From Antedon mediterranea (Eukaryota; Echinodermata; Crinoidea; Comatulida; Antedonidae): a stretch of DNA of 64,000 bases. How positions within the stretch are numbered: position 1 is the stretch's first letter; the number at the start of each line of letters is the position of its first letter. The notes under the pieces were generated by a model, which was not told where the DNA came from, made no database searches, and saw only the letters and a list, made by a program, of their open reading frames with translations. Of this stretch, positions 1 to 64,000 are shown piece after piece. The translations under genes were made by a program, and so were the position numbers. The stretch lies in contig NC_092670.1 of NCBI RefSeq assembly GCF_964355755.1, forward strand, positions 19,219,201-19,283,200, read 5' to 3'.

Positions 1-178
1 TTGTTATAATAGTAAGATTCAAAAACTAAATGATAGTGATATATTGCTTGAAGGTTTGCATGGTGAAATCAAATGTTGATAAAGTTTGCAGTACACCAAG
101 TATATTTAGTTCTGAAAAGAACTGTTGAGTTTCTCCTCTAAATGATAGTGGTAGACAAAATTCTTTCTACATTTTTAG

Positions 179-3100
179 TTTGTAAGAATGACGGAAGAAC
201 ATAGTGGCACAAGTAGTGCTAAGGAATCGTATGTCAGTGGACTTCTAAACGCTTTGCAAGGAAGTCTGGTGTTGTGGTGCAGAAACAGACAAACTGGAGA
301 ATGCAATCAGGAAGCTGCCAAGAGTGTACTCTGCAACTGTAAGTTTGATTTGGTTTTCTAAGTACGGTTCCTTCTAAATTCATCAAATTATAACTGGTGA
401 AGTAAAAGACATTTTTTGGTTTCTGTAGATGTTCATAAACATTGCAAGTACATACAAGAAGCATTGGAGGTCATCGCCAAGGCGAATGACCCTGATATTT
501 TCAAGAAGGTGGAAGCTTCCTTCTTAGCAACAACATTCCGGCAGCTGGTGAGTTTCCAAATTCATTATTCACATTAAGCTTTTTGAGTTGTCAGTACAAA
601 AACTTTTACCTGTTTTCTTCCTTTTTTTTTTTTTTATAGATTTTGTGTCTAAAACTTGTTGCCAAGGACATCACTGATCTAAGGATATCACATGATCTGC
701 TTGACATATCATCAAAGATTAAAGATTTAGAGATTAATTCTCGAAATATTGAGGTAAAGAAAGAAAATAATTTCATTTGGGTTACAAACTATCATATTTG
801 GAGATTTGTATTTTCTTCGGCCACAACCTAGGTGTGCAAATGGTCATTGCTTGAACCTAAAGACCACCAAAACTGTATTATGGAATAAAGTGAGGAAGCA
901 CTTTCCAACTTCCCTGCAAGTGAATTCACATGACCTAACTTGTTCCTAGATTGTTGGTCGATAACTCCCTGCTACAGATAGAAGTTGTGTAGTAGTGTAA
1001 AGCTCTGTCTACACTACCAAACTAGTTTGGACACAATGACATCATATCACTGCCATATGTGGCACTGTAGACAGAGCTTAATACACACTATATTTATGTA
1101 AGGTGTAAATTGAAAGAGCATTTTTAATGTTTATACAAATTTTATTCTAAATGTATTATAATAATAATTATACAATCAATGCAATAGAATACCTACTAGA
1201 TATTGATTAAGTTTTGTATGATGTTTTCTTGTTCCACGTTTTTTTATGTTGTATTTGAGACAAAAATAAATGAAATGAAATGGAATTGAGAAGCTACAAC
1301 AATACTATTGTTATCTATCTATTTCTGTTGTTTTTAAAACTTTTATGTTTACTTTTTGCAGGTTGCCAGTGCTTGCAATAAGTCCAACACACCTGTCACA
1401 TTACGTGTATGGAATGTAGAATCTTCACACAATTATGAGAACAATCAGCATACAACTCAAGTGTTCTTCTGCCCTGGTGCTGATGTGTTTGAAGTCACTT
1501 TTGACCCCAGATGTGAAACTGAAAGAAGGTACATAGAAGTATATTTCTTCAGATTATAGATCCTTTGTATTCAGTCAGATAAGTTATTGTCAGAATTATT
1601 AACTTGGAATCATTATGTCTTGTAGATATGACTTCCTCGAATTTACAGATTTTAGAGGAGTTGTGACTCGTTATGATCAAAAAGTGAACTCAGAAAAGTG
1701 GCCACTGAAAGTATCATTTAAAGGAGGCCCTCGCTTGCAATATGTCTTTCACTCAGACAGCAGCCAAAATGAATGGGGCTACAAATTCACTGTAAGTTTC
1801 TTATGTTTGTCTTGTAAAGTACATGTTGCTCCAGTTCACTTCTACTTTGATTAAAATAATTACAAGGTATGTGAAGTCTCTTGTCCAAAGACAGGAGAAT
1901 CCTTAGGCAGAAAATTGTGCAACCTCTATGGAGCTTATTTTATATTTATAATTTGTTATTTAAGGTTGTAGCAAAAGGCTCTCCAGATCTAACACTATCT
2001 TGGATAGTGGATCTTCAGCTTGCAATATGTAAACTTCTGGGCATGCTCTGTGCAACTTCTCTGCGAAGTAAAGACGGTACAGTATACTGTATAATTATTG
2101 ATTATAATAACAAAATTATAATAACAAACAATTATATCTATCCCTCCTTATTTTTTACAAGCATTTAATCTTTGTAAATCGAACACTATTTTTATCAATT
2201 TTTCTAACTAGATTTATTGAAAAGTACACCAAAAATGGATGATAGTGCCAACCAACCTACTTCAGATGATTCAACAGAAGCATTACTAAAGGGCGACCTC
2301 TGGAGTAGTCTTTTTCGTGCTGGCCATAATGTCAACAAATTTTCACGGTCATTGTCTGGAGGATTGGTAAATAGTTTTATATTATTTTTTATATTTGTTT
2401 ATTGTATGTCACCAAGGACCAATAGTAAATTAATCACTGTCCTATCAGATAGGTGGGTACATGGGCTGTTATGTAAACCAGTTCACCGATGCTGAACACA
2501 GGTTTTAACTGTGTACACTGAGCCTATGGTTTAGTCCTTATCCGTTCCACCACAAAACTAGGAGTGAGTTGGCCTCGACCCCATCCCGATATTATTGACT
2601 CTTTATGTACGGTAAACGGCACTTATAAACTGGATAACTTTATAGTTAAGATAATATAATAATAATGAAAGTTTGTTATTTGATCTCAGGTTTCAGAACC
2701 ACGTGGTTCCACTGTAAACACTTTTCTGATGGAATTAATTACTGGAGAAGAGACATCAATGAAAATATACAAAAAGTAAGCACATTTTGTTCACAAATAT
2801 TATATTTAAGGAAAACAATGTATCATCTAAGATAACTTGAATGTTTCTCTTTTTAAAAATGGTTTATAATTTTGTTTTTAGGTTTAGTGAAAAGAATCAG
2901 ATGCAGAGTATTGGTGGACCTGTTATCGGCGGAACTGTGAGGGCGGTTTTTGCAGCACTGATATGGCACTCACAAGAATTACGAGAGGACTTTGACAAAT
3001 ATTTAGAAAAAAGTTTGTCATACATTAAATTTATTCATCTCTTTTTCAGATTTACTTTATCTTTGACAAAAAACTTTTATGAAATAATTGAAAAACAGAA

Positions 3101-6100
3101 AATGATTGCATAACCAAAAGTTATTGGAGCATAACATTTTTCCATCTTAATTTATTTAAGGTGAAAGTTCAGAAGCCACTCTTCCAGAGGGGGTGCATGA
3201 AGCATTTATAACAGCAGAAACTATCAGACCAGTTCTTGTAAGAATTTGCACTATTCTATAGTAATACTTTTATTCTCAGAAAAACCTTACAGGTAATACA
3301 TATAGGTAATAGGGTCCCTAATGATCAGCTTCGGCTGGAAGGACCACCCTTGTAAAATATTGTTGGGAAAAAAAATATATATAGAGGCAGAATAACCTAA
3401 GTTGAAGATACATATAACTTGATTTAAGTAATCAATTACAAATTATTGATATTATAATTTGAATATCTATTTATCTTCAGGTGGATCTTCGTCAGAAGCA
3501 CATTGTAGCAACAGAGAACACTATTACACCAGATCAGTCGCATGATGAACCAGGTCAGTCTCTTTCTGTTTTAAAGATTATATGAAGTGTATTGTAATAC
3601 TTTACCATGTAATATTCTTTTGTTGTTTTCAGTTTTAGCATGGAAAGAAAAGGCTGAGTTTCTTTTGGAGTTTGGTGGTCTTTCAAAGATCGAACCTAAA
3701 GCTCAGGTAAATATTCTGTTAATTTGACTTTGTAGGGTTTTTGCTTAAGATCTGTCTACACTATCAAATTAGTTTGACAAAAATTTGTGATGTGCCTAAA
3801 TATTATAGTGATATGCCCAAATATGGTAGTGATATGACATCATCATGTCCATATATGGGAACATCACATTTTTTTGTCACATAAACTTTGATAGTGTAGA
3901 CAGAGCTTTACAAGCGTTTTTATTGCACTCAGCGAGTGTAAATGGATTTGACTAATTTACGGCCTTCATGTTGCTTACTCCATGAATTGTCACAATGTGA
4001 AGCAAAATTTGTTAGCTTTTTCCTTCTGTTTTTTTTTTATAAAAGGTAAAAACTTTACTAAGAAGTTTGTCATCAGTAAACAGTAAAGAAAATCGAACGA
4101 AAGTGGCTCATCCTGGAACCTTTGATAGCGAAGCGACTTTTGAGAAACATCCATCGTTCAAACTGGTGTTAGATTTCTTAAAGGATCCTAGATTCTCAAG
4201 GAGAAAGTATGTAACTATTGTATGGCTATTTATGTACATATTATAGTATATTCCAGTTCATCAGCATGGACATGTATTTTTGTCTCAGGTTCAACTGCCA
4301 GAATTTCTTGTTCCTTGTGAAATTATTGCCAAAAAATCACCTATAAAAATTTTACACATATTTATCTTCTACATTTCGAGAATAAAGTTTTTGAATTAAA
4401 TTGTTAATTAGCATAACAGAGATGTCACCAAAATAATGATTGTGATTTTTTTTTAAAGAGTGGAAGACTTGTTAGAACAGAGAGTGCAACGAGCAGAGCG
4501 TATTGCTTATGGTTACAACTTTGCACTGACCTTTCTTAGGTTCCATGGCACACCACACATCTTTAATGTTTCCTGTGTACAGTTTTTGCAAGAAATGCTT
4601 ATAGCCCAAGACAAAGATCTGGTGTAAGATGTTTTATGTGATTAACTTGAACGTAGCCTGTGTGTGAGTGAGTGGCCGAGAGGTTGAGACAGTGGAATCG
4701 AGGCTCACTTGCTCCATTGTTCTGGTGGTAAAACGAGTCTTCTTGGATAAGGACTATAAACCGTAGCTCATGTGTACAACGAGACGAATAGGGGTTACCC
4801 CGGTGTACTAGTACACACACAGCCACTGATCATTACTGGGCCCTCTGGGAGACCAGTCTTTGACTGAAGAGGTTACCCAGTATAAATAATAATAATAAAT
4901 ACATAATAATAATAACTTTCGGAATTAATAATGGATATATTTGATCATCCTAAAAAGCATTTTTGTTTGATTTTTTTTTCATTTCGCTTTTTCAGTCATT
5001 ATGCAGTTTTTATAGATGGGTGTGGTCTTGATCTTGAGACTAAAGTTCGTAAAGCATACTATGCGTTAGTTCAGCTTTTGACTAATGCAATTCAGGACAA
5101 CTGGGCGTCTCCAAATGACCGGTATGTTAAAACAATCATTCAGTTTGATATGCAATGGAAGACATCAGTATATCTGTCTTGTTTATGGTACATCTCTATT
5201 GTAAAATGACACTTAGTGACCTACATGACAATAAGTGACCTACATGAATGAGAAAAATACAAGAAACAGGAAACTTAATTATATTAACGTGTTAGAAGCT
5301 AATTTTCTTGCTACTATTTTCATAGATTGGATCAGCTGGCAGTTGACTGCGTCCAAGCCTGTTTGCTCCACCTTCTTGATGTTGATTGGCAGTCTTACGA
5401 TTTTGCGTTTCTTGCTGAAAATAATGTTCCGAAGCTGTTACTTACCATCGTCAAGAGTAAGTTAGTGCCAGTTTGGACTGGTTTAAAGCCCCTGTGTGGG
5501 AGCTTAGACATTGACCTGGTATCATCATGATTCACTGGGTTCTAGTGATCTTGATACAATCCCCCGTATCTTGATATCAGCTACCTGTATGCAAGAAGTC
5601 TGTAGAGTCAATGGATTTTATCTTTGTATATGCATAAGCTTTAACGACCTAAAATTCCTCAAAAGCCCTCTAACTCGAAACTGAAAATGGACCTCTCTGA
5701 GACGAGGCTGTAAAGTAAAGTATATGCAGAAAATATAGTTCATTCATGGCCCATTACTTATTTTCTGTTTACTGGATTCAAAATGATATTCACACAAGTA
5801 TGTTAACAATCACACCAATTCTGTTGCTTTTTCTTTGGTATTTTAGGAGCTGTAAGTCTTTACAGCCATCAAACCAAAGAACCGGATGACGTCAAGGAAT
5901 TAGGTGATTACTATAAACATAAAGGATGGTTTGAAGAATGCCAGGGTGATAACTTCGGAACTTGGTTCAAACAGATCTCAACCAAAGAATATTTGGACAC
6001 AAGACGAGTGAGTAATACTGTAGACCCCCCTCATTTTTGACACCCCTATTCAGGGAAAAGCCATATTTAGTGGACACCCTTAAAGGGACACTTTCCTGTG

Positions 6101-9100
6101 AAACGAACAAGGAGAAATATGTTTTTCTATTCTGACCAACCCCTATTAAAGGGACACTTTATTGTGTCTGTACGTGTTCCCTTAAATGTTTTACTGTGGT
6201 ATAGATGCTAACTACCAAAGATTTTGACCAAATAGTGAAGTGCTGTAATTAGCAATTTAACATGCAGACTGAACTTCTTTATTTTTTCTTTCAAGTGCAT
6301 GCACATGTTTGTTGCTCAATTTTGTCAGTTACTAGTTGTTAAGATAACCTGTGATGGGTGTGGTACCTTGCTACCAGGAAGTCGCTATCATTGTTTGGAC
6401 TGTGAAGACATGGACTTGTGCAATACCTGCTATCTTGGTAATTATCGTATCTGATATCTTCCTCCTCCTCTGGGTTGTAATATTTTGTCTGAATTGCTTT
6501 TTTGGAAACATCTACTTAAAACGGAGCATGAAACACAGGTCGTTAATCCACTGACTATGTGTATGCACCCTACATCATTCTCTTTTACTTGATGTTATCC
6601 ATTTTTTCATAGGTGGTGCAAAGCCAAGCAAACACAAAGATGGCCACAAGCTTGTTAATATGATGTAAGTGAATGTTTTAAAAGACTGTTTAAAGCAAAG
6701 ACTTTAATACAGTCCCCTGTCTTTTCCTATCTGTAGTATACAATACCCTCTTTTGGGAAACCCTATTATGGGGACATAGTAGCGAAACAAAGAAAGAAGA
6801 GGAAGTGTATGTTTTATTATTACAGCCAGTGCTATTAAGTGGACACTTTATGAGGTTTTGAATGTTATCTCCTTCGTAGGTGTTCTACTGTATACTTCAA
6901 ATGCTCCATTCTCAAAATGAAAACCTCTTTAAAGGAATATAGATCAGTCCAAGTTTTCTAAATGTATATATTTACTTTTGACAGGTTTAAATGCAACAAT
7001 TGCGGATCATTCATCGTTGGTACTCGTGTTCACTGCAATGACTGTGAGGACTTTGACCTCTGTTATGGCTGTCATTTGTCCTCTAACCTCCCCTCAAGGT
7101 TTGTTAAAAATATGCACCATAAATCCAAAAACCAATAAAATTGATATGAATACAAGAGTTTAATTGTTCTTATTGATCATGATTTTGTAAAATATTATTT
7201 CATTAATTACTATATTTTATCATCGTTCGTTATCATCCTAGTATAAACAGGTCTTAATAGCCATTGCCAACAGTACAGTAAATTCATTGTGGAATATGAA
7301 TATACAATCATTTACTCTTGGATTTATTATCCAATTCTATTTTGTCTTCCTTATAGTCATAAAGCTTCTCATGATGTCGATATCATACCATTAGAAATAA
7401 GTAAGTATATAAAAGCCCTGTATACACTTTCAAACTAGTTTGACAACAAAAAAGTGTAATGTGCCCAAATATGGAAGTGATATAATAAAGTCAGGCTTTA
7501 AAGACCGCATTATGTTAAAAGGCCCAATTCGCTTTACATTGAAACAAAAATTTACAGAGAGAAATTAGTCAAAAGATAACTTAAATAGTTTTTAATGATT
7601 GTTTGAATGTAACGATGGTGGGTGCTTGCTGAATTGCAGGTAGTAAGTCGTTCCATATATGGGCATATCACTTTTTTGTCACATAAAGTTTGATAGTGTA
7701 GACAAAGTTTTAGATTAGACACTTCTACAAAGGCTATTACAATAGAAAGTTTAGATATATTAAAGAAATAAATATAAAATAAATGTCATTTTGTTTCCGT
7801 TACAGTTTTAACAGGTAGTGAAGATAGCAGTCAACTCAACACGTACAGTCATCACCATGCTTGGATACAATTTTCTGCCTTATCACTGTCCGTAGCAAAC
7901 ACAGAGAATGAAAATCGCAAGAAAGGTAGATATTTAATGCCATAGTTTTTATACTTTTAGAAAAAATGTGTATACATGATAGTGGTCTAATCATTTCAGA
8001 TGTTATGAACTTCTAAATTTATAACTTTATTAATTTACTTATCTTATTATTATTATTATTGAGTATACAAAGGTTAATAAGTCAGCAGCTTTACTCACCA
8101 TCGTCTTTACTCGCCACTCGCCTAGAAGGAGGTTTTTTGTGTAAAAGTATGGTGACCCAAGATGAACGGTGGCCACTGTGACCTACATGATTACACAACA
8201 AATGTGTAGTTTTCCAACTTACAGCTTTATAACTTTCTTTTTTTATCTATATTTAGGTATACAAAATTGCTACAGTAAGCAAATATACAAGCAATGCGTG
8301 GACCTGGTTGTGGAAAGTCTAGAGTTCATGACGCAACACAAAACCAACATTGCATCATTGGCAGACAAGAGGAAGAGAAAATTGAAAGAAGCGAAGATAA
8401 AAAATCAAAAAGAAGAGGAGAAATCAAGCGAAGATGAGAAAAAAACGCAGTCTGTCGATGATGGGAAAGATGATGTAATGGCATCTACAAAAGATGAGGC
8501 GATAGAGAAAAAGTCTAGTGAGGAGGATCAGAAAAATGTCAAAAATGAGGAAAAAGAGAAGAGAGAGGAAGATATTCTGAAGTTAAACAAAGACGAGGAA
8601 GATAGTGCTAAGTTAGAAACAGTAAATGAAACTTCAAAATCTGATGAAAAAGAACAAGTTGAGACTAGCAAAACTACTCCAGAGGTTAAGATAAATGTAA
8701 ATGAGAAGAAGGTGGATGTAAAAGAAGAATTGGAGAAAGAAGAAGGCAAAACTAAAGACTCGCAAGATGCTAAGAAAACTGATGGAAAGAAAGGTGATGA
8801 TTTAGTTACTATACATTCTCATTTCTTTTAATTAAGTAATTAATTGATTTCTTCCAATTTTCTCTTTTTTTATAACGCTTCTTTCAACAATTCTTACCTA
8901 TCTATATATATTTAATAATAAAATTATTATTTTTGCAGCTCAACCTGTTTCTAGTGTCATATCACCTGATCATGCATTTGCTGAGTGTTCCCAAGAGAAG
9001 ATTCTGGGATTGCTAGGAGCAATGTTAAAACTTGTAAACCAGGTAAGTTTTTGCACTTTTATTATTTATGCTCTGGAAATATTATATATCTGGGTATCTT

Positions 9101-12100
9101 TATTCAATAAAAACAATAATAAAATATAAAATACAAAGGCAGCACAAGTGCTGAATTGACGTATTCTATTGCATCTGGTGTTTTTGCACATAAATATAAT
9201 GTAATTGTAGCCTTGTGAAATACAATGACTGAACTAATTATTCCATAGGATTCTGATGTTACAACAAGACGAGTTCAGTTCCAACTAGAAAGAGCTCTAC
9301 CAATCCTTTTTAAATGGGTTAAGTAAGTACCTCACTACTTTCTTATACACCTTTATGCATATACTCCATTGTTACGAAAATATGTGTTTTGAAAGGTCAA
9401 CAAGTTTAAGGCATATAAAAGTCGCAGGACAAGATAAAACTTACTATTTTGAATGTTTCCTTCCATAGAGATAGCTTTGGAAACGATACAACTGATCAAC
9501 ATATGGCTGTTGGACTGTTGGGCCAATTACTGGCTAAGACCAGTCCTGAGGTAATTCACTGTCATGTTTATTTCTGTTGTTTTTAGAAGCATACCAATAT
9601 CTATTTAAAGCTCGACTGTCTACACTATTAAACTTGTTGGACAAAAAAGTGTGATGTGCCCAAATATGGTAGTGACATTCCCAAATATGGTAGTCATATG
9701 ACATCATCATGTCCATATATAAGCACATCACAATTTTGTTGTCACATATTGTTTGATAGTGTAGACAGAGCTTTACAAATCTTTGTTTCTGCCAGTTTAG
9801 TTTTGTTCTTGTGATGATAAAAAAAAAATTCTTTTTAAATAGATTGCAGATTCAGCCCTTGCCCAGTCCTTAAGTGACCATATGACAACCTTTGACACAG
9901 AGTCAACTCAAGCAGATGCAGCCTCAAAACCTGGTATAGTTGTCTCGCAATCAGAGATTTTGTCCAATATTTGCTGTCCTGGCAAGCAGACTATACACTT
10001 TCTTTTTTCTTATGGAGCAAGATGCTTAGAAAAGTAAGAGTACTTTGTAAATTAAATGTTTTTCATCAGATTTTAATTTTTTTTCATATAACTTTATATA
10101 CTCGTAACATTTGTAAAAAACTAAAAAAAAAAATTTACTTTTTTATTTTCAGGAGTGGACTAGAATGGGCATCTCTTGTTGCTGGAATACTACGACAACT
10201 ATCAGACTGCCTTCAATGGTCTCAAGTATTAGCCTCCCACATTACAGACTGCATTCAGGAACTACCCGGTAACACTGCCCTAGCTGCTATATTTTCAATG
10301 TTTATTGTAGCAGGTTTTCCACAAGTAAGTTGCAGACTTTGAGCACATGTCCAACAATTACAAGATAAAACTCTCAAAGCTTCACTCAATCAACTATCAA
10401 ACTAGTTTGACAAAAAAGTGTGATGTTCCCAAATATGGTAGTAATATGACATTGATTACAATTAAGATAAGATAAGTTTAAACATATTGATTACTGTCAT
10501 GAACATATAATATGATTTACTGATTTTACTGTACCTTTTCATGATTTCTATTAGGTGCCATGTCATGGAAGTTGCGCAATTCTCCAAGAAACATCAGGTG
10601 ACAGAACTGATGTGATTATCATCAAACATTATGCCATCAAACAACGAGCCCTTGTTGTCAATGTGGATTCAAGAAAGAAGAAAGAGGTAGAAAAGAACAT
10701 AATAAAGAACATAAAATGATTATATAAATATCAGAAAAAAGAAAAGCTCTAAAAGATTGAGCTGAATGACTAATTCTTTTGTATATCATTTCAGATAAAG
10801 GAATATATGCTAGAATTACAGATTACTCCTGGAACATCCGAGACTACACATTTTGCCACTTTTATTGGAGTTACCAAACGGTTGATTAATCAAATGAAAC
10901 AAGGTAAGGATTTATTGACCTTAAATGACCTGTAGAAGAATAATTTGAATTAGGTTATATTTCAGTTAGTTTGAAAGTGTTCTTTAATTTAGTGAAATGA
11001 TTTTCACATTCATAATATGTTTTTTTTTTCAGGAAATGCCTTGACTGTTGAGGAAGTGTGGGTGCTGTGTCTATCTTTAAAGTCTGTACTTGCAACGTTA
11101 AGAGTAAGTTTCAAATATTACTATCTGATGCGCATACCAACATTACATATATTTCTATATTTAGATTTAATCTCAAATTGTAAACTCATTTTTCAGAAAT
11201 GCAATGATGCAAATACTAAGATGATACTTAATGAAGATCTGATGCCTTTACTTGTGTTCCTTGCTAGCAAGCCTACAAGGTTCAACCGTCAATGGCTGCT
11301 GTCAGATCTTGAGGTATAGTTGTTAAGCTTTTTAATAGTGATAACATTAGTGTGTTATTTGGATTATGTGACCATGGTCATGTTGTAACCATATTTGGAT
11401 TTATAGTTCCAGAACTAGATCAATATCAAAGACTTTTATATTTACTTTTCTTTCTCTAGATATTTTCGATTAAATTATACACTGCTGAAAAGAAATCTGG
11501 AGACGTAGACAGCACCAAAGAAGACGAGGAAACAGAAGATGTAGAAGAGGATACAGAAGCGAGTTCAGCTACATCGCCGCTAGATTCAGTTGGAATGGAT
11601 CCCCTAGGAGGACTGGATGATTACAAACGAACCTGTATCCAGGTAAGAAGCGTGTTGTGGTGCAAATGTCGTTCAGTTGTCTGTGTTGTTCTGTGACTCG
11701 GCCTAATGTAAAGTAGTACAGATTATATGCTTGACTGATTATATTATTGTTTTTATTTTTTTAAATATACAGGCTGCACATGATGCGCTGGAAGCCCCAC
11801 TTCCAAATCTGAGGGCGCTGTTTGAAACCTGTGGCCAAAGTATTACAGATTTTCTAATTGCAATTGAGAAAAGGTTAGTAAACTGTCTGGGACTTATTGC
11901 TTGTAATGAGTTCATTCAAATGTTAAATGGTGTAAAATTGTACTACTGTATGTGCATACATCTTGTGCATGATAAAGAGCTACTACCAAAAGGAGTATTG
12001 ATTGTGGCGTGCTGGTCCTGGACTTGAAAACAGCCAGCCAGAGAACTGAAGAGATCAGCCAGTATAAAGCTCTTTCTACACTATCAAACTTTATGTGACA

Positions 12101-15100
12101 AAAGTATATAGACATGATGAAGTCATATCACTACCGTATTTGGGCATATCAGTACCATATTTGGGTACATCACAATTTCTTTTGTCAAACTAGTTTGATA
12201 GTGCCGACAGAACATTAAGAAGAAATAGATAATAATCAAATATTTTATTCAAAGTTTTAAACATGATGGTTTCCTTGTGAGTGATGAAGTTTTGGAACTG
12301 TCAAAGAATTGGCAGAGAAAAGGAAAGGGCAAAGAAGAAGATATGTCTGAAGCAAAAGCAGTTGATGCTGGTGCCGTCTGCTACGTACCCTCCAAGTTGA
12401 AAACAAAGTAATAGTCACTTAAACATTTCAATTAAAAAAGGCCCAAAATATCATGATCACCAATAATATACTGGGAAAAAGTGTGCATTATACCCCAACA
12501 TTTCTGGGAAAAATTGATATAATCAGCCTGGGAGGGAGTTGACTGTACTATAAAAATTACACTAATTTCACCACATATTTATTAAAAGATAATTGATAAA
12601 ACAAATTATTATTTAAACCTTAGTTATATTTTTTCTAACAGATTATTTTCCTTGCTTAGGAAAAAAACAAATACTGCAATTCCAGAACCCAATGAGGTAG
12701 AGAATGTGCTTATTTCAGTCAATGAAAACCATCTTCAACAGGTAATAGCATTTTCATTTAGACATTAGTGAGTGAGTGGCCGAGCGGTTAAGACAGTGGA
12801 ACCGTAATCACGTAGCCATAACATCGGCAGAGGTTCGAGGCTCACTCACTCCATGGTTCTGGTGGTAGAACGAGTCTTCTCGGATAAGGACTATAAACCG
12901 TAGGTCCAGTGTACACAACTTGCTCGTGTGCACTTTAAAGAACCTAGTACATCTTTCGAGACGAGTAGGGGGTTACCCCGGTGTATTAGTACATCACAGC
13001 CACTGATCACCAACTGGGCCCTCTGGGAGATCAGTCTTTGACTGAAGAGGTCACCCAGTATAAAGATAAAACAAACAAACAAACTAGCTTTACATGTGGT
13101 AGATTTTTACTTCAAGCAGTAGCAACTTTTAAATAAGTGTAATCTTGTGAGTTCGAAGACAGAAAGTAACTCTATTGAATATAATCTCTCTTGACAGCAC
13201 TATACAATTATGCTGAACTGCAATAGATTATTTTTTAATTTACTTCTGTTTCTGTAGAGTCTTAAGAAACAACGAAGAACAAAAAGTGCAGAGCTTTTAA
13301 AGAAAGAACTTGAAAAACACAGCAAAGTTGGATCAAGAGAATTTGTTCACAAAGTCAACCAAGCTGTTGCGATACTCTACGCACGACATGTGCTAGCTGT
13401 CATGCTTGCTGATTGGCCAGATGGTCATCCAATCAGCTTAAAGCTCTTTGGTTGCACTGATCACGCTCATTTCGTAGGTGTTCTAGATCTTCTGCAAAGA
13501 GCTGAGGAAAAGGAGATGTTTGCGAAGGTATGTTTCCGAAGTATATAATATTTTTATATTGGTATCGAGCTAAGTTTTAGGAAGTGAGGGTTCTGGAGAT
13601 TAGAAACGTTATCTCCCAGTGTGCTGATTATGGTCCTGGTTTGGGCCTTCTGAGAGAACAGTCTTGTACTAGAATACTTGAATTGAGACATCAATCATAC
13701 TTTGTTTCTTTGTTAGAAGCACAAGGTGTACTGGAAACCTAATATACATACATTTGCCATACAGACCTTAATATTTCACATTTTTTTAACATTTATGTTT
13801 TGTCTTTTGTTAAACAATGTAATTTAAATTTTTTATTAGTCTATTCGCAATATAGTTGAGCATTGCGAAAATGAACTACTCTGGTCCCTAGCAACTGCTG
13901 CTTGCACTTTCATGGAGGAAAACAAAATGTCGAGTGTAACAAAAGAATCGGCACATAACTACAAGAATGATAGCTCAGAGAAGGTAACATTAATTGTTAT
14001 TTAGCTTTTGATTTGCGATGACTGACAACCAAACTACATCATGTTAGTTTATTCATTGTGCACATGCAGGAATATTGGGATGTGTGTCCCCGCTCCTCAC
14101 CTCAACACATGTTTGATGGTTTCTAAGTCCAGACAACAACCAACCACACATAGATTAATCTCAGTTGGTCATTGGTCTTCAGTTGCAAATCTCAAGCTCA
14201 TTGGTAACTGTGGATATGCACATATCTTTTTTACATGGTATTAACATTAAATACTATACATTACACTGTGACCAGATATCCATGTCAAAACTTATAATAA
14301 TAAGATATTTTGTTTATGAATTAAAACTAAGTTATTTTCAATATTCATTATTTGTGTTTCTAAATTTTCCACAGGGAAGTGTTCACATTCCTGGAGCTAT
14401 GTATCTTTCGGTCAAATTTGATGAACAGTGTGCGACGGAAGAAGGGTGTGATTTCCTGACGATGGCATCTGATGTAAAGATGAAGAATGACATCCGTACA
14501 TTCAGTGGAGGATCATCCAACTTTGTCAACTTTGAAATGCCAGGTCTGTTTTTGGTAGCAATTTTCAGAATAATTTCAACAGAACCTCTTTAATATAAAT
14601 GTAGAATGTTGTTCTAGTGTTGTTCTAGTATCTTGTGCCTCTTAGGAGTTGAATCTTTTCTTTTTGCTAGGCTTGTGTTTTTAGCATGTCCACGCAGGAT
14701 CAGTTTTCACTCTTGAGTTCTGGCAATGTTTTCTTCATAAACTAGTGGTGTTTCCTTCATTTTCTTTGCAGGTGACACACTTCACTACAGCTTCACCTCT
14801 GATTGCAGTAACAATGATTGGGGCTACAAGTTTACAGTCACAGGAGGTCAGCTGGGTCGATTCATTACAGGTCACATTCTGCTCAATGAAATCCTTAGCA
14901 ACTCGTCTAAAGCCAGGCAAGTTCTCAGTATGTGTATACAGTAGCTGCAATTACAGTATCCCACATATGTTAAGCTCTGTTTACACTATCAAACTACTGT
15001 AGTTTGACAAAAAAAGGTGTTATGTGCCCAAATATGGTAGTGATATGACATCATGTCGATATATGGGAACATCACTTTTTTTTGTCTCATTAATTTGATA

Positions 15101-16536
15101 GTGTAGACAGAGCTTTAAAAATCTTCTAGTGTTCAAACAGTTTTGAATAAATCTTTTTATTGTAATTACAGTCACATTCCTGTGAATGAGGTGTGGTCAT
15201 GGTTGGTCCATGTTGCAAGTTGTCAAACTGGACAGCAGAGGCTAAAAGCAATTCAACTAATGCTAAGGTTGTTGCAAGCTGCTACATCAAGGTAAGTTTG
15301 ATAATATTTGATAAAGATCTGTCTACACTATCAAATCCAAGTGATATGACATCATGTTCACATTAAGTTTGATAGTATAGACACAGCTTAACATTAATAC
15401 CCTGAGCTTTCAATAACAGGGTACTTTTGATTTACTATGACATACAGTAGTACCTATGCATTAATTTGTGGCCTGTTCCTAGAAATCACTAAGGAATAGA
15501 GCAAGGAGTCACATCCCAACTTCCCTGCCTGTGCATAATAAATGTACATGACTTAGTAGACTCATGAATTATTCATGACTAAGATAACATTTCATTTGCA
15601 GCTGTGAAGATGGTGCATCACAGAAAGTAATGGAGTTACCAGATCTCACCTTATTGAAGCCGCTTTGGGTTTTGTTGAATGCCATGGATTCTAAGCAGTC
15701 CGATACCTTGAAGTGCCTGCCACCTGCACACTGTGCTCTCACGGAGCTGTTCCTGGTGGTGGAAGACCTAGCTAAGGTAAGTGATACTTTGGTTTTTAAA
15801 TCTCTGTCTACACTATCAAACTAGTTTGAAAAAAAAATTGTGATGCACCCAAATATGGTATGATATGATGTCATAATGGCACATCACACAAACTGGTTTG
15901 ATAGTGTAGACAATTGAGCTTAGACCCCAATATCCTACTTCGATGATTAATCTACATACTGATGTAGATGCTGTACCTCTCAGCAAACCCTGGTTATGTG
16001 ATTGGGGAGATCTGTATTACTAATTTGATGTATGGTTAAGGCAGCTTTTTCTAAATCTCACATATTTCCTCATCACCATTTACAGTTAATTAATTTACAC
16101 TATATCACTGGAAGGTATGACATTTCTCTAATGCCTGTCAAATTATATTTACAGTATATGTATATTATTTTTTTCTCAGGAGTCATCTGAAGAAGATTAT
16201 GTTTTAGCAATGATACCTACAGAAGATTTGCGAAAAAGTGCTCTTCAGGTGAGAAATACAAACAAAACAAGAATATTGAATTAGTTTGTAGTATGAGGTA
16301 AATTTCAGACACATTATTGAACTAAAAACGTTATTATTTTTAATAATAAAACAAACAAACAATTATTTTTGGTCATATAGGGTGTGTGCAATGTTGCTTC
16401 TTTGGGCCTAGCTTTAGGCATACCAAACAAAGCATCTGAGGCGTTTCGGCAGATGGGACTCGTAGTTGGACAACCTCCTCTATTTCAGACACCTCTTATG
16501 CCATTTCCTGTTAATAACTTCATCAACAAACCGTGA
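179..16536 (+). CDS. ZZEF1: ZZEF1-like protein (zinc finger ZZ-type and EF-hand), C-terminal part, 44 exons, 5' end outside window
   Basis: Forty-four exons joined by hand give 2001 residues ending in TGA at 16534-16536; human ZZEF1 is about 2960 aa, so the EF-hand/DOC N-terminus lies upstream. First exon is 179-338 and last 16381-16536. A CUB-like segment (residues ~131-242, exons 1362-1528 and 1626-1791, ending NEWGYKFT) recurs at ~1724-1829 (14375-14543, 14772-14916, ending NDWGYKFTV). Two adjacent ZZ zinc fingers lie at ~740-840: TCDGCGTLLPGSRYHCLDC (6296-6437) and KCNNCGSFIVGTRVHCNDC (6985-7098). Exon 8257-8793 is a Lys/Glu-rich low-complexity insert. The family reads histone H3 tails through its ZZ fingers (known for the human protein, not visible here). 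Exon 14772-14916 ends in a GC donor. Splice phases agree throughout. Family assignment is secure; single exon edges may be off by a few bases. Confidence 0.93.
999..1080. mobile_element. Palindromic MITE, short copy 1
   Basis: Starts AAAGCTCTGTCTACACTA and ends in the inverse, TAGACAGAGCTT. Only about 80 bp, so the centre is deleted. Lies in a ZZEF1 intron. First of fifteen copies seen in the window. Confidence 0.8.
2505..2585 (-). mobile_element. Fragment of tRNA-derived SINE, reverse orientation
   Basis: Read on the minus strand this matches the middle of the SINE copies at 12767 and 36750: the 'ggactataaaccgta' and 'gtgtacac' blocks appear in reverse complement. Diverged and truncated, in a ZZEF1 intron. 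Confidence 0.55.
3747..3910. mobile_element. Palindromic MITE, full-length copy 2
   Basis: About 164 bp, ends AAGATCTGTCTACACTATC / GATAGTGTAGACAGAGCTT. The arms continue inward through GACAAAAAA..GTGATGTG, so most of the element is one long inverted repeat. In a ZZEF1 intron. Confidence 0.88.
4664..4908 (+). mobile_element. tRNA-derived SINE, copy A (internally deleted)
   Basis: The head GAGTGGCCGAGAGGTTGAGAC is an A-box of Leu/Ser tRNA type. The stretch between A box and B box is mostly lost and 'cgaggctcac' follows directly. The 3' body ends gaagaggttacccagtataa then a TAA-rich tail. Shares its tail with the copies at 12767 and 36750. Confidence 0.8.
6018..6206. repeat. Diverged interspersed repeat, copy 1
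   Basis: A stretch beginning tactgtagaccccc and ending ttttactgtggta, with 'ggacac' and 'gggacacttta' motifs inside. A related copy with the same order of motifs lies at 6700-6893 in the same gene. The ends are roughly inverted (TACTGTAG / TTACTGT). Confidence 0.5.
6700..6893. repeat. Diverged interspersed repeat, copy 2
   Basis: Shares gaaac-aaa-gaa, tattaagtggacacttta and the terminal ttctactgtata with 6018-6206. Perhaps two thirds identical by eye. Sits between the exons coding the first and second ZZ fingers of ZZEF1. Confidence 0.5.
7412..7711. mobile_element. Palindromic MITE copy 3, split by about 165 bp of other sequence
   Basis: The left arm (to about 7490) and right arm (from about 7658) match the family, but roughly 165 bp of unrelated sequence lies between them, as in a nested insertion. 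In a ZZEF1 intron. Confidence 0.75.
9607..9774. mobile_element. Palindromic MITE, full-length copy 4
   Basis: About 168 bp with both termini (AAAGCTCGACTGTCTACAC / GTGTAGACAGAGCTTT). The centre has a duplicated 'cccaaatatggtagt' block and the palindromic 'gacatcatcatgtc'. ZZEF1 intron. Confidence 0.88.
10376..10453. mobile_element. Palindromic MITE, left half only, copy 5
   Basis: The arm ATCAAACTAGTTTGACAAAA through 'cccaaatatggtagtaatatgacat' is present; the right arm is missing. Confidence 0.7.
12006..12065 (+). mobile_element. SINE 3' tail fragment
   Basis: Ends gaactgaagagatcagccagtataaa, close to the 3' end of the tRNA-derived SINE family. It directly abuts the MITE at 12066. Confidence 0.45.
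12066..12217. mobile_element. Palindromic MITE, full-length copy 6, reverse orientation of the centre
   Basis: Both inverted termini are present (AAAGCTCTTTCTACACTATC / GTTTGATAGTGCCGACAGAA). The asymmetric centre runs opposite to copies 2 and 4. Confidence 0.85.
12767..13081 (+). mobile_element. tRNA-derived SINE, best copy B
   Basis: Head GAGTGGCCGAGCGGTTAAGAC (A box) and GGTTCGAGGCTC (B box) form a Leu/Ser-type tRNA-like 5' region. A body of about 220 bp follows with 'ggataaggactataaaccgta', 'ggggttaccccggtgta' and 'actgggccctctgggaga', ending cacccagtataaagata plus an (ACAA)n tail. ZZEF1 intron. Confidence 0.88.
13622..13675 (+). mobile_element. Degraded SINE tail fragment
   Basis: 'tgctgattatggtcctggt' then 'gggccttctgagagaacagtc' aligns to the SINE 3' body ('cactgatcaccaactgggccctctgggagaccagtc'). 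Confidence 0.4.
14972..15117. mobile_element. Palindromic MITE, full-length copy 7
   Basis: AAGCTCTGTTTACACTATC to GATAGTGTAGACAGAGCTT, 146 bp. It starts 56 bp after the GC donor of ZZEF1 exon 14772-14916 and fills much of that intron. Confidence 0.88.
15313..15390. mobile_element. Palindromic MITE, short copy 8
   Basis: AAAGATCTGTCTACACTATC with a minimal centre and GATAGTATAGACACAGCTT. Internally deleted, like copy 1. Confidence 0.78.
15797..15922. mobile_element. Palindromic MITE, copy 9
   Basis: Both termini are present (AAATCTCTGTCTACACTATC / GTTTGATAGTGTAGACAATTG). The centre is shortened. In the ZZEF1 intron after exon 15602-15776. Confidence 0.82.
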
Positions 16537-16673
16537 TAACAGTAAATACTCCCAAATTTTTTTATAATTATTTTATCTAGATATGTTCATTTATGCTATT
16601 ATTTTGTGTAGTATTATATTGAGTAGCACGTACCTCATCTTAAATGCTCCTTGTACACCATCTGCTACTCCTT

Positions 16674-16810
16674 AAGTTCTGTCTACACAAACTTGATGTG
16701 CACATATATGGACATGATGATGCCATATCACTACTATATTAAGCATATCACTACCATATTTGGGCACATCATACTTTTTTTGTTAAACCTTTGTTAGTGT
16801 AGACAGAGCT
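16674..16810. mobile_element. Palindromic MITE, copy 10
   Basis: AAGTTCTGTCTACAC to GTGTAGACAGAGCT, in the ZZEF1 3' flank or 3' UTR, 138 bp past the stop codon. If transcribed it would give a long RNA hairpin. Confidence 0.8.
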
Positions 16811-17500
16811 AGCTATAGGCTCACCAAAACCACAATTTTCAAATACAGTATGTTTTTTGTGGGCTTATTGTTTCAAATCATGCTTTAAAAAAAACATTAA
16901 AAAAAGGAATCATTGAATAAAATTAACTAAAAATTTAACCTAATAATTTATTTTTCCCAGGTGAAAGTTCACAACAAAATATGTTTGATTGATTGAGATG
17001 GATGAAAATGAAGATATTATGATCCACAATGTTCACACATCAAATATTGCATTTCTGCAATGCTTGTCCAACTGACAGGTAGTATAGATAATAGCCTTAA
17101 TTATGGTAGGTTTATTTTGCCATGTACAGATAATGCTAACAGGTACATTCTTAAGTATCACCACTGGTTCACTCTAGGCCAGTCTGACTCTAATACTTAA
17201 TTCTTATGTAGTAATGTGTCATTGGTAATTAACACTATTCTTTTTCTGCGGTGTAGGGAAAATATGAAATGATTTTATTAGTAATAATGAGTAAATATTT
17301 TACATAAATAATGTATTAAAGTTTGTATAGATCACTGATATAAAATAGGTATTAATTATAAATTGAAACTAATTATTTTATTTAACATTTGTAATGTTAA
17401 AAATGCAAATATGTTGCATTGGACACTTGCAAGAATTCATTCGTTCTAGGAAAGATACAGAATAAATTTATTCATCAATATGTAGTAGTATATCTTATCT

Positions 17501-17587
17501 GGACATGATGATGTCATCACTACCATATTTGGGCACATCACCTTTTTTTTGTCAAACTAGTTTGATAGACTTGTAGACAGAGCTTTA
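17501..17587. mobile_element. Palindromic MITE, right half, copy 11
   Basis: Begins inside the element (ggacatgatgatgtcatcac), continues through 'tttgtcaaactagtttgata' and ends agacagagcttta. The left arm is missing. Confidence 0.7.
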
Positions 17588-19217
17588 TACTATAATTTCC
17601 CAATAATATTACACAGAGTTTTCAAATGTGTTGTTCATTTGTTTTCCAAATATGAAACATATTTAAAGTTTATCAAAAATTTTTTTTTGTTTTATCGTCA
17701 ACTGTGTATTATATGCAAATCATGTTATACAAATCGTATACATTAGTAAACAATCATGAATATGCATAACTTGATAACATTTACTTAATAAATTTATATT
17801 TCATTTTTTATTGGTTTTAAATGAATAGTATTACATGGTTTTGTGCGAAAATAAATTCAAAATTTAAACAAATGTTACAATGATATAGTTTTGCTGAAAC
17901 AATTGATTTTTCTTGTAATTTTGAGTCGGCCAATGAGCTGTAACAGAAACAACAGAATTCCGCAAATCCTTGTCATTGATCCACGATTGTCTGACAACAG
18001 CTTGAGAAGGCGAATGGAGCATTTATATTTTTGTAATTGTATCCTTATTTTTTGTTATTATCAACAAGAAAATCGCACTACTTGAATTACTTGAATCCAG
18101 ATGAAATTATTTCAAAATTTAGATATAGAAAACAAAATGCAAGATATTTTCATAAGAAACATGCTTTTAATTCATTCTCTCATCTCTATGTACAATTCAA
18201 ACAACACCTAAAATGCACACATGCAAAAAATAATCAGACCTGCTGAACAAAATTGCCAGAATCACAAACTACATCACTTTACTTATGTATCCTGGCAACT
18301 AACACTTTCATAGTAACCAGAAGTACAACCATAGCAACCACCACACACAAGAATTGATTACATTAAAACATTTGTGCTTCTAACCAACTTGACAAAAAAT
18401 GATTAAATATTACTCACAACCTGTGGAAAATATTTAAATTTAATAAATAAAAGGTTAATTATTCATCACTGTACACAGTTACTTGTTTATATTCTTCCAA
18501 AATTATGAATTTTGTATTACTTATTTTATATAAAAGTTTTCTAGACCTTGAGTTTGTGAAAGACACAACATTTTTTTTCTACAAAATTTCTAAAATAAAT
18601 CATGGGAAACACACACTACATACTTAAAATATTTACATATAATTTATCATAATTAGCTGTTCTTTTCAAACTTTATGTAAATAATTACTTTAATACCAGT
18701 ATATTTGTCAAGTAAATATTAAATTTAAATCAGTACGCATTTACATTGAAAACAACTTCTTCAAAATGTTTCAATTAATATCAAACTCTTAAATTATTAT
18801 TAGTAAATGCCAATATTTTCATACAAAACAGTAGGCTACTTTTATAGTAAAACCTATATAATGTATGATTTTGATTTTGTTAAAAAAATATCACAATTTA
18901 AATTTCATTTGAAAAAGGCTTTACAAATTTTAATATTGCATATCTGTGAATTTTGTTATTTACTTTTAAAAATGTAAAATTTATTTAATTTCAATTTATT
19001 CAAAATGGAGTGTATTAGTAATAACTAATAAATAACCCCGTAATTTAATTCTTCAAACAGAATGCTGGACATTTTTTTAATAGAAAACTTGTATAATATT
19101 ATTGGCAAGATATATACAGGACAAATTTAATTTTATTTACACCTCAAAAGTTTTTAAAATACTCAAAGTCAATAGTACACATCATGTATGTTTAAATATA
19201 TCAAATTATAATCATTT

Positions 19218-20640
19218 TTATATACTAATTTGAATATAGTCAATATCATTTGCTGGTATTTGCGAGTCCATTTCATCTCCTGCCATTCGAAACGTTATGC
19301 TCATGTTGTACGGGATGTTAATGGTACCGTTGCTGGCATTCCATAACCAACCGGTACCACCACGTTGCAGCATTGACACAGAAACCTTCAAAAATTGGAA
19401 AAAATATCTTAAAGATTCTACCAAAAACAATATGCAACAAGTGCATGTCATGAAAAGCTTAGATGAAGTTATAGAATGATCTATATTTACCTGTGGTGTA
19501 TACCCAAGTATCGCCCAAAGCGTTGCCGTGATTGTGTTACGTTGATGAACAAATTGCAACTTTTCAGTTTCTTTCCGATTCGGTGCAATTTGGCTGCCGC
19601 TTTTAAAATCCCCTACTAATTGCTTTCCCCCATTTAGTTGTATCACATCCCATGTACCAATGGACTTTAAAACGGTCCTTGCACACTCCATTGTACTATA
19701 CGATAACTGGCCTACAATGAGAAAATAATGAATGAATTAATGAATGAACAAACATACACTTCTAAATTTAAGGAGCTTATGAAATTATCCATAAACATAT
19801 TTTAAATGTTTAAGACCTTAAAAGTTTTAAAGTGAAAACAATTATTTTGGATGGATTCCAATGTATCTGGTAAACATAAAACAATTGAATGAAAAACAAA
19901 ACAAAGCTATATGATTCTTATACCTGAAACAAATCCGGGTATAATAGCGTCTCTTAATGTCGATAAATATGTAAACTGAAACGATTCCAAAAACTGATTA
20001 TATCGCTCTGGCAAGATCACCTCCTTTAATGATGCTATGTCATCGGGCAAGCTTACACGATCATTCATAAACACAACATACGAATGAAACACTTTTGATG
20101 GTAAACAAACGTCTTTACGTATTAAGTGATTGCGTAACAGATTTGCTCGAAGCTTGAGTTTGTCGAGGACATTGTCATGTTTTAAATCGTATTCAATGGT
20201 GGCGTGTCCAGAGGTTTTGTCGTTTTTATGTTGAATCCAGCTTTTTCCATCATTACTCACTCGTATAGCTCCAGACCAATTTTTCACTTCGATGACATAT
20301 ATTCCATTTCCTGTTAAAACAAATTTTTTTGGAAACATTTTTTTTTTAAATAGGACAAAACTTTATACTGTACTTAATAAAATGACCAGAAGAAGAGATT
20401 TGATAGATTCACTCCCATACCTGTCAAAACAACCAAATCAATCTCATGTTTTCTTGTTTGAAATTCATCTGGTACGCGCAAGCCACAAAATACGTCGCCT
20501 TTATTCACACCACGTTTCTCTAAAGCAGAGAGGAAACTTTTCTCTGCATCTCTGCCGACTTGGACATGAGCCTCTTCTGAGTGTACTTTAGGTGAGCTGA
20601 CATGCTCAGCTTGGACCAACCGATTCCTTACGTTAAACAT
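19218..20640 (-). CDS. NERD-domain (nuclease-related domain) protein, 331 aa, four coding exons
   Basis: Coding exons in transcript order: 20640-20421, 20310-19924, 19711-19491, 19385-19218; phases close at 331 aa plus TAA. The core has the NERD signature: EKSFLSALEKRG near residue 31, a 'HEIDLVVLTG' strand at ~65-74, and 'GIYVIEVKNWSG' at ~76-87, the D and E-x-K of a PD-(D/E)XK-like nuclease fold. NERD proteins are common in bacteria, archaea and plants; the biochemical role is poorly known and nuclease activity is inferred from the fold. The exon extends to an acceptor at 20665, and a likely 5' UTR exon ends at a GTAAGA donor at 21288, because the ATGs there soon reach stops. No membrane segment or signal peptide is evident. 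The C-terminal ~130 aa after the NERD core match no family I recognise. Transcribed away from POLD2. Confidence 0.85.
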
Positions 20641-22323
20641 TGAAGTTGGTTTTAAAACTCTTTGCTGAAAAAAAAGTTTGAAAGTGGTATGTATTTTTAT
20701 TTATATACTTCCAGCTGAAACACTCTTATCTTTCTGCTCAATTAGTCACCATAATCACCCCTTTTCTTTTTACCTGAAAAATTATTATAAAGAATTATAC
20801 ATATAAAATAATAGAGTATGTTTTGTAATGTGCCAAATACCTATTTTATATTAACACTCTTATATTCACTGTACCGTATTAATACATTAAAAAATGTTTT
20901 ACTTTATTTTAAGCTACTTGGGATATTACATAAGTGTTGTGACAATAATAATTATGGTGACCACAACATCCTAATTTACATAATGTACATGACGTCATCG
21001 ATCAAGGACAAAACAATGGAACGGTTGTTTTTAAAGTCATGATAAGGTAGTAGGCAGTGTAGAGCGGCTACACGTAACCCGCAAAATCTAAAACCTTTAT
21101 ATAATCAATGAACAAGAAGCCATGTTATGATAAACTGTCAAAATACTGTCTACAATTCATCGTTACATCATCACCCACAAAATTAGAAATGACGATTTTG
21201 TCATCCGGATAAAACATCCCGTTTCTTGAAATTTATTGAATGTTTGCTAGTGTAATACGACCTAAATAAACAATAATACATTTCTTACCTAATAACATAA
21301 TAAATATCTAGCATAAATACACGTAAAAGCATAAAATATCAAGACAATTGCAATGTTTTGGTCAGCTCCAGATGTAAACAAAGACACATTGCGCAGTTAG
21401 TTTATCAGCTGTAACAAAATGTAAACAATAAGCTCGTTTCAAGCTTCAATATAAAATAAAATTTTAAAAAATAAGAACCTATAATAATTATAAGTATTTA
21501 AATATGCTATAGTCAGAAAATAAAATTATTTATTACATGGTTTTTTAATTAAAAATATCTTTGAAAAATTGCTTTGAAATTAATAAAATACTAACATTAA
21601 AAAAAACATTTACAGGTGTGGCGCGAATCACAATTCGCCATCAAAACAAGAAGTCCGCGAAACGTGAAATCTATTTGGTTGGCCTAGTCGTTACATTACA
21701 GCTAACTGTATGTTTTTATTAAAAATGGCATAATTACTATATCTAATAATCTTTTTAAATATATAATGACTACTTAATTATGCAATACAGAAATTTAAAT
21801 TTTCACATTCATAAACCTTATTAAACGCTTTAATTGTTTAGAATGATCACTTCCTCTAGATTCGTTGAAAAGGTAGTCACCGACAAAAAAGCATCCTGGC
21901 ACTACATGTTATGTCTGTCGCCTACTATCTATCAGGCCTAGCTTATATGGTGCTGTAAAGATGTGCCTCAAATACCAACATACTCTTCATATAAACAAAA
22001 TATCCTGTTTATTTGTACTGCAATATTAATTAATGTATTTTTTTGTGTAATAAATGTTTATAATATTTAATTAGGCCTAGTTTCTAGCTAGTTAAGTTAG
22101 GCCTATCATCTAGGCCTATCTTAATATTCCAATTTTATATATATTATATTTATTGTTTATATTCTGTATTGTAAGTAGTGAGGGTTTCCGGCTGATGAAA
22201 TGCGAGGTAAAATAAATAAATTCATCATTCACTACTATATGCATAATCATAATGTAGATTCATGACTGGCAAGCATAATTTGAAATCATTAAAAAACATT
22301 TTTTTTTTGTTAGGTGAATCAAG
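20641..22323. promoter_or_regulatory. Divergent NERD / POLD2 upstream region with 5' UTR exons
   Basis: The 1683 bp between the two start codons must hold both promoters. Minus strand: a 5' UTR exon probably ends at 21289 (AG|GTAAGAA) and splices to the acceptor at 20665. Plus strand: a 5' UTR exon probably ends at 22206 (GAG|GTAAAA) and splices to the acceptor before 22313, 11 bp before the POLD2 ATG. No TATA box could be singled out in this AT-rich DNA. Confidence 0.5.
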
Positions 22324-25300
22324 ATGTCAGAATTAATGTGTAATCCGACAGAGGAGCAATTAAAACTATCGAGAGGAACAAGCAATTATCATAGTCATTG
22401 TGACCAGTTCATCATCAAAGATCGCAACTATAGTCGGCAATATGCGCATTTATACGCACAGCGACTTAAATGCTTTTATCCAACACTTGAAAAAACAATC
22501 CAAAGAAAATGGGGTAATAATTTAATTTAACTTGCAATTTTTGTCATTAACAATTTTTATTTTTATACTATGAAATGTACATTTTATAATGTTTTTGTTT
22601 TTTCTTTCAGGAAATAGTATTAATATTTGTAAACTGTTTGAATTAAAAAAAGGTGAAAGGTGTTGTGTGATAGGAACGATATTCAAAAGTATGGAGTTAC
22701 GTCCAAATATCCTCAAAGAAATCAGTGATGAGGTATGGCATTTGTCAATCTATTAAATATAATATAGAGATACAATATCCATATACCCTTATAATCATAA
22801 ATCAACTCACTATGCCCAATAGACAAAAAACTCCCAATACCTGGCAGCCTTGGGCTGGCCTAATTTCTAGTATTACGAATTGTTTTTAATCGTATAACAA
22901 CATTTGTACCTTAGCTATACATACAGGTATATTTATAACTATAAATCAAACAGCTGAATAAGATAGATAGAAAAAATCAAACAAGTTAAAACTGCCTCAA
23001 TATAAATTTATTGTTACAACATGTTTCAAGCATAGCCCATCATCTGGTGAAGAGAATTGCAACAAAGGATAACATATATCAGTCAAAAAAATTACATAAT
23101 AAACAAATCAGCCAGTCAAAAATGTTAAACAAATCAAATTAAATCATTCGCTATTTAAGTTTTGGCCTTTATCTATTTATAACATACTTTTTTATATTTT
23201 AGCATAATTTAATGCCACAGCCAAGCAGAGAAAAATACATAAGTGACTCAGACACACTTATTTTAGAAGATGATTTGCAACGAATATCATTGGTCGGAAA
23301 CATTGATGTATCCAAGGCAGTCATAGGTAAGAGTATGTCATGCTGCATGACTAGTTTGCTGACAAATTTAACTAGACATGGATTGTCTGTCTTCTGATAT
23401 AAGCCGGTTTTTTACAAACTTAACATGTACAGGCCAAATCAGTGAACAATAGAGTATTCTAGATTGACCTTTTTTTTTCATTTTAGGCACAATTGTAGCT
23501 GTTTTAGGAAAAGAAGACAGTTCAAGTAAATTTGAAGTTGAAGATATTACATTTGTAGATCTACCATCACAAATACCAGCTACTCCACCAGAGCAAGATA
23601 GGTAAGTTGGAATGGAGTCAAGTTACTATTACTTTAACTTTTAGATTGTTTCATTCTCCAAAACATAAAAATGTACATATATATAAATGAGGGACCCATG
23701 GCAGTCACACTGCTGCATCTACCATGATCAGTACACCAGGCAACATTTCCCTACTCTTTTCGAATAGTTTACCAATCATAGTACATCCTATCTGAAGGAT
23801 GAGGCAATGAGAGTAAAGCATCATGCATAAGGATAGAAGCACAGACACATCTCTCACATTTCTTCTCTCTTTATCATTATACCATAGTCATAGAAGCACA
23901 GACACATCTCTCACATTTCTTCTCTCTTTATCATTATACCATAGTCATAGAAGCACAGACATGTCTCTCATATTTCTTCTCTCTTTATCATTATACCATA
24001 GTCATAGAAGCACAGACACATCTCTCACATTTCTTCTCTCTTTATCATTATACCATAGTCATAGAAGCACAGACATGTCTCTCATATTTCTTCTCTCTTT
24101 ATCATTATACCATAGTCATAGAAGCACAGACAGGTCTCTCACATTTCTTCTCTCTTTATCATTATACCATAGTCATAGAAGCACAGACAGGTCTCTCACA
24201 TTTCTTCTCTCTTTATCATTATACCATAGTCATAGAAGCACAGACAGGTCTCTCATATTTTTTCTCTCTTTATCATTATACCATAGTCATAGAAGCACAG
24301 ACAGGTCTCTCACATTTCTTCTCTCTTTATCATTATACCATAGTCATAGAAGCGCAGACAGGTCTCTCACATTTCTTCTCTCTTTATCATTATACCATAG
24401 TCATAGAAGCACAGACAGGTCTCTCATATTTCTTCTCTCTTTATCATTATACCATAGTCATAGAAGCACAGACAGGTCTCTCACATTTCTTCTCTCTTTA
24501 TCATTATACCATAGTCATAGAAGCGCAGACAGGTCTCTCACATTTCTTCTCTCTTTATCATTATACCATAGTCATAGAAGCACAGACAGGTCTCTCATAT
24601 TTCTTCTCTCTTTATCATTATACCATAGTCATAGAAGCACAGACAGGTCTCTCACATTTCTTCTCTCTTTATCATTATACCATAGTCATAGAAACACAGA
24701 CACACATCTCTCACATTTCTTCTCTCTTTATCATTATACCATAGTCATAGAAGCGCAGACAGGTCTCTCACATTTCTTCTCTCTTTATCATTATACCATA
24801 GTCATAGAAGCGCAGACAGGTCTCTCACATTTCTTCTCTCTTTATCATTATACCATAGTCATAGAAGCACAGACAGGTCTCTCACATTTCTTCTCTCTTT
24901 ATCATTATACCATAGTCATAGAAGCACAGACAGGTCTCTCACATTTCTTCTCTCTTTATCATTATACCATAGTCATAGAAGCGCAGACAGGTCTCTCACA
25001 TTTCTTCTCTCTTTATCATTATACCATAGTCATAGAAGCACAGACAGGTCTCTCACATTTCTTCTCTCTTTATCATTATACCATAGTCATAGAAGCGCAG
25101 ACAGGTCTCTCACATTTCTTCTCTCTTTATCATTATACCATAGTCATAGAAGCGCAGACAGGTCTCTCACATTTCTTCTCTCTTTATCATTATACCATAG
25201 TCATAGAAGCACAGACAGGTCTCTCACATTTCTTCTCTCTTTATCATTATACCATAGTCATAGAAGCGCAGACAGGTCTCTCACATTTCTTCTCTCTTTA

Positions 25301-28178
25301 TCATTATACCATAGTCATAGAAGCACAGACAGGTCTCTCATATTTCTTCTCTCTTTATCATTATACCATAGTCATAGAAGCACAGACAGGTCTCTCACAT
25401 TTCTTCTCTCTTTATCATTATACCATAGTCATAGAAGCGCAGACAGGTCTCTCACATTTCTTCTCTCTTTATCATTATACCATAGTCATAGAAGCACAGA
25501 CAGGTCTCTCATCTTTCTTCTCTCTTTATCATTATACCATAGTCATAGAAGCACAGACAGGTCTCTCATATTTCTTCTCTCTTTCTCATTATACCATAGT
25601 CATAGAAGCACAGACAGGTCTCTCACATTTCCTCTCTCTTTATCATTATACCATAGTCATAGAAGCACAGACAGGTCTCTCACATTTCTTCTCTCTTTAT
25701 CATTATACCATAGTCATAGAAGCACAGACAGGTCTCTCACATTTCTTCTCTCTTTATCATTATACCATAGTCATAGAAACACAGACAGGTCTGTCATATT
25801 TCTTCTCTCTTTATCATTATACCATAGTCATAGAAGCACAGACAGGTCTCTCATATTTCTTCTCTCTTTATCATTATACCATAGTCATGCTCTCTCTCAT
25901 AGCAGATTTATAAAAGTAATTCTATATTCTGGTGCAGGTCCGTACTCCTTATGTCTGGACTTGGAATTGGTTCAGAAGATCAACACTTACTGAACCTTCA
26001 GATGATGATTGACATGGTTACAGGTAATCTAGGCAACATTGAGGATCAAAAGATGACAGCAAACATTGTACAAGTCATCGTCGCTGGCAACAGTCTCAGC
26101 TCTAATGCTAAGAATAAAGACGCTATGTCCATGGTGAGAAATTTAAAAGATATTCAGTATTACAAATATTTCCTATTTAAGTTGAAATAATCTGATGTCA
26201 GCTATTCAAATGCATAAACAACTTCTTTCTTCTTGAGTACTGTATGTTAATTATTATACAGTCGACTCTCCCAATACCAGACTCTCTGACAACTAGAAAC
26301 TCTCACAATATTAGACTCTCTGACAACTGGAAACTCTCACAATACCAGACTCTCTGACAACTGGAAACTCTCCCAATACCAGACTCTCTGAAAACTGGAA
26401 ACTCTCCCAGACCAGACTTTACTTGAAGTTCAAAAGGTCCCAAATTCATTTTTACCATTAAAAATACATTCTGAATACCAGACTTTCCGGAAAACCAGAC
26501 ACATTAGGCCAGCCCAAGAGTGTCCAGTATTGGGAGAGTTGACTGTAGTCAGATTTGTTATAGAACTGCATATGTTCAGGTATTGTTATATTTTATATAG
26601 GCTAAATACTTGACAAGAAATACATCCCCCATCAGCAGTGCAGGTGTGAGGAACTTGGATGATATTTTAGCACAGTTAGTGGTAAGTAAACATTTATTGT
26701 AAGTACCCTCTACTGGGTATCCTTACTGTCAATTGCACTCTTGCAGTATATTTTTTCTAGTATCTGGATTTTATTTCAAAGTCTTATTTTAGAGTTTCTC
26801 CATACCAATTTATGTAATTTCTTATTTATCTGTTCAGAGCTCAATTCCAGTTGACATAATGCCCGGTGAACAGGATCCAGCCAACTACACTCTACCTCAA
26901 CAGCCACTTCACCGTTGCATGTTTCCCCGGGCTAGCTTGTACTCATCCCTCAATCTTGTAACCAATCCATATGAGGCAACAATAGGTGGTTTTAGGTAAT
27001 GTTTCTTACTTTATGACATCGTTTTTCTACTGTAAAGTCCCAGAGATTTATTGGTGATTTCTAGCGTTGAACATTAAAGTTGTCGTAACGCGAACAAATG
27101 AATAGAGGATTCCGCTGCCTCTACTAGTAGGCTCACAGTGAGACGTAGGCCTAGGCATACTAATATCTCTATACTGATGGTTCTTCGTTTTTAGTAGGGC
27201 ATATCCTAGCCCAAAACATTTTGGACTAGGCAGAATACTTAGACCTACCTAATATCCCCACGCCTACTTTCCGGAACATCATTTTATAGTCACTTTGGCA
27301 AGGCTAGGCCTAGCTTTGACCACGCTGCGATGCAACAAAAATAAATGTAGTCGTCGTCGTTAGTTAAAAAACGTACCCTTTCCTGTAAATTATTAACATT
27401 TCAATGTTTACACGTAGGAGATCGCCGATTATTGTTAACAATAACGTCGACAGGAAAAGGCCCAAAGTACACAATGTCAGACGGAATGCAACACAAGTAG
27501 TATATAAGTATGTCGTAAATGTCACATCCCGTTAGGAACCAAGAGGTAATATCTCGGAATAAGTGCTAATGTACTTCAAACCTTCTTTTAGATTCTGTGG
27601 TACATCAGGCCAAAATGTAGAAAGTATTTACAGGACAACAACGATGGATGACCGAATGGAAATCCTAGAAACAACACTCAAGGCTGGTCATGTGGCACCA
27701 ACTGCACCAGATTTGTTAGGTTAGTTCAGGTATTGATACCATGATCTCATAAAGATTAAGAGTTTCTGTCACTGGATAATGATAATTACCAACTTTTGTT
27801 TCTTTAATCAGGTTGTTATCCATATTTCAACGATGACCCTTTTATCATCAAACACTGCCCTCATATTTATTTTACCGGAAACCAACCAAAGTTTCAAACT
27901 AAGCGATGGACAGGTGAGAGAATATTGTAAAACTTTTCAATTATATAATATGTCGATATAAATTCCAATTTTTAGTAACTTTGATATATTTTATTATTTC
28001 AGATTCACTAGGCAAGAAAGTCACATTAATATGTATCCCAGAATTCCACACTACACAGACATGTGTACTAGTTAACCTTCGAACTATGGAATGCCAACCT
28101 TTAACCTTTGACACTGACATATCAGAGCAAGCATCTGATGTTGATATGGCAGATGAAGAGGTGGGTGCAAAACGATGA
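22324..28178 (+). CDS. POLD2: DNA polymerase delta subunit 2 (small/B subunit), 463 aa, ten coding exons
   Basis: Exons 22324-22513, 22611-22732, 23203-23326, 23487-23601, 25938-26133, 26601-26681, 26838-26995, 27592-27719, 27812-27913, 28003-28178; phases close at 463 aa (human 469). POLD2 is the regulatory B subunit of replicative polymerase delta, holding the catalytic subunit to the rest of the holoenzyme in the nucleus. N-terminal OB-fold part: '[15 protein letters not shown]' and '[17 protein letters not shown]'. C-terminal inactive phosphoesterase part: 'LLMSGLGIG', 'VIVAGNSLS', '[10 protein letters not shown]', '[20 protein letters not shown]', '[11 protein letters not shown]'. Intron 4 (23602-25937) carries a long minisatellite and intron 5 an inverted-repeat element. 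Tail to tail with USP1, 445 bp between stops. Confidence 0.97.
22827..22880 (-). mobile_element. Terminal fragment of the element at 26259-26546
   Basis: 'aactcccaatacctggca' and 'cttgggctggcctaat' are the reverse complement of the 3' end of the POLD2 intron-5 element. Only one end is present. Confidence 0.55.
23834..25888. repeat. 57-bp minisatellite, 36 tandem copies, in POLD2 intron 4
   Basis: Unit of 57 bp, AGAAGCACAGACAGGTCTCT then CACATTTCTTCTCTCTTTAT then CATTATACCATAGTCAT, repeated 36 times over 2055 bp at about 95% or better identity. Variants alternate (acatctc / atgtctc / aggtctc; cac or cat before TTTCTTC; gcac or gcgc). One unit near 24692 has two extra bases. Since 57 is divisible by three and no unit has a stop in two frames, a spurious ~690-codon open frame runs through it. 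I do not regard it as coding. Confidence 0.98.
26259..26546. mobile_element. Inverted-repeat element with internal 34-bp tandem repeat
   Basis: Begins CAGTCGACTCTCCCAATACC and ends with the near inverse GTATTGGGAGAGTTGACTG. Inside, a 34-bp unit (actctcccaataccagac + tctctgacaactggaa) is repeated about four times from 26266. The right part has 'ggccagcccaagagtgtcc'. In POLD2 intron 5. A partial relative lies at 22827-22880. Confidence 0.75.
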
Positions 28179-28623
28179 TGCAGATTTTCTGATTACCATT
28201 TCATGAATACAATTAATTTGCATATTTAAATGAGGAGATTCCTTATACCTGGTGTACAAGATGACATCAGCCCTAACTATTCTAGTCCATTTTCTGATTA
28301 TTTAATATGGTAATATTCATGCAGGAAATTTGTTTAATGTCTGTACTTTACTATGCACAAAAATGATTTATTAAAGACTTTTTCTTAAGAAAAACAAACT
28401 TTGTACAGTCTGCTATTTTCAGAATGAAAGTACACAATAATATAATAACTTTCTTTTATTAAAAATATACACAGACTAACAACATACAAAATTAATTATA
28501 TATTTATATTATCTATTATAAAAAAAAAAGTTTTAAACAATTTTTTAAATCATCCCTGTTGAAAATACTGAGTTGCCTGAATGAGGGAGGGCATCAGTAA
28601 TGATGCATTTTCACCTGAAATTG
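28179..28623. other. Convergent 3' ends of POLD2 and USP1
   Basis: 445 bp with no gene. ATTAAA near 28368 may serve POLD2. TTTATT near 28455 is AATAAA for USP1 on the minus strand. The two poly(A) regions are close enough that 3' UTRs may overlap. Confidence 0.55.
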
Positions 28624-31269
28624 TTATGTTGTAATGTCTTGATAGAAAAGTAGATATGGTGTTGAGGAATGATGGACGCTGGGTATTGGACAAAGAAGCG
28701 ATTTAATGTCTTCTTCTGACAAAACCTCAACCATATCATCATCAAATCGTGCCCATGTTGAATTATTCGTTGTTACAGCACTTGAGGTCTCTTTGGTTTC
28801 TAAGGGTTTGACATTATATGAGGGTACGCGGGCATAGCATACATAATGTCCACTAGAGCTAGTTGTACCACTGTGCATTACGATCGCATAAAGTTCATAC
28901 CGCTGATGGCGCTGTTTGCATTCCGTACTGCACCAAGCTGTCAATGTTAGAGTTAGCGGTGTTGCAAGGTGCGTATTGATCTTCGATACTGAACCATCTT
29001 GATAAAACCTGGAAAAATGGTAAATGTTAATTCATTGTTTAGACTTTTTCAGGTAGGTACATAAATTGTCGCCAATATGATTGAAGGTTTATATGCCATA
29101 ACTCATATCACAGACCAATGTAATATGAATAATGTAATTAAATAATTCTCAATACAACGAACACCAACATCACCAGTTCAGAAGGCGCACTGGTGCAAGT
29201 ATTATTATAGTACTGTACTTACCCTGAAAAAACTGTTGAAAATCTCTTAAGATGGAATATTAAAATGGTTGGTAACTTGTGAAATAATACCGATCTTTCA
29301 GCTTCATTGTGCTGCAAACAGCGCTCACAGAAATACTTATTTGTGTCAGTCAGTCGTTCCGTACACGTATACTCCGACAAAGCCCAGCTAAGTGAAAGGT
29401 TAGTTGGCGTTAGACCACAATCTGCAAAAACAAAGTGTTTAAGAAGTTTAAGCCTAGTCTACACTAGCAAACCTCTTGTTTTCTGCAGATTCTAAAATTT
29501 TGTCAATTTGGTTTACACTAGCAAACTTTGGAGAACTACTTTTGACAAACTTAAAGTTTGAAAACAGAAGTTTATCAGTGTAGACAAGAGTTTTTACTAC
29601 ATTTAATTGCATTATTCTAACATTCTGTTTCTTTTTCCATAAAGTAGTCTCACCATTTGAGGAACTGCTGCAAACATCAGACACCTTCTGGACAGGTAGT
29701 CCCACCTCTTGGAAATCCTCGGTGCGCTCATTAAATTCTTCACACTCACTACATCTGGTTCTCAATAAAACCAAGCCTTGAAACAGTCGTTCTACAAAAT
29801 CATACTTATTGGTGGCTGCTGTTGAGTTGGAGACAACATCCTTTTTTGCTGGAACTTCTGGTGTTTCCATTGTTAATTTTGATTCCTCTGAGCCACTAGA
29901 CACCTCCATCAAATTTGCTTCATCATGCTTTTCAAGTGTATGTTCTTTTTTCACTTTTAAATCATCCTTTACAGACTCATTCTCTTCAGTTTTTACATCT
30001 TTAACAAGCTTTTCCTTTTTTCCACTTTTTCTACCTTTTTTAACTTTTAGTAACCCGTTATTTGTTTTAGAACTTGTCTTTGGTTTAATGTCTTTTTTGG
30101 CTTTACTACGCAGCTCAACATCATTTGATTGTGCAGTATCTACTTTTATTTTTTTAGCTGTATTACAGATAACATTAGATTCAACAGGCTTATCTACTGC
30201 ATTACTGTCTTGTTTAATTCCAAACATAGATATAGTTGGTTGGTTAGATGGTCTTTTGAGCCTCCTTATACCAAGTGTTTTTTTCTGAACATGGCCTTCA
30301 GAGGTCACTGGTACACTATCAGATTCGAGTGAATTCTTTCTTGTTACAGAGCTACTGCTAGGCCTTGGTATATATTCTAACTTAGTAGTTGGCATACTCT
30401 TTGCTGCCTTGATTCCACCAAGAAGCTTGCCATCTGTGCCGATTTCTCTGCAGTGTATAACCTTGCCGGAAATTCCTTCAGGGGTATTTTCGTCTTTATG
30501 CATAGACTTCAACTGTTGGCAGGCATCTTGGATGATACTCAGGATACAGCAGAGAAGCTCTTGTGCATCATGCTGAAGATAACCTTCAAACATCGGCTTT
30601 ATTGTTCTGTAAAAGAATTAAAAAAATATTATGTGTACAGATTTAGTCTTGCTTATTGAGCTATGGTCCTCAAGATTTATTATTTTTTGACTTTATAAAA
30701 AAACATACTTAAGTTTGTTGAGAAGGTATTCAGGATAAACGGATAAACTAGATTGTATTTCAAGATCTTCCAGATATTGTTCCTCTGTTTTACGCATTGA
30801 ATAAAACAATTTATCTAATTGTGCAAGAAACCGCATGTAGTTGGTAACACCAGGAGTCTCATAATCTCCATTAGACATATTTTCTTCCTCTTCTTTCTCG
30901 ACATTCTTTATTTTTTCTGATAGGTCCTTAATACCCTGTGTGAAGCCTGGTGTGTAACGCAAGGCTTGAACCACGCTGTTGAAAAAGCAGGTATTGCCAA
31001 GGTTTTGTAGGCCAGTATAGGGTGGTGGAGGCTCAAGACTTTCTAGTAGTTTTGGTTTTAAATCTTCATCTCTGCAAAACAAAAATTTACATTTACAAAA
31101 ACATTTATAGTATACAAAAGAAGGAAATACATTGTAGCTTTAAACTATAGAAACAAATAACTTACTGTTTAGTTATTTCATCACCCTTCTTTGGAATTTC
31201 TGCATCTGGTTTACTGCGCTTCAATGACAGTTTACCTTTTAAAGAGAGTTTGTTTGCCGTTCTCTTCAT
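28624..31269 (-). CDS. USP1: Ubiquitin carboxyl-terminal hydrolase 1-like deubiquitinase, 667 aa, five exons
   Basis: Exons in transcript order: 31269-31166, 31071-30709, 30606-29654, 29421-29223, 29008-28624; phases close at 667 aa (human 785). USP1 with UAF1 removes mono-ubiquitin from PCNA and FANCD2. Seen: Cys box 'NLGNTCFFNSVVQALRYTPG' (~65-84), 'EGYLQHDAQELL', two Cys pairs ('RTRCSECEEF', 'KYFCERCLQHN') that may bind zinc, 'PTILIFHLKRF', His box 'HSGTTSSSGHYVCYA', and C-terminal 'TPYLLFYQ'. A Lys/Ser-rich disordered insert of about 230 aa follows the first catalytic part and includes 'NQPTISMFGIKQ'. The N-terminus MKRTANKLSLKGKLSLKRSK is strongly basic. The C-terminal insert that in human USP1 carries the LLGG autocleavage site is missing. 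Intron 3 (29422-29653) holds a short inverted-repeat stretch. Confidence 0.94.
29456..29590. repeat. Short inverted-repeat stretch in USP1 intron 3
   Basis: 'gtctacactagcaaac' near the left and 'cagtgtagac' at the right, with 'gtttacactagcaaac' and 'aaactttggag/gacaaacttaaagtttg' between. Resembles the window's main palindromic MITE in layout but not in detail, so it may be a distant relative. Confidence 0.45.
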
Positions 31270-31936
31270 TGTCAATAAATTATCCTATTATATAAATAAA
31301 TATTTAAAGAGACATTAAATTAAACAAAATAAATTGTTTTCATATTTAAAAAAAAAAATTGTAGGCCTAGTCTGGACTGGGTTACTACATTACATAACAA
31401 GGCGGACGCGGCTGCGTTCCAGTCTGTCTACTACTACTAGGCCTAGAGTAGGCCTAAAAGTTTTAAAACCTGTAATATATTGTTGAAAAACATTTTATCA
31501 TATTTAAAACCTCAATATAGTAAAATAATTAATCAAAGTATAATTAAAACACAGTAATAAGTCACATCATACCTCCTAATTGTGTCGAACTAAAAAACAA
31601 AATAAATACTTTAATTCGATCAACAACAATCAGAAATTCCCCGCCATCACAGATGGTACCCCTAAGCTACTAAAAATATTGTTTGAATAAATTAAATTTT
31701 CGTAAATTAAATTTTATAGCCATTATTTTTGTAACCCAAAACAAAATAATCTAACATTTGACTTATTTTAGGAGTTTTAATTTGATTTATTTAGACTTTA
31801 GGGCCTATTTAGTATTTACAGTTATCTTCCAATCATGGAGGTATACCTCCATGTTCCAATTTAGTACACACGGACGTACAAACAGAGTCCAGTTAAATTT
31901 TAGTAGCCTGGGGGTACGTGCGTAACACATTTTAAA
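31270..31936. promoter_or_regulatory. Bidirectional promoter region of USP1 and NUP85
   Basis: 667 bp separate the two divergent start codons. The NUP85 start lies in 'tttaaaatggcgactta', which contains the AATGGCG core of a YY1-type start-site element. A perfect 20-bp palindrome sits at 31834-31853. Promoter role is inferred from gene arrangement. Confidence 0.6.
31834..31853. repeat. Perfect 20-bp palindrome CATGGAGGTATACCTCCATG
   Basis: Identical on both strands, 84 bp upstream of the NUP85 ATG. The same two arms, separated by AAA, recur at 42333-42357. Confidence 0.9.
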
Positions 31937-34900
31937 ATGGCGACTTACGAGCCAGAAGCGCCTGTTTTTGTAAGTTGATCTTTCATTTAATGTTATTTAA
32001 AGATAATTTATATAAAAAAAATAACAATTTATTAGAGTTTAAGTTTTTAAAAAAATAATCAAATGGTAGAAAACCCTTTTTTGTCGGTAGAAACAGGCCA
32101 AAGGTACAGTAGTATGGCTAGGCCTCTAGGCCGGTCGCATGTGTTTTGAATGTTGTTGAAATGCGCTTTTAATTCATTGTGTGTGGTACCTAGAATGATG
32201 GAATAGTCGATTCGCCCTTAATTATCTGTACACCGTGAGACTTCATTGGTATTAGATGTGCGCGATTTTAAACGATTTCGCTATTTGTAATTAGGGCAAA
32301 TCGGTTAAATTTTTCACATTGATTTAATAAATATGATTTTATTTTAGAAATACTGCTTCTATTTAATTCTGTAATATTAATTAGGCTAGCCTAGGTCCTA
32401 GCTAGACTAGGTAGCTAGAGGCTATATTTAAATGTTTACGGTACTGCATTATATAAATAGTTTTAGTATTAGGCCAAAGCTTATCTATCGTTTATTTTAT
32501 ATATAAATAATTTTTCCCTAATTTGTTTTGTTTGCAGTGTATTCCAGATGAAGATGCAGCTATACATGGTCTGTCAGCATGTTGGGGCCTGGGCCATCAA
32601 CTTGTGTTACATGCAGGAATAGGCAAGAAATGCTTCGTAGAAAATGAAGGTACAAAGTCATGGTGTGGGTTCAAGTCCTGTTTGATTCGAGAAAAAATAT
32701 TTTATATTAAATTTTCATTACATTTGTTTTACTTTTTTAGAAGTTGGTCATTACGATTCGAAGTTAAAAGCTCCCTCTATGATTCATATAATGAATTGGG
32801 AAGTGGATATGCAAAATGCAGAAACTCGAAAGTTGGTCAGTGAGTCCTACAGTAAGTGCAACATGATTGGTTGACTGTAATTTCTCAATTACTAATAAAA
32901 TTTCTTCATGGTTACTTGATGGTAAATAAATGCTTTTATTTTATTTTCAGATATTTTCCAGTCTTTACAGACGTTTGAACCAGAGTCTATAGATGCTGCA
33001 AGAAAACCACAGTAATTATGATAGATAATCTATTAATTAAATTCTCTTTTAGTATTCTGTCATCTTACAGTAGAAGACCCACATTTTCCCTGGCCATAGG
33101 GTTACTAGGGATCTCCCAAAGGAGGGGTTCTACTACTGTATTTTAGTTTGTTTGTTTATGTTTTTCTGTTATATGTTGATAATATACAGTACCTTTTATT
33201 CACCTAATACTGATACCTCTTACCTTACTTTATAGCTTGGTAAAGTTTAGTAGGAAATACCGTTCCATAGTAGCAGCATGTGTACAGAATCTTCGAAAGG
33301 CAAGCCAAGGTAATCTATCATAGTTCATCTGCAGATACACTGATGTAATACAATTTTTTTAACTGTTCAATTAGGGTTAAAGTTGACCTGACCTTTTTGT
33401 TTAGATCCAAAGAATGGGGAGGAAGTTTGTGAGTACTATGCCGTTCAGTGTGAGGTATTCCAAATGATCGGGCTGTTGTGGAGTCTTTGCGAGATCATGT
33501 TTGTAGAAACGTTGCCAGGTAGGTGTAGTAAATTGCGAGATCATGCTTTTAGACATTGAAAATGTGTAGGAAATTTGTGAGATAAACCATCCAATTACAT
33601 TTACATTATTACAGTACAAGATTTTGAGTGATCATGTTTTTAAACTTTGGAATATAAAGGTGTAGTGCGATATTTGATATGGAAAATAATTATCCAATTT
33701 TAAGTTGCATTCCGTCTCTTCTAAAGATTTTGTGAGGTAATATTATAATATAATATGAATATGTGAATATAAAGATAAATTCTAAAATGTTATTTATTCC
33801 ATTCCATATTTAGTCTCTTCTACAGGTAGTGTCAGAATGTTGAACAAGTTTGTTTTTATTTGTAGGTGGGGTTGCTCTGCAGCAGTTACTAGACTGGGTT
33901 AAGTGGCACTTTGATCAGGGTGATAGATTAGCCAAAGAAATCCTCAAATCACCAAATCCAACACAGTCACCAGAATACTGGAATGCAGTAAGTATAATAG
34001 TAAATTAAGCTGATTACAGGAAAAACCTACCCTTTCATTACTCATCTCGAATATAATAAGGAACCACCCAGAACTAAGGCAACACATTAAGCCAAAGATT
34101 AAACAATAGCATGTAACTTGTACGTTTTAATATGTAACCATGTAAAATTGTTGTTATCATAGATTTATATATATGTACTTCAAGGCAGGATAGCGGAAGC
34201 TAGAAACCTCCTTTCATTACATCCTGGTCGTCAACGAGATATTCATGGGGTAAGCAGTTTATTTTTACAGTACATAGATCAACAATCAAACTTCTCTGAT
34301 TAATAAGTGGCAAAGTCAGTATCTTTTGACTACAACTTGACTGAGTCAAGATGGTCATGATACAATGCTTGCATACACATCACCTTGCAAATGGTGTTAA
34401 CTAAAAATACATATATGTAGTATTAATATCAACTGGTTTAAGAAATAAACACTCCTACTAGCAAATACACAATGGAAAAGTGCTACCTTGATCTACATAG
34501 TACATAACTCGCTAATTTTAGGATTGAAATAAACTCATGTTTTCTAAAATAATTGAAAGCATAACCATGAGGAAAAAATGATAAAGTCAGCGTGTGAACC
34601 AGGATGTTAACCACAAAGCTACAGTTCCACTAATTTTTCAGATATCAATTTGTTTGCTAATATTGGATAGCTCTTCTAAATAGTGTATGAATATCATTTT
34701 TAAGCATACTTAGTTTGGTACGTACTATGTTCTGTATGTATGTTTTACCAGTATTCTTGTGGAAAATAAATTTATTTGACATTTTCATTTTAGGTTTATT
34801 CAAGGCTTGATGAACTTCTTCGTAAGATGCCTATATTTGGTGCGTTTACGCGACAATCCTTAGCCGAGTTTGACATGAAGTGGCGCCACTGGCAAGATCA

Positions 34901-37900
34901 ATGCCTGCAGTGTTTAGAAGATCATGAATTGTCATCATATGCTGAACTAGAAACTATTTGCCGTGTAAGTACAATACAGTTATTTTGTTTTTATACAATA
35001 AAATAGTTAAGTTAAGGTTTTACAAAACATATTGGTAATACAAAGAAAAACATGAAATAAATTATTATAATGAAAAAATTTTCAAATAAAATGAATGAAA
35101 GAAAACATTTTTTTATTTCTATATACAAATGATTTTATTTTTATTTGTAATTGATGTTATGAGCAAATTAAAAAAAAATTATCTAAATCATTTATTTGTC
35201 AACAGATTTTAACTGGAGAGGAGAACGTGTTTATTGAGCTACGTGACCTAACAGGGACTTGGTACCAAATGCTAGTAGCGAAGCTGCTGTACACCAACCC
35301 TACAGTAAAGACGTTTGATCTACAATATCACACAAAGGTGTTTTATTTGCTTATTCTTTACCACCAGTAAAGTTAATTCTATTAGTTTTGATTATTTCAA
35401 CTGTAAGCCTCAATGATTGCTGTATATGGGTATGAGTATAATGCCATGTTGAATTGCAGTATAATCCCACGCTTGAGTATAATCCCACGCTTGAGTATAA
35501 TCCCACTCTTTAGTATAATCCCACTCTTTAGTATAATCCCACTCTTTAGTATAATCCCACGCTTGAGTATAAGCCCACTCTTGAGTATAATCCCACGCTT
35601 GAGTATAAGCCCACTCTTGAGTATAATCCCACGCTCGAGTATAATCCCATGCTCGAGGATAATCCCATGCTCGAGGATAATCCCATGCTCGAGGATAATC
35701 CCATGCTCGAGTATAATCCCACGCTCGAGTATAATCCCACGCTCGAGTATAATCTCGTAAAATCCCACGATTGAATATAATCCCACGTTCGAGTATAATC
35801 CCACACTCAAGTATAATTATATAGATAGAATAGATTATAAATATAATCCCACCCTTCTCATTTAGGTTAATGAAAACAAGATTGTTAATGCAATCTGACT
35901 AATTATTGGCAAAATGTGTACCCAAGCCCATTGGGGCTATAATCGGGTCATATACAGTAATGAGGATTAATTATTTGGCAATTTGTCTTTCAATTTGGAA
36001 TCATTGTTCTCAATTTAGTCGTGTTTAGATGCGTACGGTGGCAGTAGCAGTTTGACCCCATTTGACAACATCTTGCTGGCAGCACTTGAGTTTGATATCC
36101 ATCAAGTTATTAAGGAAAGCAGGTAAATTTCAATTGAATCTTTAATTTCGGAATCTCTGTTCCGTAGAAATATACATCATTTTGTATAAATTAATAAATT
36201 TCATTACAAATACGTTTATTCATCAAATCATATATCAGTGATAAAATGATATGTACAATGTTTTAAAGAAAATGATGAAATGGGGTCTCAGGAAACAAGG
36301 AAGATTTGTCTAAAAGAGACCCCAAAATTAAATTAATTAAAACTATAATAAGTGACAAGAGTACAATATGGTGAATAATACTATTCCATTTTGTTTTTTA
36401 GCACATGCTTAAATAATTGGTGGTTCAGTGCTCATATAACAGATTTACTGCACCATTGTGGTCAGTTAGAAACTCACCAACTTAAGTAAGTACTTGAAAG
36501 TTAACATGTTGGCTCTCAATTTGCATTCAATAGCTGGAAGAACATAAGAAAGACAAATTAAATAATCTTCTAAACTAAATAATTAAATTTTTCAGCTATG
36601 GCTCCAACTTGAGGGAATTCTTACTTCTGGAATATGTATCTAGTCTAATGTCACATAAAAGGTATGATGATTGAGATTTTTATTTAGTTACATAGGTCAT
36701 ATGTACATATTAATGAAGATTGTCATGTTTTGCAATCCATGTCCAATCAGTGAGTGAGTGGCCGAGCGGTTAAGACAGTGGAACCGTAATCACGTAGCCA
36801 TAACATCGGCAGGGGTTCGAGGCTCACTCACTCCATGGTTCATGGTACACATCTAGCTCGTGTGCACTTTAAAGAACCTAGTACATCTTTCGAGACGAGT
36901 AGGGGGTTACCCCGGTGTATTAGTACATCACAGCCACTGATCACCAACTGGGCCCTCTGGGAGACCAGTCTTTGACTGAAGAGGTTACCCAGTATAAATA
37001 TATATTTCAATTCAATTCAGTCCTGCACAATAGCAGAATTTGAAGTGTAAAAAAAGGTTGATTTAGATTACCCATAAAATTTCACTCGCAGTGCAAAATG
37101 CTAAGATAAAAAAATAATAATGTTTAATATTTATACTTTTAATTTTTTTTAGTATGTGGCAGATATGTATGGGATATTTAGATCATTGTGCTGAGTCTGG
37201 CAGGTAGGAAATTAAAAGTATTATTGTAGTTTAAATATTTATAATAATATATAAACACAAGAGGCAAAGAACATTAATTCTAAACCGCCCGGTGATAAAT
37301 TTAATTAATTAATTTGAAACGATAAAGATGAGGAAATCTGTGAGAATGAGAAAAAGTCGCCCCAACCGAGACTCAAACTCGGACCGCCTGCTTGATATGC
37401 AGATGTCCTAACCATTAGACCACTGGGGCTTTCATGGTATTGTTCGAACTCGATTGGATAACGACTCTTTAACATTCTCGGCGTGGTACGGCGGAACAGC
37501 ACTAGTCCTCAGTTGTACGCACGCGCAACAGAGATCAAATTGATACGCCCTCATCTTACAGTATTTTTATTCACGAGGCGGGATCTCCGAAGAGATACTT
37601 TTATATATATAAACACAAGAGGCAAAGAACATTAATTCTAAACCGCCCGGTGATATACTGAAATTTAATTAATTTGAAACGATAAAGATGAGGAAATCTG
37701 TGAGAATGAGAAATATACATATATATATATATGTTGTTAGCTTGTAATATATCTGTTTCTTGTAAAATATAAATATCTTCTTGCTGTTGATTAATTTTTG
37801 TTGCTTTTATTTCGTACAGGCATTACCAAGAATTGCTAGTTGAACGAATTCCACTACAGACCAACAAAAAGGCTTTGAAACTCTTGGAAATGTGCAGAGA

Positions 37901-40900
37901 TCGAGATATGAAAGATCAAGGTAGCACTTTTCTATTGTGTATTTTCTAGTAGGAGTGTTTATTTCTTGATGTTAAAGCTCAGGTACAGGCATGAATTTTA
38001 AATATAATATCTGGTTAATTGTACATAAATCCAATATTTGTAACAGAAATCAAGACGAAAAACCATGAATTTCCCTAATATGGTCAAATACAAAATTTGG
38101 CAAAATTCTGCCAAAAAAACCAGGAAGACCTTTTTTCTGTAGTTAGGTAGTTAACATAATGTAATAACATGTCTGGTGACTCCCTAGAAGGTGAAAAAAG
38201 ATGGTGGATATACGGTGGATAATTTTTGCTATACAGTAGTAGCATGAAAATAAAATTCTGAAGTTGAATAAAAATACCAGAAATGTAAAATTCAAGTTAT
38301 ATTACCTATATTTAGTCATATAACATTTTTTACCACACCGTTTATTTTTCATAGCTTTTTAAAATACCTCTCTATTTTCAAAATTTGTGTACAAAAGAAT
38401 AGAGATTTTACTGTGTAATTTGAACTATCCCCCACTGATATGAAAGTGCTAATTTTCAAAAAGCTCCTGTAACACAAATAAAATCCCAAAAATTATGAAA
38501 CATAGGGGAAACTATAGATCGATAATTATTGGAATGTATGATCAATAGAAATTTTTTGCCCGCACCTGGCCTTTAATACTATATGTATTTTTCTTATTAG
38601 TTAAAACCATTTGTAAGGTGATGTGTATGCAAGCATTGCATAATGGTCGTCTTGGCTCAGCCTTGTCGTGGTGCATGCAGTCAAAAGATGCAGCCTTTGC
38701 CACTTATTTGTCGGAGAAGTTCTTGGCCGAGTACACAACAACTGGTGATTTCTCAAACTTGGACTTGATTGACAATCTAGGGCCTGGCATGCTTCTGAGT
38801 GATAGGCTTACATTTCTTGGTGAGTTGGTTAAATCGTTAATTCTAAAGCTCTGTCTACACTATCAAACTTTATGTGACAAAAAATGTGATGTGCCCATAT
38901 ATGGACATGATGATGTCGTATTACTACCATATTTAAACTTATCACTACCATATTTGGCCACATCGCACACCTTTTTTTGTCAAACTAGTTTGATAGTGTA
39001 GGCACAGCTTTACAGTAGTTTGTATTGTATAGATAGATCTTATAATTTTGTTTACATTTTATTTAAAGGAAAATATCGAGAATTTCACCGTCTCTACGAA
39101 AGTGGTAATTTTAGAGAGGGTGCATCGCTCTTGTTATCATTACTATCAGCCAAACTGGCACCAAAGAAGTAAGTGCAATATACTCTACATTGAATCTTTA
39201 TATTGTTCTAAAAGTATATTTTTATCTTATATAGTTCTAATTTCAGGAATCATTCACTGATAAATTATTTAAAGCTGTATTTTTATTACGTCTTCTAAAG
39301 CAGTATTAAAATAAAAAGCTTTAAAATTAACTTTCAATTACATACTTAATGCAGTTGGTTAAATCAGCTAACAAGTATATTTAAGAAGCATAAAGGAGAA
39401 AACCACTAAATGTACAGTATTTTAATGAAGATTGCAAATAACTGTTAGTTGCAGCATGAGGCTGTGTCCAAACACGGTCATTCTGTTCTAGATTCAAAAT
39501 GGCAATATTTGTAAAAGACTGTCCTTCCGACCCTTGACCCAAGCCTGCTGTAATGATCACACCGTTTTTCATCAGATTTGTTCGTAAAGCAACATTCTGA
39601 TCTTTTTTCTGACTAGTGAAACTGAAAACATATGTTCCAGGAATTTGACACAAAAAAAAACCAGTTTCTGCACTGTAATGATCACCAACATTTGTTATAA
39701 TGTTGTCGTATTTCATCGGACCAACAACTTCAAAGCTTGAATAGCTGTATGCAACTGTAAATGCTGACTTGCGTTGAATTTCTTCTCTGAGTGGTCCTTG
39801 TGGGCCCTTAGGTCCTAACTTACCAGGCGCTCCAGCATCCCCTTTCTGGCATTGTACACCAACTATTCCATCTGACCCTTTTTCTCCTTTCTGACCTGGG
39901 TTGCCAGTATTTCCAGGGTTGCCTGGGTTGCCCGGATTACCAGGAATTGCAGTACAACAGTTGCTGCATGTTTCTGCAGTAGCACATGTTTCATAAAATA
40001 GTTTCAATATGACTGCCAATCCAAACAATTTATCGTTAACCAACATATTGTATCTAAAATGATGAAATTTAAAATGATAATTTGTCTACTTTAGGGTCCA
40101 ACCTTTGTAGTTCCTTAATATACTGGTATTGTAGTGGTTTTAACAACAACAAAACTTTTAAGTTATTTTTTAACAACAAAGTTGAAATCATAACGTCTAA
40201 AAAATGTACAACATACCTTATTTGAAGATATTCACTTGTTGCTTAGTGCTTTGTGTATGTAAAAGTAGCGAATGAACTACTGTACTGATAAACTGTAGTT
40301 CTTATTTTGTATAATTACTATACAAAACACTTAGAACCAGGATGCTTTTTCTTCCTTATTGCAATTAAAGGAGCATGTCTGAAGAATTTACATACAAGTA
40401 CTGTATTGCTTTATGAAGCAGAAATAACAAATCTATTAATGTGTGTTTAAAAATCCATCCCACATTTCCTAATAAAATAGTATGTATGTTAGTTAATTCT
40501 CTGCTGCAAAGCTATAGGTAATGTATTTTGACAGCATGTAATGTTGAATTGAATTGTGTTATGCGCCCTTTAATACATTATAAGATTAAAAGTTTTCATG
40601 TTATAATAATTATAACAAAACTCTTGTAATCTATTGTTCTTCTTATCTTTTCCTGCATTCCTTGATTCGGAAGTAACTAATTTTGTTTGTTCTTGAGTGG
40701 AATAAACTGGAATGAACTGGAATAAACAGCTTCATTGTAATAACATGGATCTATTATAGGTTCATGGTAATTAAACCAGAACACACACATCATGGAGCTC
40801 CATGCACACATTAAGCTCTGTCTACAATATCAAACTTTATGTGACAAAAAAATGTGATGTTGCCAAATATGGACATGATGATGTCATATCACTACCATAT

Positions 40901-42766
40901 TTAAGCATATCACTACCATATTTGGGCACATCACATGTTTTTTGTCACAAAGTTTGATAGTGTAAACACAGCCTTAAACTTTGATCATCCCTTTTTCAGA
41001 TTCTGGTTGACTTTACTGACTGATGCCCTTCCATTGTTAGAGCTACAAGATGTGATATTATCTAGTAAACAAACTTATGAACTTATGCACAGTCTACAAG
41101 AATGTCGTGACTATCATACTCAACTCTACACTGATGAAGAATATTTAAATAAACACAAGGTATCACAGATTAGTTCCAGAAGGTCACTGCATGCTAATCA
41201 GCTCTGACCTTTACTCTCTGACCTTTACTCACCCACATGCAATTTTGCTGACTTAACTATTACAAAACCTTGCCATCATTTACCTCCGCCAAGGAGGTAT
41301 ATGTAATCGGTAGCGTGTGTTTGTTTGTTTGTTTGTTAGCAGGATTACTCAAAAAGTAATTACAAGATCTTTACCAAAATGAGTAGACAGATAGATATGT
41401 GGTCAAGGACCATTCCATTAAATTTTGGGACCATTTGGGACCACAGTCCGAATTCTGGACCACTTTTTAGTATACTTTTTTAGACCTGCTAGTGTTAAAA
41501 GATAGGACAAAATTTTTCAAAAGCCGGCGAGCAGTCTTAAAGTAACAAGTAAACTTTAATTGCATTTTCTCGAAAACTACTTGTCCAAAAAACTTCATTT
41601 TTTAACAAGAGGCAAGAGTTATAATTTGTGATTTGTAATTTTAAAACATAATTTGATTTAATGTGCACGTTTTTTGATGCGAGTAGTTTAAAAAACCTAT
41701 TTCTTTTCAAATTCACTCGTTTGATTTTCGCGTTGCTGTTCTATTGTTAGTCAACTGAAGCTACTGTTAATTGAAAGGCTTGTTACATAACCATTACACC
41801 AAACTCGCATACACATGCTTGTAATGAAATTAGCCTAAATCACAAACAGCATTAAGACACACACAAATATATATATATATTGTTTTTACCGGAGAAATCT
41901 TATGTAGGAGAATTTTACAGTAGGCAGAGGTATGCCCTCTCGGAGTGGCTTTCTAGTTTATTATCTGCTGTTGTTTATTACAGTATATAACTTACGGAAC
42001 TGTAGTAGGGTTTTGCTAATCATTGTACACAAAACCTCAGCTTTTATAAACTCTTGTCCACAACAGCTTTAATTCCGATCTGAAATACTTATCTGAATAC
42101 ATCCTATAAAAATCTCGGTGAGGCATGTAAGGTTTAATCTGAACAGGATTAGAACCCAGGGCCCAAACATACATTCATTCTTTTCCACATATTTGATTCA
42201 ATTCTTGCAAACATTAAAAGCATATTACTTGCGTTGTATGTAAGTTAGTTTGTTTACACTACAGTATAACTTCCAAGATATCCAGAAATTAGCTATAGGC
42301 CTATAATACCAACATATCATGCCTGGTCTGTACATGGAGGTATAAAATACCTCCATGGTCTGTATCTTCAATATGGGCCGAAATATTAAATAGCGAACCA
42401 CGTTTTCAACAAATATTTTCACCCTCGATAAACCATTTTCAATTCAGTTGAGATCCTTATGTTTTATGGCCCTTCACTCTAATTTTTAATTGCTCATTTT
42501 ACTTATTTCATGGATTACTTTTATTTTTATGTGAAGCGCAAGAGGCTTTATGCATTATTAATTCCAAATTTATTATTATTATGTTGCTCTCTGCATTTTG
42601 TTAAGTATTTTGCTCAGTTTTTGACTGCTTAATTTATTTCAACATATTTTTTATCCTTGTTTTTCAGGGTGCTTTTCATGCAGAGAAGGAGAAAATAGAA
42701 CTTTTGCAATTGGCACTTGCAAGGAATTTAGCCAAAGCCATCTTGGAAGAGGCATCATCTAGCTGA
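31937..42766 (+). CDS. NUP85: Nuclear pore complex protein Nup85, 666 aa, nineteen exons
   Basis: Exons: 31937-31969, 32538-32649, 32741-32851, 32951-33011, 33236-33309, 33405-33518, 33866-33987, 34163-34249, 34794-34964, 35206-35337, 36019-36122, 36402-36485, 36596-36661, 37153-37203, 37820-37920, 38601-38819, 39069-39168, 41000-41159, 42668-42766; phases close at 666 aa (human 656). Nup85 is an ACE1-type alpha-solenoid scaffold of the Nup107-160 Y-complex and also acts at kinetochores. Family signatures: '[18 protein letters not shown]', '[15 protein letters not shown]', '[12 protein letters not shown]', '[20 protein letters not shown]', '[20 protein letters not shown]', '[14 protein letters not shown]', '[14 protein letters not shown]'. 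Short first exon [11 protein letters not shown]. Introns hold two MITEs, a SINE, a tRNA-like gene, an 18-bp satellite, a Helitron-like element and the antisense C1q gene. Confidence 0.96.
33069..33143. mobile_element. Very short terminal-inverted-repeat element
   Basis: Starts ACAGTAGAAGACCC and ends GGGGTTCTACTACTGTA, about 75 bp, in a NUP85 intron. The termini pair as imperfect inverted repeats. Similar ends (tactgtagacccc, ttctactgta) occur at 6018-6206 and 6700-6893. Confidence 0.5.
35459..35816. repeat. 18-bp tandem repeat, about 20 copies, NUP85 intron 10
   Basis: Unit AGTATAATCCCACGCTTG with variants in the last five bases (gcttg, tcttt, gctcg), arranged in runs of like units. A multiple of three, so it gives artificial open frames on both strands. 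Confidence 0.95.
36750..37008 (+). mobile_element. tRNA-derived SINE, copy C
   Basis: Nearly identical to the copy at 12767: GTGGCCGAGCGGTTAAGACAG (A box), GGGGTTCGAGGCTC (B box), then the shared tail ending gttacccagtataaatata. About 50 bp of the body after 'ccatggttc' is deleted. NUP85 intron 13. Confidence 0.88.
37253..37357. repeat. About 105-bp direct repeat, copy 1
   Basis: From 'ataaacacaagaggcaaaga' to 'gtgagaatgagaaa'. Repeated almost exactly at 37609-37713; differences sit mainly at the tttaattaatt run. The tRNA-like gene abuts this copy. Confidence 0.9.
37359..37429 (-). tRNA. tRNA-like gene, anticodon ATC (nominally Asp), 71 nt
   Basis: Minus-strand cloverleaf: acceptor GCCCCAG/TTGGGGC (one G-T), D arm GTC..GAC with loop TAATGGTTAG, anticodon stem TCTGC/GCAGG with loop ATATCAA, variable CGGT, T arm CCGAG-TTTGAGT-CTCGG. 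The 3' flank has TTTTT within a few bases, a Pol III terminator. A box (TGGTCTAATGGTTAGG) and B box are intact. Anticodon ATC would read GAU, but animals normally use GTC for Asp, and the D arm resembles tRNA-Glu. It may be a tRNA-derived repeat head rather than a working tRNA, and lies beside a direct repeat. In NUP85 intron 14, antisense. Confidence 0.55.
37609..37713. repeat. About 105-bp direct repeat, copy 2
   Basis: Second copy of 37253-37357. The copies bracket about 250 bp (tRNA-like gene plus a 179-bp spacer), giving a repeat-unique-repeat layout. Followed by an (AT)n run. Confidence 0.9.
38845..39012. mobile_element. Palindromic MITE, full-length copy 12
   Basis: AAAGCTCTGTCTACACTATC to GTTTGATAGTGTAGGCACAGC, 168 bp, starting 25 bp after a NUP85 donor (38820). 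It takes up most of the intron 38820-39068. Confidence 0.88.
39381..40046 (-). CDS. Collagen-like C1q-domain secreted protein, 221 aa, nested in NUP85 intron 17
   Basis: One coding exon, antisense to and inside NUP85 intron 17. A hydrophobic N-terminus ([10 protein letters not shown], residues 8-17) is a weak signal peptide. Then a Cys-rich bit (CSNCC), about 16 Gly-X-Y triplets starting [16 protein letters not shown] with one interruption carrying a Cys (GVQCQKG), and a C-terminal C1q head of about 130 aa starting 'SAFTVAYSY' with '[15 protein letters not shown]' and ending 'SGFLLY'. C1q-type proteins trimerise through the head and act in recognition or innate immunity; the specific ligand cannot be told. 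Acceptor-like TTTTAG just upstream of ATG (near 40053) and a GTATGT donor at 40215 suggest a 5' UTR exon upstream. Confidence 0.9.
   Translation of the reverse strand: MLVNDKLFGLAVILKLFYETCATAETCSNCCTAIPGNPGNPGNPGNTGNPGQKGEKGSDGIVGVQCQKGDAGAPGKLGPKGPQGPLREEIQRKSAFTVAYSYSSFEVVGPMKYDNIITNVGDHYSAETGFFLCQIPGTYVFSFTSQKKDQNVALRTNLMKNGVIITAGLGQGSEGQSFTNIAILNLEQNDRVWTQPHAATNSYLQSSLKYCTFSGFLLYAS
40812..40977. mobile_element. Palindromic MITE, full-length copy 13
   Basis: TAAGCTCTGTCTACAATATC to GTTTGATAGTGTAAACACAGC, 166 bp. Ends 22 bp before the acceptor of NUP85 exon 18, so it sits in the branch-point region. Confidence 0.88.
41278..41956 (+). mobile_element. Helitron-like non-autonomous element, copy 1
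   Basis: About 679 bp. The left end ATTTACCTCCGCCAAGGAGG contains a hairpin (ACCTCC..GGAGGT), then 'taatcggtagcgtg' and a short (GTTT)n run. The right end holds a GGCAGAGGTATGC block, a hairpin region (ccctctcggagtggc) and CTTTCTAG|T. No coding capacity. Same family as 53830-54736. NUP85 intron 18. Confidence 0.8.
42333..42357. repeat. Inverted repeat CATGGAGGTAT-AAA-ATACCTCCATG
   Basis: Eleven-base perfect arms with a three-base loop. Identical arms to the perfect palindrome at 31834. In NUP85 intron 18. Confidence 0.9.
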
Positions 42767-44452
42767 GACTAACAAAAGAACACCTTTTTTGAGGATATAA
42801 AAACAGTTGGTGTATGTGATCGAGGACTTTTCTATTCAGAATAATGTTTTCTACACAGTATGTAGGTACTGCATACATACTCTACAAACAATGTTGCGTT
42901 GACTAAGATATACAATTCGAATAGAAAATAATAGTTAATTTCTGTTGAGCACAAAAGTTACCAATTGAATATGCCACATTCCAATTCTCCTGCATATAAT
43001 AGGTTATTTGGAGTAATAGACATTTTACACTGACAGTTACCATGTAACATCTAGAAAACAAGTTTACTTTAGATATATTTTGATGACATTGTATGATCAG
43101 CTTTTGTAAATAAATGAAACAAAACTCAATAAATAAATGTCTCACTCATGTGTTTTTATTAATAATAATGTTATGTCTGTGTAAATTTTATTTGATTCAT
43201 AAAGAGTATATTCTTGGAAAAGTGAGTATGTGTAAGTTGATCAATATATATTTGAATATGTATAATCAGTTATCTACTGCTTTATATCAATTCATATATA
43301 CTATTTATAATATATTAAACTACATAAGACCAAACAAAATTGTTTTATTTGTTTAAAAAAGGTACTTTCGTATTTACGAGGCAGGACCGTACATGATCAT
43401 TTTAAATGCACGAACACGCACGGTCCACAGAATCAATTAATTCGATCTATTTACAATACTTATGTTGATAATAGTTTACTTTGTAACTAAGCAACCATTC
43501 TTCCAAATATGGAAGAAGACATTTTACAAACGTTCCGCGAAAGTTCACTGTGTTTTCTTTCAACGTTGTTCGCAAATACCGATTGAAATATAATGATTGT
43601 TAATAATTTTTCAAATGAACTAACATTGTTTGTTCAAATTTATTGGAATTTTATATTTTTTGTGTTTATTTAGAACTATTTTACGTTAAAGTGAGCAACA
43701 GTACTCAAGTAAGACAAACGTTGTAAAATTAAGATTGGTGGCGCTCTACATAACAATAATATACAAGGCGACGATAAACTAACTGGCAGAGACACAGGTG
43801 TACGAAGATTATACAGAATAAACAACAGTAGTTGTAAGTTACCTATATTTCTGTATTCTTCATCTAATACAACATTACTTAAATTAATCATTTAGTTGAT
43901 GTTTATGCTTAAATCTGTAATTGCAACACGTTTTGTGGTCGTAAAAGTTATCTCCATACTTAGGCCACCAGATCATTAGCTCACGTTGTATTTTAAGTAG
44001 TGCTTAAGACGACCACTTGCTGTGTGAGTTGGTTTATCCATCAAAGTTGTTTGGCGCAGCTCAGTTGGTTCTTTGCAGAAATTGTTATTCATTCATCTTA
44101 TACTTTTGTACATTATTGCATGTATTTGTATGATACATTTAACCTAATAACTTGCAGGAATTGTGGTAATATATAAATGTCATTCTGTCTTTTTCTGTGC
44201 AAATAATAAATTGTGAAATGAATCTTAAATAAATCTACAAAATGATGTATAAGTTTTTGTTCTCAACTTTATTTTTCAGGCTTTAACCAACAACTTTATA
44301 TTTATATAGCATTTTTTCTATTTTCAGACAACTTACCATGGCTTAGCTTGAAACTTGATAGTTTCATTCCAACATTTAAAGTCGTACAGTAATAGTACTA
44401 AACAAAATCTGCACGATGACCTAACAAGCTATTAAAGGTGGTGACGATCACC
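42767..44452. other. NUP85 3' end and KIF19 upstream region
   Basis: NUP85 3' UTR with AATAAA near 43109 and 43129. A likely KIF19 5' UTR exon ends at about 43834 (GTTGTAAGTT donor). Acceptor-like sites at 44279 (ttttcag) and before 44329 precede the ATG. No coding gene seen; a few short open frames lack any recognised domain. Confidence 0.55.
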
Positions 44453-47400
44453 ATGGCAATTAAAAACTCGGAATGGAAGGACATGCAATTTACGGTAAGA
44501 TATTTTTTTTTGACAATATCTTTATTATCATTACTATTAATATTTGTTTCTGTATTAGATATAATTGGTAATGGTTTTAGATTTAAAAAGTGCAAACAAA
44601 AGGGGAAAATGGTAAACTGGAGTATGAGACTAATTAACTGGTTAATTAATAAAAACAGGCAATTATAGACAAAACAACTGAAGTTTTAGATATTTTAAAT
44701 TCTTTTGGTTGGTGAAAACTTGGTAATAAAACAACATGTTTTAATATTATATATTACAAGAACTATGTTTTTATCAAAAAATTTTGTGAGATAATGTAAA
44801 ATTTCCATCGAAGACAATTTACAAATTAAACATATAAAACGTAGTTTACTGTAACTTATGTAATAATTATAATGGTTAATGGTTATAGATTTAAAAAGTG
44901 CAAACAAACAGGAATATTAGAATTGTAAAATTTGCCAGCACCAGAACTGAAGTATGGGAATACGTTCTCATTCAAACTAAGTAACTTTAATTAACACCAG
45001 GGCATTTGCTATCCTAGTAAATCTAACAGCCAGAAACAGACAAGCAGTTATGGGCAAAACAACTGAACTTTTAGATTTTTTTAATTCCTTGGTGTTGGTG
45101 AAAAGTAATAAAAAACATGTTTTAATATTATTAGGACAAGAACTAAATATATTTATCCAAGATTTTGTAAGATCATGTAACAAAAATTATCAAAATGACA
45201 ATTTACAAATTAAAAAACATAGTTTACTATAATTTATACAATATTTTTATTTATTTATAATAAAAATGTTAAATCATGTTTTATTAATTGATATGAGACT
45301 GTATAGAGACAGTGAATGACTGTATTGTCTGATTTTATAAATTCTTTTATATATAATTGTCAAAGTCCAAAAGACATTTTATACCTCTTTTGCATTTAAA
45401 CCCCTTATCCTACGAACACTGTGTGTTTGATCATGTAATCTATTCAATAGATTTGAGTATCTTTTTATTTACCCATTTTGTTTGATTATGATTCCTTATA
45501 AGTGGCTTATATTTGTTGAGTTATATTTAATAGCTTTAACAAAATATATTTATCCAACTTACTTTTGCGGAATTATTGATTACTGTTCAGACTTTTAAAA
45601 TAAAGTTAAGCATTTTGACATTTCATACAGGTTGCTGTCCGTATTCGTCCGTTGATGCCATCAGAAATAGAAGCTGGGGCGTCAACAATTGCACACACCA
45701 TAGAATCAAATGTAAGTTATGGATACTAAAATTTAAAGATGTATTGTCCCCCCGAAGAAATTTTTTTTCTCAATTTTTTTTTAATATGCCATTTTAATGT
45801 CACATAATAGTTATTCACTTTAAACAAAAACTGGACCGAAAAAAAAAATATTTACCTAAAACAAAGTAATTTAAAGCAAAAAATACTTAAATTGTCTTAA
45901 ATGGTTTTTGGTTAAAATTAAATCTTTCTTTTGTCTTTTATAAGTGAAATAATAATTGTTTTTGTTTAAGAAGAAATTTACAGAACAGAATAACTTTATT
46001 AAAACTGAAAAATGGCCCATTTAAAGTCTGATTTTATTAATCTTCATTTTTCATGTTTTTAGGGGAAAATACATCTTTAATATAGTACATTTACCAGTAA
46101 AAGATAACTTTAACCTTTTTCTTTTATCTATTGGTTTATCGAATGAAAACTTGATCAAAATATTAAAGTGTGATGTCATAATTACACTGTCACTGTAGAC
46201 CTACTTATTCTCTAGAAAATCCTTCGTTGTAAATAGCATTCATATTTTTAATTCTAATGTAAGACGTTAATGCAATTTTTAATAGTTTTACATTTTTAAC
46301 AGTATTTTTAACTTTTTATCTTGTATTTTTAATCTGTTATCATACTGCACGTTTTTAAATTGTTGCTATACTGTTGTTTTAATCTACCAAGCAAAGTGAA
46401 TTTTATGGACAAATAAAATTTCTTGAATCTTGAATTCTCTTGAATCTCTTGTGGGTCTTGAACCCACTGCCTACTGTTCACATCACTAGCCTGCCATTCA
46501 TACCAAGGTTTCACTGATGATTTAAGCCAAAATAACATCTGACCAGTTTCCTTAACTCCTTTCTACATCACAGTTAGTTCACAGTCAAACGATTATCTCT
46601 AATGCAAGATTATTTGTTAACTTGTTCTGTAAATTGCCTTAACAGAAATTCAATAAATTTAAATTAATTTCACATAAGCCTGGTTATGGCTTTTGATCTT
46701 CATAACATCCAATTTATTTTGACATATTTTCTGGTTTGCTGTTGGGTATCACATAGACTCTCTTATGCGCGGAACTGACATGACGTTTTTCCTGATTGAT
46801 TAATCGCACCAGATCAGTTGCGGAACAAAAACGTTTCCTTCAAGCACAATGTCTTGTCTTTTGGAGCATGAAGATTTTGACGTCACATATTTATTTACGC
46901 CCTATGCAATTACAACGAGACATTAAAGACAGGTGTTTGCGTTATATTTGATAGCAAAATAATATTAATTGCATATAACTGGAATTTTTTCATATAGCGC
47001 CTACCCCAAGCAACCTCAAAGCAACCTACTGCCATTCCCCCTAAAGGCTTCCTCCAATCAGGGAGTTGTAAAATAAACCCTGCTCCAATGTCCCTCTCCA
47101 ATAACTCTCTCTAATTTAAATTAGTTTACCACCTATACACATTTTCTTACACATACACAGTTTTATCAGCTTTAACTCTAACTTTCACTTTTTTTTGTAC
47201 TAATGTTTGTTCTTTTTTGTTAGGGTTATGCTTATTTTGTATCTCATTACATTATCATATTATTTGTATTGTATTTCTATATGTTTTTATTTTGATTATG
47301 GTTTAGTAATTGTTGTTGACGCAACGGTATATAATAAACAACAATTAATATAATTATAATGTAAAATAGCTATAGAATTTGAATATAAATGATTGAACTC

Positions 47401-50400
47401 CCAATTATTTGAAATAAGATTTTTTGTATTAGTTATCTGAGGTGCTTTGAAGCTAAGGTTTTTTCATCTTGTGAGGCTCCTCTGTGTAAAATATTGAATA
47501 AAAAAAATGTTCAAAACTCTTAATTACCAGTCTTAAATTGAAGGTGGACATATTCACCATCACAGGGAAACACACACAAAAATATATCTAACCATCACAG
47601 AGAAACACACAAACAAATATATCTAAGTAACTCCTTACTGTACATATTTATTTACCTAATTGAAATACTTAGTACTAAGAGAATGGTGAATATGACCACT
47701 GTATACTTGTCCAGTTCACTTAAATTGATAACCGTAGGCTACTCTGGTCTTCAAATTCCCTGTTGCAGTGTTTTGATTAAAAAACACGGTATTTCCATAG
47801 CAACTAATTCCATACACATGGTAGTAATAATAGATTCATATTGTTGGAAAATTCCTTAAAAGGATTTAATTGGTGGAATGTTAATAGTATAGTAATCACA
47901 TTTGATTTAAACTGACGTCAACTGAAGAAATTATATGATTAAAAACAAATTTGAACAAACTACTTTAAATAATTTGTCCACAATATTGTTTGAACCTTTT
48001 TTTGAAATAATAATTACCTTTAGCACTTTTATGTAAGATAGATTTTGTAACTTTGTTAATTGATGTTTTTAATTCGTATAAAACATTTCAACTAGACTAC
48101 ATGTACAGTACATAAATTAATATTGTGTTTTATATTGACATACTGTAGATACACTTTATTCATCAAAAATTGAATATTTTTGTTTTCCTTGTTAAGATAT
48201 TAGGATATATAATACATTTATATTTCTTACAATTTACATTTGAATGAAAACAATTGACATTATTTTTTATTATTCTTCAGAAAAAACTTCACACTTGATT
48301 AAAACTTACACAGTTACAAAGTTCTCATTTTTTTTATGAATTCTAAAATGATTTTTTCCCACTATGACAAGCATTATTGTGATTGTTTGTGTCTAGATGG
48401 TGGTGTTGATGGACCCAGCCGAGGATCCTGATGATGTTCTCCGAGTAAATCGTTCTCGGGAAAAGCAGTATGCATTTGACGAAGCGTTTGATATCAAGTC
48501 TAAACAGGTACAGTAACATTAGAATATAACACCTAAGTATTTCTTTGTCATTTGGAGAATTGTGGTCACATCATATTAAATACTCCACATCAAGTAACAT
48601 CAAGAGTTTTTGTTTTATGTTTGTTTTGTTTTTAAGTGCAAATTTGTTATGTTCGCATTATTTCTTGTTACCTGTCTGTATATGAAATCACGATAAGGAT
48701 CTAACTTTGGATGTATAGGGAACAAATAACGAATTGTTTTGATATTTATACAATGGCACAATTTTTATTTTCATTCAGTGAAAGATTAAATGTTCCATTT
48801 TAACTTCATGACAATTTTCTGCCATTGCACATTATTTGTATATTATATAAATTGTAAAATTGAGTAAAAGAAACAATTTTTTTCAAATGACTTATTACGA
48901 TTTGTATGGCTCATATCCTATCCATAGTACATACAATAAGATTATTATTTTATTGTGTATCTCTCATTGAATTGATTTTATTGAGTAAGGTTGAGAATAC
49001 TACAATAATAGCGTACTGTGCTATTTTCCTCTTAATATTGACAATATGATTTTCCGCCTACTGTTAACAATGTTTTATAGATTTTTACTAGTAACATTGT
49101 CAAGCACGTATTATGTCTACCGACATCAAGCACGTATTATGTCTACCGACAATAATTTATATTATACAATCCCATTCCATCAATCTGCAGTTTGAACATA
49201 ACCATCTAATTAAATTGGTTTAACAACATTTTTTTTAATGACAGAACTATAATTGATATAAAGATTCTGAAATTGTGTTTTAGTGTCTACTTTATACCTC
49301 AGTTAATATTATGTTTATTGTAACGAAGAGTAATAAATACATGCTGCACACAATAACAGCCCTTAAAAGAAAGATATGTTTTATTTTTAATGGGTACAAT
49401 AAAATCCAGGCCCTGTTGTATTTTGTAGATCTATGATAATGGTAATCTTTCGTTTCAGAATAATAACCAAAATAAAAAACGGTAATTCTATAGAAATTAT
49501 TGATGCATAATAAGCATAAAAGGTGGTTCCTATGAAGAAGTGGTAACTGTGCCTACAGTATATTAAACTTATTCACCTCATAGTCACATGGAGGTCATAG
49601 TATCTTTATTTTTCCATTTATAAGTACGTTAACAGAAATTTGTTTTGAAAACTGGCATATTATATAATATCAATAGAACAGTAAAAATACACAGAAAAAT
49701 AGCACTACAACAACACAAAAGAATCTCAAATAAAAAGTGGCTAAAAGATTAAAAATTACAAGCCTGTGTATAAGTAAGATATTTCCTATGTACCGAAGTG
49801 ACATGAAACCTATTCACCTGGGTTAATAACTAAGCTTGAACGAGCCCTATGAACTTTTACTATGATTTGATTGTCTTATTATCTACTTTTAAAACATTTC
49901 ATTATTTCTGTACACTGTTTTATATCTATCAGTATACAAATATTTACTGACTTCGGGATATAGTATAGTCTCCACCCGAGTCTCCAGGTCACTAAGGACA
50001 ATGCAATAAATATTTCTTCATATTTCTGTCTCGCTAAAGGTACTAAATTTTCTAAGTCAACTCATACACAAATTAATCATTGTAGGCTATAGAGGCTAGG
50101 GCTAGCTACGCAATCGTTGCGCATGTGGATTTTGATTGTATTGTATTAAAGAAGAAGATAGAGAAAACAGACATGCACAGTTTAGCCGGGTTGTAGATCG
50201 AGGGCATGACAATAACTATAGACCAGAGATTAACCAATCGGATGCCGTCAACTGAAAGGTTCCGGAATATAATTTTTAATGGATACTTGTCAAATTTAGC
50301 TTAATGGTACCGGCTTTAAATGTGTAGATTGTGTAGTTTGATTAAGTTGATCTATTTGAACACCTTTATACTTCACGATGTAATTAACTCACTGTCGCCA

Positions 50401-53400
50401 GCCATTTAACACACATCAAACACAGCGAATGAACTATGTATACAAACTCGACGCTTATTATTATTGAATAAAAGCTTTTAATGTATTGTTTTACTTGTTC
50501 ACTTAAGTTTCTTCTCCATTTTTAAGGTTTAGTTTGGATTGTCAGATGCAAGGACACTCTTAATCATTGTTAACAATGTGTGGTTACCATGTTACATGTT
50601 GCCAGCCACTCTATACACTTCAAATACAGCGAAAGATCTGTACATAGAAATAATGTTGTTATTGAATGAAAGCTTTCACACCTGTATATTATTTTAAATG
50701 TTCACAATTTTAATGATACTGCTTCTCCATTTAAATTAGTTTTAGTGTATTAGGTTAAAAAACACTCGTAAAGCTCTGTCTACACTACAAACTAGTTCGA
50801 CACTAAAGTGTGATGTGCCCACATGTGGTAGTGATATGGTCAAATATGGTAGTGATATGATATCATCATGTCCATATATGGGCACATCTTTTTTTTTGTA
50901 TCTTACTACATATATTTTTTTAACTAACAACTTGCTTATAAAGCTTAATGAAACTGTTTATATAACCACTCTCAGGAAATCCTTTCCCACCACCCACACT
51001 GATAATATAATAAAATTCAATTTTTATCAAAATGTTGCTAGTGTATTTGAGACTTGTTATTTCGTTTATCATCATGAAATGTCATCATGTTGAAATTGTT
51101 TTTAAAAATTAATAATTTATTTACAAGTTCACATAATTATCTTGTCAGTTTTAACACCATTTGCCCACATCTAATATTTTCTTGATGCCATATAAATGAC
51201 CATTATGTTCAATACATGACTGCTTTAATAATATGATAACAAAATTATTAGCAACACATTGCTATAATAGAGTTACATGACAAAAGGAACAAGGTTAATC
51301 AATTATTTCTTGTCTTTTTAATGGCATGATGTACTTAGTTGTTATAGTAACAGTAAAATATGGGACATAACAATGATAATATAACATCCCATTTTTTTTT
51401 TATTTCTCTAATAAAATTCCAGTTTGATTCTTCTACAATGTCTCCCTTATTCGTTTAGACTATTAAAGTAAAACAATAATGAGTGTGGATTCTTCTGAGA
51501 TACTGTTTGAGGTAAATTCCCACCTTTTGACAGCTAAAATAAAATGATCAACTTTTGTTATTATTATCTTTTTTTTTTTTTAATTATCCCTCATTTTCTT
51601 GACCCGCCTTGGCTAACTCTTACCTGCCTTCCAAAATCATATAAAGCTCTGTCTACACTATCAAACTAGTTTGATAAACAAAAGCGTGATGTGCCCAAAT
51701 ATGGCAGTGATATCCCAAAATATGGCAGTGATATTCCCAAATGAATGAATGATAAAAGTTTATATTTCAACTTGGCTTCCCCTCGTTGCAATATAACCTT
51801 TCATCATTCACCTCATGCCATTATTTGTACGATTACATTCATAAACATTCATTATTTTGTATAATATTGAAAGAACGCTTACAAATAGTTTGCAAATAAA
51901 TGATATGTACAATAGGTTGTGATATAATTTACAAGATCATTTGAAACTTTTCTACTAATCTTCTTTTTTTTTAGGTGGGAGGGGGTTACCACCAGTGCTC
52001 TTTTGGTAATACTTTCATGTTATTACACTGGAGCATTATTCGTTTTTCACTTGTTTTTGACAGGAGGAAGTCTATCAAAAGACGGCTAAAATTTTAATAG
52101 ATGATGTCACCGAGGGGTTGAATGCTACAGTTTTTGCTTATGGAGCCACAGGTGAGATTTCTGTGTTTTTTTTTTTAACAATCACCATTGCAATATTGTT
52201 TAATATCGTAACCTACTTTTGAGTCCGTGTTTACTTTGTGTTCTGTCAGAGATATAAGATGATATTAATTGTTATAAAAACACTCCAAGTTTCTAATAAT
52301 AGCAAGGATATTAAATTGCAATATTGTGGTTCTTCGGATAATCAAAATTTAATTGATGATAATGGAAAGAAAACATACGGAACTAATTAAAAGATGCTTT
52401 GAAGATGAAATTAATCGATATTGGTAAATTTAAAAAAAACAAGACTTAGAAAATGCATGACTATGATTAACTTTCCTCTACAGTAATTATCAATATTAAA
52501 TTGACTTTTTAAGATGATATTTAATAAATTATTAAAATGCATTATTTTAATGAATTAAAGGATATTAATTGAACTTTATAAAAATATGTAAATTGAAACA
52601 ATCTAAAGTAGAATGACTATTAGTATTGTAAATATTGTTTTGTTAATTAAAAAAAAAGAATTAGAAAATGTATGACAATGACTAAGATTCTTCTGCTGTA
52701 ATTATCAATATTGAATTAACTTTTTATGATGAACAATTAATAAAGTGCATTATTGTAATGATTGATATTAAACTTTATGAAAATATGTATTGAAACAATC
52801 TTATAGTAGGAATACTATTATAAATAATTTTCATAATGTTGCTGTTGTGTACAACAATTCTAAATTCTTGTAAAATACCCATATTCCAATTTCAGCATCT
52901 AAGTCCCAATCTTACTGTATGCATCATTTTACTTCTCATAGGTGATGTAAAATGTACTCTAAATGAAACTTACATATATAATTTGAAAGTAAAAACCTGA
53001 TTTTATAATCAAATTATTTCTGATCCACAAAACAAATTAGATAATTATCTTAATAAGCTTTCAGATGAAGCCTTGGAAAGGCATGTAAAGTAACTTGATA
53101 TTTGTCTAATGGTCAACCAAATTACGATAATCAAATTAAGAATTAAGACACAGTAAGAACCCTATGCAGGAGATCCATAGCTTAGTTTACTGATTACTTG
53201 TTCAAGTATTTTTAGGATCTTGTCTAATCTCCTGATTCTCTGTGCAATTAGGCAGGTCAGAAGGTCATACACGGCATGTTCGGGGGACAAACCATACATT
53301 GTTCTAAGGGAATTTGTCTGAATTAACTAGGCTTGTTGGGTTAAGACCCACAGCTGGGGAGCATTAAGCCCAGATAAAACATAGCTCAGTAGGAACTCTG

Positions 53401-54457
53401 TTTCTCTAGGTCAGTGTATTTTCATGTTCTTCCTTCAAGTTTAAGAAAAATAAATGTTATGAATTTAGTCCATTGTTTCTGTTGATTGTAACTTCCGTTA
53501 ATGTTCTTTCCAAATTAGATAGTTTTGCCACTTAATCTTGATATGAATCAATTCATTATTACCGTATATCGTCTGATATAATCCCACCCCCCTACTTTTT
53601 GGGGTGAGACTAGTATACCCGGGGAAACCCTGGTTCAGGGAAAAAAAATTATTGGTAAGCATTTCTTGTAAAACCTCACCTGAACTCGCTAGACAGAGGC
53701 TATACATCAGACCATAAGTCAATACTGGGACTATACTTAAAGTAGGGGGGTGGGGTTAGACCTGAAGTGGTATTATACAGTACTCGAGGATATACAATAA
53801 TTGATAAAGAAAAGTTACTACAGTATTAACTAGAAAGCCACTCCGGGAGTGCATACCTCCGCCTACAGTAAAATTCTCCTACATCAGATTTCTCCGGTAT
53901 TAAAAAAAAATATATATATATTTGTGTGTGTCTTAATGCTGTTTCTGATTTAGGCTAATTTCACTACAAGCATGTGTATGCGAGTTTGGTGTAATGGTTA
54001 TGTAACAAGCCTTTCAACAATTAACAATAGCTTCAGTTGACTAACAATAGAACAGCAACGCGAAAATCAAACGAGTGAATTTGAAAAGAAATAGGTTTTT
54101 TTAAACTACTCGCATAAAAAAACGTGCCCATTAAATCAAATTATGTTTTAAAATTACGAATCAGAAATTATAACTCTTGCCTCTTGTAGAAAAATGAAGT
54201 TTTTTGGACAAGTAGTTTTCGAGAAAATGCAATTAAAGTTTACTTGTTACTTTAAGACTGCTCGCCGGCTTTTGAAAAAATGTTTCCTATCTTTTAACAC
54301 TAGTAGGTCTGAAAAGTATACTAAAAATTGGTCAGAATTGGGACCGTGGTCCGAAATGGTCCCAAAATTTAATGGAATTGTCCTTGACCACATATCTATC
54401 TGTACATTCATTTTGGTAAAGATCTTGTAATTACTTTTTGAGTAATCCTGCTAAAAA

Positions 54458-54532
<75 letters not shown>

Positions 54533-57500
54533 AACAGACAAACATACAAACATACAAACAGACAAACAGACAAACAGACAAACAGACAAACAGACAAACA
54601 GACAAACAGACAAACATACAAACATACAAACATACAAACATACAAACATACAAACATACAAACATACAAACATACAAACAGACAAACAGACAAACACACG
54701 CTACCGATTACATATACCTCCTTGGCGGAGGTAAATAATCAATGTACATATAAAAATGCAATATTTTATGCTAATTTAGAAAAAAGATTGTACATTCAAG
54801 TACAAAGAAAAGGTATCACACACTGTTTTGTATAATGTTGTGTAATAAAACTGTGGAGAAATATAATATTATAAATAAATAATTTGTTCTTTATATGATA
54901 GGTGCTGGGAAAACGTATACAATGCTTGGAACGGATGATGAACCAGGAATTATGGCACGTACGCTAAACGATCTTTTCAAGGCAATTGAATCCAAGAGTG
55001 AAGACAATATTTATAAGGTCACAATGTCATATTTAGAGGTCAGTTAATGACATTTTCTACATTAACTCTTGCAATTCCGGCCCATGAGTCTGGTTTTCAG
55101 AATGTATTATAATGACATACAGTAGTAGGACCTTCGGGACCTTAATAGATATATAGTTTATTTATAATTTGTTGTGTATTTCTAGATTTATAATGAAATG
55201 ATCCGAGATTTACTGAATCCCACGGGAGAAGTACTGGAACTACGCGAAGATGCTTCCGGAAATGTACAAGTTGCTGGCATATCTGAAATATCAACACGTT
55301 CTACACGGGAGGTAATAGAAAATTGTTATTAATTAGGTAGTCTTTTTTACTCCAACTAATGACTTTTTGGTTTAAGCAGCATTTGAAATTCAGTAGTGGT
55401 ATCGGAAGAGAACTTGGATTTGATAAAAAGTTGTTTTAGTCCCCTTTCTGCACTATTTGAAGACAGTAGAAGATTGTCTCCTGTGGCTATATTCTCCATT
55501 TCCACTTTTAAACATAAAATTTTGAAAAATCTCCAATCTAAGTGAATACAATTTAAGGAAAATACTTAAATATTTATTGAGTTAAGTGAAATACTTAATA
55601 TTTAATGGAAATACTGTATTTTATCTGAAGTGTAATTGGTGAATAGGGCCACAGGTGTGCTGATCTGGGTAGGCACTGCACTGTGGCTGATATGTGTTGG
55701 TAGACGGCTTAATCCAAATTTCATCTGAGGACATACATCCACATTTTAATATTACAGTATCGTAATACTTCTTTCTTCATCAGATTATGAATTTACTGGT
55801 ACAGGGAAATAAAGAACGTACCCAAGAACCCACAGCTGCTAACAAGACCTCATCACGTTCACATGCTGTACTACAAGTTACTGTCAAACAACGCAGTCGT
55901 ACTCGCAACATATCACACAGTATAAAAGTTGGCAAACTGTTCATGATAGACTTGGCTGGCTCAGAGAGGGCATCGCATACCAAAGTAAATGTTTAACAAT
56001 TTCTGTTAATTTTTTTTTCAAATGAAACAACAGTCGGCAAGAAACAGTAATCTTCACCAAATCTTTTTTTTATAGAATCGGGGCAAAAGAATGATAGAAG
56101 GAGCCCATATTAATCGTTCACTACTTGCTTTGGGCAACTGTATCAATGCTTTGTGTGAAGGGGGCAAGTATGTTAACTACAGAGACAGTAAAATTACGCG
56201 CCTATTAAAAGTAAGTCTATTCATATTTTTAGTCTCTATATCTAATCTTTTGTGATCATTATTTTTTTTTTCGTTTTATTTTTTCACTAAAAATGTTATA
56301 AATATTGCATTGCTAATTTTACAGTTCACAATAATAATTTGTCTTTACAGGATTCTCTTGGTGGAAATTGTCGAACAGTGATGATAGCTCACCTGAGCCC
56401 TGCCAGCTTATATTATGAAGAGTCTAGGAACACCTTGTTGTATGCAGACAGGGCTAAAAATATTAAAACCAAGGTACCTTGTTGTAAATTTCTATATTGC
56501 TGATCATTTTCTTTGTTGTGTATTCAACCATTATTACAAATATCTGTGTTATGTTTGCAGATAAAATTGGTTAAAAAAATTTGCATAATTTTCTTCCCAG
56601 GTACGGCCAAACATGATGAGCGTGTCTTATCACATTGCTCAGTATACCAGTATTATTGCAGATCTCAGAAAAGACATCTTAAGACTTAAGTCAAAGATCA
56701 CAGACCAGGAGTCTGAGATACAGAAAACAAAGTCCACATCAAGGATTCAAGAAATACACTGTAAGGGGGAACATTTTACTGCGGAAGGCCTATATCTTGT
56801 ATTTTCGTATTTAGTATAATTGCAGTTTTTGACTTCAATTACCTCAACACTAATGATTCCATTGTATACTGTCAACTGGTATATGTAGTTGTCACTAACC
56901 AATAAAAATTCACATATCAATCCCATTTTTTATAGTGGGCTTGATATTTGTATTTTTATATGGTTAGTGACTATATGTGATATTTTTATATTTTATATTG
57001 TGAAATTGTTTGGAAACAAATTTTTATATATTTCTAATGGCTAAATTACATACATACATACTGCTTTTTATTATATATTTATATTTTCCATAAACTATGA
57101 GCTCAATGTAATTGCCTTTTTAATGAATAACTTTGACTTTGACATCATTCTATTTTCTTACAGCTGAGGTAGAAAGAACTTCAATCATGCAAGATCGCAG
57201 TGAAATGGAGCGGTTACGAGACCTGCTTACCGAGAACTTTCAGAAGCGAATGTTGACTCGGCAACAGTTGATTGAATTGGAATCTCATCGGTTTGCACGT
57301 GCCATTGACAGTAATAAGTACATAAGTATTGTAGCCGGGTGAGTAGGCTTTTTTATCAGAAAACACTGCATGTTTATGTAATAGACTCCAGTACTCAAAA
57401 GCAAGGCTCACTATTGTTTTAATTACATAAGATAAAAACAAATTACTCTACTTAAATTAAAACAAGGGATCATTTTATTTGCATTTTAATTTTTAAAAAG

Positions 57501-59825
57501 ATTTGAGCAAGAAAGAACAAGAAAAGCAACTCATAGCAAAAGTGATCGCAAATACAGTATGCGAAAAGATTTGGATAGTGACGACAATGAAAGTCTTGTG
57601 TCGGAGCCCATGGAACCATTAGAAGTGACAGTGGCTCGTGAAGAGGTCGCAAAACTAATGGCACAACAAAATCATTGGAAAGATCGAAGTCAAGAACTAC
57701 AAGAAAAAATAAAAGATTCACAGGAGATTTCAATACGTTTGGAAGCTGAAATGCCAAAGCGCGTAAGCAGCCAAGAACAACGTGAGATTTTACAAATGCT
57801 ATGCAAAGTTCATGAGCTTGAGATCGAAAACATGGAATTGAAATCATTTGCTCTATTGCATCAAAATGTTATACGTCAGAAAAATGTGACAATCTCACAA
57901 TTCCAGATGAACAAAAATCTCAGCGAAGCAATTATACTACAACAACGAATGCTGCTCACTGACAACGGTGTTCACATTCCAAACGAACTTGAAGAAATGT
58001 ACGAAAAATATTCTCAATTAACAATCGAGGACCTAACAGCAATAAACGATGACAATTCTATTGAGAACCAGTTAGAACGTGCTGCATCTTTGTTAAACAT
58101 CCGTGCTTCGGAACCGTATTCATATGGAAAAGAAAAAACTGATTTACCAGAAAAAGAATCGCCAGCAAAAGTTGCTAGTCAACCAAGAGTTTTCAATATT
58201 AGTCCGAAATCAAAACAGATTCGTGAGCATGCCATTATGGCAGGTCTCTCGAAGCTGCAGGTTGAGACCTCAAGCGATACGAAATCATTGGCGAAAAGTT
58301 TAATAGATTTGAATGAACATCCCTTCAATAACGACTTAAAGACTGATACTGACCAATCAAGATTCAGTAAGTCAATGCAGAGTCTGGATAGTATAGATTC
58401 CGAAACTGAAGGTAATGACAAAAGAGAAATTATGAGAAAAACTCATAGAATAGCTCTTGTGGCAGCAAAAAGAAAATCAAATCAGTTTAATAAATATGAC
58501 AAACGAAGCTTGCATAACGAGCGAGGGATTCTGGCTCTGAATTCAGTACATGAACTCACAGAGTCAGATATTGAAAACGATATTATGGCTTCTTTTGTAC
58601 GTCCTACAAAGGTCAACAGATTGCAATCCAATGTGAACCCATTTAAGATGTCTCCATCAGCTACAATGATCAGTGAAAGGTCAGATGTTGTTTCCATGAC
58701 ATCTTACAATAAAGGGGTTCCAGGATCAAGAATTCGCTATCCAAAAGTTTCACCAAGGAAACAAATTGATGAAAAGAAGAGGGCCAGACGAGTTTCTGAA
58801 CATGTACAGGTAGGAAAACAGATGTTTATTATTTGTATAACAGAAGTTCAATTATATTTGTCCAGTATAAATTATTTTTTGCTTATTGATAGAAATTTAA
58901 TTGCTTCACACTATTACTCAAATGTTTTTTAATTGTAGGGTACACAGTCAAAAACTGCTGCCATAAGAGCTAGGCCTTCTAATTCTGAACCACATATACA
59001 ACCAAAAAGATCAATTCAAAAGCCGTACAACTGGAGCCAAGAGGGCCGAACTCGAGGTCCACCAAAGGCTACTAAACATTCTATCAGGCTCAATGCAGGT
59101 AGAATCATTTGAAACAGTTTCTTCTATCCTACTCACCTAATTTCTGTACTGTCACTCTGAAGAATTATGCTTCCATCTATTTCTTTCTTTTTTTATTCTT
59201 CCCTCTTGTAATTTTTATTCATCCATAGCATTCTCATAAATGCAAAAAAATAAAACTTCAAAATACTCTAACTTCAATTTATATTGAATTTATGACAATG
59301 GATTTTCTCTTCTTTTTAGTTGATCAAGACATCGGTCGCTTTGAAAGCATTGCAACACCTCCATCTATTGTTCACCAAGCCGGTACTGACAGAGGAAAAG
59401 GACAAACAATTCAAAAATCTTATCGAGGTATTGCTTCAGACAGTCTGTGTTATTTTTTCAATGTTGTTCAAAGATTATAGGCAATATTCCTATTTCTTTA
59501 TACTGTATTTATGATTACAGTTAAAAATCTTAAAAACCAAAAAGTCCATTAATCAACTTAAATTAAAAAGTAATATAATATATAATAAAAACGCCAATCA
59601 TTTAAATACTTCTTTGCTTAGGATTTGTATTACAATTTTCTAATTACAAGTCTTGTTATCGTAGTGACATCTGATAAACAAGATGGAACACCAACAAACG
59701 GTAATCAGCATAAACGTTTAACAAAACGCAATACATACTCAGTGTCCAAGAACCAGCCTAACACTCTTGCTATATCAGGATTTACTATGCCAAGACAAGA
59801 GAGAGTAGGAGGCAGAAAATACTAA
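44453..59825 (+). CDS. KIF19: Kinesin-like protein KIF19 (kinesin-8), 1038 aa, fifteen coding exons
   Basis: Exons: 44453-44494, 45631-45711, 48397-48507, 52064-52151, 54902-55038, 55186-55311, 55784-55984, 56076-56210, 56351-56473, 56601-56760, 57164-57338, 57501-58809, 58939-59098, 59320-59427, 59665-59825; phases close at 1038 aa (human 998). KIF19 walks to microtubule plus ends and depolymerises them, limiting cilium length. Motor domain ~14-345: '[10 protein letters not shown]', P-loop [11 protein letters not shown], switch [11 protein letters not shown], '[11 protein letters not shown]' switch II, '[16 protein letters not shown]', '[17 protein letters not shown]', then neck '[18 protein letters not shown]'. 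A coiled-coil-rich stalk follows, then a basic Ser-rich tail. The P-loop is split by intron 4 after GAT. Exon 57501-58809 (1309 bp) carries most of the stalk. Introns 2-4 are unusually long (2.7-3.6 kb) and repeat-rich. Confidence 0.96.
44566..45240. repeat. Diverged tandem duplication in KIF19 intron 1
   Basis: Segment 44566-44875 (atttaaaaagtgcaaac .. caaaacaactgaagtttta .. acatgttttaatatta .. acaatttacaaattaaa) recurs in order at 44875-45240. Offset grows from about 308 to about 387 bp because of indels. Confidence 0.75.
45712..48396 (+). other. KIF19 intron 2 (long)
   Basis: 2.7 kb of AT-rich DNA with no supported gene. Apart from the possible SINE at 46330-46520, and a short direct repeat of 'accatcacagrgaaacacac' near 47557 and 47591, I see nothing in it. 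Confidence 0.6.
46330..46520 (-). mobile_element. Possible tRNA-derived SINE, minus strand
   Basis: On the minus strand GTGGGTTCAAGACCCAC makes a perfect T-arm (B box), with 'aatggcaggctagtgatgtg' before it and a CAAGA/TTCAAGA-rich stretch after it. The A box is poor. Tentative. Confidence 0.3.
50770..50900. mobile_element. Palindromic MITE, copy 14, right end truncated
   Basis: AAAGCTCTGTCTACACTAC, then the centre with both 'tggtagtgatatg' blocks and 'gtccatatatgggcacatc', ending in a T run. The terminal right arm is missing. Confidence 0.75.
51643..51740. mobile_element. Palindromic MITE, copy 15, left half
   Basis: AAAGCTCTGTCTACACTATC, arm and two copies of the 'aaatatggcagtgatat' block, then an abrupt change at about 51740. 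Confidence 0.72.
52441..52820. repeat. Diverged tandem duplication in KIF19 intron 4
   Basis: 52441-52655 (aagacttagaaaatgcatga .. gtaattatcaatatt .. gcattatt .. attgaaacaatct) recurs at about 52656-52820 in the same order. Unit near 215 bp in copy 1. Confidence 0.72.
53830..54736 (-). mobile_element. Helitron-like non-autonomous element, copy 2, with expanded microsatellite
   Basis: About 907 bp, reverse orientation. On the minus strand: ATTTACCTCCGCCAAGGAGG at the 5' end, a long (GTTT/GTCT/GTAT)n array, 'tagcaggattactcaaaaag', then to GGCGGAGGTATGC, hairpin CACTCCCGGAGTG, and CTTTCTAG|T. Aligns over its length with 41278-41956. KIF19 intron 4. Confidence 0.82.
54455..54697. repeat. Compound tetranucleotide microsatellite (CAGA/CAAA/CATA)
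   Basis: About 240 bp of CAGA, CAAACAGA and CAAACATA units inside the Helitron-like copy. The matching place in the other copy has only about five GTTT units. It produces artificial open frames on both strands. Confidence 0.97.
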
Positions 59826-60075
59826 GAGAGGATTAACCTTCTAGTGCATCTAGTTACTGAAAGTGTTGATGTTGTTTCAATCAAATACTCAAAAGTTTTG
59901 GATTGTAATGTAGTTTTTCAAGGTAGTACTGATGTACTAAGACAATTGATAGAGTGAAGATGAATTTCTGACGGCCCAACACTGCATGCAACAGTGTGGT
60001 TTGTTGCCAGTCTGCGTTGTGGAGAAAGAAATTATTAATTGACAAACACTTCAATTGACTTAACATTGTGAAAGA

Positions 60076-60245
60076 AATTGTACACACAACTGTGATGGAG
60101 AGAAGTTTACTGATGAAAAATATCTACATGCAACCGTGCTGAAGAGAATTGCTGATGGAAAATCTCTACATGCAACTGTGCTGGAGAGAAATTGCTGATG
60201 GAAAATCTCTACATACAACTGTGCTGGAGAGAAATTACTGATAGA
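60076..60245. repeat. 43-bp tandem repeat, about four copies, KIF19 3' UTR/flank
   Basis: Unit gtgctggagagaaattgctg + atggaaaatctctacatgc + aact, diverged between copies. 250 bp downstream of the KIF19 stop. Confidence 0.8.
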
Positions 60246-60589
60246 CCAACAACACTGGATTGATGCCAAACAATGCAGTATAATTACTGTTAGATGGCTA
60301 GTATTAGAATTAAACAGTATTGGTTTTTACTAAATGCCTTGATTTTTTTAAAAGATCATTGAAATTATATTTTATTCTATAAGTGTTAAATTTGATGAAT
60401 ATTTTTCATTTTTAAAACTATGAATTGTGAACAATATTTGTATTAATTTTAATCTTTTTAAAGAAAATATGCCAAATTATATAATAATAATCATTTTGTA
60501 GAAAATTTACTCATATTGACATGATGATGCTTTTTTAAATTTAATAAAATAAGTGGTTCCGTCCAACAGACACCTACTATTGAAATGAA

Positions 60590-60680
60590 TCTTCATCTTC
60601 GTCATTATCATTACATATATCATCATCATTACATATTTCATCATCATCACTATAATCTTGTCAACATCATCATTATGAAA
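60590..60680. repeat. ATC-rich microsatellite
   Basis: Runs of TCATCATCATTA with interruptions, downstream of KIF19. Confidence 0.8.
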
Positions 60681-62147
60681 AATGCATTATTTCTAACACT
60701 TTCTACAAGGTTTTACACTTACTAGCTTTCAAGTGTTTTTTAATTAAAAGTTGTTTCATATAAAAATTATTGATTTATTGATGTTCAAACAATGAATATT
60801 CTCCAATACAAGATGTATTGTATAGTAAGAGACAACAGGTTGTTTTTAAACAGTTTAATTAAAACCACATTTTCAGTTACACGACATTATTCAATTGTTC
60901 CAATTTCCAAAGTTCGCGTTTGATAATGAACTGCGCAATTGATTGGAATAGCCATTATATACAACCTAGGATGTAGGCCTAATATAGGCTACCAACGAAT
61001 ATTGTTATAAGGCGTAACATATCTTATCATTTCCAGTGAAAAGATATTTCTAGTTACTATATCCGTCCATTTTATAATGGTTGCTACTTGCTACAAAAAA
61101 ACTCCTCTTTTGCAGCTTCAACTTCAACCCGGCTGTACTTTAAATACAGTGAAGACCATAAAATGGCACCCTTCAGTTATTCCCTGAAGCCTATTATTTC
61201 CACTAGGCGAATTTGTTCGCGCGAATCGAAAGCGTCATGCTATGCGCATGCGTATTCGAGTTTCTGTCTGTCATACTTCCTTCTTCTTCTAAAGGCGGCA
61301 AAACTGATAAAGATACTTATGATATATTTTCTGCCGCAGATATTTTTTAACGATACTGCCAAAGATTCGATTTGTGAAAAGGATTGTCAAACAATTGATT
61401 CAGTTAATACAGTAGTATAGATCATTAAGATCATTTTTTTAATAAGGTTAAACAAAAACATGAATTGTATCCATGGGTATTTAGTTAGGTACATTTAGTA
61501 GTGCAATAATGTTATTTATAGTTTACTTACCGACCAATTCCAATTGGTAATTTGTATTTTATAGACTTGTTTTTTTGTTATATTTTTTCAAGGTATCAGA
61601 TAGAACTGGTTTTATTCAATTTAAAATATACGGTAACAATAGCGATTATTTAAATATAGGCCTATGCGTTAGTATTCGTTTTACACAATACACAGTAGCA
61701 TCCAATAGGATTTGAAGCACACGTACTTCATACGCATGCTCGCAAAATGCTGTGATTGGTTCCGGGACCGTGTAGTTCCGAATAACCAAATTCAACATAT
61801 TGTACTGAAATAATATTATCATCTTTTCTATATTATGTTGTGGCTGATTTTGCAAAAATATTGGAAATCGTTGCTTTTCTGTCTGCCATCAAGTACGTGT
61901 ATACTTGAGTACAGTATTGGTCTTTATTGAAACAGAAAAGAGTAAAGTAAATAAATAGTTACAAAGAACTTAATTTATGCTATTTCAAAGAATCTTTTTA
62001 TATACAGGTAATTATGAAATAGTTGACATTAGGTCAATTTAATTTTTAAAAATCAATTTATTACGAAATTATTATATACTATATTTTGACGATTGATTTC
62101 CTTGCTTGCAACTTTCAAGACAAATAAACACAGAAGTTAACAACACC

Positions 62148-62310
62148 TTGATAGAAAAGTTGGTAATTATCCCCGAAACCTCGACTAAGAAATACCGGAA
62201 TGGTGTCCGGCGGGGGATAGTTTATTACCATTAGTTAAGGTCCTATGTAAAGCACCTAGAGGGGTCAGTGATCCATTAGGCGCTATATAAATACTGTTTA
62301 TTATTATTAT
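62148..62310 (+). mobile_element. SINE/LINE-type 3' tail ending in (TTA)n
   Basis: 'ccattaggcgctatataaat' followed by 'actg' and a (TTA)n run. A GCGCTATATAAAT-plus-trinucleotide tail is common to several SINE families of marine animals. The upstream boundary near 62148 is uncertain. Confidence 0.55.
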
Positions 62311-62595
62311 TATTATTATTCAAGGGTAATAGAAAGTTTTATTGATTGTTTAACTTTATTATGGACAAATATATTAATTTTAGTGTAAAATAATAAACAT
62401 TATTGATTTTCAATTGAGTATCAATGACTTTGGATAAGTTATTATTTATCACGACATGCCTACTTCTAAATACAAGCTGTTGCATTTAACGCACTTTAAG
62501 TTTCGCCATTAACATTGACACTTTCATTGTCAGCAGCAGCTAGTCGTTGTCAACAGTGCGTTTCTCTTATATCTGGCTAAACGTCAATATAAACA

Positions 62596-63936
62596 ATGTT
62601 TTATATTATAGCATTGCTTCTAGTTATCGCTACGCCTGGTTTTTCACAGATCATCCGCGGAAGGGGTTGTAAGTATTTCATTATTATTACTATTACAACT
62701 GTTGTTTACCCGGTACTAGCTTTAAACTATTTTGAAATGTAAATAATGTATGTCTACAAATTCTGGTTAGACCTGTACTTATTATTAACTAGGAAAACCA
62801 GACAAAAGACTCGTCATAACAGCTTTATTCTGCTTAGTATTTAACTACTGATAACTCCTGATTACTACTAATATATAGAGCTCAGTTCAATAGACACACT
62901 TTTGCACAAATGCATAATCTTTTTTTGGTTTTTTATTTGTCTTGTATCATAATTATAGCATTTGAAGAAGATGCCCACTGTTTTTATTGGGGCTTGTCAT
63001 CTTTTAAGACGTTCGACGACAGGTTGTACAACTTCAATGGCGGTGACCACACCTATACACTCGCCGCAGACTGCTGCCACAAGTCTTTCCACATAACTGT
63101 ATGTCGTTATGGTTTCGGGTGCCAACCATCTAACAAGTGTCCATTGGTCGTTACTATCACTACAAAGGATGAACCAGAGGAGATTCAGCTGACTGGAGCA
63201 TCCGGTTTTACAGCGCCAGTAGTAATGATCAATGGCACAGTGCAAGAGATGCCATTGGAGACAACCTCCGATATCTCTTTGACTAGGGTTTCAGAGTCAA
63301 TCGTTATAACTAGTAGAAAGTATGTTTATTTCATTCTCTTCTGATTACGTCTTCGTCTGTAGATTACTCCATTCATCCCAGGTCACCACAAACATAATAG
63401 TTATTAGATACTTATATTCTAATTTGGTGAACCCTATTTTGTATTTCTCCTAATTACTAGTTAATTCAGTAAACAATAGTGTAATGTCTCCTTTTTGTCT
63501 GTTATAGTTTTACGGTTATATGGGATGGTCTGCATACGATTACTGTACACGTAATTAGTGACTATAAATTCTGTACATGTGGACTATGTGGTTGCTACTC
63601 TAACATGAAGAATGACGATCTTAAGAAGCCAGATGGAAATACTGCATTTACAGTCGATGAGTTCGCAATTTCCTGGATAGAGGATTCCTTATCAGGTACG
63701 ATGAATACAGTACTTTCTGAGGCGCAGAGATATTACTGTCGTCGAGCAATTCATATATGCATAACACATTCCTAGAAATAGATTGAATATTTAACGAGGT
63801 CCAGCAACATTTCTACCTTCTTATTATACCTCTAGATATAAATATTCCTAAAGCTAGTAGTACGGATGAATCTCAATTGATGGCCACTGGTATTTGTGAG
63901 ATTTTGGAATCTTCAGAATTTGCAAGTTGCCATTCT
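62596..63936 (+). CDS. Secreted protein with vWF type D domain, N-terminal part, runs off the window
   Basis: Exons 62596-62668, 62959-63319, 63508-63695, 63836-63936 give 241 residues; a GTAAGT donor at 63937 shows it continues. Residues 1-18 are a clear signal peptide (FYIIALLLVIATPGFS). The vWD domain (~25-220) has 'HCFYWGLSSFKTFDDRLYNF', 'TYTLAADCCHKSFHITV', 'TVIWDGLHTITVHV' and the 'CGLCGCYSNMKNDD' turn, whose CGLCG motif is typical of vWD. 'GICEILESSEFASCHS' looks like the start of a C8 module. vWD-C8 proteins (mucins, SCO-spondin, zonadhesin, vitellogenin-like, gel or adhesive proteins) form disulphide-linked extracellular polymers; which one this is cannot be told from the N-terminus. 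Confidence 0.88.
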
Positions 63937-64000
63937 GTAAGTTATTCTACTAATTAAAACTATAGAAACAGACGAGTAGAAATTAAATCCATATGATATC

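Follow-up and report, generated by a model that had tools for sequence, protein, structure and literature searches.

This analysis identified, in intron 4 of the gene encoding DNA polymerase delta subunit 2 (POLD2) of Antedon mediterranea, a 57-bp minisatellite that is probably neutral: it would have grown from one pyrimidine-rich founder, would serve no dedicated function, and would be coated by PTB while the intron that carries it is removed cleanly. We infer PTB occupancy, clean splicing and neutrality from established features of the array, namely (i) its position, (ii) the anatomy of its units, (iii) the weak scores of its splice-like elements, (iv) its motif density, (v) its presence at one locus and (vi) the presence of a PTB homologue in the genome.

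The host gene and its fourth intron

The window (the whole stretch of 64,000 nucleotides analysed here) contains on its plus strand a gene for which we built a spliced model of 10 coding exons and nine introns, the end of the last exon being provisional. The product matches human chain 6s1m_B, DNA polymerase delta subunit 2, with E 7.5e-152 over residues 20-442 and contains the Pfam domains DNA_pol_D_N and DNA_pol_E_B, which confirms the identity given to the gene in the initial annotation. Coding exons 1-3 (22324-22513, 22611-22732 and 23203-23326) and exon 4 (23487-23601, donor tag+GTAAGT) are followed, beyond the array, by exon 5 (25938-26133, acceptor AG at 25936-25937), exons 6-8 (26601-26681, 26838-26995 and 27592-27719) and exons 9-10 (27812-27913 and 28003-28160, the latter with the provisional end). 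The reading frame places between exons 4 and 5 a phase 2 intron of 2,336 nt (23602-25937, plus strand), the longest of the nine modelled introns (89-596 nt for the other eight), of which 280 nt remain when the array is subtracted.

The array ends 49 bp upstream of the real acceptor at 25937, as previously proposed. Although this gap (25889-25937, plus strand) contains more AGs, ending at 25902, 25905 and 25916, the exon-5 acceptor is fixed at 25937 because the junction EQD-R/SVLL aligns without gap with human TDR-FVLL, and the reading frame rules out 25902 and 25905.

Two other elements were observed around this gene. Intron 5 carries at 26257-26547 a short inverted-repeat element that resembles a pogo/Tc1-type MITE: its 31-nt arms are 87% complementary, each of its ends has a TA (TACAGTCGACTCTCCC...GGGAGAGTTGACTGTA), and it encloses a tandem repeat of 34 bp x 4.6. 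Beside POLD2, a minus-strand ORF (19910-20362) encodes a NERD (nuclease-related) domain (Pfam E 2.3e-11).

Anatomy of the array

Tandem Repeats Finder delimits the array at 23833-25888 (plus strand), with 36.0 copies, a period of 57 and 97% matches, and gives it by far the highest score of the window (3842 versus 440 for the next repeat). Its units lie head-to-tail, and it is therefore a minisatellite in the sense applied here (units of some 10-100 bp arranged in this way for at least hundreds of bp). Cutting the array yielded 36 units of 12 sequence types, all of 57 bp except unit 16 (59 bp), the commonest type being ATAGAAGCACAGACAGGTCTCTCACATTTCTTCTCTCTTTATCATTATACCATAGTC (12 copies). Units 1-5 form a separate group by sequence.

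The initial observation of the array was partly confirmed. Every unit indeed carries a pyrimidine run and then ACCATAG, units 8, 31 and 32 differing within or beside the run. In unit 1, the 14-nt run TTTCTTCTCTCTTT, which contains the PTB-type CTTCTCTCT, lies at 23859-23872 (plus strand) and recurs every 57 bp, and the putative decoy acceptor CCATAG lies at 23882-23887 (plus strand). The further claim of a GT 18 bases downstream holds for the spacing from CATAG to GT, which is 18 nt, but not for the presence of a GT in every unit: a GT follows the acceptor-like AG in 32 units, with CAG directly before it in 30 of them (CAGGTCT) and CAT in units 3 and 5 (CATGTCT), whereas units 1, 2, 4 and 16 have CACATCT, without GT.

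Another element, missed by the initial annotation, is a branchpoint-like YTNAY (CTCAC or CTCAT; 23853-23857, plus strand, in unit 1), which recurs every 57 bp in 35 of the 36 units, with its A located 31 nt upstream of the first AG of the unit and no AG in between. The composite of a branchpoint, a run of at least 12 and an AG is found in only 0.2-0.8% of background 57-mers or shuffles (8 occurrences with CTNAY or 20 with YTNAY in 284 kb of background, both strands), and shuffling of the founder unit yields a run as long as its own (14 nt) in 1% of cases; these frequencies should be read knowing that the 36 units, all derived from one founder, count as a single observation and that the motif was picked after the sequence had been seen. 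The uncommon anatomy of the founder counts against the neutral reading.

Strength of the splice-like elements

The splice-like elements were compared with 32 donors and 32 acceptors from the same genome, i.e. those of the nine POLD2 introns and of 23 introns of chaperonin (CCT) genes modelled by frame-consistent joining of Pfam exon matches; as these joins were picked partly by splice-site score, the set is somewhat biased toward good sites. The acceptor model was trained on this species, and the real sites were scored by leave-one-out.

Real donors of this genome prefer a purine (A or G) at +3, followed by AG at +4 and +5. The GTCTCT of the units has C, T and C at these positions, the usual donor bases being absent, and CAGGTCTCT (first found in unit 6 at 24131-24139, plus strand) scores -1.3, below all the real donors (lowest -0.4, median 4.5). 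Real acceptors score from -1.2 to 13.4, compared to -1.8 to 0.0 for the first decoy AG of the units, -2.1 to -0.4 for the second and -5.5 to -3.9 for the CAG preceding the GT. All but one of the 32 real acceptors outrank the decoy AGs; among 643 ordinary intronic AGs, about 10% reach the score of the best decoy. This weakness is geometric, as the pyrimidine run stops 13 nt upstream of the AG dinucleotide, with ATCATTATACCAT in the gap, whereas real acceptors of A. mediterranea are T-rich up to position -5. The founder was acceptor-like in layout, although weak in the bases adjoining the AG. The acceptor of POLD2 exon 5 itself scores 2.2, under the median, which also counts against the neutral reading. 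Sites as strong as the real ones, as expected of a splice-site-providing minisatellite of the IFI6 type, were not found in the units. Consequently, the 36 decoy 3′ splice sites that had been proposed to be paired with a GT are not expected to act as functional pairs, and 18-nt micro-exons are unlikely to arise from the array. Overall, the interpretation initially given to the array is partly supported.

The consequences of mis-splicing are clear-cut in terms of reading frame. Retention of intron 4 leads to a stop at residue 185, two codons past exon 4, and extension of exon 5 to any of the 36 first AGs causes both loss of frame and a stop (36/36). An 18-nt insert preserves the frame and introduces no stop; the earlier statement that the pieces of about 18 nt are multiples of three is arithmetically correct. 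More generally, of the 571 AG-to-GT combinations, 286 have a length divisible by three, and none of these 286 contains a stop. However, this property follows from the unit being 57 bp long and stop-free, so that selection is not needed to explain it. The open frames of 698 and 433 codons are likewise a product of the stop-free unit, and their coding use was rejected, translation from exon 4 into intron 4 also meeting an immediate stop.

These frames bear on the proposal that repeat-derived exons are made, exon 4 being joined to the AG of one unit and a later CAG/GT to exon 5, so that 18 + 57n nt would be inserted without loss of frame; the EQD-R junction could, for instance, gain six residues within S-H-R-S-T-D-R. 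The stop-free combinations and the branchpoint-like, pyrimidine and AG elements of the units would agree with it, as would the IFI6 minisatellite, which yields real donors according to Turri et al. (1995), as cited in PMC4526556. Nevertheless, with the donor and acceptor scores given above, an exon of only 18 nt and a frame property of chance origin (a unit divisible by three, with 19 stop-free codons), we regard such exons as very unlikely.

PTB-type motifs and a possible effect of array length

The strongest property of the array is its density of PTB-type motifs. It contains 320 overlapping or 105 non-overlapping YUCUYY/YYUCUY motifs, i.e. 15.6 per 100 nt, 28 times the background (0.55), the richest other 2-kb window reaching 2.7. 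One unit has nine of these motifs versus 0.75 expected from shuffles (p 0.00025); CUUCUCUCU is present in 34 of the 36 units and CTTCTCTCT occurs 34 times in the array versus 0.01 expected. UCUU and CUCUCU are selected optimal PTB motifs (PMC4117754), and PTB represses the c-Src N1 exon by binding CUCUCU elements around it (PMC12136456). In the literature searched, the literal 9-mer CUUCUCUCU was not found linked with PTB, CUCUCU being the known element (PMC12136456, PMC4117754). This motif density bears out, as a possibility, the earlier suggestion that polypyrimidine-tract proteins could bind the array. The genome encodes a PTB homologue (PTB RRM2 exon at C6:30636210), and PTB may bind the RNA of the array. 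The search for RNA structure in the array revealed nothing unusual (z +1.2).

The array belongs to a known kind, which includes intronic minisatellites influencing splicing (ABCA7, IFI6) and PTB-binding pyrimidine repeat RNAs (PNCTR), its apparent likeness to them being one of sequence logic only. The human ABCA7 intron-18 VNTR is, like the POLD2 array, an intronic minisatellite adjoining a spliced exon and having long alleles, and binding of splice factors to its unit has been proposed (PMC6660495). The two are likened by position and kind, not by unit sequence, and length variation and an exon-skipping effect have been measured for ABCA7 whereas the POLD2 array is known from the sequence of one assembly. 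The units of IFI6 (6-16) also bear splice-site-like sequence (Turri et al. 1995, cited in PMC4526556 and PMC2572611); in the account given by these citing papers its donors are used in mRNA, whereas the units of the POLD2 array have a very weak donor-like GT and are dominated by the acceptor-like element. The decoy exon of the OGT detained intron is, similarly, an intronic splice-site-like element that may engage the spliceosome while remaining unspliced (PMC12017769), but it is a single exon whose sites are usable and whose effect has been demonstrated, compared to weak predicted sites here.

In a rival explanation, the array affects removal of intron 4 according to its copy number: by binding PTB or U2AF, it would delay use of the exon-5 acceptor or cause retention, the retained transcripts, carrying an immediate stop, would be destroyed, and array length would set POLD2 output. 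The very high PTB motif density and the stop that follows exon 4 on retention are consistent with this, as are the length of the ABCA7 VNTR tracking exon-19 skipping and lower expression (PMC6660495) and the decoy elements of OGT favouring intron retention (PMC12017769). However, the decoys are weak, sequence constraint is not visible and array length was read from a single assembly, so that we consider this explanation unlikely; its more specific form, in which a PTB-repressed acceptor module, naturally amplified 36-fold in tandem within an essential replication gene, would serve as a rheostat whose length controls intron removal and hence POLD2 dose, is less likely still. If array length did alter intron removal, the locus would be a clean titration, made by nature, of how many weak acceptor/PTB modules precede a single acceptor, and replication is sensitive to the dose of the gene concerned. 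With one locus, uniform units and clear frame consequences, the array is a well-defined test case.

The motif density also resembles that of PNCTR, a short-tandem-repeat RNA that sequesters PTBP1 and carries 565 non-overlapping and 2,178 overlapping YUCUYY/YYUCUY motifs (PMC6224606). A nascent or excised intron RNA acting likewise as a PTB sponge is highly improbable: although motifs of the class counted for PNCTR are dense here, a short life and a low copy number are to be expected for the intron of a single protein-coding gene, and each molecule has about one fifth of the sites carried by PNCTR, which is a long RNA polymerase I transcript.

History of the array

Under the neutral reading, the founder would be one 57-bp pyrimidine-rich stretch located about 50-105 nt upstream of the exon-5 acceptor and amplified by unequal exchange or slippage. 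The pre-mRNA would then present 36 weak acceptor-like modules, each also dense in PTB sites; with their pyrimidine runs covered by PTB-family proteins, these modules would be shielded from U2AF, so that the array would mask its own weak acceptors, the stronger terminal acceptor would be used and the intron would be cleanly removed. Very long alleles would cause at most a mild drop in splicing efficiency.

A search of the 354-Mb genome, whose counts are lower bounds, found the 57-bp repeat at one locus, and a dispersed or satellite repeat family was therefore rejected. The unit types recur in a higher-order pattern of period 3 (p 0.001 by shuffling, this lag being the best of eight examined); recent segmental duplication is expected to produce both this pattern and units that are 97% alike, which counts for neutral growth. 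Constraint on the splice-like elements was not apparent (variable positions: 4/22 inside versus 6/35 outside, Fisher p 1.0). Against neutrality, the 16-nt segment 42-57, which contains the AG, does not vary between units (uncorrected p 0.03). In addition, a 69-bp minisatellite that is not pyrimidine-rich (at least 23.4 copies, since the sample stops inside it; score 3010) turned up in the 80 kb of genome sampled at random (L054:8384-10000), indicating that long minisatellites are not exceptional in this genome. Taken together, the single locus, the period-3 pattern, the separate group formed by units 1-5, the lack of any shortage of variants and this other array fit ordinary minisatellite turnover, and neutrality may be kept as the default.

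A role at the DNA level, in which the strand asymmetry of the repeat would affect chromatin or replication, seems scarcely credible, as does a wrong copy number in the assembly. The GC skew over the array (-0.40) could suggest the former, but R-loops are favoured by G-rich RNA, whereas the RNA transcribed here is rich in C and U; the coherence of the unit variants and of the flanks argues against an artefact.

Other repeats and genes of the window

The window also contains a 21-bp motif, GTGATATGCCCAAATATGGTA or its complement, in short tandem pieces at 3787, 12124, 40885, 50810 and 51686, which is probably a dispersed repeat family. Two other tandem arrays were found, an 18-bp x 20 minisatellite (AGTATAATCCCACGCTTG, 35458-35817) and an octamer array of about 30 copies (ACAAACAG, 54458-54696). 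Finally, a collagen and C1q-domain protein is encoded within a long open frame on the minus strand at 39384-40085 (Pfam).
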